DNA from: a virus
IMG/VR virus record: IMGVR_UViG_3300010373_001374
Coordinates: 1-45,193 of that record
Length of the DNA stretch: 45,193 bases
Reading direction: 5' to 3' (one strand)
The notes under the pieces are model-generated. The model did not search any database and was not told where the DNA came from. It saw nothing but the letters and a program-made list of their open reading frames with translations. This document shows positions 1 to 45,193 of the stretch, one piece after another. Each line of letters begins with the position of its first letter. The first letter of the stretch is position 1. Both the position numbers and the translations under genes were made by a program.

Positions 1-312
1 ATGTCCGCACAGCCCATAGAAAAATTGAAGCCACTCGTCCACGTCCACCAAGAATCAATCCACATGGGATTGTCATTCAAAGGACTGGAGAAGATCGTCC
101 GCGAGCACTTCAAGCAAGATCCGCGATCCGGCGATTACTTCCTGTTCTACAACACGAGTCACACGTATGCAAAATTGCTTCGTTGCATGGGTAACGGATT
201 CAAAATCGTTGCCCGAAAGCTGGACACCGGCTCATTCCTCATTCCGGGCACCAAGTCAATTGACTGGAACGCCCTCAAGAAGTTGATTAGCGGGCTGGAC
301 GAAGATGCTTAA
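1..312 (+). CDS. IS66 Orf2 (TnpB)-like phage protein
   Basis: A 103-aa protein whose middle and C-terminal part follows the pattern of the IS66 Orf2/TnpB family: an N-terminal 'MGLSFKGLEKIV' block, then 'DPRSGDYFLFYN', a 'AKLLRCMGNGFKIVARKLDTG' stretch with 'G-F' after the basic segment, and a C-terminal 'LKKLISGLD'. The family is an accessory protein of IS66 transposons with no known enzymatic activity. No IS66 transposase (TnpC) or inverted repeats lie nearby, so this is an orphan copy, probably part of the phage recombination operon. It overlaps the next gene by 8 nt. The window begins exactly at its ATG, so any ribosome site is outside. Confidence 0.68.
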   Translation: MSAQPIEKLKPLVHVHQESIHMGLSFKGLEKIVREHFKQDPRSGDYFLFYNTSHTYAKLLRCMGNGFKIVARKLDTGSFLIPGTKSIDWNALKKLISGLDEDA

Positions 313-520
313 CGTACACCGCCTGCTCTGTGCATTAGCCCGGAATGCCACCACTCCCATGCCTGACTTTGTACGGGAACGCAAGCTGAGACGCGAGTCA
401 CATTACAGCTATCAGCCTCGCCTCTCAAACATCGACATCAACGAGCGGATCACCGAGGCGATCCGCATAGCTTTCGCTGATACCACTATATATACCAGTA
501 GAAAAGAAGGAGCGTACTAG
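305..520 (+). CDS. Small hypothetical protein in the recombination operon
   Basis: A 71-aa basic protein (many Arg residues, 'RERKLRRESHYSY') with no family I recognise. It starts 8 nt inside the preceding gene and its stop abuts the ATG of the RecT-like gene; its last codons contain the AAGAAGGAG ribosome site used by that next gene. An alternative start at the internal Met (359) would give a 54-aa protein. The tight packing supports it being translated, but the function is unknown. Confidence 0.5.
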   Translation: MLNVHRLLCALARNATTPMPDFVRERKLRRESHYSYQPRLSNIDINERITEAIRIAFADTTIYTSRKEGAY

Positions 521-1672
521 ATGACAGACAAACAGCTACCCGCGGTCACAACTCCCGGTAGTATCAGGGGCGGTGCCTTGCTGCCCATATCCAGCTTTAA
601 GGAGCTGAGCGACGTTGCCGGACTGATCGCCCGCTCGGGACTCGCCGGCGACGTGAAGGCCGAAAACTTCGAGCGCAAGTGCGCAGAGACCGCCGTCAAA
701 ATCATGGCTGGTCACGAGTACGGCTTGGCGCCGTTCCAATCAACCCGCGCGTTTCACGTCGTCGAAGGAAAGGCAACGCCCACGTACCAATTCGTGGGAC
801 ACCTGATCAAGACTTCCGGGAAGTACCGCTACACCGTCAAGAAATGGGACGATGAAGCCTGCATACTCGAATGGTTTGAAAAGATCGATGGCGAATGGGT
901 AGCCGTTGGCCCGTCCTCCTGGACTAAAGCCGACGCCGAGAAGTGCGGACAAAGCGAGAAGGTGACTTACCGCCGCTATCCGCGTCAATTCAACTTTGCC
1001 CGCGCGATCACAAACGGCGCCAATACTTACGCGCCGGATCTCTTCGGCGGCCCGGTGTACGTTGCCGAAGACTTTGGCGTCGTAGTTGATGCCGACGAAG
1101 TGCAACAGCCCGAGCCGGAAGCAAAAGAAAAAAAGCAATCGAAGCAGAAGAAACAAGAGAGCGCCGCCGCCGAGCAGCCTGCATCCGATACATCGACAAC
1201 AGTTTCCACGACGCCGGCCGAGCCCGAGCGCATTGAAGCAGAGCCGGTTGACGAAGACCCAAAGCCTGTGACGGATGCGGAAACATCCACTACACCTGCG
1301 GAGGCTGTGGACAGTGTTACTTTTGCACCGGATGCGGTGGCTGGTGCGACGGACCAGTCTCAGCCCTCATCGGATACGCAGAAGACAATCAGTGGGACTG
1401 ACCCAAAGCCTGTTGCTGGCTCGCCCGCTTCCCCCGAACCCACATCCACTACGGATGCCAGCGCACGGCCCGGTGACAAAGAAGTTGCTGAACTCATTCA
1501 CATGGGCGAAAGCATGAACATCGCGAAGGCGGACATCAACAACGTGCTGATCAAGTACATCGTTGATAACAAAGTGGTGCCCGCCGACAAACACATCACG
1601 ACCTTTAAAGACCATTGGACCTTTGAGCATTACAACACAATCGTTGCGCAAGTCAAAGCGCTGAAGAAATAG
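521..1672 (+). CDS. RecT-like single-strand annealing protein with long acidic linker
   Basis: Residues about 25-190 match the phage RecT-type annealing family: 'AGLIARSGL' near the N-terminus, 'AVKIMAGHEYGLAPFQS' (the usual position of the G-L-x-P-x-Q motif), 'GHLIKTSGKYRYTV', then 'WTKADAEKCG' followed by 'YRRYPRQFNFARAITNGANTYAPDLFGG', the conserved W-T-x-x-D-A / basic-tract / R-A block. Such proteins anneal complementary ssDNA during phage recombination and replication. Residues about 193-320 form a low-complexity Pro/Thr/Glu/Ala/Ser linker, followed by a small folded-looking C-terminal segment (about 320-383). A strong AAGAAGGAG site precedes the ATG. Neighbouring Gam-like and RusA genes support a recombination role. 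A partner exonuclease is not obvious. Confidence 0.7.
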   Translation: MTDKQLPAVTTPGSIRGGALLPISSFKELSDVAGLIARSGLAGDVKAENFERKCAETAVKIMAGHEYGLAPFQSTRAFHVVEGKATPTYQFVGHLIKTSGKYRYTVKKWDDEACILEWFEKIDGEWVAVGPSSWTKADAEKCGQSEKVTYRRYPRQFNFARAITNGANTYAPDLFGGPVYVAEDFGVVVDADEVQQPEPEAKEKKQSKQKKQESAAAEQPASDTSTTVSTTPAEPERIEAEPVDEDPKPVTDAETSTTPAEAVDSVTFAPDAVAGATDQSQPSSDTQKTISGTDPKPVAGSPASPEPTSTTDASARPGDKEVAELIHMGESMNIAKADINNVLIKYIVDNKVVPADKHITTFKDHWTFEHYNTIVAQVKALKK

Positions 1673-1680
1673 GAGGACGC

Positions 1681-2337
1681 ATGCAAGTTGAGCCAGTCAA
1701 ATATTACAAAGTGCTGATGAACGGTACATCGTTCCACGGGGGCGCCATGCCTTACAGCCTGCCAATTCAAAAGGAGGATGGCACCTGGAAGCCAGGGAAG
1801 TGGCACAACGTCGACGGACAGATCCTGCTTTGCCGCAACGCATTGCACGTTACCAGCGACCCAATCAACTGGTTTGCGTCAGGCGCTGAAGTTTTCGAGG
1901 TCGAAACCAACGGCGAGATCGTGCGTAGAAACGAAAAAGACGACAAGATCGGTTGCGAATGGGTGCGGCTCATCCGCAAACTAACACCAGAGGAACTCGC
2001 AGAGCACAGGATTTTCATGGTTGGAAGGCACAGCATCACCGAAGGTGATGCCACAGCCGATGGAAACGCGACCGTCCGAGCCGATGGAAACGCGACCGTC
2101 CGAGCCGATGGAAACGCGACCGTAGAAGCCGATGGAAACGCGACCGTAGAAGCCGATGGAAACGCGACCGTCCGAGCCGATGGAAACGCGACCGTCCGAG
2201 CCGATGGAAACACGACCGTGAACACGCACCGGACCTGGTATCCGAACGAGTCAAAAGTCACAGTAACCGGCAATGCCGTACACATCGACCGCCGCGGCGG
2301 AAAGCCTGAAATCCATGTGGCTGCTTCTCAGTCCTGA
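1681..2337 (+). CDS. DUF7666-like protein with seven ADGNATV-type octapeptide repeats
   Basis: A 218-aa protein. The first ~105 residues resemble the phage DUF7666 domain: 'YYKVLMNGTSFHGG' start, a single Cys in 'LLCRNALHVT' followed by 'DPINWFASGAEVFEVETNGEIVRRNEKDDKIGCEWVRLIRKLT'. Residues about 126-181 are seven tandem octapeptides of type A-D-G-N-A-T-V-R/E, expected to form a short beta-solenoid, followed by a further beta-rich tail. DUF7666 proteins in other phages often carry comparable N-A-T-V repeats; the function is unknown. It has an AGGAGG site just before the ATG and sits 8 nt after the RecT-like gene, so it is co-transcribed. Confidence 0.68.
   Translation: MQVEPVKYYKVLMNGTSFHGGAMPYSLPIQKEDGTWKPGKWHNVDGQILLCRNALHVTSDPINWFASGAEVFEVETNGEIVRRNEKDDKIGCEWVRLIRKLTPEELAEHRIFMVGRHSITEGDATADGNATVRADGNATVRADGNATVEADGNATVEADGNATVRADGNATVRADGNTTVNTHRTWYPNESKVTVTGNAVHIDRRGGKPEIHVAASQS
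2056..2223 (+). repeat. Seven tandem 24-bp repeats inside a coding gene
   Basis: Seven consecutive 24-bp units beginning GCCGATGGAAACGCGACC start at 2056, 2080, 2104, 2128, 2152, 2176 and 2200. Units 3 and 4 differ from the others only in the last codons (GTAGAA in place of GTCCGA) and unit 7 is diverged (A in place of G in GCG, and a different end). The unit length is a multiple of three, so copy-number change keeps the frame. There are no spacers, so this is not CRISPR. Confidence 0.96.
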
Positions 2338-2420
2338 CGACGACGAAGCGCTAAGGCAAAACGATTCTTGAATGCGAAGCCGGGATCTCCAAGATAACCG
2401 GGCACACGCTAGAGGAACGC

Positions 2421-2528
2421 ATGGAGCGATCCCGGCTACGCACCAAGATGCAGTACGCGCAAGGTCGAATGTTTTTCAACAAATGGGAACGCCAACGCAA
2501 ACGCTATTACGGGAGCACGAAAAAGTGA
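2421..2528 (+). CDS. 35-aa basic protein translationally coupled to the Gam-like gene
   Basis: An ATG at 2421 preceded by AGAGGAA opens a 35-aa frame rich in Arg and Lys ('MERSRLRTKMQYAQ' start, 'KWERQRKRYYGSTKK' end). Its TGA stop at 2526-2528 overlaps a GTG at 2525 (GTGA junction), which is the best start of the next gene. The frame is open further upstream to 2355, so a longer form from a non-ATG start is possible. The precise overlap and the ribosome site argue it is real; the basic composition suggests nucleic-acid binding, but no family is recognised. Confidence 0.5.
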   Translation: MERSRLRTKMQYAQGRMFFNKWERQRKRYYGSTKK

Positions 2529-3229
2529 CAGCACAAATACTGGACACCGGCGAGATCGACTTGCTTGGCGTGTCCGCAAAACCAAGGGAATCGGTTGACG
2601 ACGTTTTTGGATCGGACGCCCAGGCGGCAGCCGACCGAGAAGCAATGATCGCAGCCTGCCGGCAAGCACTCGGCTACGAAGACACCACGCCGCTGACCAT
2701 TGAGACGCAAGAATTTTTGGAAGAGCGGCTCAGGGAGCACCTACACCTTTCCGCCGAGGCACTCGAAGCAGAGAAGCACCTCAAGCACCTGCAAACACAG
2801 CTCAAGAGTTGGGATTATCTCTGGGCTAGTGCCTGTGAGACGTATTTCCTTGCCAATCTGCCCGAGAAAGGCAAGACGCTTAGCACCAAGTACGGACAGA
2901 TCAGCGCCAGGACTCAACCGGCAAGTATCGCGCTCGACCCGAACGACAAGGAAGAAACGGCACTACAAGCGTACCTTGCCGACCGACTCAAAAACACGCA
3001 CGGCGCAAGCGCTCTATTCGGCATAAAGGAAGTGCAGAAAACAACTTACACACGCAACCTCGACGCCATTAAAAAACACATCATGGAGCACCACGAGGTA
3101 GCCCTCATGCAGTGGAAGGCGGCGGATCCCAAGACTCGTGGACCGCAGCCGCAGCCGCAAACGTGGCCGGGAATGGTCTACAAACCCAAGCACGAAGTTT
3201 TCAGCGTCAAGCACAAGGGGATCGAATAA
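2525..3229 (+). CDS. Gam / Gp157-like host-nuclease inhibitor candidate
   Basis: I chose the GTG at 2525 because GGGAG lies 9 nt upstream and it overlaps the previous stop; the frame is open to an ATG at 2372 but those 51 codons look non-coding. The 234-aa protein has a helical middle (Glu/Leu/Lys-rich, 'LSAEALEAEKHLKHLQTQLKSWDYL') followed by 'KGKTLSTKYGQISARTQPASIALD'. This arrangement, a coiled coil then a K-T-x-x-T-x-x-G-x-x-x-x-R-x-x-P segment, resembles phage Gam-type and Gp157-type proteins that act against host nucleases. The C-terminal third is unassigned. Position between RecT-like and RusA genes fits. Assignment is by pattern only. Confidence 0.55.
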   Translation: MTAQILDTGEIDLLGVSAKPRESVDDVFGSDAQAAADREAMIAACRQALGYEDTTPLTIETQEFLEERLREHLHLSAEALEAEKHLKHLQTQLKSWDYLWASACETYFLANLPEKGKTLSTKYGQISARTQPASIALDPNDKEETALQAYLADRLKNTHGASALFGIKEVQKTTYTRNLDAIKKHIMEHHEVALMQWKAADPKTRGPQPQPQTWPGMVYKPKHEVFSVKHKGIE

Positions 3230-3708
3230 TGCAAGACCGCGTTTTACACCTGCCGGGGCATTTAGCGGCAGCCGAGAAGCAGCAACCGGAGACGGTAGCT
3301 ATCAGCCGCTCGATTGAGCCCCGGCAGGCACTAGAAATGATCGCCAACCAGCAAGGCAAAATTGTGCGCTTGCTCGGTTTCCTGAAGAACCACGATCACG
3401 AGATCGACAAAGCCAGAGCCAAGAGCATGAAGGCAACACACGTTGCCGCCCGCCTTGCCGCCGAAAACAAATGCTTGAGGGAAGCGGCCACCGTGATCGC
3501 TGACAGTTTCCGCAAAGTGATCGATCAGCTCGAAGAAGAACAGAAATTTTTGAAGGCTGCGATCTGCTGCTTTCTCGACAACGATCACGCATCGCCCGTC
3601 ATCAACGAGAGCGCCTACAACAAGTATGTAGAGTGGGAACTTGAGATCGATTATCCCGGCAACGGCACCGCACTGCTGACCATCAAGGATCCGGCCAATG
3701 CTAGTTAA
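3229..3708 (+). CDS. Hypothetical coiled-coil protein
   Basis: The ATG at 3229 overlaps the previous TAA (TAATG) and has AGGGG 8 nt upstream, so I prefer it over an earlier in-frame ATG at 3112 that would run 118 nt into the Gam-like gene. The 159-aa product is mostly helical: residues about 30-110 are Glu/Lys/Ala-rich with a heptad look ('NHDHEIDKARAKSMKATHV', 'VIDQLEEEQKFL'). The last 40 residues look beta-rich. No family recognised; it lies in the recombination operon. Confidence 0.6.
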   Translation: MQDRVLHLPGHLAAAEKQQPETVAISRSIEPRQALEMIANQQGKIVRLLGFLKNHDHEIDKARAKSMKATHVAARLAAENKCLREAATVIADSFRKVIDQLEEEQKFLKAAICCFLDNDHASPVINESAYNKYVEWELEIDYPGNGTALLTIKDPANAS

Positions 3709-4081
3709 CGTACCCGGCGAGTGGGATCTCGTCGATACCTACCATTTTCAGCTTGGGCAAGAGCCATGGAAGCGCCACACGAAGACCGGACGCAAGCCGA
3801 TCCCAATGCGGAACTACCAAGCGTTTATTGCCGATCTCGCCCGCGAGCATGTGCAAACCGGCGAGTGCCTGGGAAAACTTGAAGGCAACCTCATGGTTAT
3901 CTTCACCTTCTACACACCAAAACCACGGGGGGATCAAACCAACAACGCCAAATCAATCGAAGACGCTCTTAACCGGATCGCATGGATCGATGATAAACAA
4001 AACCGCCAGGTGCTGATCCTGGAAGAGAGCGCGGAAACCGAAATGACAAAAGTAGAAATTTACAAGGAAAAACAAAAATGA
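3698..4081 (+). CDS. rusA: RusA-family Holliday junction resolvase
   Basis: A 127-aa protein of the usual RusA size. After an N-terminal 'KRHTKTGRKPIPMRNYQAF' basic segment comes a beta strand 'GNLMVIFTFYTPKPRG' and then the family signature 'DQTNNAKSIEDALNRIAWIDDKQ', which contains the metal-binding Asp/Asn-Lys-Asp-Asp pattern. RusA cuts four-way DNA junctions made during recombination or replication and helps supply unbranched DNA for packaging. It overlaps the previous gene by 11 nt and joins the next by ATGA, so the operon is translationally coupled. Confidence 0.85.
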   Translation: MLVNVPGEWDLVDTYHFQLGQEPWKRHTKTGRKPIPMRNYQAFIADLAREHVQTGECLGKLEGNLMVIFTFYTPKPRGDQTNNAKSIEDALNRIAWIDDKQNRQVLILEESAETEMTKVEIYKEKQK

Positions 4082-4608
4082 CAACAGACACAAGCGGTAT
4101 TGACTTTGAAGACTCGATCAGCGGCGCACCAGAGCGCTTTATCGCAGTCAAAGAGATGGAATTGGGGCAGACCGTCACCGGGGTTTATCTCGGTGCGTAC
4201 TGGAGCTATGGACCCGAAGATAAGCCTTTCGAGACGCCGGCGCGACAACACCGCATCCTTACGACTGACCGCGAAGTGATCGGCATCGACGGCAAAGGGG
4301 GATTGAATAATCACCTGGTACCCGAGAATGTCGGCAAGATCGTGAAGATCGTTTTCGACGGCAAGGAAGTGATGGAAAAGGGCAAGTTTGCCGGCAAGGA
4401 CAAGTACAAGTTTAGAGTGCAGTTTGGTAAAACGGACAACGCGTCCACCACTGAACTGAAAAAGATCGCAGCCGGCATTCCCGACTACCAACCCGAACGG
4501 CCGCCGGCACCGGCACCGCTTCCGACCGGCACACCTGAACTTGGCGGCGGACTTGGCGAAACTCCGAACTTGTTCGCTAACGAGCAAGTACCGTTGATCG
4601 GAGGCTAG
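4078..4608 (+). CDS. Possible OB-fold ssDNA-binding protein
   Basis: A 176-aa protein joined to RusA by an ATGA overlap. It has beta-rich blocks ('MELGQTVTGVYLGAYW', 'REVIGIDGKGGLNNHL', 'VGKIVKIVFDGKEVMEKGKFAGKDKYKFRVQFG') in the order seen in several phage OB-fold-like proteins that replace SSB, and a Pro/Gly-rich flexible tail (about 140-176). Its place between a resolvase and the primase-helicase fits ssDNA binding. The tail lacks the clear acidic SSB tip, so the assignment is tentative. Confidence 0.5.
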   Translation: MTTDTSGIDFEDSISGAPERFIAVKEMELGQTVTGVYLGAYWSYGPEDKPFETPARQHRILTTDREVIGIDGKGGLNNHLVPENVGKIVKIVFDGKEVMEKGKFAGKDKYKFRVQFGKTDNASTTELKKIAAGIPDYQPERPPAPAPLPTGTPELGGGLGETPNLFANEQVPLIGG

Positions 4609-4612
4609 CGCC

Positions 4613-7060
4613 GTGGGCGAGGCACTGACTATCTATCAAAAAGAAATCGTGCCTCGGCTCGACCTCAAGCGCTTGCTTGCAGCACTCAGCCCGAAGCAGA
4701 CCGGCGCAAATGTCTACGTACTTTGCCCGGCCTGCGGACGGCATGAGGGATTCATCAAGCAGGGATACGACACCATCGGGTGCAACCGTAAGAACGGGTG
4801 CGGAGAGCACACAAACTTGCTTGCGTACCTGAACGGCGGCAAGATGCCCACCGGCAAAGAGTGGATCGACATGATCCGCGAGCTGGGCAAAGACGTGGGC
4901 GTCGAAATTCCAGAGCGCAACTGGACTCCCGAGCAACTCGCCGCAATCGAGCAGCGGCGGCAAGAACAAGACTTGCTTACTCGAGTATTTGGCGTATGCC
5001 ATGACGTGTTGCCGGATGATTTTAACGCCGTCCTCTGGCTGACCATGCGCGGTTTAAAGGCAGAGCGCCTAAGCGCCCTGGACCTTGGCGCCTGGGATCG
5101 TGACCAAGTGCTCAAGTGCGCCACCGAAGAAGAACTAAAGCCTTTCGGACTTCACGATCCGAAGTGGAATAACCGGGTTATCTGGCCACTACGCGATCAC
5201 CACGGAGCAATCCGCGCACTCGTCGGCCGCGACATCACCGAGAAAGCCGATCACAAGTACGAGAAAACAATCGGCTTTGATCCAAAGTCGCTCGTGCTCG
5301 AAGGGCTCGACGTTGCCCGCAAGTACAAGCACATCGTTGCCGGCGAAGGCTCTTTAGCCGTGTTCACTTTCCGCGAAGCCGGACAACTGCAGATGACCGC
5401 CGCCGGCGGCTCCATCATCACGGCAAAGCAGTGGCAATCCCTGTTTGATATGGGAATCGAAAGCGTTACCCTGGCTTTCGACAATGACAAGGCGGGCATT
5501 GAGGGCACCGTCAAATCACTCGAAGAAGCATTACAGGCTAACGAGCACCCGGACATTTACGCGGTTGACCCAGCAGTCTGGGGAGCGCATAACGACCCTG
5601 ATCGTTATTTGCAAGTGAACGGTGCCCAAGCCACAGGCGCAATTCTCACCGGCGCCGCGTCGATGAACCGTTACCTTGCCCGCGCCTATGCCAGCAAGTA
5701 CGACATTGCCACCGACAAAGGCCGCACTCAATTTTTAGACCACGCCGCCCGCTATCTGTCCCAGATCAAGGAAGACCGCCGCAGCCTTGACGCCTGGGAG
5801 AACTTCTTTAAGCGTGGCGTGCAAGAACTCACCGACGTTGACGAGGATTTCTTCTTTGACTATGTGCTCAGCAAGCGCGACGAGCACAAGAAGGACCGAC
5901 TCAAGGACAAGCTTTACGAGGCACAGGCAGCTTTTAGAGAAGCCGTCAATAACCTTGACGTGGCGAAGGCCCGCGACGAGCTGACACAGATCGCCCAAGA
6001 GCTTCATCTCGCCACCAGTAAAGAACAGCTCAAGGCACTGGTGCGCACTACCGAGCGGCTCAAGGCGCACGATCAGCACCTCGCCCTTACCGCCGGCAAA
6101 AAGCACCTGGGCCTTGCGCAAAAAACCTTGCCGTCACTCGATGAAGGAACCCTCGGGCTCAGACTGATGACCGGCATACTGGCCGGGCCAGGCACCGGCA
6201 AGACAGCGTTTATGATGCAAGTCGGGACCGACATCTTAAAGCACAATCCTGATACGTGCTTCCTGTTCTATTCACTCGAAATGTCCGAGTCAGAGATCCT
6301 TACCCGGATGAAAAGCCGCGCGAGCATGATCTCTTATGACCGCCTGGTGCTCAGGAACGACGAAACGATCCGCGCCAGGGCCAACGCCATGGTTAAGCCG
6401 ATCACCGATCGCATGTTCATCGTTGACGAGGAAGTCTACCCACAAGTAAACGTTGACCTGGTGCTCAGAGACGTGGCGAGGCTGAAAGAGGAAACCGGCT
6501 GCAAGCATGTGGTGGTTGGCATCGACTATTTGCAGCGCTGGCCAATTCCCGAGCAGATCAAAACCGGGATGAACGACGAGGCAAAGGACGAGTACCGCAC
6601 AAACCAGATGAAGCGGATCCGCAAAGCCATCATGCCGGACCCTTTGATCGTGATCTCTGAGATCAACAAGATGGACGGTTTTAAGGCGAAGGGCATGCAG
6701 AGCGCCAAGGGCTCGGTTGTATTCGTGTTCGCCTGCGACAACGTTTTTACGATGAACCAGATCGAAGAAGAAGAACTACTCGACCGCATCGAGCTGGTAG
6801 GCGACCAATTCAGCCTGAAGCAGGCAGCCAGCCGCTACAGGAAGAAGAAGAAAGAGAAGATTAGCGACGAGGACGCGGAGCAGGCTTTCAACCTGTTTAC
6901 GCGCGAGATGGACAATCAAGGAAAGTCATTCGTGGACTTTTCAATCGAGAAAGCGAGAGGTGGCCGACGGAAAAAATTTGTTTTAGTCCACAAGCACACA
7001 TGCAGCGACCTAAAGGAACTTACGGAGCATGGAGAGGCGAGCGCGCGCCCTGAGTCGTAA
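4613..7060 (+). CDS. Primase-helicase (zinc finger, Toprim, RecA-like helicase)
   Basis: An 815-aa GTG-start protein with GGAGG 8 nt upstream. Residues 38-63 hold a Cys cluster ('CPAC', then Cys57 and Cys63) of a primase zinc ribbon. A Toprim domain follows, with 'VAGEGSLAVF' near 241 and 'AFDNDKAG' near 289. After a charged, helical linker (about 400-480), the C-terminal half is a DnaB/T7 gp4-type RecA fold: Walker A 'AGPGTGKT' near 523, the helicase block 'FLFYSLEMSESEILTRMKSR', and a Walker B-like 'VVVGIDYLQRW' near 633. It would prime and unwind DNA at the fork. No DNA polymerase is encoded, so it probably works with host polymerase. Confidence 0.9.
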   Translation: MGEALTIYQKEIVPRLDLKRLLAALSPKQTGANVYVLCPACGRHEGFIKQGYDTIGCNRKNGCGEHTNLLAYLNGGKMPTGKEWIDMIRELGKDVGVEIPERNWTPEQLAAIEQRRQEQDLLTRVFGVCHDVLPDDFNAVLWLTMRGLKAERLSALDLGAWDRDQVLKCATEEELKPFGLHDPKWNNRVIWPLRDHHGAIRALVGRDITEKADHKYEKTIGFDPKSLVLEGLDVARKYKHIVAGEGSLAVFTFREAGQLQMTAAGGSIITAKQWQSLFDMGIESVTLAFDNDKAGIEGTVKSLEEALQANEHPDIYAVDPAVWGAHNDPDRYLQVNGAQATGAILTGAASMNRYLARAYASKYDIATDKGRTQFLDHAARYLSQIKEDRRSLDAWENFFKRGVQELTDVDEDFFFDYVLSKRDEHKKDRLKDKLYEAQAAFREAVNNLDVAKARDELTQIAQELHLATSKEQLKALVRTTERLKAHDQHLALTAGKKHLGLAQKTLPSLDEGTLGLRLMTGILAGPGTGKTAFMMQVGTDILKHNPDTCFLFYSLEMSESEILTRMKSRASMISYDRLVLRNDETIRARANAMVKPITDRMFIVDEEVYPQVNVDLVLRDVARLKEETGCKHVVVGIDYLQRWPIPEQIKTGMNDEAKDEYRTNQMKRIRKAIMPDPLIVISEINKMDGFKAKGMQSAKGSVVFVFACDNVFTMNQIEEEELLDRIELVGDQFSLKQAASRYRKKKKEKISDEDAEQAFNLFTREMDNQGKSFVDFSIEKARGGRRKKFVLVHKHTCSDLKELTEHGEASARPES

Positions 7061-7403
7061 GTTAGACAGGGCCGAAAGAGCAAGAGCAATGAAAGAGTAC
7101 GAAGTCAAACAAGCAATACAGAACGGACAGCGCATTACGGTTTACGTGAGCAAGTCCAACCCGAGCGATCAGCTAATCGTATGGCGCCGCTCGACCTGCA
7201 AGCAACTATTTGACGAGTACCTCAAGAAACCAGGAAACGACGGCCCAGGGCTCTGGGTTTGGCTCGGTGACTGGAAGATACAGCAGGGCACAGAGCCAAT
7301 GCGCCAAGCGTGGGCCGAGCACTGCTTCCACACAGCAATGCAAGTTTGGGACGACGGTTACACGCCGCCCCAGCAGGAAATCCCCGATCTATTAGGAGCG
7401 TAG
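7029..7403 (+). CDS. Hypothetical protein
   Basis: A 124-aa frame that starts 32 nt inside the primase-helicase gene; an alternative ATG at 7089 would remove an Arg-rich 20-residue leader and avoid the overlap, and I cannot decide between them because neither has a strong ribosome site. The core ('ITVYVSKSNPSDQLIVWRRSTCKQLFDEYL', 'GLWVWLGDWKIQQGT') is Trp-rich and looks folded, with no family I know. Confidence 0.6.
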   Translation: MERRARALSRKLDRAERARAMKEYEVKQAIQNGQRITVYVSKSNPSDQLIVWRRSTCKQLFDEYLKKPGNDGPGLWVWLGDWKIQQGTEPMRQAWAEHCFHTAMQVWDDGYTPPQQEIPDLLGA

Positions 7404-7406
7404 ACC

Positions 7407-7607
7407 ATGACCAAAAAGATACTTGTAAATCTGCCGCAACCAATGCTTGAGCGAGCGAATTGGATCGCCGCCCAGCAGAATCGAACACGCAGCGACCTTG
7501 TGCGCGAAGCCTTACGCCTGATCGAGAAGAAGTACAGAGAAGAGAACCCCGGCACAGAGATCGGCACCTTGCCCGAGCCAGTGCGCCCGTGTGAAATGGT
7601 GGTCTAA
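7407..7607 (+). CDS. Ribbon-helix-helix (CopG-type) DNA-binding protein
   Basis: A 66-aa protein of classic ribbon-helix-helix form: a short N-terminal strand 'KKILVNLPQPMLERANWIA' followed by helix B 'TRSDLVREALRLIEKKYREE' with the typical R-S-D-L-V-R-E-A-L pattern. Such proteins dimerise and bind palindromic operators. AGGAG lies about 8 nt before the ATG. It probably regulates part of this early operon; its operator is not identified. Confidence 0.82.
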   Translation: MTKKILVNLPQPMLERANWIAAQQNRTRSDLVREALRLIEKKYREENPGTEIGTLPEPVRPCEMVV

Positions 7608-7948
7608 TGACTTTCAACAGAAACGAGTACATGCGCGGCTACATGAAGAAGTGGCGCCAGACGCCCAAGGGCAAAGCCTACCGCAAGCGTGAGCGCATCA
7701 AGAAACAAAACAAGAAGAAGGCGGCCAACCGGATACGCGCACGCAACAAAAAAAACCGCCTGATCCGCGCCCAACAGTACCGCCAGAATTGCTACTGCTT
7801 TTTCGTAGACTTCATCGGCTGTTGGGACCAGACCAAGCACGGCAACTTTTTGACACGCGACAAACTGCCGATGTTACAAGACCTGCTTGACCGAGCCCTA
7901 GTGCTCAGACGAGCCCGTATCACAGTAAACAAGGTGAAAGAAGATTGA
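7607..7948 (+). CDS. Lys/Arg-rich hypothetical protein
   Basis: A 113-aa protein coupled to the previous gene by TAATG. The first 65 residues are strongly basic ('KKWRQTPKGKAYRKRERIKKQNKKKAANRIRARNKK'-type composition), suggesting DNA or RNA contact; the rest ('FFVDFIGCWDQTKHG', then a Leu-rich helix) looks like a small folded domain. No family is recognised. Confidence 0.6.
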   Translation: MTFNRNEYMRGYMKKWRQTPKGKAYRKRERIKKQNKKKAANRIRARNKKNRLIRAQQYRQNCYCFFVDFIGCWDQTKHGNFLTRDKLPMLQDLLDRALVLRRARITVNKVKED

Positions 7949-7964
7949 CGACTACAGCCGGGAT

Positions 7965-7986
7965 GTGTAAGGTATATAGCATACAC
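7965..7986. promoter_or_regulatory. Candidate operator palindrome of the downstream RHH gene
   Basis: A 22-bp symmetric site: GTGTA, 3 nt, TATATA, 3 nt, TACAC, with 16 of 22 positions symmetric. It lies 14 bp upstream of the ATG of the 8001 ribbon-helix-helix gene and just before its AGAGGTGAT ribosome site. A TTGACG at 7945 could be a -35 box with TAAGGT (7968-7973) as a poor -10, so a bound repressor would cover the promoter. Autoregulation is an inference from the position. Confidence 0.5.
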
Positions 7987-8000
7987 GCAGAGGTGATGCT

Positions 8001-8237
8001 ATGCCCGCGCCACGTCCCGAGCCGAGAATCAAGACAACGATCACCATTGATGAACGGCTATTTAAGCGCCTGATGAACTACCCAGGACCCGGAACGTTGA
8101 GCGATCGCATAGAGACTCTGTGCCAATATGCTTTACAGATGGGTGCCTGGATGACACCAGATGAAGCGCGAGAGATAGCCGAGACGCGAGCCATGGAAAT
8201 GTTCCGCATGCTACCTCCCAAACGCAAGAAACGATGA
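8001..8237 (+). CDS. Ribbon-helix-helix-like regulator
   Basis: A 78-aa protein with 'RIKTTITIDERLFKRLMNYPG' (strand and start of helix A) and a following helix 'TLSDRIETLCQYALQMG', consistent with a ribbon-helix-helix dimer, plus a basic tail 'MLPPKRKKR'. It has one of the strongest ribosome sites of the region (AGAGGTGAT) and its own short leader with a palindrome at 7965. It overlaps the helicase gene by ATGA. Confidence 0.62.
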   Translation: MPAPRPEPRIKTTITIDERLFKRLMNYPGPGTLSDRIETLCQYALQMGAWMTPDEAREIAETRAMEMFRMLPPKRKKR

Positions 8238-10093
8238 TTGACCTACTCTCAAGCACCCCAACGATCTCGGTTACCCAAGATCGCGAATATTTCACGCTAC
8301 ATTTTCCTGCCGATCCCAAATGGGTAGAGCAGATCAAACAGCGCTTGCCTGGCATCCACAAGGACCGTGAGCGCGGCCATTGGCTAGCACCTGTGAACTC
8401 TGCCAACGCTGACGTATTGCGTACGGCCTCAGCCTTCACATGGACCGAGGCAGCCCGCAACGCAGCGGCCAATATCTACTTGCTCGAAGCAATGCGAATT
8501 GAAGCGAGCAAAGCGGCCGGCGCGGAACTCGAGATCCCAGGCTTTGGGAAGCCGCCATACCCATATCAAAAGGCTGGCATCCTTTACGCCCTGGACCGCA
8601 AGCGCGTGATCATCGGTGACCCGATGGGACTAGGCAAGACGATCCAAGGGCTCGGCACCATTGAGGTAGCACAAGCTTACCCGGCGGTTATCGTGGTGCC
8701 GGCATCGCTTACGGTGAACTGGGCCGAGAATGAGGTACCCGATTGTCTGCCGCACAGAAAAGTGGTGCTTGCCGGCAAGAAAACGGCGCCCTTGCTACTG
8801 CGCATGGCGGACATTATTGTCACCAACTACGAGCAACTCGTCGGCATCCGATCGTACCGCAACTCGGAAGGTAAGCTCACGCGCACCAGCTTTACGGACA
8901 GCACCAAAAAGGACGTAATCCCCAGCCAGCTTTTAGAGGAATTGATCAAGCTTCCCTTACGCGCCGGCATCTGGGACGAAGCGCACAAGCTCAAAGACGG
9001 CAGCACCGCCAACACAATGGCGAGCCGAGAACTACGCAAAGGGCTTGACTTCAGACTCTTACTCAGCGGCACGCCGATGTTAAACCAAGAATCTGAGTTT
9101 GCCAGTCTGCTGACATTTTTAGACCGGCTCGAAGAGTTTGGCGGTTGGTATCACTTCATGACGTATTGGTGCGGCATGCAGAAGACAAAAAATATTGGAT
9201 GGCAAGCCACCACCAGCAACGCGGAGCGCCGGCTCGAATTGAACCAGCGCCTACGCGCTAGCTGCTATATCCGGCGTGACAAGGCGGAAGTGCTACCAGA
9301 CTTGCCAGAGAAGACACGCGGGCATGTACTCGTGGAGATCGATAACTGGGAAGAGTACCGCAAAGCCGAGAACGACTTGATCAACTGGGTGCGCGACCAG
9401 GTGCGCAAGAATCAAGAGTTTATGCTCAGCATTAGCCACCTGGACCCGAGAGAAAGAGAGCGCGCGATCATCGAGCGTCAGGAAGAGAAGGCCGCAGCGG
9501 CCGAGCGTGGCGAGCAAATGGTCCGCATACAAGCTCTAAAAGACGTTGCCGGCCGCGGCAAACTCAAAGCGGCCAAAGAATGGATCCAAAACTTTCACGA
9601 GACAGACCGCAATGAAAAAGTTGTCGTGTTCGCCACACACAAGAAGGTGCTTAACCAGCTACTCGCTTGGTTTCCATCTGCCGCCCGTATCGTTTCCGCC
9701 GATGACAAATACACACGTCAAGCAAATGTTAAACGCTTTCAGCAAGACCCTGATTGCTGGCTGCTTATCGGCGCAATGGGAACCAGCGCCACCAACTCAC
9801 CGGCAGGAGTCGGGCACACTCTTACGGCTGCATCCACTACCCTTACCCTTGAACTCGGATGGAACCCCGCCCTACACGATCAGTGTGAGGATAGGTGCCA
9901 CCGAATCGGACAGCTAAGCCATTGCACAAACTACTACATGCTCGGCCGTGCCACCATCGACCTTGATACCTCGGAGCTGATCGAAAGCAAGCGCAACATT
10001 TGCAGGCAAGCCGCCGACGGCATCGAAGGTGACGAGGAAGCCAGCATACTCGATGAACTTATGAACCGGATCGCAAGGAAGGCAACATCATGA
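8234..10093 (+). CDS. SNF2-like DEXH-box helicase
   Basis: A 619-aa superfamily 2 protein. Motif I 'DPMGLGKTIQ' is near residue 128, motif Ia 'AVIVVPASLTVNW' follows, motif II is 'WDEAHKLKD' (about 246), motif III 'LLSGTPMLN' (about 274), and motif VI is 'DQCEDRCHRIGQ' (about 549), with the R-x-H-R-I-G-Q form typical of SNF2 enzymes. Residues about 1-90 resemble the small N-terminal domain found before SMARCAL1-like helicases. In phages such proteins are thought to remodel forks or strip proteins from DNA. ATGA coupling to both neighbours places it in the replication operon. Confidence 0.88.
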   Translation: MIDLLSSTPTISVTQDREYFTLHFPADPKWVEQIKQRLPGIHKDRERGHWLAPVNSANADVLRTASAFTWTEAARNAAANIYLLEAMRIEASKAAGAELEIPGFGKPPYPYQKAGILYALDRKRVIIGDPMGLGKTIQGLGTIEVAQAYPAVIVVPASLTVNWAENEVPDCLPHRKVVLAGKKTAPLLLRMADIIVTNYEQLVGIRSYRNSEGKLTRTSFTDSTKKDVIPSQLLEELIKLPLRAGIWDEAHKLKDGSTANTMASRELRKGLDFRLLLSGTPMLNQESEFASLLTFLDRLEEFGGWYHFMTYWCGMQKTKNIGWQATTSNAERRLELNQRLRASCYIRRDKAEVLPDLPEKTRGHVLVEIDNWEEYRKAENDLINWVRDQVRKNQEFMLSISHLDPRERERAIIERQEEKAAAAERGEQMVRIQALKDVAGRGKLKAAKEWIQNFHETDRNEKVVVFATHKKVLNQLLAWFPSAARIVSADDKYTRQANVKRFQQDPDCWLLIGAMGTSATNSPAGVGHTLTAASTTLTLELGWNPALHDQCEDRCHRIGQLSHCTNYYMLGRATIDLDTSELIESKRNICRQAADGIEGDEEASILDELMNRIARKATS

Positions 10094-10326
10094 CCAGCAC
10101 TTACAACAACGGCAAAAACGGCAACACCGGCGAGTTTACTTACGAAAGCATCCAACGCGCCATTGACGAACTGAAGGCAGACATGAGCATCCCAGAAATT
10201 GAGGATTACGCCGAGTTGTTGCGCCAAGACCTGGCAGCTTTAAAAACTGCGTATATCCTGCGGAGATCCTTAGCCTTGGAAGATGACCGGCCATTTAGTA
10301 CGATTGAATCGCTCAAGGATGCGTAG
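10090..10326 (+). CDS. Small hypothetical protein at operon end
   Basis: A 78-aa protein coupled to the helicase by ATGA. It is mainly helical in its last 60 residues ('FTYESIQRAIDELKADMSIPEIEDYAELLRQDLAALKTAYILRR'), with a short Asn/Gly-rich N-terminus. Last gene of the rightward early operon, directly followed by a terminator-like hairpin. No family recognised. Confidence 0.6.
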   Translation: MTSTYNNGKNGNTGEFTYESIQRAIDELKADMSIPEIEDYAELLRQDLAALKTAYILRRSLALEDDRPFSTIESLKDA

Positions 10327-10347
10327 GGGGTGCCGAAAGGTGCCCCC
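10326..10347. terminator. Hairpin between converging operons
   Basis: GGGGGTGCC, a GAAA loop and GGTGCCCCC pair as a 9-bp stem (two G-U pairs in RNA). It starts at the last base of the upstream stop codon and lies between convergent genes, so it could serve both strands; the following T-tract (CTCTTT) is weak on the + strand and absent on the - strand. Confidence 0.6.
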
Positions 10348-10353
10348 GCCTCT

Positions 10354-10539
10354 TTAGTTAGGGTTGCCGTCCACAAAGCGGAAGTTATTGACGTACGGAT
10401 CTTTGCCTATCGCCCATTCGAGCGCGACAATCATCCAAATTAATCTATCGCGCCTTGTGACATCATTTTCACGCTCACAATCGGCTTGCTGACCGCGAAG
10501 GTCCCACAATTTTCGCTCAATTGTGCTCTTGCGTCTCAT
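10354..10539 (-). CDS. Small hypothetical protein at the end of the minus operon
   Basis: A 61-aa protein starting at 10539, where its ATG overlaps the methyltransferase stop (ATGA). An in-frame ATG at 10563 exists but lies further inside that gene. The sequence is charged and helical ('STIERKLWDLRGQQADCEREND', 'RRDRLIWMIVALEWAIGKD'). No family recognised; it is the last gene of the leftward operon. Confidence 0.58.
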   Translation of the reverse strand: MRRKSTIERKLWDLRGQQADCERENDVTRRDRLIWMIVALEWAIGKDPYVNNFRFVDGNPN

Positions 10540-11057
10540 TTCCACCACTGCCAAATGTGGCAACCAGGCTTCCAGCCATACACGCAGAGCATTAGGTCTT
10601 TAGGAAACGGATCTGTACTTCCCTCAAACTTGATCCGGCCATTGAGAAACAACACGGCCGCTTTACCATAAACGTAATCACGAAACCAATTCGAGCCGAC
10701 GGCGGCCGGCACGAGAAACGCGATTAGGTCGCTCCCGAGATCTGGCAAAGTCTCCGCACACTTTCGCGCCCAGGGCGTGATCTGTTTAAAGGGCGGGTTC
10801 AACCACAGCACCTTTTCACCCGTGGCCCGAGCCATTGGCGCTATCCCCCAGTCTTGAGCCAAGGAATCAAACCCCATCGCGCCCCAATCAGGCTCAAGAA
10901 GATCAAGCATCGCGTAATATCGGGCATGCTTCTTATTGTGAGCAGACGCCGCAAGATCAAAACCGATCTTTCCAACATGCCGCTGTACGGCTCTAATGAA
11001 ATCTTCCGGCGTGCCGTAGTCCTGTTTTGACTTCGAGCCGGTGGACATTCTAACCAT
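10536..11057 (-). CDS. dam: Dam-type phage DNA N6-adenine methyltransferase
   Basis: A 173-aa protein matching the phage Dam (PF05869-type) family: 'DYGTPEDFIRAV' at the N-terminus, 'IGFDLAASAHNKKHARYYAMLD' (SAM-binding F-D-x-A-A-S), and the catalytic 'LWLNPPF' (N-P-P-F/Y). The C-terminal part has 'DLIAFLVPAAVGSNWFRDYV' and 'GRIKFEG', also usual in this family. It would methylate adenine in phage DNA, possibly against host restriction. I chose the ATG at 11057 (overlapping the previous stop by 8 nt); ATG 11048 is an alternative. Confidence 0.85.
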   Translation of the reverse strand: MVRMSTGSKSKQDYGTPEDFIRAVQRHVGKIGFDLAASAHNKKHARYYAMLDLLEPDWGAMGFDSLAQDWGIAPMARATGEKVLWLNPPFKQITPWARKCAETLPDLGSDLIAFLVPAAVGSNWFRDYVYGKAAVLFLNGRIKFEGSTDPFPKDLMLCVYGWKPGCHIWQWWK

Positions 11058-11226
11058 GTTTCCACTTCCACCGCTTTGCGATGATGCGCGAGCACTCCCG
11101 GCAATTAGAACTAAACCAACATTTGATCGGCGCGAAATAGTCAGCCGTCGCCGGCAGAGTGAGCCCACAGGTTTTGCACTCTTTTTCAGAGTAAGTGCCC
11201 GGCCTTCGATACGCTCGTTTAGACAT
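11050..11226 (-). CDS. 58-aa zinc-finger protein
   Basis: A short frame (58 aa) whose ATG overlaps the stop of the gene before it (TAATG). It has two Cys pairs, 'ECKTCGL' near residue 17 and 'NCRECSRIIAKRW' near 42-45, plus a middle 'DYFAPIKCWFSS', the layout of a treble-clef/HNH-associated zinc finger that occurs widely in phages as a stand-alone protein. No catalytic His-Asn-His core is seen, so I do not call it a nuclease. It ends 8 nt inside the methyltransferase gene. Confidence 0.68.
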   Translation of the reverse strand: MSKRAYRRPGTYSEKECKTCGLTLPATADYFAPIKCWFSSNCRECSRIIAKRWKWKHG

Positions 11227-11387
11227 TAGACAACATCCCTCATGTAGCGCGGGATCTTCTCGTCGTGGTGCTTTTTGCGCTCTTTCTCACACTCGGAGCA
11301 CCACAATTTCTTGTACGGCTTGGTTTGCACTGGTTCGGTGCATTTGTCCTCGTTCTAGCCCCAGCCGAGGCACTTAGGCTTGTTCAT
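11226..11387 (-). pseudogene. Small zinc-ribbon gene interrupted by an in-frame amber codon
   Basis: From ATG 11387 the frame reads 'MNKPKCLGWG', then TAG at codon 11 (11357-11355), then continues in the same frame for 42 codons ('NEDKCTEPVQTKPYKKLWC', 'SECEKERKKHHDEKIPRYM') to TAA at 11226. Four Cys (codons 6, 16, 30 and 33) would form one C4 zinc site spanning the amber, and the final TAA overlaps the next ATG (TAATG), so the whole unit looks like one gene. A GGAAG ribosome site precedes the ATG. It may be a nonsense-mutated gene, or be read through; no suppressor tRNA is seen in the window. Confidence 0.6.
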
Positions 11388-11405
11388 TTCAATTTCTTCC
11401 GTGTC

Positions 11406-11729
11406 CTACTGTCCAATCATGGACAACAGTTTTGCAGTCTTCACGCGATCGGCTGGCGACAGCTTCTTTAGCTGCTCGATCCAAGCGGGATCTAAATCGG
11501 TCTCGTCATGCAACCCAACCAGCCAATTAGCATCCACAGCGTAGGCGTCACACACTTGTGCAATAAACTCGCCGCTGGGCGGGTCTGCGCTGCCTGACTC
11601 GATAATTGATATGTAGCTCTGGCTACACTCAAGGATGCGCGCCGCCTGAGTCTGCCGAAGGCCGGCAGCAATTCGAGCATCTTTCATCCGTTTGCCAAAA
11701 TCATATTTCCACTTAGTGTTAGTTTTCAT
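11406..11729 (-). CDS. XRE (Cro/CI-type) helix-turn-helix regulator
   Basis: A 107-aa protein with an N-terminal lambda-repressor-like fold: 'FGKRMKDARIAAGLRQTQAARILECSQSYISIIESGSADPPSGEFIAQVCDAYAVDANWLV' shows the Q-x-x-x-A turn, recognition helix 'SQSYISIIESG' and the 'W-L' end of helix 5. The last 35 residues ('LDPAWIEQLKKLSPADRVKTAKLLSMIG') are helical. It is probably the repressor/early-gene regulator of this phage, but with no integrase there is no sign of a standard lysogeny module. Its operators could be the 22-bp sites at 13682, 14434 and 17619. Confidence 0.85.
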   Translation of the reverse strand: MKTNTKWKYDFGKRMKDARIAAGLRQTQAARILECSQSYISIIESGSADPPSGEFIAQVCDAYAVDANWLVGLHDETDLDPAWIEQLKKLSPADRVKTAKLLSMIGQ

Positions 11730-11778
11730 TTCCTTGCTCGAGTATCAAAATTGTTTCTATGACGTTCCCGTAATAAGC

Positions 11779-11852
11779 TGGTAGTGAAATTGGGATTCGA
11801 ACCCAAGACGCTGGAACCACAATCCAGAATGTTACCGCTACACCATTTCACG
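11779..11852 (-). tRNA. tRNA-His (GTG)
   Basis: Folds as a full cloverleaf with 4-bp D stem, anticodon stem CTGGA/TCCAG with loop TTGTGGT (anticodon GTG), T arm TTGGG/CCCAA with TTCGAAT loop, discriminator A73 and encoded CCA. Acceptor positions 2-7 pair, but position 1 (C) faces T at 72. There is no G at -1. It lies in the leftward operon between the 11854 gene and the XRE gene. Confidence 0.92.
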
Positions 11853-11853
11853 A

Positions 11854-12147
11854 TTAGTCAATCACCTTCAAAAGCTCTTTAATGCGCCTGTTCACGTAGT
11901 CGCGTCCGCAGCCTTCCGGCATCGTTAATTCAAGTATGTGCTTGATCTCGGCAAGAACCTTGTGAGTCAAAGCCCGCTCACCCATTAGCTGATCGACAAG
12001 CCTTTCACCTTGATAGTCGTTGTTTTGTCCCAAACGCTTTTGCAGCTCTTTAACTTCGTCCCGCCGCGCGAGTTTGCGATAGAACGCCATGCGCTCGTCA
12101 AACGACTCGATTGCCTCGGGATTTAATTGTGTGCCGGACTCTTTCAT
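11854..12147 (-). CDS. Hypothetical helical protein
   Basis: A 97-aa protein whose ATG at 12147 overlaps the previous stop as ATGA; an in-frame ATG seven codons upstream is less likely. It is charged and helical ('SFDERMAFYRKLARRDEVKELQKRLGQ', 'RDYVNRRIKELLKVID'). No family recognised. tRNA-His begins directly behind its stop. Confidence 0.6.
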   Translation of the reverse strand: MKESGTQLNPEAIESFDERMAFYRKLARRDEVKELQKRLGQNNDYQGERLVDQLMGERALTHKVLAEIKHILELTMPEGCGRDYVNRRIKELLKVID

Positions 12148-12548
12148 GTGAGTAAGTCCATATTGCATTTGACCTGCGTTTCGAGATATTCGACCAACCG
12201 CGCCAGCTCGTCAACACGCTCATTTGTGCGCGCTAAGCTTTCACGTAATTGCGCGATCTCATCGCTTGAAGGACCAGGGCGAGAAGGCGCTGGCTCTTGC
12301 TTCTTTTCAGTTGGTTTGTCGGCTTCTTCTGTTGCTGGCTTCTCTTCCACTTTTTTAGTCTCCATTTCTTTGTCAGCCTTTGGTCCGGCGAATCTGTTGC
12401 TCCCTGGTGCTTGACGCGCACAGGATGGATGCCAGCGCTTGTGGCAATTGAACTCATAGATAAGCTCATCGCCTTTGTTAATCTCGCCATCGCAAAACGC
12501 ACATTTGCATCTGCGATCGGCTTCGAACACACGTCCAAAGCTAAACAT
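12144..12548 (-). CDS. Zinc-finger protein with C-terminal coiled coil
   Basis: I chose the ATG at 12548 because GGAGG lies 6 nt upstream; an in-frame ATG at 12578 would overlap the previous gene by 38 nt. The 134-aa protein has an N-terminal Cys-Cys-His-Cys site, 'CKCAFCDGEINKGDELIYEF' then 'HKRWHPSC', the same spacing as PARP-type and related small phage zinc fingers. A Glu/Lys/Pro linker (about 55-90) leads into a C-terminal coiled coil ('EIAQLRESLARTNERVDELARLVEYL'). Confidence 0.65.
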   Translation of the reverse strand: MFSFGRVFEADRRCKCAFCDGEINKGDELIYEFNCHKRWHPSCARQAPGSNRFAGPKADKEMETKKVEEKPATEEADKPTEKKQEPAPSRPGPSSDEIAQLRESLARTNERVDELARLVEYLETQVKCNMDLLT

Positions 12549-12738
12549 TGACTGCCTCCGCTTCTTCTTCGCGCTCAATCTGAGCTACAGCGGATGCTGT
12601 GAGATATCCCCAAAGACCACCTATTGTGGTCAGTATTTCGACGATAGGCTCGACCATCGAGCCATCTATGTTATACGGCTGCATAATCTTTCCAATTATC
12701 ACCCCGCCGTCAAAATTCAGTCTTTGTCCTTGATGCAT
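12541..12738 (-). CDS. Small hypothetical protein, first gene of the minus operon
   Basis: A 65-aa protein starting at ATG 12738, with GGAGG 8 nt upstream; a TTG five codons earlier covers part of that site and is rejected. The centre ('GGVIIGKIMQPYNIDGSMVEPIVEILTTIGGLWGYLTASAV') is hydrophobic and could include one membrane or buried helix; the C-terminus is acidic. It is the promoter-proximal gene of the leftward operon. No family recognised. Confidence 0.58.
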   Translation of the reverse strand: MHQGQRLNFDGGVIIGKIMQPYNIDGSMVEPIVEILTTIGGLWGYLTASAVAQIEREEEAEAVNV

Positions 12739-12966
12739 TTCATCGCCCTCCAATCGGTGCGAACATCCTACGAACTTCGTATCACAACATCAATTCCACC
12801 GACCTATACGAGCACCAATAGCACGTGAGGATATACCAACCCTTGACTCAATTCGCGTTGTCTGCTAATTACGCGCGTATAACTACACCTGCGTAATACG
12901 ACACGTAACAGTTAGTACGCGCACCTGTATTACGCGCCTGTACTAATCTCTAATTAATTCGTAACT

Positions 12967-13022
12967 CTCCCTTTTACGGATGTATGTTCCTTCGGAACAT
13001 ACATGCATCCGGCAAAAGGGAG
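12967..13022. repeat. Long near-perfect hairpin
   Basis: Outer arms CTCCCTTTT and AAAAGGGAG (9 bp), a small internal loop, GG/CC, then an 11-bp inner stem ATGTATGTTCC / GGAACATACAT closed by a 3-nt TTC loop, with a 4-nt GCAT bulge on the right arm. No T-run follows on either strand, so a simple terminator is unlikely. Confidence 0.85.
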
Positions 13023-13056
13023 TAACAATCGTAATTGGCCTGCGGCGCTTTAAGTA

Positions 13057-13100
13057 ACCTGGCTTGGCGTGCTTAGCTGCTACGCAGCACGCAGCCAGGT
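13057..13100. repeat. Hairpin with 8+7 bp stem
   Basis: ACCTGGCT pairs with AGCCAGGT and, after a 2-nt bulge, GCGTGCT pairs with AGCACGC around a 12-nt loop. Its loop region can alternatively form GCTGC-TAC-GCAGC (13076-13088). Confidence 0.8.
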
Positions 13101-13107
13101 GTAATGT

Positions 13108-13139
13108 GGCGCTACGCGCTAACTAGCTGCCCCTACGGG
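13108..13139. repeat. Two small hairpins with TAC loops
   Basis: GCGC-TAC-GCGC (13109-13119) and CCC-TAC-GGG (13131-13139). Together with GCTGC-TAC-GCAGC at 13076 they make three small stems with the same trinucleotide loop in 64 bp. Confidence 0.55.
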
Positions 13140-13383
13140 TTTCAATCCTAAACATAACCTACACCAACGTTTATCAGGAACGCTATTAGCGCTAGGTCTC
13201 TGACTCATGGTTAAGAGTTCTCCATCTGTCTGGAGTAATTCGAGTACCGTAATGTCAATACCGTCTTAAAACGCCTGTAATCACGCTCAAAGCTAACGGT
13301 CGTATCAGCGCTTATTACCAATGCCATAAACTCTATTCAGATACGAAACACCATCGTACCGAAACTAAATGTGGACCGGGCGC

Positions 13384-13640
13384 CCGCCCGTCCGGGCTCA
13401 CCAGATGGGCGTTTCGGGCTCTTGACGTGATGAAGTAGGGATACCGCCCGCGGTGGCACTTTTGGGCATTCAAACCTAGCCCAAAGCCAGTGTTTATGCG
13501 GCTTTGAGCCATTAATGCATACTCTCAAGTTTAGATTTAAATGGCTGAAACGCCCACGGGATGAGGCTTCCCTACCTCGTTCGCTCAGAGGCCCGCCGGC
13601 ACCCCCCAGCCGGCTGGACACCCCTATGGGGCCCCCGGTC
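13384..13640. other. G+C-rich structured segment
   Basis: Contains TTTGGGC/GCCCAAA (7 bp, 13456-13482 area), AAAGCC/GGCTTT directly after it, GGGCGTTTC near 13409 matched by GAAACGCCC near 13546, GTAGGGA near 13434 matched by TCCCTAC near 13569, the palindrome CAGCCGGCTG and CCCC-TAT-GGGG. The two long-range pairs are interleaved rather than nested. Composition differs from the neighbouring coding sequence. I see no gene in it. Confidence 0.5.
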
Positions 13641-13675
13641 GCCCACACACGACATTTCCATTTTTTATAATTGTG

Positions 13676-13704
13676 CTGACTTCGTATGCCATTCGTAATA
13701 CAAT
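13676..13704 (+). promoter_or_regulatory. Promoter with shared 22-bp palindromic operator (site 1)
   Basis: CTGACT (13676) and TACAAT (13699) are spaced 17 bp as a sigma70-like promoter. The spacer and -10 box coincide with a 22-bp element, 13682-13703, that begins TCGTATG-CCAT and ends CGTAATACAA and recurs at 14434 and 17619. Transcription would begin near 13710, which rules out an ATG at 13707 and supports the start at 13731. Confidence 0.68.
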
Positions 13705-13730
13705 AGATGCGTACTGACGAGGTTCTACCG

Positions 13731-13925
13731 ATGAAAAACGTATTGCTTTTCCAGGAACGCCTACTCGTGCGCAAGGCGCTCGAACGCTATTCGGTCCATC
13801 TGTGTGCATTGGCTACCGAGGCTTCGGGCGACAAGAGCGAGAGCCTGCTGGCGGACGCCCGCGAGTGTGATTGGCTGGAACAGCGTTTTAAGTACGCTGA
13901 ATCGATTGTCCTCACCGAAAGTTAG
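13731..13925 (+). CDS. Small hypothetical protein
   Basis: A 64-aa helical protein ('NVLLFQERLLVRKALERYSVHL', 'DARECDWLEQRFKYAESI') starting at ATG 13731, with CGAGG about 9 nt upstream and a promoter at 13676. An in-frame ATG at 13707 lies at or before the predicted transcription start. It stands alone between two non-coding stretches and is followed by hairpins. No family recognised. Confidence 0.62.
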   Translation: MKNVLLFQERLLVRKALERYSVHLCALATEASGDKSESLLADARECDWLEQRFKYAESIVLTES

Positions 13926-13963
13926 CGAGCCGGTCTACGAAATCGAATAGGGAACGGCACGAG

Positions 13964-13995
13964 CAAGAGCCAGCGTATCAATCCGCTGGCTCTTG
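13964..13995 (+). terminator. Terminator-like 12-bp hairpin (H1)
   Basis: CAAGAGCCAGCG and CGCTGGCTCTTG form a perfect 12-bp stem with an 8-nt loop, followed by TCTTT. It lies 38 nt after the stop of the 13731 gene. Confidence 0.7.
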
Positions 13996-14035
13996 TCTTT
14001 AGTCAAGTTTTGACGCCGAAAACTTGACTAAAGAC
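13995..14035. repeat. Perfect 17-bp hairpin (H2)
   Basis: GTCTTTAGTCAAGTTTT and AAAACTTGACTAAAGAC are perfect inverted arms around the 7-nt loop GACGCCG. It shares its first base with the previous hairpin. The rising arm ends in TTTT, the falling arm starts AAAA. Confidence 0.9.
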
Positions 14036-14056
14036 AATACATTGTAGATACAAGAA

Positions 14057-14080
14057 CACCGAGACTTGCAATTCTCGGTG
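14057..14080. repeat. 8-bp hairpin (H3)
   Basis: CACCGAGA and TCTCGGTG pair perfectly around the 8-nt loop CTTGCAAT. Just before it, 14035-14054 holds overlapping palindromes ACAAT-AC-ATTGT and TTGTA-GA-TACAA that resemble half-sites of the shared operator. Confidence 0.75.
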
Positions 14081-14113
14081 CATCGCGGCGACCACATCCG
14101 GCCGGTTTAATCG

Positions 14114-14187
14114 CCTCGCTATTTCTACTCTATTTCAAGCGAGGATAGCGGGGGCGTTTAGCGTCTAGCCCTGTTGACGGTAAACGC
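14114..14187. repeat. Two adjacent hairpins (H4, H5)
   Basis: H4 (14114-14144) pairs CCTCGCT with AGCGAGG over a 17-nt loop. H5 (14154-14187) pairs GCGTTTA with TAAACGC, then after a G/G mismatch CGTC with GACG, over a 10-nt loop. Confidence 0.65.
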
Positions 14188-14190
14188 ATC

Positions 14191-14238
14191 ATAACAAACG
14201 ACCCCGAGCCACACAATCCGCTCAGGGTCTTTTGTTAT
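14191..14238 (+). terminator. Strong terminator-like hairpin (H6)
   Basis: GACCC/GGGTC and GAGC/GCTC stack around a 10-nt loop and are followed by TTTTGTT; ATAACAAA/TTTGTTAT extends the stem further. On the + strand this is a good intrinsic terminator; as the last of six tandem hairpins it may instead bound a structured RNA. From 14239 to 14430 I see no gene or clear signal. Confidence 0.7.
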
Positions 14239-14427
14239 TCATCGCCCGCAAGTACGACCAAGCGCTCAGGGCAATTTATCTGCTAGCTAAACACGGCCCT
14301 GCGTCTGGTTCGAGAGGATTTCCATTGCCCAGCAGACAAAAACAGCATACCGCACCTTCCGGCTGATGCCATAAAATTCGGTATATCCTCCCGTGCCATA
14401 TATCCCTTGAATCGACGAGCCTCCGGT

Positions 14428-14456
14428 CGTACATTGTATGACGTTCGCAATACAGC
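14428..14456 (+). promoter_or_regulatory. Promoter with shared 22-bp palindromic operator (site 3)
   Basis: The element at 14434-14455 begins TTGTATG and ends GCAATACAG, aligning base for base with the sites at 13682 and 17619. TACAGC (14451) serves as a -10 and CGTACA (14428) as a weak -35, 17 bp apart. It lies right before the 14472 gene. Confidence 0.58.
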
Positions 14457-14471
14457 GCAATGGAGGCAACC

Positions 14472-14711
14472 TTGGATATCGCGATACAAAAGCTTGTGAC
14501 TTTCGCCACACTGTTGGCTAGTCGGGCAGGCGGTCAGATGGTGATCGAGTTTACGCCGGAAGAGCAAGCCGCATTTGACGGCGAGCAATTCGAAGCGGTC
14601 GTAGAGTTCGATACCGAGAAGCGCACGGCAACGCTCACGGTTAATCAGATCGTGCGTCAACGTGTTACCGCCGTTGAGTCCGCACCGGCAGATGGCGTCC
14701 CAGTAGTTTAA
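14472..14711 (+). CDS. Small hypothetical protein
   Basis: I prefer the TTG at 14472, because GGAGG lies 5 nt upstream; the in-frame ATG at 14460 overlaps that site and the promoter -10 region, so it would be at or before the transcription start. The 79-aa product has an N-terminal helix and an acidic beta-rich C-terminal half ('QMVIEFTPEEQAAFDGEQFEAVVEFDTEKRTATLTVNQI'). No family recognised. Coupled to the next gene by TAATG. Confidence 0.6.
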   Translation: MDIAIQKLVTFATLLASRAGGQMVIEFTPEEQAAFDGEQFEAVVEFDTEKRTATLTVNQIVRQRVTAVESAPADGVPVV

Positions 14712-14911
14712 TGCCACCACTCTGGATGTCTTTTCAAGTTCTCGTGTGGCGCGGCGGCAGAATCGTAAACGATAGGGTCTTTTACACAAGATCAGCAATA
14801 GCAAGTAAACATGCCGCCGCGCTCACCGAGCCGGCATGGACCGTATGTCGGGAGACCGGCAAAGTTATGGCACGCAACAAAGTAAAGGTGAAAATAGGAA
14901 ATGAATCTTAG
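14711..14911 (+). CDS. Small hypothetical protein
   Basis: A 66-aa protein starting in a TAATG overlap. It has a short Trp/Val-rich strand region ('SFQVLVWRGGRIVNDRVFYTRSAIASKHAAAL') and a basic tail ('MARNKVKVKIGNES'). It overlaps the Acb2-like gene by 11 nt. No family recognised. Confidence 0.55.
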   Translation: MPPLWMSFQVLVWRGGRIVNDRVFYTRSAIASKHAAALTEPAWTVCRETGKVMARNKVKVKIGNES

Positions 14912-15185
14912 TGAGCAATTCGCATACCGCAAGCCGACCGACGACGAAACAACCGTCATGAAATCGCTGTCGGACGCCGCCGGCGCACTGGCAAAAACCT
15001 GTGAGCTGGCAGTCACAAGCAGCGCAGAGCGCACCTTGGCACTGCGCAAGCTGCAAGAGTTCCGCATGTGGATCAATGCCGCCATCATATTTGGCGGACT
15101 GGTCAAAGTGGAAGTACCGGAACTCAACGCGATCACAGGCGAGCCTGGCACCCCGATAACGGGTGAGCCCATCGAGGTGAAGTAA
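14901..15185 (+). CDS. acb2: Acb2-like cyclic-nucleotide sponge (anti-CBASS) candidate
   Basis: A 94-aa helical protein. It follows the layout of the Acb2/Tad1 hook family: 'FAYRKPTDDE' near the N-terminus (aromatic and Pro), a long helix 'TVMKSLSDAAGALAKTCELAV', then 'SSAERTLALRKLQEFRMWINAAIIFGG', matching the hallmark S-x-E-R-x-L-A-L-x-x-L-x-x-x-x-M-W-x-N-A-A-I. Acb2 proteins are small phage oligomers that sequester CBASS cyclic oligonucleotide messengers and so block abortive infection. The C-terminal ~25 residues are an extra Thr/Glu/Pro tail. The accessory position supports an anti-defence role; the call rests on pattern matching. Confidence 0.7.
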   Translation: MNLSEQFAYRKPTDDETTVMKSLSDAAGALAKTCELAVTSSAERTLALRKLQEFRMWINAAIIFGGLVKVEVPELNAITGEPGTPITGEPIEVK

Positions 15186-15688
15186 TGACTAAAACCATCA
15201 ACGATCACTGCGGGCTCAAGATTGTCTCCGAAAGGAAGACAACCAACTTTAGCCCAGAGGCGATTGAGCACGGCTACGTGTGCGCCCATGAAGTGCTGGA
15301 TCGCTTTGGCGCTCAAAGGGTCGAACTTCTCGAGCCGCAGGTTGCAGACGAGCCCATTTTGGCCCGCCGCATAACTGACTTCATGTATGCAAACAACCTC
15401 TTTGTACCGAAGCTTCACCAGCTCCGTACAGAGAGCGAGTTCTACAAGGCGATTGAAAACGGTAGCAAGCGTTTCGAAATCCGCCAGAATGACCGCAACT
15501 TCAAACCGAATGATTACCTACGGCTCGACGAAATCGCGGTCGATCCCGATAACGGACGCGGCACTTACACCGGCCAATCACTGATCGCCAGGGTCGGCTA
15601 TGTCATGGCTGACGAGCGTTTCGTCAAGGCTGGGTACTGCGTAATGCAGCTCAAGGAAGTGTGGGCACTCCACTCTTTTGGAAACTAA
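15185..15688 (+). CDS. DUF3850 (ASCH/PUA-like) protein with N-terminal extension
   Basis: A 167-aa protein coupled to the Acb2-like gene by TAATG with GAGGTGA upstream. Residues about 75-165 match DUF3850: 'KLHQLRTESEFYKAIENGSKRFEIRQNDRNFKPNDYLRLDEI', then 'GTYTGQSLIARVGYVM', the H-x-L-K-x-x...F-E-I-R-x-N-D-R-x-F...G-D-x-L...Y-T-G order. This ASCH-like fold is thought to bind RNA or modified nucleotides. The first ~70 residues are a separate region I do not recognise. Two tRNA genes and an RNA ligase follow, so a role in RNA metabolism is plausible. Confidence 0.72.
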   Translation: MTKTINDHCGLKIVSERKTTNFSPEAIEHGYVCAHEVLDRFGAQRVELLEPQVADEPILARRITDFMYANNLFVPKLHQLRTESEFYKAIENGSKRFEIRQNDRNFKPNDYLRLDEIAVDPDNGRGTYTGQSLIARVGYVMADERFVKAGYCVMQLKEVWALHSFGN

Positions 15689-15695
15689 AGCAATT

Positions 15696-15767
15696 TGCGG
15701 GGCGCCAAGGCGGCCGCTCGGGCTCATAACCCAGAGTGTTAGTAGGGTTCGAATCCCTCCCCCGCTA
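15696..15767 (+). tRNA. tRNA-Met (CAT), atypical
   Basis: Acceptor GCGGGG/CCCCGC, T arm AGGG/CCCT with TTCGAAT loop, and anticodon loop CTCATAA between GGG and CCC give a Met tRNA. Position 1 (T) does not pair with 72 (T), and the GGG/CCC anticodon stem is the initiator hallmark. The D arm is short, the variable region is long (about 8 nt), C28 faces A42, and CCA is not encoded. Real but divergent, or partly degenerate. Confidence 0.72.
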
Positions 15768-15770
15768 TAT

Positions 15771-15846
15771 CCCCCTATCGTCTAGAGGCTAAGGACACCG
15801 CCCTTTCACGGCGGTAACGCCGGTTCGAATCCGGCTAGGGGAGCCA
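15771..15846 (+). tRNA. tRNA-Glu (TTC)
   Basis: A clear cloverleaf: D arm GTCT/GGAC, anticodon stem CCGCC/GGCGG with loop CTTTCAC (anticodon TTC), T arm GCCGG/CCGGC with TTCGAAT loop, discriminator G and encoded CCA. Positions 2-7 of the acceptor pair, but C1 faces A72. It lies 4 nt after tRNA-Met and 16 nt before the RNA ligase gene. Confidence 0.94.
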
Positions 15847-15862
15847 TTTTACAGAGGAAATT

Positions 15863-16963
15863 ATGTCAACTCTCAAAGTAGAAGTAGTGACCATCGACGA
15901 CGTGCAGAAGCACCCAAACGCCGACCGCCTAGACTGCCTCATCGTCAAAGGCTGGAATGTCGTAGCCGCCAAAGGACACGTACCAGGCGAGAAGGTGGCG
16001 TATGTTCCGATTGACTCAATTCTGCCACCACCCCTTGAGGCTCACCTTTTCCCGCCGGACAGCAAGGTCAAACTAAGCAAGTCGCGCGTACGCACCATCA
16101 AACTGCGCGGCGCGATCAGCCAGGGAATGATCATACCGCTCGACGACCTGATCAACTTCGATCCTGAGTTCAGCGAAGCGCGAGTAGGCGACGACCTTAC
16201 CGCCCGACTCGGTATTACAAAATACGAACCACCAGAGGACAGCGTACCGGACCACATGCGGCCGCATCACTCGCCCAAGCTCTCTAATCCATGGTTCCGC
16301 AAGTACACCGATATTGAGCACTTCAAGAACCATAACCGGCTATTTGAACCGGGCGAGCATGTCTACATAACCGAGAAGTTGCACGGCACCAGCGCCCGTT
16401 ATGGCATGTTGCCAACGGCGCCGCGCAAGTGGTGGCAAAAGCTTCTGAAGTTCTTGCATCTGCTCCCTGACCATGAGTTCTGTATCGGCAGCCGCAACGT
16501 GCATCTGCAAGCGCAAGGTAACAAGTGCTTCTATGACAGCAATGTTTACGCGAAGATGGCCAAGTTCCACCGCCTAGCCGACGTGCTGCAGCCGGGTGAA
16601 ATACTCTTCGGTGAAATTGTCGGAGACGGGATCCAGAAGGGCTACACCTACGGGTGCCGGCAGGGTGAGCATGACTTCTACGCCTACGACGTAATGATTA
16701 ACGGCGAGTACCTCGACGCCCCCGACTTCGTGAAGTGGTGCGATCTGCGACACATCCCGCGCGTACCGGTCTATTACTGGGGAGTCTTTGACGACGCGCT
16801 AAAAGGACTGGCTAAGGGTGACAGCGTGATCGGCGGCCAAAAAGTACGCGAAGGCATCGTAATCAAGCCAAGCATTGAGCGGAACACGCACATGGGCCGC
16901 AAGGTGCTGAAGCTGATCAACGAAGACTACGAACTCGCCAAAGATAACTCGGATTTCCACTGA
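15863..16963 (+). CDS. RNA ligase, DraRnl (Rnl5)-like
   Basis: A 366-aa ATP-dependent RNA ligase of the Deinococcus DRB0094-type family. Residues about 1-135 are the N-terminal OB-like domain ('VEVVTIDDVQKHPNADRLDCL', 'GEKVAYVPIDSILP'). The nucleotidyl-transferase core has motif I 'TEKLHGTSAR' (catalytic Lys about 172; the K-x-H-G form of this family), motif IIIa/III 'ILFGEIVGDGIQKG', 'HDFYAYDVMI', motif IV 'REGIVIKP' and motif V 'GRKVLKLIN'. Members seal nicks with 3'-OH RNA ends in duplexes. AGAGGA precedes the ATG. Directly after two tRNA genes, so repair of cleaved tRNA is a natural suggestion. Confidence 0.88.
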   Translation: MSTLKVEVVTIDDVQKHPNADRLDCLIVKGWNVVAAKGHVPGEKVAYVPIDSILPPPLEAHLFPPDSKVKLSKSRVRTIKLRGAISQGMIIPLDDLINFDPEFSEARVGDDLTARLGITKYEPPEDSVPDHMRPHHSPKLSNPWFRKYTDIEHFKNHNRLFEPGEHVYITEKLHGTSARYGMLPTAPRKWWQKLLKFLHLLPDHEFCIGSRNVHLQAQGNKCFYDSNVYAKMAKFHRLADVLQPGEILFGEIVGDGIQKGYTYGCRQGEHDFYAYDVMINGEYLDAPDFVKWCDLRHIPRVPVYYWGVFDDALKGLAKGDSVIGGQKVREGIVIKPSIERNTHMGRKVLKLINEDYELAKDNSDFH

Positions 16964-17139
16964 TGCTTGATTGGAAACAGGTAGCAGCAAAGACGGGCCA
17001 CCGGCATATTTTTATGGATAAGTACGGCCCGCTCTACTCGGATCACGTTGAATGGGCGTGCCTGGCAGCAGACGCAAAGAAAGTTACCGACGCCGCCGGC
17101 GAGTACGCAATCTGCAACACGGAGCAAGAAGTATGTTAG
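16963..17139 (+). CDS. 58-aa hypothetical protein
   Basis: Starts at ATG 16963 overlapping the ligase stop (TGATG). The 58-aa sequence begins 'MLDWKQVAAKTGHRHIF' and ends 'AAGEYAICNTEQEVC'; it contains 'KYGPLYSDHVEWACLAADAKK'-type small-domain composition with several aromatic residues. No family recognised. It overlaps the next gene by 7 nt. Confidence 0.55.
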   Translation: MLDWKQVAAKTGHRHIFMDKYGPLYSDHVEWACLAADAKKVTDAAGEYAICNTEQEVC

Positions 17140-17345
17140 AGACTGACAGGGTAAGACTGGACGTGGTTCTAAGCTCGATCCGCCTGACGATGCAGCAGGC
17201 GGTACACGATCTGTTTGAACAAAGATCGGTTGAGTTTCAAGCGATGATTGACCAGGCAATCTCAGAGTACGACTTATATCTCAGGGAGAAAACCCAATGC
17301 GTGAACTCTGGTTTAAATGCACGAAAAAAGACGGGCAAGTCGTAG
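17133..17345 (+). CDS. 70-aa hypothetical helical protein
   Basis: ATG 17133 has GGAG about 8 nt upstream and overlaps the previous gene by 7 nt. The protein is helical ('DVVLSSIRLTMQQAVHDLFEQRSVEFQAMIDQAI') with a basic tail. The frame continues upstream to 17052 but that part lies inside the previous gene. It overlaps the next gene by 49 nt; both have good ribosome sites. Confidence 0.55.
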   Translation: MLETDRVRLDVVLSSIRLTMQQAVHDLFEQRSVEFQAMIDQAISEYDLYLREKTQCVNSGLNARKKTGKS

Positions 17346-17464
17346 AGGTTGTGCTTCAAGGCCGGCGCCGGAACCTGGAGCCGAGGGATTACATTCGCCT
17401 TACTCGCGAAGAGATCCAATGGTTGCACGACACCACGAAAAAGATCCTGGAGCACCGCGACTAA
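17297..17464 (+). CDS. 55-aa hypothetical protein
   Basis: ATG 17297 with GGGAG 8 nt upstream. The product starts 'MRELWFKCTKKDGQVVEVVL' and ends in a helix 'TREEIQWLHDTTKKILEHRD'. No family recognised. Its TAA overlaps the next ATG (TAATG). Confidence 0.58.
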   Translation: MRELWFKCTKKDGQVVEVVLQGRRRNLEPRDYIRLTREEIQWLHDTTKKILEHRD

Positions 17465-17568
17465 TGAACGACCCCGGGGGCGCCGACGTTATTTTGATCG
17501 GCACGATCATCACCGTCGTCTTTTGGCTTGGTGTTGGCATCCTCTGGATATGGTGCTCTGACCGCTAG
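17464..17568 (+). CDS. 34-aa single-span membrane peptide
   Basis: Starts in a TAATG overlap. After a short polar start ('MNDPGGAD') residues about 9-31 are one strongly hydrophobic segment ('VILIGTIITVVFWLGVGILW'), ending with 'CSDR'. A tiny inner-membrane protein; possible roles include superinfection exclusion or lysis control, but nothing in the sequence decides this. Confidence 0.55.
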   Translation: MNDPGGADVILIGTIITVVFWLGVGILWIWCSDR

Positions 17569-17612
17569 GATTAAACGGACCTCAAAAAGTATTGACGCCC
17601 AACAGTAGACCC

Positions 17613-17641
17613 TTTACCTTGTATTCCATACGTAATACAAC
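17613..17641 (+). promoter_or_regulatory. Promoter with shared 22-bp palindromic operator (site 2)
   Basis: The element at 17619-17640 is TTGTATT, 8 nt, AATACAA, a perfect 7-bp inverted repeat, and aligns with the sites at 13682 and 14434. TACAAC (17636) is a -10 with TTTACC (17613) as -35, 17 bp apart. A TTGACG at 17592 is another possible -35 for an overlapping start. Confidence 0.7.
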
Positions 17642-17661
17642 AGGCAAACAGGAGCAAGCAA

Positions 17662-17955
17662 GTGACCACATACGGCGAAATCATCAGACAGATTCCCGAG
17701 CCGGGAGATCTGACAGAAAGAGCGGACGAAACGATTAAAGAATCTGCCGCCACGGTCTTAGAATCGCTCGTTGACCACCTGGACCGCCGAGGTTGCGCCC
17801 GCGCGATCATGCCGGCCGTCGTAACGGATGAAGTGATTAGCCTCGTGCTCGATCCGCTCCGCAAGAGAAAGTGGAACGTCAACATCAAGGACATTGAAAA
17901 CGGCGCGCGCCTGTTGACCATTGACGCCCGAAAACCAGCGAGTAAGCGCTCATGA
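17662..17955 (+). CDS. Hypothetical protein under shared-operator promoter
   Basis: A 97-aa GTG-start protein with CAGGAG about 8 nt upstream and the palindromic promoter directly before it. Predicted helical N-terminal two thirds ('DLTERADETIKESAATVLESLVDHL') and a beta-like end 'WNVNIKDIENGARLLTI'. No family recognised. Its TGA overlaps the next ATG. Confidence 0.6.
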   Translation: MTTYGEIIRQIPEPGDLTERADETIKESAATVLESLVDHLDRRGCARAIMPAVVTDEVISLVLDPLRKRKWNVNIKDIENGARLLTIDARKPASKRS

Positions 17956-18101
17956 TGGCGCTGAGCGAAAAAATCGAAAGGTCCAAATGGCTTCTGCCGA
18001 TCTTGCTGATACTGGCGATCATCGCTATCAGCCGGATTGACACACCCAACACTGAACTTATCACCCTAGGCGGTATGGATGTCGGCACCCGAGCCAAGTA
18101 A
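17952..18101 (+). CDS. 49-aa single-span membrane protein
   Basis: ATGA-coupled to the previous gene. After 'MMALSEKIERSKW' comes a hydrophobic segment 'LLPILLILAIIAIS' (residues about 14-28) and a polar C-terminal part ('DTPNTELITLGGMDVGTRAK'). Looks like a small N-in/C-out membrane protein. Function unknown. Confidence 0.55.
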   Translation: MMALSEKIERSKWLLPILLILAIIAISRIDTPNTELITLGGMDVGTRAK

Positions 18102-18309
18102 ACCGAAGTGGTCATACAACCACTGGCTTGCCCTCGGGCATCGCGAATCACAACGCGAGCCGGATGTCTGCCGTAAGTGTGGCTTGAATTACGAGACATG
18201 GGAAATGGCAGACATGCCGCTTAGCTGTGCCGACGTAATCGAACGTGCCGCACAAGTTGAAGAACGACTAAAGAAGGAACTCAATGAAAACCATTATCCT
18301 GGCTACTAG
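18079..18309 (+). CDS. Small protein with CxxC motif
   Basis: A 76-aa protein overlapping the previous gene by 23 nt. It has 'VCRKCGLNYETW' (Cys pair) and a further single Cys at 'LSCADVIERAA', followed by a helix. Possibly a small zinc-binding protein. It overlaps the secreted protein gene by 26 nt. Confidence 0.55.
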   Translation: MSAPEPSKPKWSYNHWLALGHRESQREPDVCRKCGLNYETWEMADMPLSCADVIERAAQVEERLKKELNENHYPGY

Positions 18310-18814
18310 CCTTTTGATCGCCGGCACTCCGGTGCTTGCCGTCGAGACGGACGGCCGTTATGTCAACCCATTCAACCCGCGTGCGGAGCAAGCCCAGCCA
18401 GCATGGATCTGGACAGATCGCCACGGATGGCGCACCACGGGCGCGTATGGTGACATACCATCGGAGTGCCGGCCGGTGACGGGGGGCGAGCGTGACGTAT
18501 ACCTCAACGAAGAGTATCCCGTCCCTTTCCGCTCGGTATTCCCGCCGGCGGATCTGCAACCAAGATCCATCCCGCTGAAATACAGCGAAGAATCGCCGGA
18601 CTTTATACTCGCCTCTGCTGAAACCGTAACGCCGGTGACTGCGGCAGGTGCCGCGGCCGCTGCACCTGCAAAACCGGCTAAACAATCCTTTGCCGAAAGG
18701 CACCCCAAAATGCACAAAGTTGGCCGCAAGGTACGGCGCACCTGCCAGGTATTCCAACCTGTTGTGGCTTTCGGCGGAAGCTGTGCGCAAATCGTAATGA
18801 TGTTCAGAAAGTAA
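18284..18814 (+). CDS. Secreted protein with Sec signal peptide
   Basis: A 176-aa protein starting 'MKTIILATSLLIAGTPVLA', a clear Sec signal peptide with a cleavage site after VLA. The mature part has 'NPFNPRAEQAQPAWIWTDRHGW' and a row of Pro/Ala linkers, then a basic C-terminal region ('FAERHPKMHKVGRKVRRTC') with two Cys. Likely periplasmic during infection. No family recognised; possibly a host-envelope-acting accessory protein. Confidence 0.62.
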   Translation: MKTIILATSLLIAGTPVLAVETDGRYVNPFNPRAEQAQPAWIWTDRHGWRTTGAYGDIPSECRPVTGGERDVYLNEEYPVPFRSVFPPADLQPRSIPLKYSEESPDFILASAETVTPVTAAGAAAAAPAKPAKQSFAERHPKMHKVGRKVRRTCQVFQPVVAFGGSCAQIVMMFRK

Positions 18815-18826
18815 GGAGCCAAAGAA

Positions 18827-19006
18827 GTGGCTAAATCAATGAAGTTAGGCGGCGGCGGACGCTTTGCCGCTGGTGTCAAAAAGATCGAAGCTAAGGGCGA
18901 GCCTGCCAGCGAAGCTAAGGCAGTTATGGCAATTGCCGGACGCAAGAAATACGGCAATAAGAAAATGGCAAGCATGGCAGCCGCGGGCAAGGCGAGGGCC
19001 AAGTAA
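18827..19006 (+). CDS. Small basic Gly-rich phage protein
   Basis: A 59-aa GTG-start protein with AAGGAG 8 nt upstream. It reads 'AKSMKLGGGGRFAAGVKKI' and 'AIAGRKKYGNKKMASMAAAGKARAK', a pattern I know from short basic proteins encoded before packaging genes in several phages, whose function is not known. Strong Lys/Arg content suggests DNA or capsid contact. TAATG-coupled to the next gene. Confidence 0.68.
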   Translation: MAKSMKLGGGGRFAAGVKKIEAKGEPASEAKAVMAIAGRKKYGNKKMASMAAAGKARAK

Positions 19007-19218
19007 TGGCGAAGACAGCAAGACCCAGCCCGCAAGTGCAGGCAACCGACTACTACCCGCCGGAAGACGCCCGCACCTTGATGAACGCGGAAGCGATCAA
19101 GGGCGATAAGAAACGCCACGGCGCCGCGATCGCACATGCCCAAAAGCAAGCCGCCCAGATCCAAAAGATCGTGCCGCAAAAACCAGCCGGCAGAAGCAAG
19201 GGCAAAGGCGGCCGCTAA
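19006..19218 (+). CDS. Small basic hypothetical protein
   Basis: A 70-aa Lys/Ala/Gln-rich protein ('AIKGDKKRHGAAIAHAQKQAAQIQKIVPQKPAGRSKG') coupled on both sides by TAATG. No family recognised; it travels with the preceding basic protein. Confidence 0.6.
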   Translation: MAKTARPSPQVQATDYYPPEDARTLMNAEAIKGDKKRHGAAIAHAQKQAAQIQKIVPQKPAGRSKGKGGR

Positions 19219-19430
19219 TGCTGATCAAACAGCTAGCCAGGTGCGGCAACAGCCTAGGCGTGCTCGTGCCCAAAGCGGTGCGCGAGCTGCTCGGATGGGC
19301 GGACGATACCAAACTCGAGTACCACCCGGAGGGCGATACCCTCACCTTGAAGCCGGCGAAAGAACGGCAGGAAGAAGCGCTCGATCTCCTATTCCCAGGA
19401 AACAATGGAAACACAGAGCCCGCCGCCTGA
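19218..19430 (+). CDS. AbrB/MazE-like swapped-hairpin DNA-binding protein
   Basis: A 70-aa protein with the AbrB/SpoVT/MazE signature at the N-terminus: 'MLIKQLARCGNSLGVLVPKAVRELLGW' (the G-N-S-x-G-V-x-x-P-K pattern) followed by 'DDTKLEYHPEGDTLTLKPA'. Such domains form swapped-hairpin dimers that bind DNA. No toxin gene lies next to it, so it is better seen as a regulator of the late region than an antitoxin. The tail is a short helix. Confidence 0.75.
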   Translation: MLIKQLARCGNSLGVLVPKAVRELLGWADDTKLEYHPEGDTLTLKPAKERQEEALDLLFPGNNGNTEPAA

Positions 19431-19707
19431 ACAGTACATGCCTAGCATGTTCCGCGTGGAGTTCGCTAAGAGCGTCCTTGCCGGATTACTCGCCGCGGAC
19501 TCGGTGCCGGCCGACTACTCAGCCGATATTGTTTGCGCGATCGCAATCAATTACGCCGACGTGCTGGAACAGATGCTCATGAAAGAGCCAATCGAAATCC
19601 AAGACTTCCTCGTCAAAAATGTTTTGAAGATGGACAACGTAGTCATGTTTGGCAAGAGCAAAAAGAAACCGGCGCCGCCCGAACCCACACCACCCGCCGC
19701 GATATAG
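19405..19707 (+). CDS. Hypothetical protein
   Basis: A 100-aa protein with AGGAA just before ATG 19405, overlapping the previous gene by 26 nt. Helical middle ('RVEFAKSVLAGLLAADSVPADYSADIVCAIAINYADVLEQMLMKEPIEI') and a basic, Pro-rich tail. No family recognised. Confidence 0.58.
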   Translation: METQSPPPEQYMPSMFRVEFAKSVLAGLLAADSVPADYSADIVCAIAINYADVLEQMLMKEPIEIQDFLVKNVLKMDNVVMFGKSKKKPAPPEPTPPAAI

Positions 19708-19712
19708 GAATC

Positions 19713-20288
19713 ATGCACCCCGAAGATCCCAGAGCCGAGCACTTCAGAGAAGAGAAAGAGCGGCAATTTGTCAGGCTATTGATCATCTATACGGTGCGCG
19801 ATGCCCTCGACCTTTACACCTGGTATCACACGGGCACATATCATAATCGCTTTCTTTATCGGCTTGGATTCACTAGGAACGCGCCGAAGGATAAGGCATT
19901 CAAGCGAACGGCCGACGAGATCAAAACTTGGATCGAGTCCGATCAGTTTGATCGCCTGTGCAAGCGGATCGGGTTTGATCCGGCGAATACCCGCAGCATC
20001 ATAACCGGCGCCCTGGCTGGTAACGACCACGACCGGATCAGAGAACTACTGAAAGAATACGACGAGGAACTCAGTCTATATGCCTTCCACGGACCCAAAA
20101 GTCAGGCAGAGGTCGCGGAATACGAAGCCGCAAAACAGCGAGACCGAATTAGATTTGCTCGACCCGCCGGACTTCCCGGAGCCCGGATCGGACGCAAGCC
20201 TGCCCGAGGATCGAAGCCTGTTCCACGAGAAAAGCGAGGAAGAAGTCGCCCAGGAAGTGGACGAAGCCGAAAGAATCCTAAACGGTGA
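19713..20288 (+). CDS. Hypothetical protein with Arg/Pro-rich tail overlapping the next gene
   Basis: From ATG 19713 a 191-aa protein. Its core ('TVRDALDLYTWYHTGTYHNRFLYRLGF', 'RTADEIKTWIESDQFDRLCKRIGFDPANTRSIITG') has the W-x-x-S-x-x-F-x-x-x-C-x-x-x-G-x-D-P arrangement of a small helical phage domain often found near regulatory or packaging genes. The last ~70 residues are Arg/Pro/Gly-rich and lie over the first 209 nt of the next gene in another frame, so the true tail may be unimportant or the overlap may be functional. Confidence 0.6.
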   Translation: MHPEDPRAEHFREEKERQFVRLLIIYTVRDALDLYTWYHTGTYHNRFLYRLGFTRNAPKDKAFKRTADEIKTWIESDQFDRLCKRIGFDPANTRSIITGALAGNDHDRIRELLKEYDEELSLYAFHGPKSQAEVAEYEAAKQRDRIRFARPAGLPGARIGRKPARGSKPVPREKRGRSRPGSGRSRKNPKR

Positions 20289-20568
20289 AATACCGCCAGA
20301 GAGCCGCACGATAACCGAGGCGCCCTTCAATGCCAAGGAAACCTACGACGAAATCAACGAGACCGGCGTAGCGTTCGAAACGCAAATGCTCATCGAGGAA
20401 ATAAAATTCTTGCTCGAACAGGTTGAAGATATCGCACCGGCACACGCGAAGAGAGCAGTACAAGCCGGACAAGCCGGCCTCGCGTCTGACTTCAACACGC
20501 TGGCCAATGCAGCCCGCCACATAACTAGGCGCCTAAACGGGAAGTACACCTACTTGAGGAAATCATGA
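20080..20568 (+). CDS. Acidic hypothetical protein
   Basis: A 162-aa protein with GAGGAA about 9 nt before ATG 20080. The first 70 residues are acidic and Pro-rich ('ELDLLDPPDFPEPGSDASL', 'KSEEEVAQEVDEAERILNG'); the C-terminal half is helical. It overlaps the previous gene by 209 nt in the +1 frame. Joined to the next gene by ATGA. No family recognised. Confidence 0.58.
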   Translation: MPSTDPKVRQRSRNTKPQNSETELDLLDPPDFPEPGSDASLPEDRSLFHEKSEEEVAQEVDEAERILNGEIPPESRTITEAPFNAKETYDEINETGVAFETQMLIEEIKFLLEQVEDIAPAHAKRAVQAGQAGLASDFNTLANAARHITRRLNGKYTYLRKS

Positions 20569-20963
20569 GATACATAATCGAGCTGTGCGACATTTGCGGA
20601 GCCTCGGACAAACCGCAGAATCGCCAACCGGAAGTGAAGCTCATACGAAACCCTGGCCGCCCGAGTATTACAGTGCGGTGCTGTGAGGACTGCGTAGCGA
20701 AAGTGAACGAGCACAACAAGCCCTACGACGACGCCGATCGTAAAGCCGACGAAGAAGCTAAGGCAGTAATGGACGCCAAAGTCGCCGCGAAGAAGCAAGA
20801 AGAAGAAGCGAAGAAGAACCAAGAGGGCAAGGTCATGGAAATGCTTGTGCAGCAAAACCAAGTGATGATGCAACTCTTAGCCCAGCTCGTAGAACAAAAT
20901 GCCAATGCCGCTAAGCCCCGAAGAAATAGAAAATCAGGACAAGAGATGCAGCCACAGGGATGA
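20565..20963 (+). CDS. Zinc-ribbon protein with coiled coil
   Basis: A 132-aa protein. The N-terminus has 'CDICGAS' and later 'RCCEDCVAKV', a four-Cys zinc site. Residues about 55-115 are a charged coiled coil ('DADRKADEEAKAVMDAKVAAKK', 'KVMEMLVQQNQVMMQLLAQLVEQ'), then a basic tail. ATGA-coupled to the previous gene and overlapping the next by 65 nt. Function unknown; could be a small-terminase-like or structural accessory protein. Confidence 0.6.
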   Translation: MRYIIELCDICGASDKPQNRQPEVKLIRNPGRPSITVRCCEDCVAKVNEHNKPYDDADRKADEEAKAVMDAKVAAKKQEEEAKKNQEGKVMEMLVQQNQVMMQLLAQLVEQNANAAKPRRNRKSGQEMQPQG

Positions 20964-21753
20964 CGCCGGGAACCAGTGCGGCGGCTTCCACATAAAGGGC
21001 TCAAAGTTTTGTCACCCTCACGCCGGCGGGGTGGCATATATGCACGAGAAGAAACGCAACCTGGTGGCGCGTCGCCGGGAGCTGCAAGACGATCTCGAAG
21101 AGAACCACCAAAAGCTTGAATCAGTCGAAGACATTAAGGTCGCCGTCGCGAAGATATACAACGGCACACTTGCCGGCTTCATCAAACGCGATAAGGCTAG
21201 TGTGTTGATCACCCTGCTGCAACTCGCACATAAGTTGCACCAGAAGCAAGGACCGGCGCCCATGGGCTTCGTCAACATCAACATAGGCGACGGCGCGGCC
21301 AGGATCACACCGAATTTTGCGGACGCCAAACAGCTCGATCAATTCCTGCTATCCGATCAGAGCGCAAGCGCAAAACTGATCGAAGACCTGCACCGCGATG
21401 GCAATCTGACGATTGAGAAGCAAGACGACGTGATCGACGTAAAGCCGATCAATCCCGATAAGGTGAAGATCGACGCCACAGGGATCGCCAAGATCACCGG
21501 AGCTCCGAAAGAGGAAGTGATCGATCTGCTCGGCAAGACACTGGCCGACACCGCCGGCGAGGAATACGCCAAGCCATTCGCCGGTATCGATCTGCTCGAA
21601 CTGCCACCACCACCGCCGACCTATTGCGATTATGTCGGAGTCGAAGAACGATCCGAGCTGGCAGGTATGCCGGTGCTGTCCCTCTGGTATGTGTGTCAGC
21701 GGTGCGGAAAACGCAACCCAAACAAAGTACAGGAAGTTTGCCCAAATGGATGA
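20899..21753 (+). CDS. Zinc-finger protein, possible small terminase-type DNA-binding protein
   Basis: A 284-aa protein (start 20899; a second ATG at 20905 is equally possible). Residues about 16-42 form a Cys/His finger ('RCSHRDDAGNQCGGFHIKGSK', then 'FCHPH') of the treble-clef kind often seen at the N-terminus of small-terminase-like and packaging-associated phage proteins. The centre is helical ('ELQDDLEENHQKLESVEDIKVAVAKIYNG'). The C-terminus has a second Cys pattern ('YVCQRCGKRNPN'). I infer a DNA-binding role ahead of the packaging genes. Confidence 0.52.
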   Translation: MPMPLSPEEIENQDKRCSHRDDAGNQCGGFHIKGSKFCHPHAGGVAYMHEKKRNLVARRRELQDDLEENHQKLESVEDIKVAVAKIYNGTLAGFIKRDKASVLITLLQLAHKLHQKQGPAPMGFVNINIGDGAARITPNFADAKQLDQFLLSDQSASAKLIEDLHRDGNLTIEKQDDVIDVKPINPDKVKIDATGIAKITGAPKEEVIDLLGKTLADTAGEEYAKPFAGIDLLELPPPPPTYCDYVGVEERSELAGMPVLSLWYVCQRCGKRNPNKVQEVCPNG

Positions 21754-22699
21754 CAACTTTTTCAAGACAGCGATTTACTCAGGCTACCGCCTGCGCTTCC
21801 TCGAACCACGGCAGCGCGCATACGCATGGGAAGAACTGAAAAAGAATGTGACACCATACGCGGGAGTCATAGCGGGGATACATGAGCCATGGGCCCAGGA
21901 CGATTACGTCAGAGCGATCCCACCGCTGGATCTCCTGCTGCTATCGCTGCAAGGCGGTGAGTTCATCGTCTGTATATACGATGATCCCGAGGCTAAACTC
22001 TTGCCGCGAAACACGCTCGTGGGCATGGCATGGCTTGACGATATATGGGCCGAGCGAAGCGCGCACCTTCACGCTTGGAGCAATCCGGCGTGCCGCCAAG
22101 ACTTCCGCCGAAGCAAGATCGCGGATCGGTTTGCGCGCGAGATCGTCGAGTATGCCTTCAAACCATTTGCCCCGATAAAAGACGGCGGCGGCCTCGGGCT
22201 CAAAAAATTAAAGTCAAACGTTGCCATGCCCAACCGGCGAGCCTACCGCGCATTGCATGCGCTCGGCTTCGTCGATGTAGGGATCTCGCCGCTGGATGGC
22301 TTGTACGACTCTGTGCCTACCGATACGCTGAACTTAGAATTACTCAACCCTGATTATTTCGGCTTGGCCGAAGCAGAGGTAATACAAGCTAATGCCATTC
22401 GGCGGCGGGGGATCAGCCCCGAAACCCCCAACTTACTCACCACCGGCGCCCTTCGTGAATCCGGGCCCGTTCCAGGGTCCGCCGGATCCCAGCACGACGG
22501 TGCCGAACGTGCTCAGCCCCACTCAAGTTATGAGGCAAGGAGCATCGGTAGAGAGCCAACTACCGGCTTGGCTGCAAATCAATCAGAACCCCATGAACCC
22601 TCAGGGGATGCAGCAGTACGAGAACAACTTCTATCAAACGCAGGTGCAGCCGCAGTTAGCGCAGGCACAAGCCGACCTCTACGCAAACGGGCAAAATAG
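21746..22699 (+). CDS. GNAT-like protein with long C-terminal overlap
   Basis: From ATG 21746 (AGGAAG about 9 nt upstream) a 317-aa protein. The part to about residue 215 fits a phage GNAT-like acyltransferase found among virion genes: 'LVGMAWLDDIWAERSAHLHAWS', 'AREIVEYAFKPFA', 'GLKKLKSNVAMPNRRAYRALHALGFVDVG', the last being the A-x-R-A-x-R-x-L-x-x-x-G-F element of the fold. The last ~100 residues run 308 nt over the next gene in the other frame and are low-complexity. An earlier in-frame start (21632) would overlap the previous gene. Confidence 0.6.
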   Translation: MDDNFFKTAIYSGYRLRFLEPRQRAYAWEELKKNVTPYAGVIAGIHEPWAQDDYVRAIPPLDLLLLSLQGGEFIVCIYDDPEAKLLPRNTLVGMAWLDDIWAERSAHLHAWSNPACRQDFRRSKIADRFAREIVEYAFKPFAPIKDGGGLGLKKLKSNVAMPNRRAYRALHALGFVDVGISPLDGLYDSVPTDTLNLELLNPDYFGLAEAEVIQANAIRRRGISPETPNLLTTGALRESGPVPGSAGSQHDGAERAQPHSSYEARSIGREPTTGLAANQSEPHEPSGDAAVREQLLSNAGAAAVSAGTSRPLRKRAK

Positions 22700-23249
22700 C
22701 GGCTCTTACTCTGGTGCCTACATGGGGCAACTCGCCGCCATGGGAGCGCTCAACAAATACAACGCCGGACTTGGCTATGCTCAGCAGCTCTACAACAATC
22801 AACTGCAAGGGCGGTCTAGTTATTTCAATGGCGGCCCGTCGGTAGCCATCGGACAGAACGCCGCGAACGTACAACGCGGTATGGGCATTGCTGGACTGCA
22901 AAGTCAAAACGCAGGGATGCTCAATAACTACAATCTCGGCAGCGCTGGGATGCAGAATCAATATGACCTTGGCGCGGCAGGGATGCAAAACAACTTCAAT
23001 CTGTCCAACTACGGCAACCAACTGAGCGCCTACGGCATGAACTTGCAGAACCAGGCAAACCGCTTTGGCTCAATTGCCGGCGGACTGACAAACATTTTCA
23101 GCGGCGGACTTGGCTTGATGGGCGGCCGTGGCACCGCCGGTAGTTTCGGCGGCATGGGCGGCACCGGCGGACTGGGTAGCTTTGGCGGCAGTAGCCCGCT
23201 ATCAAATGCTGTGAGTGGTGCGGCTACGGCCGGACTCAACTTTATCTAA
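22392..23249 (+). CDS. Gly/Asn/Gln-rich virion internal protein candidate
   Basis: A 285-aa protein beginning 'MPFGGGGSAPKPPTYSPPA' with repeated Asn-Gln-Tyr-Gly composition ('NAGMLNNYNLGSAGMQNQYDLGAAGM') and a Gly-rich C-terminal third. Such proteins occur in podoviruses as internal or ejected virion proteins placed before a very large one. The ATG is preceded by AGAGGTAATACAAGC, whose GTAATACAA matches the shared operator half, so a start here may also be near a promoter. Role inferred from context. Confidence 0.6.
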   Translation: MPFGGGGSAPKPPTYSPPAPFVNPGPFQGPPDPSTTVPNVLSPTQVMRQGASVESQLPAWLQINQNPMNPQGMQQYENNFYQTQVQPQLAQAQADLYANGQNSGSYSGAYMGQLAAMGALNKYNAGLGYAQQLYNNQLQGRSSYFNGGPSVAIGQNAANVQRGMGIAGLQSQNAGMLNNYNLGSAGMQNQYDLGAAGMQNNFNLSNYGNQLSAYGMNLQNQANRFGSIAGGLTNIFSGGLGLMGGRGTAGSFGGMGGTGGLGSFGGSSPLSNAVSGAATAGLNFI

Positions 23250-23258
23250 GGCTGAACC

Positions 23259-24503
23259 ATGTATAACGATCCACTCAACCCGAATCAAGCACCGCAGATC
23301 GCGCAAGGCTTGGCACCACCGCCGCAAGCCCAGGCGCCAGCGCCTAGTATTCCCCCGCCTTCCCAGACGGCCCCGGCGGCGCCTCCACCGCCGGCGGCCC
23401 CTCCTTCCGCAGCACCGGCACCACCGGCGGCGCCACAGATGTACTACGACCCATACAATTACGTGGCGCCCAACAGCGTGCTTAATCAACCGCAGGTACA
23501 AGACAAACTTACACAAGCCTTCATGAACATGGCACAGAGCGCCACAACTGGACATGATCGCACGGCGGAAAGGCAGTACGCCGCTACAAAAATCTTTGGC
23601 GGCGCGGCGGCCGCACTTGGCGGACTCATGGGCGGCGGATATGCCGCCGGCGGACTGCAAGCCCTGAACATGACAAACCAGCAAGTGCAAGACGCTAAAG
23701 CACAGCGCCACATGGATCAGCAATCAGCGCTGACCGGCATGCAGGCGCTTGGAAATATCTTGCGCAACACGAGCAAGGACGCACAAACCGCCCTTGCCAC
23801 ACAGGTGCGTTTGGGGATCCAGAAGCAGCGCGCTGACACCTACGACACGCACACCCAAACCAAAGACGCGAACGACGCGAAGAAGACGGCGAACCTCGAC
23901 CGCCACTATCAGGCGGGTGAGGCACTAAAAGCACTCGGACTAGCCAACACCAGCGAGATGGCGCAAAAGAAACTTGATCAGTACAAAGAGCACTATCAAG
24001 ACGAAATGGCGCTCAAGAAGCAACTTGCAGACGTGAGAGCCAACGCGCAAAAGTACGGCGCAGACAAGCGTTACGATGCGACAATCCAAGGATTGCAAAC
24101 TCGCATCAAACTGGCGAACCAAGCGCGCAAAGCGTCGGCCGTCAGGTTTGACGATGAAATGGAAGCGAAGCTCGGCAGGCGAGACACCAACGGCAACCTT
24201 GTGTATCAAGGCGTGACCGTACCGAGCCTTGCTGATAGCGTCGAAGACGTGGGCGATCTCGAGTCACCACAAGCACCGGCACCGACCGGACAACCGACGC
24301 AGCCAACACAACCAACCCAACCGACGCAGCCAGCACAGGCACCCCCGGCGATGAGCGATAACCAGGGTAAAGCGCTGCAGCTTATGAACCAGTATCAACA
24401 GCTCTACAAAAACAAGCAGTTGCCGGAAGCGATCTATCAGCAAAAGTTGCAGAGCTTTAGCCGCAACTTTCCAACACTGGTAAACCAACTCAATGCCCAA
24501 TAG
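23259..24503 (+). CDS. Pro/Ala-rich virion protein candidate
   Basis: A 414-aa protein. N-terminal Pro/Ala/Gln-rich region (about 1-70), a short hydrophobic Gly stretch ('FGGAAAALGGLMGGGYAAGG'), a long coiled-coil-like middle (about 140-310, 'QKKLDQYKEHYQDEMALKKQ'), then a PTQ repeat and a C-terminal helical part. Sits between the 285-aa and the 1764-aa genes, consistent with an internal virion protein. AAGG lies before the ATG. Confidence 0.6.
   Translation: MYNDPLNPNQAPQIAQGLAPPPQAQAPAPSIPPPSQTAPAAPPPPAAPPSAAPAPPAAPQMYYDPYNYVAPNSVLNQPQVQDKLTQAFMNMAQSATTGHDRTAERQYAATKIFGGAAAALGGLMGGGYAAGGLQALNMTNQQVQDAKAQRHMDQQSALTGMQALGNILRNTSKDAQTALATQVRLGIQKQRADTYDTHTQTKDANDAKKTANLDRHYQAGEALKALGLANTSEMAQKKLDQYKEHYQDEMALKKQLADVRANAQKYGADKRYDATIQGLQTRIKLANQARKASAVRFDDEMEAKLGRRDTNGNLVYQGVTVPSLADSVEDVGDLESPQAPAPTGQPTQPTQPTQPTQPAQAPPAMSDNQGKALQLMNQYQQLYKNKQLPEAIYQQKLQSFSRNFPTLVNQLNAQ
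24294..24338 (+). repeat. Five 9-bp units encoding Pro-Thr-Gln
   Basis: Units CCGACGCAG, CCAACACAA, CCAACCCAA, CCGACGCAG, CCAGCACAG encode (PTQ)4-PAQ. Synonymous changes between units show the peptide rather than the DNA is conserved. Confidence 0.85.
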
Positions 24504-27500
24504 ATTGCAAGTGCCACCGCCGCCGCCAAACATGCCAGCTTATGGCTCGGCAAGCGCCGCGCCCCAGGATGAATTTGACATGCTGTCCGCTCAGGATCAG
24601 CAGCAGGCAGCCCAGCAGGCGCAGCAACCGCCCGACGAGTTCAGCACACTGGCGGCAACCGATCGGCAGGCGCAGCCGCAGCAGCCGGCACCACTCCCGG
24701 TGCTCAGCACCAACGTGCTGGCAACACCGCAGCAGCAGCCAGCCCCGACACCAGCAGCTCAACCGGCACAAAAACCGGCAGCGAAACCGGCAGGGCAGCC
24801 ACGCACGATAAGCGCGCCACAGGCGAAGAAGGCAGCATCAGCACCGCCGCATGTCCCGACACCATTGGAGCAAGTTGGCGCAAACATCGCCCACCTAGGA
24901 CAGCAGGCTTATGCCGGTGCGCACCAAGTACCGATCCTCGGTGATGCCATCAGACTTGGCGAAGAATACGTACACAACCCGGCGCAAGCTGCAGCGGCAA
25001 CGGCGGCGAACATTCCAGCGGGTATCATCGGGCTGCCGCAAGACGTTGTGAATCTCAGCAACCAATTGACCCGGCAACAAGCCGCCGGACAAGTTGCCGA
25101 CATGGGCCCGGCTGATCTTACGTCGCCGGCACGGAAAACAATTGACTACGCCACTCAGGTGGCAAACGTTCTACTGCACCGCAAACAACTCGAGCCGGTA
25201 CAGGTGAAGGAAGCATATCAGGCACCATTCCAACCTGTTCTTGAAGCAAGCCCGGCAGCCGCCGGCGCCGGTGACTTGATTGGCAATCTCCTTGGCGGCA
25301 AAGGTATGCACTTGCCCGGCCCGCCGCAAATCAAGGCACTGGAAAACAATCCGATCGTACAAGGTTTGATCCACGGCGCAATAAGCGGCGAAGGTTACGG
25401 CGCTCTTGGCTCACTCGCCAATCAAGCCGAGGGCAGGCAGCACGAACAGGCAGACGGCAAAGACATACGCGGACTGAACTTGAAGCAAGCGGTGAAAGAA
25501 GGCTCGGCATCAATCGCCCCCGGTATATTGCTTGGTGCCGCCGGCGGTGCTTTCGCCAGGAAACCCGCACCGAAACTGGCACCGGGAACGATCCCGCCCG
25601 AACTGCTCGAATTTAAGAAACCCGGACAGGGAGCACCGACGCCGACCACGCAAGCGCCGGCAGCGCAGCCAGGGAAAGCGCGCGGATCATTTAGCTTTGC
25701 CCCTGGCATGAAACAGCAGCTTGAGGCGCGAGACGCCCAGGAAGCGACAGCCAACCCTTACGGCACCGTCAAGAAGATCGACGACTGGAAAAACACACTC
25801 AACGATCAGCTTGCCAATGCGCAATCCGCTGACGACGTACTGCAAGCGAAGAACGACGCCGCCGCGTGGATCAGCAAGAACGGCGCGGACAAGAGCGTCA
25901 AGGACGTGCTGAAAGAGCACCTCGACAAAACTGCGACCCAAGCAGACCTCAAGATCAAAGCCGACGCACAGAAAGCGAAGATCGAAGCAGCCCAGGCGAA
26001 GCAAGCGGCCACGCCACCGGAACCGGCGCCGGCTCCAGTGGCGCCCCCGCCGAAGCCGCCCGAGCAACCCGCGCCTCAAATGACGCCCGAGCAGATCGCG
26101 GAGCACCAGCGCCAAGACTTCATCCGGCAAAACTTCCCCAACCACAATGAAGACCTGAGCAGCCATGATTTCAGCACCTTCAAAGGCACCCGTGAAGAAC
26201 AATACAGGGTGAATCATGCCGAGCCTTTCAGCCCCCACCATATATATGATGAGGACATTGATCCGCAACTCGACATACTCAGCCAGACGCGCGAGCACCT
26301 CAACAAAGCCTACGAAAACGCCGACCGCAACACCCGCACGCGATTGACCGGCATTATCAAAATTCTCGACGGGCAAGAGAAAGCGATCGTACACGAGAAA
26401 GCGCGTCGCGCGTACCTGACCGCCCAGGGCGTTGAGCCTGACTGGGTAAAATCCGAACCTGTCGAAGGCGCCGACACGTCCGCCGCCCCTGCCGAAAATC
26501 CGTCGGAAAATCAACACATCGACTTTAAGCAAGTGCCGGACGATGAACTCGTCAAAAGGATGATCGATCCGGCAGCGCACGGACTGACAGACGATCAGCA
26601 CATGGCGGCCATTGCCGAATACGAAGCGCGCCACCCGGAACCGGCGCCGGAAGAGTCGCAAAATAATGGACAAAACCCCGGACAAAACGCACCGAGTCAA
26701 GAGCCCGAAACGCCGCCCCCGGCAGCGAAAGAACCCGGACAAAATAACGGACAAAATGAAGTAGCAAAATCTTACAAGGTCGATAAACAAGGGCCTTGGT
26801 ATCACGTCACCGATCAAGATGGAAACGTCCTAAGTAAGACGAAGGATCGCAAGCAAGCCGAGCGCCGCGTCGAATCGCTCAACAGTGGAGCAAAGCACGG
26901 ACAAGGCAAGCGCACAGACAAGAGCCCGCAGCCGGACGACTCCACCAGCTACCAGCGCGCGGCAATAGATTACGGCAATAAATTCGATGCCAGCAACCTA
27001 CCGCCGGAAGTATCCGAGCCCTTGCAACGACTCGTAGAACAGCGCCACCGTTTCGACCAGGCGCGCAACAAAGTTTTAGGGATCGCGCAAGTTGCCGGCA
27101 AAGCGAAAGGCTTGGATCTCAAACTCAAAGGCGTACGGAAATTTGATCCGGAAGTCGAAAAAGCAGTAGCCGCCGCGGCTAAAAATCCTGAAGAGTCCGG
27201 CTTCAGTATTGAAATGAACTCGGGGAAGAAGCCGGCGCCAGAAGCTTATAAACCGGCAAAAGGCGAGAACGTCTTAGGTGCTCTCAACAATGCCATTGGT
27301 GAAATGAAGTCGGCCGAGGCTGACTACAACACCGCCCGCGATACCTTCAAAGATCAATATCTTCCGCGCCGTGGTGAACTGCCGCCCTCGATCAACGTCA
27401 ACCACGAAGGCAATACATTTAACGTTAGGCTGACCAACAAGGAAAGCCGAGCAGCCACCACCAACACGCCAGGCGAGCAAGCGCTCAGCGACGACGTGAA

Positions 27501-29787
27501 GCACATCACCAAGGCGATAGAAAAGGATCCGTACCTTGAGCAGACGGTACAGGCACACAACCTTGGCGAAGTGCTCGACGCAGTAGGCAAGGAATTGGGC
27601 AAGCAAGACAATGTTTTGCTTGAAGGATCAAACCCGTTAGGTCACATGGTTTCTGCAGCCGTGAAGGTCAAGCGCGGCTTGGATAATGCAGGCGTCAAAC
27701 TCGATCCGCGCATGTTGCATCAGGTTTTTATGAACCAATTCAACAGCGATAAGTACGAGCTGACCGCCGATCCGCAATTCTGGGATTGGTACAACAGACA
27801 GCGCGGCGCCCTCGATCTCTCTCTCCAAGGTGTGGAAAAACTGCACACCGAAGACGAGCGCGACGCATGGCTCAAGAATCGTTACGCCGATCCCGATGAT
27901 ATACGCGCCGGTCTCGACGGTGCCGACAAACTCAGCCCCGCCCAGCGCGAAGGATTGATCAAACAGAATCAAGTGCTTGACCAAATGAGCGACGGTTTCG
28001 AGCAGTATGCCGAGCACTTGCGCCAGCAGGGATACAACGGTAAGGGCTTCTTTAACACGATCCTGCCGATGAACAACCTACTAGCCACGCTTGAGTCAGA
28101 CTTACAGCAGCTCGACCCCCGGAGGTACAGAGGTGAGAACTGGCTCCAAGACCTTGGCTCAGGCGTTACCCGTGGCATCTATGATATGTACGTCACCGGC
28201 AATTGGTCGATACACGCTCTGCACGCTATCGAAGCGGGTACGGTCGGCACTGCCTATCATCCACAGGCTTTCGCCAAAGCAGTGGGCGACCTGGCTAGCT
28301 CCTATACTATCGGGGATCCGGGCGTCAAAGAGTTCGTAGAGTCGTTTGATTCAAGCTCGGGCATCCAGAAGCGAGTAAAAGAAGAGAACCAAACCAAACT
28401 CGGCAAGTATTGGCGCGGACTGCAAAAGGGTGCGTTTGATACCGCCGGCAAGCTAGTGGGTGTGGACAACGCCACCGAGAAGATCGCACATAACGACAAG
28501 CTGCAAACTGGGCTTGACGTGCTCGAAGGTTCGATCGCGGAAGACGCCAAACTTAAACTTATGCGCGCGATGTCCGCGCACATTGCCGCCGACGAAATGG
28601 GCTACCAAGGCGGCGGTACTCAGCTCATGAAGGACATGGCCGACGCGCTGCACAATCCCAAAGCGATGGACGCGGAAAGCCGAATCGAGGCCGCAACAAA
28701 GATCGTCTACCACATGAACCAGATGGTAGGCTACAGCCCCAGTGGGTTTAGTGACATGAACGTGCTCACGCGCATGGCGTCGAAGACTTCCCCGATCTTC
28801 AAGTGGTTCACACCATTTGCCACCACGCGCTTGCAGCAATCGCGCGTGATCACCAAGTTTTTTACCAACTCAATGAAGGCAGCCAGCACCGGCGATGTTA
28901 TGAAGGCTGGACGGTTTGCCGGACAAGGTTTGCTCTGCCTCGGTTTGATCTCGATGATCAACGGACGCGGCGGCATACCGCTGGACATTCAGCAAGCATT
29001 GCACGCAGCAGACCCGGACAAAGCAAAAGAAATACTCGAGCAAGCCGATAAGTTCAATGTGATCGGCAAACTGGCTGACACCGAAGTTGAGCACGTAACA
29101 CCGCAACTCTTTGTACCCATGTTTATGGGTGACAGCTTCCCGACGCAACTACTCGACGCCGGACAATCCGCGTACTCTGGCAAAGGCTGGAGCCAGATCA
29201 GAGGCATAGCCACCCTTGCCGCCACCGTGGGCATGAGCAGCATAGGCGGCCGCATGGGCCTGAACCAGATTATAAAAGTTGCCAAAGCGCTCGAGACTGG
29301 CAAGGAAGGACATAAGGACGTGTACGCCTTCCGGCACGGTGACACCTTGCGATCAGGCGCCAAGCTCGGACTCAAGATCGCAGACACCGCAGCTAAAGTT
29401 GGCGGACTCGATCTGAAGGTGCCGCGCATGGATGACATGCTCGGCAAGCGCAAGGTGGACACAAACACGCCCCGCGAACTCTTCGGCGCAGTCACACCTG
29501 GCATGAGGATTGAGAACGCCGAGATCATCAACAAAATGCGCGACGATCAAGCCTTTGGCGACAAGCTCCACAATCTCGACCAAAAGGCATATCAACGCGC
29601 CAAAAATTCACTTTTCAAAATCCAGAAAGCAGCCGCCCAGGAAAAAGACTGGAACGCAGCACGCGAGAAACTCAATGGCCTAGATGGCTATTGGGAGCGC
29701 ACCTTGAAGCAGTACCTACAGAATCATGAGGCAAAAAATGGCCAAGAAGAAGGCAACACCAAAGCCGCCACGCATGCAGAAGCGTGA
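24493..29787 (+). CDS. 1764-aa internal virion (ejection-type) protein
   Basis: The largest gene. Residues 1-130 are Pro/Gln/Ala-rich; 130-370 have amphipathic or weakly hydrophobic stretches ('ATAANIPAGIIGLPQDVVNLSNQ', 'ASIAPGILLGAAGGAFA'); about 550-860 is charged and includes a DUF2188-like bit ('KVDKQGPWYHVTDQDGNVLS', 'DRKQAERRVESLN'); about 1185-1550 looks like a large folded domain ('GVTRGIYDMYVTGNWSIHALHAIEAG', 'SPIFKWFTPFATTRLQQSRVITKFF'), of the kind seen in long phage proteins with large polyvalent-type domains. No lysozyme active site is recognised. The size and place before terminase and portal fit an ejected core protein. Confidence 0.65.
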   Translation: MPNRLQVPPPPPNMPAYGSASAAPQDEFDMLSAQDQQQAAQQAQQPPDEFSTLAATDRQAQPQQPAPLPVLSTNVLATPQQQPAPTPAAQPAQKPAAKPAGQPRTISAPQAKKAASAPPHVPTPLEQVGANIAHLGQQAYAGAHQVPILGDAIRLGEEYVHNPAQAAAATAANIPAGIIGLPQDVVNLSNQLTRQQAAGQVADMGPADLTSPARKTIDYATQVANVLLHRKQLEPVQVKEAYQAPFQPVLEASPAAAGAGDLIGNLLGGKGMHLPGPPQIKALENNPIVQGLIHGAISGEGYGALGSLANQAEGRQHEQADGKDIRGLNLKQAVKEGSASIAPGILLGAAGGAFARKPAPKLAPGTIPPELLEFKKPGQGAPTPTTQAPAAQPGKARGSFSFAPGMKQQLEARDAQEATANPYGTVKKIDDWKNTLNDQLANAQSADDVLQAKNDAAAWISKNGADKSVKDVLKEHLDKTATQADLKIKADAQKAKIEAAQAKQAATPPEPAPAPVAPPPKPPEQPAPQMTPEQIAEHQRQDFIRQNFPNHNEDLSSHDFSTFKGTREEQYRVNHAEPFSPHHIYDEDIDPQLDILSQTREHLNKAYENADRNTRTRLTGIIKILDGQEKAIVHEKARRAYLTAQGVEPDWVKSEPVEGADTSAAPAENPSENQHIDFKQVPDDELVKRMIDPAAHGLTDDQHMAAIAEYEARHPEPAPEESQNNGQNPGQNAPSQEPETPPPAAKEPGQNNGQNEVAKSYKVDKQGPWYHVTDQDGNVLSKTKDRKQAERRVESLNSGAKHGQGKRTDKSPQPDDSTSYQRAAIDYGNKFDASNLPPEVSEPLQRLVEQRHRFDQARNKVLGIAQVAGKAKGLDLKLKGVRKFDPEVEKAVAAAAKNPEESGFSIEMNSGKKPAPEAYKPAKGENVLGALNNAIGEMKSAEADYNTARDTFKDQYLPRRGELPPSINVNHEGNTFNVRLTNKESRAATTNTPGEQALSDDVKHITKAIEKDPYLEQTVQAHNLGEVLDAVGKELGKQDNVLLEGSNPLGHMVSAAVKVKRGLDNAGVKLDPRMLHQVFMNQFNSDKYELTADPQFWDWYNRQRGALDLSLQGVEKLHTEDERDAWLKNRYADPDDIRAGLDGADKLSPAQREGLIKQNQVLDQMSDGFEQYAEHLRQQGYNGKGFFNTILPMNNLLATLESDLQQLDPRRYRGENWLQDLGSGVTRGIYDMYVTGNWSIHALHAIEAGTVGTAYHPQAFAKAVGDLASSYTIGDPGVKEFVESFDSSSGIQKRVKEENQTKLGKYWRGLQKGAFDTAGKLVGVDNATEKIAHNDKLQTGLDVLEGSIAEDAKLKLMRAMSAHIAADEMGYQGGGTQLMKDMADALHNPKAMDAESRIEAATKIVYHMNQMVGYSPSGFSDMNVLTRMASKTSPIFKWFTPFATTRLQQSRVITKFFTNSMKAASTGDVMKAGRFAGQGLLCLGLISMINGRGGIPLDIQQALHAADPDKAKEILEQADKFNVIGKLADTEVEHVTPQLFVPMFMGDSFPTQLLDAGQSAYSGKGWSQIRGIATLAATVGMSSIGGRMGLNQIIKVAKALETGKEGHKDVYAFRHGDTLRSGAKLGLKIADTAAKVGGLDLKVPRMDDMLGKRKVDTNTPRELFGAVTPGMRIENAEIINKMRDDQAFGDKLHNLDQKAYQRAKNSLFKIQKAAAQEKDWNAAREKLNGLDGYWERTLKQYLQNHEAKNGQEEGNTKAATHAEA

Positions 29788-29866
29788 CGAGAAAGTAAAA
29801 GCACCGAAGGGATCCAGTGGCAGTAAAGGATCCGGCTCTGCCAAAGGGATGGCATATGGCTGCTAA
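29738..29866 (+). CDS. 42-aa basic protein
   Basis: ATG 29738 with GAGG 6 nt upstream, overlapping the end of the large virion gene by 50 nt. The Lys/Gly/Ser-rich sequence starts 'MAKKKATPKPPRMQKRDEK' and ends 'GSGSAKGMAYGC'. Short basic proteins are common before packaging genes. No family recognised. Confidence 0.55.
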   Translation: MAKKKATPKPPRMQKRDEKVKAPKGSSGSKGSGSAKGMAYGC

Positions 29867-30248
29867 TAACCCGCCCAGCATTGCCAGCGTAAATCAACAC
29901 CTGAGCAGGCTAGAGAACCGTTTAGACATTCTCTTGAAGCGCTTTGACGTACTCGCCAATCGGTTTTGCCTGTATTGGATCGACGAGCGCAAATCGCCGG
30001 CCGTCGGCATCATTGTGAAACGTGGACTCAACCGCGACAAGAAAGAGTGTGCGGACATCTTCATTATCAGCTCTGAGCTGAGCGCGAACTACATCACAAC
30101 CGACAAGCTCAAAGTTGAGAAAGACGAATCCAAAAACCAACGGTGGGAGCCGCTGGTACTCGATCAAAAGATGTTCGCGGAAGCGCACAATCTGATCGAG
30201 CAAAGTAAGGACGCGCCGCCTGATGACGGCAACAGCGCTCTTATCTAG
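29856..30248 (+). CDS. Hypothetical protein before terminase
   Basis: I chose ATG 29856 (AAAGGGA upstream; overlaps the previous stop) over a GTG at 29817. The 130-aa product has a helical N-terminus ('SVNQHLSRLENRLDILLKRFDVLANRFCLYWID') and a beta/alpha C-terminal half. It overlaps the terminase gene by 26 nt. It could be a small terminase, given its position, but no HTH is evident. Confidence 0.58.
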   Translation: MAANNPPSIASVNQHLSRLENRLDILLKRFDVLANRFCLYWIDERKSPAVGIIVKRGLNRDKKECADIFIISSELSANYITTDKLKVEKDESKNQRWEPLVLDQKMFAEAHNLIEQSKDAPPDDGNSALI

Positions 30249-31935
30249 GCTCGACGAGAACCGCCAAGCACGCGCCCGTTTAAAAATGCTCTGGATGACC
30301 CGGCCGGATTTACGGCCGGCGATCCGTGCGCGCTGCACCGGCGATCCCAACGATCTGCAATCGCTCAAGGATGCTTTTAAATTCTGGGCGAATCACTTTT
30401 GCTTCACCCACAACGAGCACAAGCCACCGCGCGAGCGCGTGCAACCGCTGTTGCTTTGGGAGCTGCAAGAGGAAATCTCAGACGTAATCATCGAGAACGT
30501 TTTTAAAGCGTCCGAGAATGAAAACTATGAGTGGAACGCCTATGGCGACAAAGCCCGCATGATGGCGTGGACGTTCCTAAATCTGCTGTTGATTCAATGG
30601 CTCTGGCAGTTTCATGGGATCTCTACGGTCATCACGTCGAAAACATTGGAAGACGTTGACAGCCAAAGCGACATGAACACGCCCTTTCAGAAATTGCGTT
30701 TTCAGATCGAATTGCAATACAAGCAAGCACCGTGGCTATTTCCCGAATCATTCGACATTGGCAACAACGAGCAGTACAAGACCGGGCTGATCGCCTGCAG
30801 CAATGGCGGATCCCAGATCGCCGGACTGTCACCCAAGGGCAAAGCCATGAGACAGGCCCGCGCCCTGATCTGGTTTGGCGATGAGTTCCCGCACACTGAC
30901 ACAGATATTGAATTGTGGGACGCCGCTTGTGGAACCGTCAAAGTACGGATCGTAGGCGGAACGCCGAACGTACAGCGCGGCCGTAACTGCAAAGCCTACA
31001 AGCTTCGGTACAACAAAGAAGGCGAGCAATGCCACATATTTGAAATGCCTTGGTGGCGCCACCCAGAGCGCGCAGTCGGCTTGACGAAAAAGCCGGATGG
31101 CACGTACACGTCACCGTGGTGGGAGCAGCAATGCGCGACCAAGAGCAAGCAAGTGCTTGCCGCCGAGTTCCTCATGGACTGGAACGTCGCCATGGGAGCC
31201 ACCGCCCTTTACGCTTTCCGCGAGGTGTCTTGTGTATTTGGACTCAAGCCCGATCCATTCGGCGGCCCGATCTTCCGTTCGTGGGATCCCGGCAAAAGCT
31301 ACGGTGTTTGCTGGGCGCAGCGTGACCGCTGGGGCAAGCTCCGGTTATTGCGCGAGCTGATACTCACCGAAGAGGACGTAAGCGAGCAAGGCAAGACGCT
31401 ACTTGCTGCAATCGCAGAGCGGGCAATCGGCATAACTGATCGGTACTTCCCAGACTTCGAAATCCTCGACGTGGGCGACCCTTACGCCAGCCGGACGCAA
31501 ACGTCATTCCAGGAAAAAACCGAATACGAAATGCTCTACACGAATCACAAGATCCGGGTGCAGAGCGCATATATGTACCAGATTCCATCAAAGGAACGCC
31601 GTAAAAAGCGCATCGAGATATTAAACGATCTGATGGGCAAAGACGTGACCGACGACGGCGGCAGGATGACGCCCGGTTTCCTGATCGACCCGCGCACTTG
31701 CCCGATCACTTATGAAGCGATCAAGCAAGAGTACCGCTGGAAGATGGACAAGGAGACGGGCGAGCGCACGGACGAGATCGTCAAGGCGCACCCGTTCACT
31801 GAGGCAATTGACACGATAGGTATGATAGCCGTAAAGCTATTTGATTCCAAACGGAATACAACCGGCGAGAGCGGCAGAACCCCCAGACCTAAGCGAAGGC
31901 AGTCTACAGGCTGGAGACGCACAGGAAGGATGTAG
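30223..31935 (+). CDS. terL: Terminase large subunit
   Basis: A 570-aa packaging motor. The ATPase half has a deviant Walker A, 'YGDKARMMAWTF' near 105-117, Walker B 'ALIWFGDEF' near 215-223 (catalytic Glu after Asp), and a coupling 'GGTPN' near 245. The RNase H-like nuclease half has acidic residues at 'RSWDPGKSYGV' (about 354), 'ILDVGDPY' (about 413) and 'EAIDTIGM' (about 527), consistent with three metal-binding Asp. It cuts and pumps DNA into the prohead through the portal encoded next. Confidence 0.85.
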   Translation: MTATALLSRLDENRQARARLKMLWMTRPDLRPAIRARCTGDPNDLQSLKDAFKFWANHFCFTHNEHKPPRERVQPLLLWELQEEISDVIIENVFKASENENYEWNAYGDKARMMAWTFLNLLLIQWLWQFHGISTVITSKTLEDVDSQSDMNTPFQKLRFQIELQYKQAPWLFPESFDIGNNEQYKTGLIACSNGGSQIAGLSPKGKAMRQARALIWFGDEFPHTDTDIELWDAACGTVKVRIVGGTPNVQRGRNCKAYKLRYNKEGEQCHIFEMPWWRHPERAVGLTKKPDGTYTSPWWEQQCATKSKQVLAAEFLMDWNVAMGATALYAFREVSCVFGLKPDPFGGPIFRSWDPGKSYGVCWAQRDRWGKLRLLRELILTEEDVSEQGKTLLAAIAERAIGITDRYFPDFEILDVGDPYASRTQTSFQEKTEYEMLYTNHKIRVQSAYMYQIPSKERRKKRIEILNDLMGKDVTDDGGRMTPGFLIDPRTCPITYEAIKQEYRWKMDKETGERTDEIVKAHPFTEAIDTIGMIAVKLFDSKRNTTGESGRTPRPKRRQSTGWRRTGRM

Positions 31936-31942
31936 CCACAGC

Positions 31943-33961
31943 ATGGCAAAAGCAGAATACCAACAGGCTTTCCTAGAGCCGTTCACGTCCGAGAAGATGC
32001 AGAAGCTTGCAGTACAGATATGGAACTTCGTTCTTTACTGCCAGGACTCACGCCGGCCGCGCGAAAAAACAATCTTTGAATGTGACGAGGCTTACCTCTG
32101 CCACCGTTACGTCCCAGACGTAGGCGCCATGCAACTGATCGAAGATGGGGAATTTGGCGAGTCTGATGTCTTCGACAACATGAACTACATGAGCATCCGG
32201 CAAACACTCGCCTTGATGCCCCGCAACCAACCATGGCTTACGGTATCAAGCCGCGAGGGAGAAGCCGACCTCATCATCCAGGCGATCCAAGATCACCAGA
32301 TCTATATGCACAAGAAGGCGCGCACGCGTCGGAATTGGCAGCGCCACCGGAAGCAAAAGAACATACGCGGTCGCAGTGGCATTTACTGGGAGTGGCGCGA
32401 AGAGAAAGTATGGCGCAGGATCGACGACGTAGCCGACAACGCCAAGCAACTTAATGCTTGGCTGAAGCGTGCCGGCATCAAGAAGGCGGACGCCGGCAAG
32501 CTGACCAAGGGCAGATACCCACACATCATCAACGCCGGACCCTCAATCTATCCCATTGATTGGTATGACTTGTGGGTTGATCCATCGGCTGACCTAGTGA
32601 ACCACCGCCGACCGGCAAAGATCGTCCGCCGTTTCCGCGTCCTTGAAGATCTAATGTCAGAGATGAAGGACGACGTACCGGAACCGAAGTACGACAAGGA
32701 AGTCCTGAAGCAGATCACCCCGCTGACCTTTGAGCAAATTTACTCGAACTGGGATTATGCCGGCGGCCGCACCAGCTCACAGCGGATATTTGGCACCGTG
32801 CCTTCCCGCATGACCAGCGGCATTAAATTCGTGCCGGTCTATATTTGCTACTTCCCGCACCTGGAATTTGATTACAACGGCACTAAAGAACACTACTGGG
32901 ATACATATTTTCATATTGCCATTGATGGCACGGGAAATAAGCCTTTCCTGATTTACGCCGAAGAGAACCCCAGCGACCTGGGACACAGCCACATTATTGT
33001 GGATGACTGCGTAGACTGGGTGACACCATGGGCAAGTGGTGGCATTGGACTGGTGGAAAAGCAACTCAGCCGCTACCACCAAAAGAACCTACTCAAGTTG
33101 CTCATGGTGACGGCAGCCGCACATAGTATCTTCCCGCCGGTCAACGTGCTTGCTAACGCATTGCGCGAGGATGAAGAGTACGGTTTCGGACCCGGCGAAA
33201 TTAACGTTATACAAGAGAACCCGCTCGGGCTTGCTGCAATCGCACCCATGCAGGTGCCGGAACGCGGCGCCGCCCTCGGTGAGCAAATCCTCCGATTCTA
33301 CGGCGAGGACATGCGGGCAAGCTCGGGGCTCGACGGATTGGCGATAGATAACCCAGCCCGCAGCATGAGCAAGCCGAAGACGGCCACCGAAGTGAACCGC
33401 GACCAGAGCACCGGCAGCCTGCTGCTAGACAACGAAGCGGAGAACGACGCCGAGGTCTTATCGGAACTCGTGATGTCTATCTTTGAGGAAAGCCAAAAGC
33501 GACTGCTACCGAACGCGGAAGGGATGCTCGATTATGAGCGCTACCTCGGAGACAAAGTAATCCAAGGGAACCTCAGTTTAGGCGACTTTAGAGCCAAGCG
33601 ATCGATCCAGGTGCTTGGTGTACAGGGTGCCGAGAACAGGGCCCAGGAGCTACAGAACCTGTTGCAAGGGCTGGACATTTCCAGCCGACTGATACCGGCC
33701 ATGCCAATGGCGATCCCGTTTGCACAAACGGCACTTGTACAGACGTGGCGGAAACTCAATATCCCGATGCCGGATCAACTGGAAAACATGCCCTTGCAGA
33801 TGCCGCAAATGATGCCACCCGGTATGCCGCCACAGATCGGTATGCAAGGTGGCGCGCCACCGCCCGCACCACCGGGAGCGCCGGACCAAGGCAACGTTAT
33901 AGATCTCAGTCAATTTATGGGGGCAATGAATGGACCTGGTAACGCCAGCGCAGCTAGCTGA
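31943..33961 (+). CDS. Portal protein
   Basis: A 672-aa protein. I chose ATG 31943 just after the terminase stop; the frame extends back to 31841 inside terminase but that segment looks non-coding. It has the size and features of a podovirus portal: 'YPIDWYDLWVDPSADL', 'VEKQLSRYHQKNLLKLLM', a crown-proximal 'RASSGLDGLAIDNPARSMSK' and then 'PKTATEVNRDQSTGSLLLDNEAEN', the K-T-A-T-E-V stretch typical of portal helices. The C-terminus is Pro/Met-rich ('QMPQMMPPGMPPQIGMQGG'). The dodecamer would be the DNA gate and head-tail attachment. Confidence 0.8.
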   Translation: MAKAEYQQAFLEPFTSEKMQKLAVQIWNFVLYCQDSRRPREKTIFECDEAYLCHRYVPDVGAMQLIEDGEFGESDVFDNMNYMSIRQTLALMPRNQPWLTVSSREGEADLIIQAIQDHQIYMHKKARTRRNWQRHRKQKNIRGRSGIYWEWREEKVWRRIDDVADNAKQLNAWLKRAGIKKADAGKLTKGRYPHIINAGPSIYPIDWYDLWVDPSADLVNHRRPAKIVRRFRVLEDLMSEMKDDVPEPKYDKEVLKQITPLTFEQIYSNWDYAGGRTSSQRIFGTVPSRMTSGIKFVPVYICYFPHLEFDYNGTKEHYWDTYFHIAIDGTGNKPFLIYAEENPSDLGHSHIIVDDCVDWVTPWASGGIGLVEKQLSRYHQKNLLKLLMVTAAAHSIFPPVNVLANALREDEEYGFGPGEINVIQENPLGLAAIAPMQVPERGAALGEQILRFYGEDMRASSGLDGLAIDNPARSMSKPKTATEVNRDQSTGSLLLDNEAENDAEVLSELVMSIFEESQKRLLPNAEGMLDYERYLGDKVIQGNLSLGDFRAKRSIQVLGVQGAENRAQELQNLLQGLDISSRLIPAMPMAIPFAQTALVQTWRKLNIPMPDQLENMPLQMPQMMPPGMPPQIGMQGGAPPPAPPGAPDQGNVIDLSQFMGAMNGPGNASAAS

Positions 33962-34280
33962 CAAGCAGAAATCCGCAACGGACGACGATCTCGCGCGGTA
34001 CCAAGAGCTTGCCGATCAACTCAAGGTGCTTGTACAACTCCCAGGCTATAAGTACGCTAAGAGGATGAGTATGTCGTATGTAATACAACCATACGCATGC
34101 CACCCGCCAACCAATGAACAAGAGCGCATCCGTTGGGAAACGTACAACACAGTTAGATGGGGCTTTGAGCGGCTCTGGCACATGATCGAGAGTATCGCCG
34201 CCGGAACGTTTGAGCTACCGAAGGAACAGCAAGTAAATGCCGATAGTAGAGGGAAACCAGGCGCAATCAGCCTCATTTGA
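33930..34280 (+). CDS. Hypothetical protein after portal
   Basis: A 116-aa protein overlapping the portal by 32 nt and the next gene by 44 nt. Helical start ('LADKQKSATDDDLARYQELADQL') and a Trp-containing middle ('RWETYNTVRWGFERLWHMIESI'). No family recognised. A copy of the operator-like sequence lies inside it at 34067. Confidence 0.6.
   Translation: MDLVTPAQLADKQKSATDDDLARYQELADQLKVLVQLPGYKYAKRMSMSYVIQPYACHPPTNEQERIRWETYNTVRWGFERLWHMIESIAAGTFELPKEQQVNADSRGKPGAISLI
34067..34089 (+). promoter_or_regulatory. Possible fourth copy of the shared operator element
   Basis: 34067-34088 reads GAGTATG, 7 nt, then TGTAATACAA and agrees with the 17619 site at about 16 of 22 positions, including the whole GTAATACAA end. 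It lies inside a coding gene, 150 bp before the scaffold candidate, with TACAAC as a -10 but no good -35. Confidence 0.3.
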
Positions 34281-34944
34281 TCCCGCAGTCCAAGGACAGG
34301 CGGTATCACCCTATCAACAAGTCCTGAAGAAGTACGAAAACGACGAGAACAAAGAGACGATCCAAGCGATCGATGACATCATCCGCGCGGCAGGACAAGA
34401 GCGCACTACCCAGATTGTCAACGAAGTTAATCAGCGCCGGATTGTAGAAAGAGCCCTCGATCACCTCGGTGATGAACTTGACCGGATTATTGAGTCCGAC
34501 GAGACCCTCGGCAAGTTCCGCAAGCCGATCGAGCTGCTCGTTAAATCAGAATTTGACACCGCAGACGGAAACACCGAGCACCTGGAGAACGCTAAAAAGT
34601 TGTTCGCCGGCACCCTCGGCAAACCCGAGATTAAAGCAATGGTGAAGAAGCACCTCAACGAACTTGTTGGAGAAGACCACGCAAACAGAAATACGGGGCT
34701 ATCCGGCATGAAAACGGAAGGAACCGGACAAGCGGCAGCTCAAGCAGCCGCACAACCGGCGGTGACATCACGCAAGGGACTGAACGATCCGCAACGCGCT
34801 TTGTATGACGCAAAGCTGCATGAGTGGCTCGACAAGGATCCGCGCGATAGAGAGCGGCTTGGAATACCCAAGACCGACGACGAGATCAGACAGCGGTGTC
34901 TTGAGTATGCCGCTTCTAAATTCAAGGAAGGGCTAGCAGATTAG
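34237..34944 (+). CDS. Scaffold protein candidate
   Basis: A 235-aa, highly charged and largely helical protein ('YENDENKETIQAIDDIIRAAGQ', 'RALDHLGDELDRIIESDETLGKFRKPIELLV') with an Ala/Gln linker (about 168-182) and a C-terminal helical part. Location between portal and capsid genes, composition and size suit a capsid-assembly scaffold. No sequence family recognised. Confidence 0.6.
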   Translation: MPIVEGNQAQSASFDPAVQGQAVSPYQQVLKKYENDENKETIQAIDDIIRAAGQERTTQIVNEVNQRRIVERALDHLGDELDRIIESDETLGKFRKPIELLVKSEFDTADGNTEHLENAKKLFAGTLGKPEIKAMVKKHLNELVGEDHANRNTGLSGMKTEGTGQAAAQAAAQPAVTSRKGLNDPQRALYDAKLHEWLDKDPRDRERLGIPKTDDEIRQRCLEYAASKFKEGLAD

Positions 34945-34970
34945 CCCCTCGATGTAAGGAACAGCCATGA

Positions 34971-35690
34971 ATGGCAGGATTAGGCTTTCAGGTCTACAAG
35001 CGCGCGAGCGCTGGTAGCGATCCGAAAGAGAAGATCCCCTCCACTGCTAGCACGCAATACCTTAGCGGCGGCGGATCTGCTCTGACTGTTAGGCCGGGGT
35101 CTGGTAACAACGGTTTTGCAAACCTCGTTGCCGCGGCCGACAAATGCACCCACATATACGAGTCGATGATCACCCCCGACAACGTTGTCCAAATGTTGCC
35201 GGCGGACAAATCGACTGCATTGCAAGAGAACGTACTCGCCACTCCGATTAACCCCAGAACGATCTTAAAGTCGTGGCTGGTGGGCGATGCCGTGCCGACG
35301 ATCAATAAAGTCGCTTGCAACACCAACAGCAACGCGGCCCAGGCACTGGTAACCGCAGCCGGCAGCACCGGCGATAACACCAACGGAACTATCTATATTC
35401 CCGAGCTGAACCAACAGCGCACCATCACTGGTGATGCCGTTGCCGGTGGTGTCCACACGTTCACCGTAGCACCCGCCTTTACACAGGCTCCCACTGTTGG
35501 CAATACCGCCATTGTGGTGCCTTTCTCGAAGGGCTGCACCGGCGTGAAATTCAACAGCTCGAACCCCTCTCAAAGCCTCGACCCGACGGTCTCCGGTAAG
35601 AGCGGCGGACATAACAACATCGAAGACGTAAACCTCAAGGGCGATAACTTCGGCCCCTACGTTTTGTCTTCTTGCCCTGACCTGCAATAG
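34971..35690 (+). CDS. Head decoration or minor head protein candidate
   Basis: A 239-aa beta-rich protein (Gly/Ser/Thr/Asn-rich, 'TIYIPELNQQRTITGDAVAGGVHTFTVAPAFTQAPTVGNTAIVVPF') between scaffold candidate and capsid. AAGGA lies about 11 nt before the ATG. Probably a virion component; decoration is a guess from place and composition. Confidence 0.55.
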   Translation: MAGLGFQVYKRASAGSDPKEKIPSTASTQYLSGGGSALTVRPGSGNNGFANLVAAADKCTHIYESMITPDNVVQMLPADKSTALQENVLATPINPRTILKSWLVGDAVPTINKVACNTNSNAAQALVTAAGSTGDNTNGTIYIPELNQQRTITGDAVAGGVHTFTVAPAFTQAPTVGNTAIVVPFSKGCTGVKFNSSNPSQSLDPTVSGKSGGHNNIEDVNLKGDNFGPYVLSSCPDLQ

Positions 35691-35722
35691 CGGTTAGCGG
35701 ACTGACGTAAGGAAATACAACA

Positions 35723-36667
35723 TTGTCTGAACTTTTGCGGGATCAATTTATCCGCGAAATGACCGACGAGCTGGAGAGTTCTACCGGCCTCGGTATGAAA
35801 ATGGGCGACCAATGGAAGCCTGTTTTCCACATGCGGAAAACCGACAAGCGCCGGGTTGAGCGTCAAACCTTCGTATGGCCATCTGTAGTTGCAGCGACCG
35901 AAGAAGGCGGATCTCTTAACCGGCTGACTGTCAAGCACGGCTTCGGCTCGTATGTCGTGCCGCTCACCTACACGGGTGAGATTAAGGTGTCACACGAATT
36001 TATGCGCGATCTGCGCTACGAAGAAGTGAAGCAACAAGCCTTCGGCTTGGGCGTCGCCTTCACGCGCAACCGCTACAACCTCGCGGTTGACACTCTGATC
36101 AATGGTTTCGGCTCGGTGACATCACCGGACGGTCAATCATTGTTCAGCAATGCCCACATTCTCGCGGCTAACTCGACCTACTCAGGCACCGGCAATAGCA
36201 ATATTCTGACCGGCGCCCCGCTGACCACCGACGCGTTTGACACCGCCGTTGCTCAGCTCATGACCACGGTTGACGAAAACGGCGACGTGTTCCCTGTACC
36301 GATCAACAAACTGCGCCTGATCTGCGTCCCGCAGAACGCGCGCCAAGCTTTGCAGATCGCCGGCTCTACTCATGAGCCCGAGAACATGAACAACGCGATC
36401 AACATCTATAGCGGCTCCTACGGCCGTTACGAGATCGAAGTCGTGATCCTGCCGTTGCTGTACGGCCGCGCGCCGTCGCAGTGGGCTGCTACTCAATGGT
36501 ATGTGCAAATCCCTGAAATGCACGGCTTGTACTTCTACGAGCGTGAAGCGATCCAAACCTGGACCGCTAAGGACACCAACAGCTTGAGCGTCTTGTATCA
36601 AGGGCTCGACAGCTTCGGTTTCCTCGTTTCGGATTGGCGCTGGATCATCGGATCGAAGGGGATCTAG
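35723..36667 (+). CDS. Major capsid protein (gpT-like / HK97 fold)
   Basis: A 314-aa TTG-start protein with AAGGA about 10 nt upstream. The N-terminal part ('REMTDELESSTGLGMKMGDQW') leads to 'IKVSHEFMRDLRYEEVKQQAFGLGVAFTRNRYNLAVDTLINGF', followed by 'DGQSLFSNAHILA' (G-x-x-L-F-x-x-x-H), 'TTVDENGDVFPVPINKLRLICVPQN', matching the Mu gpT-like capsid pattern. HK97-type shells are built from such subunits. Highest copy virion protein by inference. Confidence 0.82.
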   Translation: MSELLRDQFIREMTDELESSTGLGMKMGDQWKPVFHMRKTDKRRVERQTFVWPSVVAATEEGGSLNRLTVKHGFGSYVVPLTYTGEIKVSHEFMRDLRYEEVKQQAFGLGVAFTRNRYNLAVDTLINGFGSVTSPDGQSLFSNAHILAANSTYSGTGNSNILTGAPLTTDAFDTAVAQLMTTVDENGDVFPVPINKLRLICVPQNARQALQIAGSTHEPENMNNAINIYSGSYGRYEIEVVILPLLYGRAPSQWAATQWYVQIPEMHGLYFYEREAIQTWTAKDTNSLSVLYQGLDSFGFLVSDWRWIIGSKGI

Positions 36668-36669
36668 TC

Positions 36670-37296
36670 GTGAACAAAGCAATCAGAATAGTTTCCCTAT
36701 TGCTGGTGGCATTGTTCGCCATCGGGATGCCGGCTGACTCTCAGACTATTACTGCTCACGCCGTAAATAGCAAGTTGAAAAACAACTTGGAGATCACCGG
36801 CACCCTGAAGGTAGACGGGCAGAGCACCTTTGCTGAAGGCAGCGGGGGCGCCCTGTTTAATCCGGTTGGGATCTTGTCGTTGATTACGGCCAACGTCGCA
36901 TCAGCGACGGGCGGCGCCGTAACCAGCACCTACTCCCTACCGGCTAATACCCTTAATGCCGTTGGGGCTGCTGTACGTGTCCGTATCTACGGCACCACGG
37001 CGGCTAACGCAAACACCAAGCAAGTGCAATTCCTCTGGGGAGGCACCACGATCACTCTGCTTAACGCCGCGTCCAACGCCAAGGACGTGTACGCAGACAT
37101 CGAGATCGTGAAGACGGGCAGCAACACGCAACAAATCAACGTCGCTGGCTACGCCAACGGCGCCTTGATGAACGCGCTTAGCACGACTTCAACCCAGACC
37201 GACACTAGCGCTATCGCCATGACAGTGAACCTGCCGACAGCGACAACCGCGGGTGACACCACGATTACCGGCTTTGATATTTTTGCGGAGCCGTAA
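36670..37296 (+). CDS. Virion protein candidate with signal peptide
   Basis: GTG 36670 with AAGGGG 8 nt upstream; 208 aa. The N-terminus 'MNKAIRIVSLLLVALFAIG' and following 'MPADSQ' form a Sec-type signal peptide or anchor. The mature part is Thr/Ala/Asn-rich and beta-like ('TGTLKVDGQSTFAEGSGGAL', 'VQFLWGGTTITLLNAAS'). It lies directly between capsid and adaptor genes, so a virion role is likely, but the signal peptide is odd for a capsid-region protein. Confidence 0.58.
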   Translation: MNKAIRIVSLLLVALFAIGMPADSQTITAHAVNSKLKNNLEITGTLKVDGQSTFAEGSGGALFNPVGILSLITANVASATGGAVTSTYSLPANTLNAVGAAVRVRIYGTTAANANTKQVQFLWGGTTITLLNAASNAKDVYADIEIVKTGSNTQQINVAGYANGALMNALSTTSTQTDTSAIAMTVNLPTATTAGDTTITGFDIFAEP

Positions 37297-37299
37297 ACC

Positions 37300-38115
37300 G
37301 TGACAGCTAACAATAGCTGGTTTAACGTGACTAATGAGGTGCTCCGGTTATCGTTGCTACCAACGATACCGGACACCAACACGTTTGATACTGACTCGAA
37401 CCTGCAAGAGTTTCAGTCAGCGGCCAAATGGTACGTACGCCTGTGTCACCACCTTATGACCTTGCGCATGGTGAAACATTTCACCACCAGGCGGTTTGAC
37501 CTGCCTATTGACACTTCAACTGATACCTACGCCCTGGACCTTGGGATAAATGGCTCTTGCATCAAGCCGAGATCGTTTTTCAACCTCACCCCGGGCGGAA
37601 CGCTGAACCAGGAATTAAATTACCTCGACTATGACGAGTTCCTGAGAAAGTACCCCGATCCATCCATCCTGGTGAACACACCAGGAGCGCCAATGCAATG
37701 GATCTTGCTCCCGCTTGAAAGATCGGAAGACCCGGTAAACGGGACAAATACGCCACCGACAACGGCACCGATCCAAAGGGTGCGGATATTCCCGTATCCC
37801 GACGCGCAATACAACTTGCAGTACCGCGCACAGATCCTCCCTTATCCGCTCACGCAGAGCACCGACGTGATCCTCTGGCCGGCAGAGTATGAGCACTGCC
37901 TCTGGATATGGTCTTGGGGCCAGGTAGAAAGAGCCCTCGGTGAAGGTAAGGAAGGCACGCTCGAACAGCTTGCCCGCCAAGCCGTTCAGGATGTCCATTT
38001 GATCGCCGGCGTGCCGGACGATGCACGGCGAGCCGTAAGAACTATGCGGCCTCTCAGCGGCGCCATGTGGCCGCCAGGCAAATACACGGGATGGGTTTCT
38101 AGTCCGCCCGGTTAA
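37300..38115 (+). CDS. Head-tail adaptor / tail tubular A-like protein
   Basis: A 271-aa GTG-start protein 3 nt after the previous gene. It has a helical N-terminus ('DSNLQEFQSAAKWYVRLCHHL'), a beta part 'RVRIFPYPDAQYNLQYRAQILPYPL' and a closing 'VILWPAEYEHCLWIWSWGQVERALGEGKEG', the pattern P-x-P-x-x-x-Y-x-x-x-Y-R followed by a W-rich helix that I know from podovirus head-tail connectors. Sits between capsid and the big tail protein, as expected for an adaptor. Confidence 0.65.
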   Translation: MTANNSWFNVTNEVLRLSLLPTIPDTNTFDTDSNLQEFQSAAKWYVRLCHHLMTLRMVKHFTTRRFDLPIDTSTDTYALDLGINGSCIKPRSFFNLTPGGTLNQELNYLDYDEFLRKYPDPSILVNTPGAPMQWILLPLERSEDPVNGTNTPPTTAPIQRVRIFPYPDAQYNLQYRAQILPYPLTQSTDVILWPAEYEHCLWIWSWGQVERALGEGKEGTLEQLARQAVQDVHLIAGVPDDARRAVRTMRPLSGAMWPPGKYTGWVSSPPG

Positions 38116-38127
38116 AAGGGATGGCTC

Positions 38128-40752
38128 GTGTCTACTCCTAACAATTATCTTCCAGCGCCCGTAAGTCAGTCCGAGCTTTACAAGTTCGGACATTCTTTAG
38201 TTCCCGGCAGCGTGAGCGCGCGCAGGGGTTTGTGGTCTGCATTGGCGGACGCCGAGCGCTCACCGGACCAGGCGAAGATTCTAAACAACTTCCAAATGTG
38301 GAAGAAGCGCTATATCTGGACAACGCACGGCATTGGCTACGTAAACGACAACGTAACCGCCATTAACGGCGGTGGCGCGATCAAAGACTTCGGCATCTTT
38401 TACGACACCAGCAACAATATCAATTTGCTGGTGCAATCGGCGGACAAGCTGTATCGGTACGATACCGTGGGACACGCGGTAGGCGCCGCAATTTTGAGCG
38501 GATTAAGCACGACCGCTTACCCGACAATGCGCCCATTCGGTGCGTCAACACTTACCTTGTTGCCTGTGACGGTCTACTGCAACGGCAACGCGAACCCGCA
38601 GCTAATCACGAGCACCACGACGGCGCAGGCGATGAGCTGGACAGATGGCTTTAGCCGCGAGTATGTCACCATCGGCGGCACCATGACACCAAATAACAAG
38701 CTTGCTCTGACTTTCCAGAGTGGGCAGCTTGGTATCACTCCGGTGACTGTCACGTATACCATCCAGGCAAACGACACGGTGCAGACGGCAGCCGTGGGTT
38801 TGGCGGCAGCAATTAACGCGAGCAACCTCTCAACCGGCGGGGTAAGCGCGACGGCTACCGGCACCGTCGTAACGGTGAAGTATCCCTCGGGCATCACGAT
38901 CACTTTTTCCGCTGGACTGACCACGGAAACGGCTACCATCGCCGGAACGATAGCAAGCGGTAACGCCCTGTCAATCACGGCGACGATCCCCAACAGCCAA
39001 GAAACGGCGACCGTAGGCGGCACGATAGCCGCCGGACAAACCTACTCGATCACCGTCACCGGCAACGGATTGAGCGCCGCCCAGGCGGTGCCGACGTACA
39101 CAACCGTTACCGGCGACAATACGACGACCACCGCCAGCGGTATCACTACCGCGATCAATGCAAACACGGTGCTTGCAGCCGCCGGCATTAGCGCGACATC
39201 GAGCGGCGCGGTAGTCACTATCAGTTACCCCAGCGGCTTGACTCTCTCGTTTACAGCGAGCGCAACCAGCCCCGGAAGCCTGGTTATGGCCCCCGGCACA
39301 CCGGGCACAGCGGTAACGGTGCCATACACTTGTGTAACTGGCGACAACGCCACCAGCGTAGCCACCAACTTTACCAACCTGATCAACAGCCAGGCCGCAC
39401 TAGCTTACGCGGGTGTTACGGCGACTTCGAGCGCCGGTGTGATAACGATCACCTACCCGTCAGGGCTTAATGTCGTTTTCAGCAAGACCGTGAGCGGAAG
39501 CGTAACGATCACGCTTGCCGCTGGTGCATCACCGACAACCGGAGCCCTCACCCTTTTGGCCGGCTCGGCAACGCAAGCATGGCCGGTTGTATTCGACGGG
39601 AAGACGTACCAGAAGCCCGCTTTTTGCGAGCCGTTTGGCGACCGCATGGTCTACGCGGGCTTCCCCGATCCAAGCACCATGTACGACGTGCTTATCTCGC
39701 AGCAAGGCACATACGACACCTTCACTCAGTCGGCACCACTTCTTGCCACCGATGCCAACACCTTCACCGTAATTGGAGCCAATGGTCCTATCACGGGCCT
39801 TAAAGCTTTCCGTCCGAGTAATACCAACATCGGGCAAATATTCCTAATCGGGCAGGCTGACGGCGTGAGCATGATCACCGGCACCGACATGACGAACTAC
39901 AGCCTTGATCCGCTCACAACTATGTACGGCATCGTCAATAACCGTTGCTGGGCTCAGGTGCTCGACGATCTGGTATTCCTCACGAATAAAGGTGTGTACT
40001 CGTTCAGCTCCCTGATTCAAAACGAGACCAACCCCCAAGACGCTCTCAGCTATCCGATCAGCGACCAGATCCAACAAATCGACTTCGCGAGCGCAGCAAA
40101 CACGGCTTTTTGCGTCCACCATCCGATCACGCAAGAAATCCATTTCTATGTGCCATTCATCGTTGACACCGGGACGAATCAACACGGCTTGATCCTCAGC
40201 TACAACACGGACGGCGGACTCGCTGGCCCAGTATGGTCAACTAAAAGCGGTTTCTCAATCGCCGCCGGCATCGACTACCGCAACCAAATGTACGGCGGAG
40301 ACTACACGGGCTTCGTTCAGTCGCACTATAACGGCGATACATACAACGGCAATACGGTGCTATTCCATTACCTTTCTGCTCTGATGACAGGCGGAAATTT
40401 AATGCAAGCCGGACGCATGCAGAATGTCACGGTAGTGACGGACGGCGCAAAGCAGCAGGCGGCAATCAACGTCTACGCTTACGGCAAATTTGCCGACGGC
40501 AGCACCCGTAAGACGCTTTGCACGCCGTCATATCACATCATTGGTGACAACGCTGTTGGTACCACCGTGCTGCCTTTTGCGCTCGGCACATCGAGCTTTC
40601 CAAACGACACTGTCAAAACACATATATACCGCCCGATTGGGCGCGGCATCATGTTCGAACTCGAACTTACTAACTCAAACATCGCCGGCGATGGCTTGGA
40701 CTACTCCCGCGCCGACTTTACTCTTAGCATAGGAGGCATGGTACGCCATTGA
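38128..40752 (+). CDS. Large tail (nozzle/tubular B-like) protein with repeats
   Basis: An 874-aa GTG-start protein. N-terminal part ('YKFGHSLVPGSVSARRGLW'), a middle of three Ig-like or beta repeats (about residues 205-455, each with a 'T-A-I-N-A-N' helix then 'V-x-I-x-Y-P-S-G-L'), and a C-terminal half with 'TYDTFTQSAPLLATDANTFTVIGA', 'QVLDDLVFLTNKGVYSF' and 'VYGKFADGSTRK'-like beta-propeller composition as in podovirus tail nozzle proteins. I infer a tail tube/nozzle role from place and size. Confidence 0.62.
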   Translation: MSTPNNYLPAPVSQSELYKFGHSLVPGSVSARRGLWSALADAERSPDQAKILNNFQMWKKRYIWTTHGIGYVNDNVTAINGGGAIKDFGIFYDTSNNINLLVQSADKLYRYDTVGHAVGAAILSGLSTTAYPTMRPFGASTLTLLPVTVYCNGNANPQLITSTTTAQAMSWTDGFSREYVTIGGTMTPNNKLALTFQSGQLGITPVTVTYTIQANDTVQTAAVGLAAAINASNLSTGGVSATATGTVVTVKYPSGITITFSAGLTTETATIAGTIASGNALSITATIPNSQETATVGGTIAAGQTYSITVTGNGLSAAQAVPTYTTVTGDNTTTTASGITTAINANTVLAAAGISATSSGAVVTISYPSGLTLSFTASATSPGSLVMAPGTPGTAVTVPYTCVTGDNATSVATNFTNLINSQAALAYAGVTATSSAGVITITYPSGLNVVFSKTVSGSVTITLAAGASPTTGALTLLAGSATQAWPVVFDGKTYQKPAFCEPFGDRMVYAGFPDPSTMYDVLISQQGTYDTFTQSAPLLATDANTFTVIGANGPITGLKAFRPSNTNIGQIFLIGQADGVSMITGTDMTNYSLDPLTTMYGIVNNRCWAQVLDDLVFLTNKGVYSFSSLIQNETNPQDALSYPISDQIQQIDFASAANTAFCVHHPITQEIHFYVPFIVDTGTNQHGLILSYNTDGGLAGPVWSTKSGFSIAAGIDYRNQMYGGDYTGFVQSHYNGDTYNGNTVLFHYLSALMTGGNLMQAGRMQNVTVVTDGAKQQAAINVYAYGKFADGSTRKTLCTPSYHIIGDNAVGTTVLPFALGTSSFPNDTVKTHIYRPIGRGIMFELELTNSNIAGDGLDYSRADFTLSIGGMVRH
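38749..39490 (+). repeat. Three diverged repeats in the tail protein
   Basis: Protein-level repeats of about 57 residues, coded near 38749-38920, 39096-39265 and 39319-39490. Each runs Y-T, V/I-x-x-D-x-T/A, a short helix ending in I-N, A/G-x-S/T-A-T-x-x-G/A-x-V/I-x-I-x-Y-P-S-G and a final strand. DNA identity is low, so they are old. Confidence 0.7.
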
Positions 40753-41573
40753 AACTTTTTCGCCGTATTTGGTTTAACTTACTGGCTCTGCTTTTTCTCG
40801 GCAGCGCCGCCCTCGCGACCGTTCCCACAATCAGCGGTTTTGTTACCCAGGTTGATGGCAACACGGTAAACGCTAGCCTGTGGAACTCGCAGATCGGCGC
40901 CATCTACACGTATATAAATACCAACTTGGTGGCGACGTGGAACAAGCTAAGCACCGTTGGCGGACTGCTCACGTATGACGGCACCAACGTACAGCAGCTC
41001 ACCCCCGGCGCCAACGGCACTTTCTTAACAGCCGACAATACGCAAGCCTATGGCATCAAGTGGGCAACGATTGCCAACACCACGGCACTCACTACCAAGG
41101 GCGATGTACTCACCACAGACGGTACTAACCTGCAAAGGGTGGGCGTCGGTACTGACGGCCAGGTTTTAACCGCACGCAGCAGCGCCACCTACGGTATTGA
41201 CTGGGAAAACAACGTAGTACCCAGCGGACTGATCGCCATCTGGAGCGGCACTCTGAACAATATTCCAGCCGGCTGGGAGCTGTGTAACGGCACCAACGGC
41301 ACGCCAAACCTGCAAGGGTTATTTGTCGTAGGCGCTGGCTCAACTTCACCGGCGGCGAGCGGCGGCATGGGGCTGCTTAACCCGGGCGGACCGTTCGGCA
41401 ATTCCAGCGCGGGCACCGGATTGGGCCCAACGCACACGCACTCGGTAAGCGTATTTGGCACTAGCGTGCAATCAGGTACAGGCACCAGCGTAACAGCAAG
41501 CGTAGGCACCACATCCGGTGGTGCAACGGTGACACCTCGTTACTACGCCCTCGCTTTCGTCGAAAAAATATAA
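40749..41573 (+). CDS. Tail collar/fibre protein with signal peptide
   Basis: A 274-aa TTG-start protein (TTGA overlap). It begins 'MKLFRRIWFNLLALLFLG' with a cleavage-like 'SAALA' after it, a clear Sec signal. The C-terminal half is a phage tail collar domain: 'PSGLIAIWSGTLNNIPAGWELCNG', 'TPNLQGLFVVGAG', a 'THTHS' turn and 'PRYYALAFVEK'. Such domains sit at tail-fibre tips. The usual site AGGAGG lies 12 nt before the TTG. Confidence 0.75.
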   Translation: MKLFRRIWFNLLALLFLGSAALATVPTISGFVTQVDGNTVNASLWNSQIGAIYTYINTNLVATWNKLSTVGGLLTYDGTNVQQLTPGANGTFLTADNTQAYGIKWATIANTTALTTKGDVLTTDGTNLQRVGVGTDGQVLTARSSATYGIDWENNVVPSGLIAIWSGTLNNIPAGWELCNGTNGTPNLQGLFVVGAGSTSPAASGGMGLLNPGGPFGNSSAGTGLGPTHTHSVSVFGTSVQSGTGTSVTASVGTTSGGATVTPRYYALAFVEKI

Positions 41574-41585
41574 GGAGCTGACAGC

Positions 41586-42011
41586 TTGAGTCAAAGAGTA
41601 CATTCTAATATCGGCTGGGGCATCACTCGCCAACTCGGGCAACCGTTTTCCGGTAACGCAATCGGGATCGCGAACCCCAACAGCCTTAACAGCAGCAAGC
41701 CGAAGCTTGCCGATGCAATGGGCCGCGCCGGTAAATCGGGCGTTGTCTCATTCGCGCACGACGGCGCAAGCCAAGCTTTCACCCTGTTCATTTGGTCGGA
41801 CAAGCTTAACGGCGCCGATCCCACAAACGGTTGGCTGAACATGGGCGCCAACTCAACCGAATACACAAAGACGGTAGATCCACATTCTGTTGCCAGCTTC
41901 ACCATACCGGAAGACGCCTATTTCTTCATCATGGCGGGCGTGAGCGCTTGCCCGAATTGCTGGACAGGTGGCGCAGTACACGCGGAAGCAAACCAAACCA
42001 ATGACCAGTAA
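41586..42011 (+). CDS. Virion-associated hypothetical protein
   Basis: A 141-aa TTG-start protein with AAGGAG 8 nt upstream. It has a beta-rich composition ('VVSFAHDGASQAFTLFIWSDKL', 'TVDPHSVASFTIPEDAYFFIMAGVS') and a late Cys pair 'CPNC'. Located between two fibre-type genes, so a fibre-associated role is plausible. No family recognised. Confidence 0.58.
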   Translation: MSQRVHSNIGWGITRQLGQPFSGNAIGIANPNSLNSSKPKLADAMGRAGKSGVVSFAHDGASQAFTLFIWSDKLNGADPTNGWLNMGANSTEYTKTVDPHSVASFTIPEDAYFFIMAGVSACPNCWTGGAVHAEANQTNDQ

Positions 42012-43896
42012 GCTTTTAAAACTAGCGCTAGTCGCTCTGTTTTGCGCGCTCATTGCCCCCAGCGCTCTGGCTCAGGGCAGCACCGGGCCGATGGGTTTCC
42101 CGCAAGACTACCCAACAAACGTTGATGCCAACGCCAGCATATTAACGCTGGGCGCTCCTGCATCAGGCACATTCCCGAATTATCGAATACCAAGTTTCAA
42201 CGCTAGCCGCTTTAGCACGGTAGATAACGGCCCTGCCTCTACCTTCGGCATAGACATCAACAACATTGACCTTGCGCATGGTGGCACTGGTGGAACGAGT
42301 CAGCAGTCAGCTCTAAACAATGTCATGCCGGCAGGCACCGCCGCCGCGAGCATGGTGTACTTCGATGGCACGAACTGGAGCAGACTAGCGCCCGGATCTG
42401 CCAATGCCCACCTTGCAATGAACGCTACGGGTAACGGCTTGGTATGGACCGCTGACGGCACAGTCGTAAACGCGAACGCACATTTTTACCTTGGTGCCTC
42501 TGACGCCACGATGCCCAATGCCACCGTACTGAGCAACGGCACGGGCATAGCAGCAATCACATACAACGCCGGCGGCACGACGACCATAGGCGTGGATACC
42601 ACCGTCGTGGACACGACCACGAACTCGATCAGCCTCAGCAACAAAACTCTTGTTTCTCCGGTGTTCGCGTGGAATACCGGCGCGGGCGTGACGCTTAACG
42701 GGAGCACGTTCCACGTCAACCTAAAGTGGGCAGACTTCACGGTCAACAACTCGGGTAGCATCAACTTTCCAGACGTGGCAGGCGCAGCGGCAAACGTCAT
42801 TTACGACGCGACGGCGCAAACCATCAGCGGTGTGAAAACGTTCTCGGCCGCCCCGGTGATCAGCACGATTACCAACACGGGCACGCTCACCCTTCCAACG
42901 AGCACAGACACCCTCGTGGGACGTGCCACCACTGACACCCTCACCAACAAAACCGCCACAGCCTTACAGCTCAGCAACAATAGCCCGGCTCTTACCTTCC
43001 TTCAAACGAGCGGTAATTACATTATCAACGCAGCCAACCCGGCCGCGACCCGCACCTACTCTTGGTACGACGCTAATGGAAACGGCAACATTGCGATTGA
43101 GGGAGCGACGACTACCGCCGGCAGCGTGGCCTATTTCGACGGACACATGATCCAATCTACTGGCGCTGGCAGCAGCGGACAAGTGCTGACAAGCAACGGA
43201 AGCAGTGCGCCATCGTGGGCGAATGCGAGCGGTGGTCTCGATGCCCGCATGATGTATTGGCGCAGCGGACCAGGCACAGAAAACGCCACGATAATATCAG
43301 CAGATTTTGATCCAACTGGATTAGCCGTGTACAGTGCTGGCACAAATACGAGTGGCACCAACAGTACTAACGGGCGTATAGTCAACGCGGTCACTACGAC
43401 TACCAGCGGAAACGCGGCGGGCGTTAAAGCCAACAATTTTGCAGAGACGCAGCCGCAGCTCGCACCTATCTTTCGTGCGAGGATTGTAACGCCCGGCACT
43501 CTTACAAACGTCCGCATCATAGTGGGGCTTGTGTCGTCCGATGCATCCACAGGCTTCAACTCGGGTCGCGCATATTCAGTCGTTGAGTTTGACACCGGGC
43601 AGAACGCAACTAATTTTGCCTATCTCACAAACTTCAGCGGGGGCGGGGCAAGTCCCTCCAATAGCGCGGTGACCGTCGCGGCAGGCACCGGCTACGACAT
43701 CGTCGTTGACCTTAGCACGAGCGGCCACGTTATCTATTCAATCTATAACATGAGCGGGACACTGCTTGACTCTTTCAACACCACCACTGGGGTCCCCTCA
43801 GCCACCCAACCTTTAGGCCGAGAAGTCTCGGTTACGACACTGACGGCCGCTGCCCAACAAGTGGGTATCGGCGTTATCACCATGCAGAGCTTGTAA
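42001..43896 (+). CDS. Tail fibre protein with signal peptide
   Basis: I chose ATG 42001 over an upstream in-frame ATG (41968) because it begins a textbook Sec signal 'MTSKLLKLALVALFCALIA' with 'PSALA' before the cut; 631 aa. The rest is fibre-like: 'DLAHGGTGGTSQQSALNNV' (the G-G-T-G fibre repeat turn), 'TLTNKTATALQLSNNSP', 'GSSGQVLTSNGSSAPSW', and a C-terminal beta domain ('YWRSGPGTENATI' onward). Probable receptor-binding role. Overlaps the previous gene by 11 nt. Confidence 0.7.
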   Translation: MTSKLLKLALVALFCALIAPSALAQGSTGPMGFPQDYPTNVDANASILTLGAPASGTFPNYRIPSFNASRFSTVDNGPASTFGIDINNIDLAHGGTGGTSQQSALNNVMPAGTAAASMVYFDGTNWSRLAPGSANAHLAMNATGNGLVWTADGTVVNANAHFYLGASDATMPNATVLSNGTGIAAITYNAGGTTTIGVDTTVVDTTTNSISLSNKTLVSPVFAWNTGAGVTLNGSTFHVNLKWADFTVNNSGSINFPDVAGAAANVIYDATAQTISGVKTFSAAPVISTITNTGTLTLPTSTDTLVGRATTDTLTNKTATALQLSNNSPALTFLQTSGNYIINAANPAATRTYSWYDANGNGNIAIEGATTTAGSVAYFDGHMIQSTGAGSSGQVLTSNGSSAPSWANASGGLDARMMYWRSGPGTENATIISADFDPTGLAVYSAGTNTSGTNSTNGRIVNAVTTTTSGNAAGVKANNFAETQPQLAPIFRARIVTPGTLTNVRIIVGLVSSDASTGFNSGRAYSVVEFDTGQNATNFAYLTNFSGGGASPSNSAVTVAAGTGYDIVVDLSTSGHVIYSIYNMSGTLLDSFNTTTGVPSATQPLGREVSVTTLTAAAQQVGIGVITMQSL

Positions 43897-44588
43897 TGAT
43901 CGATCTCGGACTAATATCACTCGCCAAAAAAGCCGTTGCTTTAAAAGAGCGGCACTTCATCACGCCGGCGATCCTGCTGGCAGTCGTGAATCAAGAAAGC
44001 CATTGCGCCAACTTATTCATTGACACGAAGCCAGGCGGACAATACGCGCTCAACGTGCAGGACGCGATCACACACAAGGTACGTGACAAAACAGGTAAAG
44101 TGATCAACAAGATCGCAACCGGCTTGAAGGAAAGCGAGATCCGGCAATTCATCACCTTGCCCGATCAGATCGATGGCTGGCAGGTACCAAAAGAATTTGC
44201 CGGCCAAAAATCCAAGTTCCGTTTTGAGTACGGCTGGTGGCAGCACGCCGCATACACCAAATTGCCCAAGCAAGAACGCTTTGCCCTTTCAACTTCCTGG
44301 GGCCTCGTGCAATTCATGGGCTTCAACATCGTGGGCAACTCTGGCAAAACCGGAGACGAAGCGATCAAACTGATTCAGCGATTTGCCGCTGATGTCTTGA
44401 TGCAACTCGAGTATGCCGCCGGCACGCTCGACACACTCTTGATCCGCGCTAATGGCGACGTGTTCAAGATGTACAAAGGATACAACAGCGGGGACGTTGA
44501 CAGCGAAGATCCCGCAGTAATCGCACGCGCCAAGGCAGTAGCCGCAAGCGCAATTCAAATTGATACCGAAATCAAAGGAGCTAAATAA
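43896..44588 (+). CDS. Endolysin, N-acetylmuramidase family
   Basis: A 230-aa protein matching the N-acetylmuramidase family (PF11860-type): 'ITPAILLAVVNQESHC' (catalytic Glu in N-Q-E-S), 'FRFEYGWWQHAAYTKL' (the E-x-x-x-x-H block), then 'STSWGLVQFMGFNIVG' (the S-W-G-x-x-Q-x-M-G-x-N signature). It would cut the glycan backbone of peptidoglycan at lysis. TAATG-coupled to the fibre gene. Confidence 0.85.
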   Translation: MIDLGLISLAKKAVALKERHFITPAILLAVVNQESHCANLFIDTKPGGQYALNVQDAITHKVRDKTGKVINKIATGLKESEIRQFITLPDQIDGWQVPKEFAGQKSKFRFEYGWWQHAAYTKLPKQERFALSTSWGLVQFMGFNIVGNSGKTGDEAIKLIQRFAADVLMQLEYAAGTLDTLLIRANGDVFKMYKGYNSGDVDSEDPAVIARAKAVAASAIQIDTEIKGAK

Positions 44589-44848
44589 TGTCAGGACTGG
44601 TTGAACAAGCCAAACAATTCCAATCGACTCTGCAACTTGCTGAGTCTGTTATCGCCCTCGTGCCGAAACTGAAAGCGGCCGGCGGTGCTGACGTGCCCGC
44701 CGAAGTGGTGGCACTCGTCGAAAAGATTAGCGAACACGTCAAAGTGCTGATCGCAGACTTCGCAGAATTGGAGCGCATCGCCGGCGCAGAGTTCGAAGTG
44801 ATCAAAGCGATCATGCCGAAAGAAGCAGCACCCGAGGCAGCGAAGTAG
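44588..44848 (+). CDS. Small helical protein after endolysin
   Basis: An 86-aa protein with AGGAG 7 nt upstream, coupled by TAATG. It is helical and charged with an amphipathic centre ('LVEQAKQFQSTLQLAESVIAL', 'EKISEHVKVLIADFAELERI'). No membrane segment. Possibly a lysis accessory protein; no family recognised. Confidence 0.58.
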   Translation: MSGLVEQAKQFQSTLQLAESVIALVPKLKAAGGADVPAEVVALVEKISEHVKVLIADFAELERIAGAEFEVIKAIMPKEAAPEAAK

Positions 44849-44850
44849 CC

Positions 44851-44955
44851 ATGATTGAGTTCATCGCCACTGTGGCCCTGATCGCCCTCTTAGTGGGCGG
44901 AACGGTACATGAAGGTAAAACCATTGTCCGCGCATTGACGCAGATCAATGGCTGA
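44851..44955 (+). CDS. 34-aa single-span membrane peptide in lysis cassette
   Basis: From ATG 44851: 'MIEFIATVALIALLVGG', a hydrophobic segment, followed by a polar tail ('TVHEGKTIVRALTQIN'). Size and position next to the endolysin suggest a tiny holin, antiholin or other lysis factor. It overlaps the next gene by 8 nt. Confidence 0.55.
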   Translation: MIEFIATVALIALLVGGTVHEGKTIVRALTQING

Positions 44956-45193
44956 CGAACGGAAACCCTACGACAACCTCACCGAGCGACGTGTCAGCAT
45001 GGCGCTCGGTGCAGGCTTGGCTATCTACGATGCTTACGCCCAGGCGCACGGCATCCATTACACAATGCCGGCATGGGTTTATGGGATCGTGCTCTACCCT
45101 TACGGCGAGGCTACATATGATTGGGCCAAAGACGTGGTAAAGGCACTTCCAGGCATTGTGCTCGACCGCATACCGCGCCTGCCGAAAAAGTGA
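44948..45193 (+). CDS. Small protein at window end, holin-like candidate
   Basis: An 81-aa protein overlapping the previous peptide by 8 nt and ending at the last base of the window. The middle ('VSMALGAGLAIYDAYAQAHG', 'MPAWVYGIVLYPYGEATYDW') has two weakly hydrophobic stretches, so it might be membrane-associated; hydropathy is modest. Position in the lysis cassette is the only functional clue. Confidence 0.5.
   Translation: MADERKPYDNLTERRVSMALGAGLAIYDAYAQAHGIHYTMPAWVYGIVLYPYGEATYDWAKDVVKALPGIVLDRIPRLPKK

Follow-up and report, generated by a model that had tools for sequence, protein, structure and literature searches.

A palindromic element at three accessory-block promoters of a viral genome, recurring within virion genes and in a relative, as the putative operator of one phage repressor

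The accessory block and its repeated element

We analysed the whole 45,193-nucleotide stretch of the viral record IMGVR_UViG_3300010373_001374 (hereafter the window), in which three copies of a palindromic element stand right before genes of an accessory block and two further copies lie within genes. The block and the sites comprise the following features:

13676–13704, + strand: sigma-70-like promoter over operator 1, CTGACT (13676–13681), 17-bp spacer, TACAAT (13699–13704)
13682–13703, + strand: candidate operator 1, TCGTATGCCATTCGTAATACAA; exact core GTATKNC-N4-GNMATAC, also found by the matrix
13731–13925, + strand: first gene after operator 1, 64 aa; ribosome-binding site GAGG; no family match
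14434–14455, + strand: candidate operator 2, TTGTATGACGTTCGCAATACAG; exact core, also found by the matrix
14472–14711, + strand: first gene after operator 2; TTG start, ribosome-binding site GGAGG; no family match
14901–15185, + strand: Acb2/Tad1 hairpin-domain protein, downstream of operator 2 (PF24729, E 2.7e-9, 37.5 bits against a cut-off of 27)
15185–15688, + strand: DUF3850 (ASCH-like) protein (PF12961, 7.5e-21)
15771–15846, + strand: tRNA-Glu (ttc)
15863–16963, + strand: RNA ligase, DRB0094 type (PF09414, 1.6e-21; TIGR02306, 158.4 bits against a cut-off of 151.15)
17619–17640, + strand: candidate operator 3, TTGTATTCCATACGTAATACAA; perfect 7-bp arms, exact core, also found by the matrix
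17662–17955, + strand: first gene after operator 3; GTG start, ribosome-binding site AGGAG; no family match
31840–31861, + strand: fifth site, TTTGATTCCAAACGGAATACAA; end of the terminase ORF and start of the portal ORF; matrix score 22.6
34067–34088, + strand: fourth exact site, GAGTATGTCGTATGTAATACAA; inside ORF 33930–34280

The three promoter sites align base for base without gaps, exactly where the initial annotation had placed them, and the 17619 site is, as it had also claimed, a perfect inverted repeat over 7 bp (arms TTGTATT and AATACAA). The core, GTATKNC-N4-GNMATAC, consists of two 7-bp half-sites at an 11-bp pitch, and each half-site (GTAWTAC-like) is nearly palindromic on its own. 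The operon after site 3 is compact, with gene gaps of -26 to +12 nt as far as the gene at 19218–19430. Judging from the known roles of Acb2 and Tad1, the block after site 2 resembles an anti-defence region, and the domain match suggests that 14901–15185 is probably an anti-defence gene.

Several structures surround the block. The non-coding stretch 13380–13610, shortly ahead of site 1, folds much better than shuffled sequences on both strands (z about -3.6) and has no Rfam match; within it, 13408–13426 forms a 19-nt perfect inverted match with 26696–26714, inside an ORF of 1764 aa, and is possibly antisense to it. A long hairpin (CTCCCTTTT...AAAAGGGAG, with the inner stem GTATGTTCC-TTCG-GGAACATAC) occupies 12978–13030, and half-sites without a partner (GTAATAC and GTATTAC) occur at 12893 and 12927. 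Between the first and second operators, a perfect 19-bp stem with a 7-nt loop (13993–14037) is probably a terminator. Farther away, the coding region at 2055–2243 contains 24-bp tandem repeats.

Enrichment at a single spacing in the window and in a relative

The element is a real feature of the window. Allowing up to 3 mismatches to the consensus, 3 matches were found in the window and 0 in 100 shuffles, and GTAATACAA has 4 matches against 0.09 expected. The exact core at spacing 4 occurs four times (13684, 14436, 17621 and 34069), whereas 200 other spacings yield 0.025 matches on average (Poisson P 1.6e-8). This P value is partly circular, because these very sites also served to refine the half-site definition. 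A symmetrised matrix trained on the three promoter sites of the window scored five places at 21.1 or more, with the next background match at 11.3 and a median best score of 13.4 in Markov-2 simulated genomes; the two places that it adds, 31840 and 34067, are both in-gene. The initial annotation had also listed copies of a 9-mer at 22379 and 34080: the latter is part of the full site at 34067–34088, whereas 22379 has the right arm only, lacks the left arm and is absent from the top matrix matches, and was rejected as a site. Another candidate, at 37794, was a false lead from a pattern with the wrong gap (N7).

Scans with the helicase identified one relative, IMGVR_UViG_3300020057_000415 (hereafter G001), in which most genes are collinear with the window and the helicase is 51% identical. 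Searches of viral and genome collections with the portal, primase and capsid proteins returned no relative besides G001, and annotated phages gave remote virion matches only. The relative tests the matrix independently, whereas the half-site form in its refined version drew on G001 too. It contains 4 exact matches at spacing 4, against 0.04 expected from other spacings, and with up to 1 mismatch 11 matches at spacing 4 against 0 to 3 at other spacings; with the window-trained matrix, twelve places reach at least 13, where the best score under the null has a median of 12.8. The motif search across this genome and relatives that had been suggested earlier gained the fifth window site (31840–31861) and showed spacing-4 enrichment in the relative, whereas three distant helicase relatives (L003–L005) lack enrichment of the element. 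Upstream of the first gene of its accessory operon, within a long non-coding region, G001 carries five boxes at 11-bp pitch; relatedness between this first gene and the one after window site 2 could not be demonstrated.

Promoter register

The sites share a register in which a -35-like hexamer touches the left arm, followed by a 17-bp spacer and a -10-like TACNNN within the right arm. Promoters were called by match to the sigma-70 consensus only. The initial annotation had placed all three sites over plausible promoters; this holds fairly well for site 1 (CTGACT/TACAAT, 9/12 consensus positions) and passably for site 3 (TTTACC/TACAAC, 8/12), but the match at site 2 is weak (CGTACA/TACAGC, 6/12). 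In the relative, TTGACT-17-TACTAT encloses one site with the register seen at window site 1, and no promoter in that register was found at most of its sites. An inverted repeat within a core promoter is found at window site 1 and at this site of the relative, and less clearly at sites 2 and 3.

Three copies just before genes, in one orientation and with short leaders, might also mark a class of phage promoter served by a polymerase or sigma factor specific to the phage. We regard this as most improbable, because the element is a dyad, is arrayed in the relative and also occurs in-gene, and the protein scans recognised neither an RNA polymerase nor a sigma gene.

Copies within virion genes

Both genomes have one site at the end of the terminase and another in the small gene that follows the portal. 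The G001 counterpart of the 31840 site lies at the matching place (G001 23281), and that of the 34067 site (G001 21118) lies in the homologous gene, 8 bp away in the alignment and in another reading phase. Since the small-gene sites are read in different phases and encode different peptides (SMSYVIQ and SVFLSEY), they are not explained by protein constraint. In synonymous randomisation (1000 trials each, both places, both genomes), the window 33930 gene scored 21.1 where the null maximum was 19.6, and its G001 homolog scored 16.1, level with its null maximum of 16.1; at the terminase end the scores were 22.6 against 21.9 in the window and 15.4 against 15.4 in G001. The peptide SKxNT is common to both genomes at the terminase end, so the likeness of these sites may be in part protein-driven. 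Operator copies maintained inside virion genes against protein drift would call for a function beyond promoter blocking, and those in the terminase/portal region may be distal sites or roadblocks to elongation.

At the level of sequence, spacing-specific enrichment in two genomes, a shared promoter register and the retention of sites at the same in-gene places support the earlier proposal of one regulon with promoter-overlapping operators. The five window sites are most likely binding sites of one phage repressor.

Candidate repressors and rival binders

Four predicted DNA-binding proteins of the window were considered:

7407–7607, + strand: ribbon-helix-helix (RHH) protein of a phage-wide family; homolog in the relative
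8001–8237, + strand: protein read as RHH-like; conserved in the relative; no Pfam match
11406–11729, - strand: XRE/HTH_31 protein; no homolog in the relative
19218–19430, + strand: MazE/AbrB-like orphan protein, predicted DNA-binding (PF04014, 9.9e-7); seventh gene after operator 3

By position, the MazE/AbrB-like protein is the best candidate, and we tentatively favour it. Its gene is the 7th in the site-3 operon and its counterpart the 6th in the operon of the G001 array, and it is the only one among the candidates that sits in a site-headed operon in both genomes, as do regulators in Aca (PMC9410906) and antitoxin operons (PMC4803016). It is 46% identical to the protein of the relative (L002 7833–8027), and the two PF04014 matches, one in each genome (29.1 and 30.6 bits), exceed the cut-off of 24.7. 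No MazE relatives were found in genome contigs or annotated phages, and the AlphaFold model is poor and unusable (pLDDT 49.5). Aligned with the E. coli MazE sequence, the MazE-like proteins presumably lack the Trp and Arg of the E. coli DNA contact, so the specificity of E. coli MazE would not be transferable. These contacts are described in PMC4803016. In the relative, the MazE-like gene neighbours a patatin gene and a gene for a small protein.

The XRE protein at 11406, proposed in the initial annotation, is a highly improbable repressor: G001 keeps the element but lacks a homolog of this protein, its sole HTH_3 match being a different and weak one. A serine-recombinase-like protein of G001 (L006 7114–8013, - strand) adjoins a weak XRE protein by reading, which suggests that G001 is temperate or formerly temperate.

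The RHH proteins, also proposed earlier, might instead bind the same operators, each 7-bp box taking a dimer and the boxes recurring every 11 bp, in the manner of ParR or Omega. R1 ParR requires two 11-bp repeats (PMC9426499), and at several promoters Omega dimers of pSM19035 bind 7-bp heptads whichever way these point (PMC9499535); homologs of both RHH proteins are present in the relative. However, neither RHH gene lies near any site in either genome, and we consider this explanation possible but doubtful. For 7407 a further test was available: its family, of which the G001 type has the beta-strand KVLIALPPAML, occurs with an almost invariant strand in ten other phages, none of which has an element match with up to 1 mismatch in whole-record scans, some of the records being fragments. 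The window strand reads KKILVNLP against KKVLIALP in the family, so the test bears most directly on G001. The 7407 half of the earlier RHH proposal is accordingly disfavoured, and this protein is quite unlikely to be the repressor. The other half can stand, since 8001 is found in the relative too and shares its distribution, window and G001, with the MazE/AbrB-like protein (both were absent from 8 of 8 other records searched, with one subthreshold MazE match); on present comparison 8001 is an unlikely repressor. A phage protein that we did not recognise is likewise an unlikely repressor, and a host factor is very unlikely. The small RHH protein is nearly invariant (KVLIALPPAMLEQ, HRTRSDLIREALRRYL) across phages that are otherwise little related (L035–L044).

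The boxes themselves occur more widely. Triple GTAWTAC boxes at 11-bp pitch were found in 20 IMG/VR contigs (chance expectation below 1 by our own estimate, the number of bases in the collection not being given). One contig has four GTAWTAC arrays of the same pitch around parA (PF13614) and, by reading only, a small RHH-like partner (L018 892–2242), probably a partition locus, which also lends some weight to an RHH binder. The GTAWTAC box probably serves proteins that are unrelated, and the binder therefore cannot be named from box likeness alone. Such loci, together with arrays within Lin1244-type genes (L025, L032) and the five-box array in the long non-coding region of G001, raise the question of whether the sites are centromere- or origin-like (partition sites or iterons) rather than mainly operators. 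This appears rather improbable: the window has no array, its operators are single, and three of them stand right before genes in promoter register; the protein scans recognised no ParA, and phmmer with the L018 ParA found none in the window or the relative.

Discussion

We consider it reasonably probable that one autoregulated phage repressor uses the sites as its operators; binding, repression, timing and the identity of the repressor are what we infer. At the promoter copies, the palindrome would occupy the 17-bp spacer and its right arm would supply the -10-like hexamer, so that bound repressor would exclude host RNA polymerase. The near-palindromic half-sites and their 11-bp pitch fit a model in which one symmetric dimer would bind each half-site, with two dimers per operator on the same face of the helix. 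On phage entry the operators would be free and the accessory block (the Acb2/Tad1-like, DUF3850 and RNA ligase genes, the tRNA and small genes) would be transcribed, until repressor made from the end of the site-3 operon shut the block down.

This arrangement recalls Aca-controlled acr operons (PMC9410906), which likewise have an inverted repeat in an anti-defence core promoter and a small DNA-binding protein, here a candidate, in the operon. Unlike Aca, which is an HTH protein, the candidate is MazE/AbrB-like (PF04014) and outside the named Aca families, several operons and in-gene copies are involved, and no acr gene was recognised. The establishment regulon of Reg_p576 in pLS20-family clade II plasmids (PMC8708921) is similar in having paired heptamers at the promoters of several operons, also found here, a variable anti-defence block and one repressor, as we predict; its heptamers, however, are 2 bp apart, lie beside the promoter and bind an RHH repressor, whereas ours are 4 bp apart and inside the spacer. 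As in the operators and stoperators of cluster A mycobacteriophages (PMC9283540), copies of the promoter operator occur elsewhere in the genome (here 31840 and 34067), but stoperators are asymmetric, monomer-bound and number 26, whereas the 5 sites here are palindromic with palindromic half-sites, and the roadblock is putative.

Promoter palindromes recognised by an AbrB-fold protein are known from MazE/Kis, with two Kis dimers per palindrome (PMC4803016); here no toxin gene was recognised beside 19218 in a family search that extended to 19430. The E. coli mazEF operator contains TGTATCTACA, which in a by-eye comparison is similar but not the same. The RHH centromere arrays of ParR and Omega (PMC9426499, PMC9499535) also use short boxes at a pitch of about one helical turn or less that overlap promoters, but no partition ATPase was found here by phmmer in the window or the relative, and the window has single operators.

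As phage operators, the sites are of an ordinary kind; the conserved in-gene copies and the candidate repressor are unusual. More speculatively, and in our view rather unlikely, an orphan MazE/AbrB-like protein might be the master repressor of the anti-defence block, with the terminase/portal copies as roadblocks or loop partners, which, if true, would join early shut-off with late gene control. The operators provide a sequence-level handle on the on-off timing of accessory and anti-defence genes in a phage of an undescribed group, with a candidate repressor named, and the spacing rule can be used for marking the accessory operons of relatives. In G001, a strong intrinsic-terminator-like hairpin (L002 3340–3450, z -4.9) lies about 80 nt after an operator-bearing promoter with no gene in between, possibly marking a regulated small RNA.

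Follow-up and report, generated by a model that had tools for sequence, protein, structure and literature searches.

A six-hairpin array in the early region of a tailed phage as a candidate bidirectional terminator block

Six hairpins follow one another at positions 13964-14238 of the 45,193-base virus record that we analyzed over its whole length (hereafter, the window), and this array is a real, non-random feature. The hairpins are of two kinds rather than six equals: a terminator-like pair, H1 and H6, encloses the others. We consider it about an even bet (probability roughly 0.5) that the array is a bidirectional transcription-termination block insulating two separately controlled early units. 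Termination with insulation is the most likely role for the array, and a mostly ordinary one. If this reading is true, the array shows how an unstudied phage lineage separates control of its small early units, and it supplies two strong, short, bidirectional terminators.

An inverted-repeat search recovered all six hairpins at the coordinates given in an earlier note on this DNA. H1 (13964-13995, + strand) is a perfect 12-bp inverted repeat with an 8-nt loop and a T-rich tail, and H3 (14057-14080, strand unassigned) is a perfect 8-bp hairpin that is terminator-like in the leftward direction only; both stems have the lengths originally claimed. H2 (13993-14037, both strands) had been described as a perfect stem of 17 bp. 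Its pairing is indeed perfect, but the measured stem is 19 bp, forming an AT-rich palindrome with a 7-nt loop and a T-tract on neither side. H2 is the strongest hairpin of the array and H4 (14113-14153, strand unassigned), for which two pairings compete, is the weakest. H5 (14154-14187, strand unassigned) pairs at 11 of 12 positions and lacks a T-tract, while H6 (14191-14238, + strand) pairs at 17 of 19 and carries the T-tract previously ascribed to it directly after the stem (TTTTGTTATT). According to the inverted-repeat coordinates, H1 and H2 have three bases in common, so the two cannot both form fully. Loops and arms vary from hairpin to hairpin, and therefore the array does not contain a repeated binding site. 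The stretch is also gene-free, as had been proposed: coding-signal analysis found the flanking open reading frames (13731-13925 and 14460-14711) to be coding and 13926-14459 to be without coding signal on either strand. A short gene concealed within the array was ruled out by the hairpin and coding-signal analyses.

Both folding stability and hairpin density exceeded the values obtained from shuffled sequence. The 321-nt array stretch folded at -126.5 kcal/mol, with z-scores of -7.58 on the + strand and -7.60 on the - strand, and none of 100 shuffles was as stable. When non-overlapping hairpins with stems of at least 8 bp and no more than one mismatch were counted, four started within 260 nt in the array. 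This was the highest local density in the window, whereas the maximum per 260 nt in 12 shuffled genomes was always two.

To score every hairpin in the window, we used d, an intrinsic-terminator score of the d'Aubenton-Carafa type in our own implementation. The top two + strand candidates in the 45,193 nt were H1 (d = 15.3) and H6 (d = 15.1), and the next-best candidates scored 10.2 and 1.9. As second-best on this strand, H6 is a credible predicted transcription end, in keeping with the role first suggested for it. Both hairpins combine a stable GC-rich core stem (-16.7 kcal/mol for H1, -13.2 kcal/mol for H6) with a T-rich tail directly after it (TTGTCTTTAG with a score of 3.86 for H1, and a score of 4.93 for the tail of H6). 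Across 40 shuffled genomes, + strand sites with d ≥ 15 averaged 0.35 per genome, so chance is unlikely to have placed two of them within one gene-free gap at a spacing of about 240 nt. Nevertheless, up to three such sites occurred in a single shuffled genome, which counts against the termination reading. No U-tract follows H2 through H5 on the + strand. Because they lack a T-tract, H2 (d = -24.6), H4 (-47.3), and H5 (-34.8) fail as + strand terminators, and thus a termination block explains the array only in part; H3 is likewise not a + strand terminator by this score. Leftward, d was positive for H1 (9.3), H3 (1.6), and H6 (2.2), but these scores are weaker evidence because the minus strand is T-rich, which inflates d and makes positive scores common there. 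It had been argued from the number of hairpins that one would be enough for a single terminator. This argument is weak, given that H1 and H6 score as two separate terminators and three hairpins score leftward.

The window encodes tailed-phage genes, nearly all of which point rightward; the exception is a block running leftward from about 12740 to 10536. Its replication and regulatory genes include a RecT-like gene, a primase-helicase, an SNF2-type helicase, Dam, and an HTH regulator, and further genes encode Acb2, DUF3850, an RNA ligase, terminase, a head-tail adaptor, a head protease, and tail proteins. Between the leftward block and the early genes that point rightward lies a divergent region without genes (12740-13700). 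The array lies directly 3' of the first of these rightward genes (13731-13925, + strand), with the next early operon beyond it. This small early gene encodes 64 amino acids, has a GAGG ribosome site, and falls in no known family. Its coding score was +0.21 in its own frame versus -0.42 and -0.37 for the remaining + strand frames.

A promoter for the 64-amino-acid gene had been placed near 13676. The site there, CTGACT-17-TACAAT (13676-13704, + strand), matches at 9 of 12 positions, which alone is chance-level, but it is supported by a repeated 22-bp dyad, TTGTATNCCNTNCGNAATACAA, that overlaps it at 13682-13703 (+ strand). Other copies stand at 14434-14455 (+ strand), just 5' of the next early operon, and at 17619-17640 (+ strand), where a perfect consensus match precedes the gene at 17662; a weak fourth copy also matches the consensus at 31840-31861 (strand not given). 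Altogether, the dyad had six matches at four places in the window versus 0.02 expected, an expectation that is somewhat flattering as the consensus was drawn from these very copies. Three of the copies (13682, 14434, and 17619) are thus positioned just 5' of genes. Judged by its sequence and placement, the dyad is probably an operator, with a repressor operator or a phage promoter element being the probable choices. Its pattern fits the operator of an XRE-type repressor, and the HTH protein encoded at 11406-11729 would be the obvious candidate to bind it. Since the copies at 13682 and 14434 flank the array, we infer that the array separates two separately controlled early units. The second begins with a gene at 14460-14711 (+ strand), whose start may be the TTG at 14472, and leads to the Acb2-like gene. 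The block sits exactly between the end of the 64-amino-acid gene and the next dyad copy. However, there is no hairpin block 5' of the copy at 17619, which also weighs against the termination reading.

If the array is a terminator block, polymerase from the dyad-controlled promoter near 13676 would transcribe the 64-amino-acid gene and halt at H1. Any polymerase passing H1 would meet H6 before the second dyad-controlled promoter near 14434, and leftward antisense polymerase would meet H6, H3, and H1. The genes on either side would then answer to their own promoter only, probably under the HTH repressor. By conjecture, H2, H4, and H5 might serve as stable spacer hairpins, with read-through RNA being protected or processed by them; for H2, RNase III processing or protection of such RNA is likewise a guess. 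The earlier note had instead proposed one RNA running from 13676 to H6. Although its promoter and its predicted end are both supported, a single continuous RNA is not favored because a gene with coding signal follows the promoter and H1, the top-scoring + strand terminator, precedes H2-H6.

The main rival to the terminator block is a structured small RNA of ~195 nt (about 14045-14240, comprising H3-H6) that would start from a promoter of its own overlapping H2, terminate at H6, and act in early infection as a regulator or decoy. We regard it as possible but doubtful. The array without H1 and H2 (14040-14245) still folded with a z-score of -5.46 and none of 200 shuffles was as stable, the segment is non-coding with a good terminator at its end, and the presence of H6 after H1 is more sensible if a transcript begins between them. 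A possible start is the weak promoter-like TTGACG-17-GACAAT (14010-14038, + strand), which overlaps H2 just upstream of H3-H6, yet the four promoter-like sites in the array region compare with 4.4 in shuffles and are therefore at chance level. Furthermore, H3-H5 alone (14040-14190) was just modestly unusual (z-score of -3.0, with 1 of 200 shuffles as stable), and H3 doubles as a leftward terminator by score. No homologue of the segment was found, and the Rfam 15 covariance models returned nothing for the array at gathering score, with a permissive search giving only chance microRNA-like hits (E ≥ 1). The fuller proposal of a new early phage small RNA (H3-H6 at ~195 nt, or H2-H6) beside an Acb2-type anti-defense operon, with terminators on both sides and outside known RNA families, seems unlikely to us. 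If true, it would represent a new phage RNA adjoining an anti-defense operon.

We also noted several features around the early genes. The Acb2/Tad1 hairpin-domain protein (Pfam PF24729, E-value 2.7e-9) is encoded at 14901-15185, adjoining the DUF3850 gene, and by this family match is likely an anti-CBASS or anti-Thoeris counter-defense. The repeat GGTATATCCTCxCGTGCxAT, matching at 18 of 20 positions, occurs in opposite orientation at 12818-12837 (- strand) and 14380-14399 (+ strand), that is, 5' of the leftward operon and of the rightward operon at 14460, and is perhaps a second shared regulatory site. Genes for tRNA-Glu (15771-15846, + strand) and tRNA-His (11779-11852, - strand) are present, and the RNA ligase gene directly follows tRNA-Glu, which possibly points to tRNA repair against host nucleases. 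The gene-free stretch at 12850-13650, near the array and much larger, may hold a large non-coding RNA. Its fold had a z-score of -6.65 on the + strand, with -7.2 on the - strand for 12850-13706, and it contains nested long-range helices (13374-13385 with 13629-13640, and 13397-13415 with 13547-13565) as well as long hairpins at about 12966-13025 and 13056-13100. Rfam gave no match for 12850-13650. Short repeats cluster at 12870-12945 around TTACGCGC / GCGTAAT, with 14-nt near copies at 12868 and 12929, and appear iteron-like or operator-like.

As another possibility, the palindromes could act at the DNA level, forming a site for replication initiation, recombination, or protein binding with H2 at its core. 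The perfect pairing of H2 on either strand, its lack of a T-tract, and the replication genes (primase-helicase, RecT-like, and SNF2-like) in the block to the left of the array would suit such a site. We nonetheless judge it improbable: the skew shows no change at the array, giving no origin signal, and the differing loops and arms are not those of a repeated binding site. The replication or packaging site suggested previously is unsupported, given the same lack of a skew change, the 16 kb that separate the array from terminase, and the absence of the cluster in a syntenic relative. A packaging site (cos or pac) was rejected as TerL lies at 30223-31935, not beside the array. We likewise rejected H2 as a dispersed repeat or mobile palindrome, as it had no second copy in the window and none in viral contigs. 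Among ~85,000 bacterial genomes, an H2-like palindrome matched a single unrelated Oscillospiraceae contig, which is near chance by our own estimate.

Relatives were sought with viral-contig scans, a genome-contig protein scan, and BLAST against phages and plasmids. These searches found one syntenic relative, IMGVR_UViG_3300032893_000073, with an RNA ligase 65% identical and a terminase about 30% identical, and otherwise only distant carriers of the RNA ligase. Apart from this one relative, the phage is an orphan lineage. Structural-gene order matches overall in the relative and its early region is likewise divergent, but it has neither a hairpin cluster nor DNA similar to the array. The array was also absent from the distant RNA-ligase carriers, and no stretch homologous to its DNA was found in the viral-contig, phage, or plasmid searches. 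Another reading is that the array has no function apart from H1 or H6 and is otherwise leftover palindromic sequence between genes. Its absence from the syntenic relative speaks for this, as does the want of any relative close enough to show retention of the stems. We hold this reading to be very unlikely, given that phage genomes are compact, the excess over shuffles is strong, and the two best-scoring terminators, which bound the block, would hardly be debris. The relative has perfect T-tailed hairpins of its own, both between tRNAs and where genes converge, including one at 29956-29990 with d = 24.8 in one direction and 20.1 in the other, and we counted this style in favor of the terminator reading. 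As a separate observation, the record (1-45193) opens at a start codon and closes at a stop codon, and its gene order is that of the relative circularly permuted and reversed, so it may represent an almost complete genome, circular or permuted, whose cut points fell at gene edges.

Several known systems offer comparisons. Terminator-ended small RNAs of bacteria and phages resemble the array in being non-coding and strongly folded with a terminator at the end, but the array segment differs in lacking a convincing promoter of its own, a homologue, or an Rfam match. In phage HK022, the distance from the PR start to the downstream putR is about 270 nt (PMC9378689). Here, H1 and H2 form two strong adjoining stem-loops, overlapping by 3 nt, ~260 nt 3' of an early promoter, and their shared bases make them compete slightly. 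Such a pair could constitute an element of the put or leader type that acts in the nascent RNA, by antitermination or attenuation, to let polymerase pass later terminators. This is the least probable explanation that we weighed. The put stems are bulged with a triplex, whereas H2 is a simple perfect hairpin and H1, with T-rich sequence following it, has the score of a terminator; perfect stems argue against put identity, and the next operon apparently has its own promoter.

The terminator block can also be compared with mobile elements, in which an insulating terminator is found in Tn916 (PMC11658703) and conjugation operons carry multiple terminators (PMC8955417). Like these, the array would stand at the boundary of a unit under separate control, a place where control would be spoiled by read-through or spurious transcription. 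They were studied by experiment, whereas termination at the array is a prediction, and no antitermination gene was identified here. Relative to tandem or bidirectional intrinsic terminators, the array differs in what lies between H1 and H6: four hairpins, the strongest one included, none of which has a T-tract on the transcribed strand. H1 and H6 themselves are like such terminators in these respects: a GC-rich stem, a short loop, a T-rich tail, and a position 3' of a gene.
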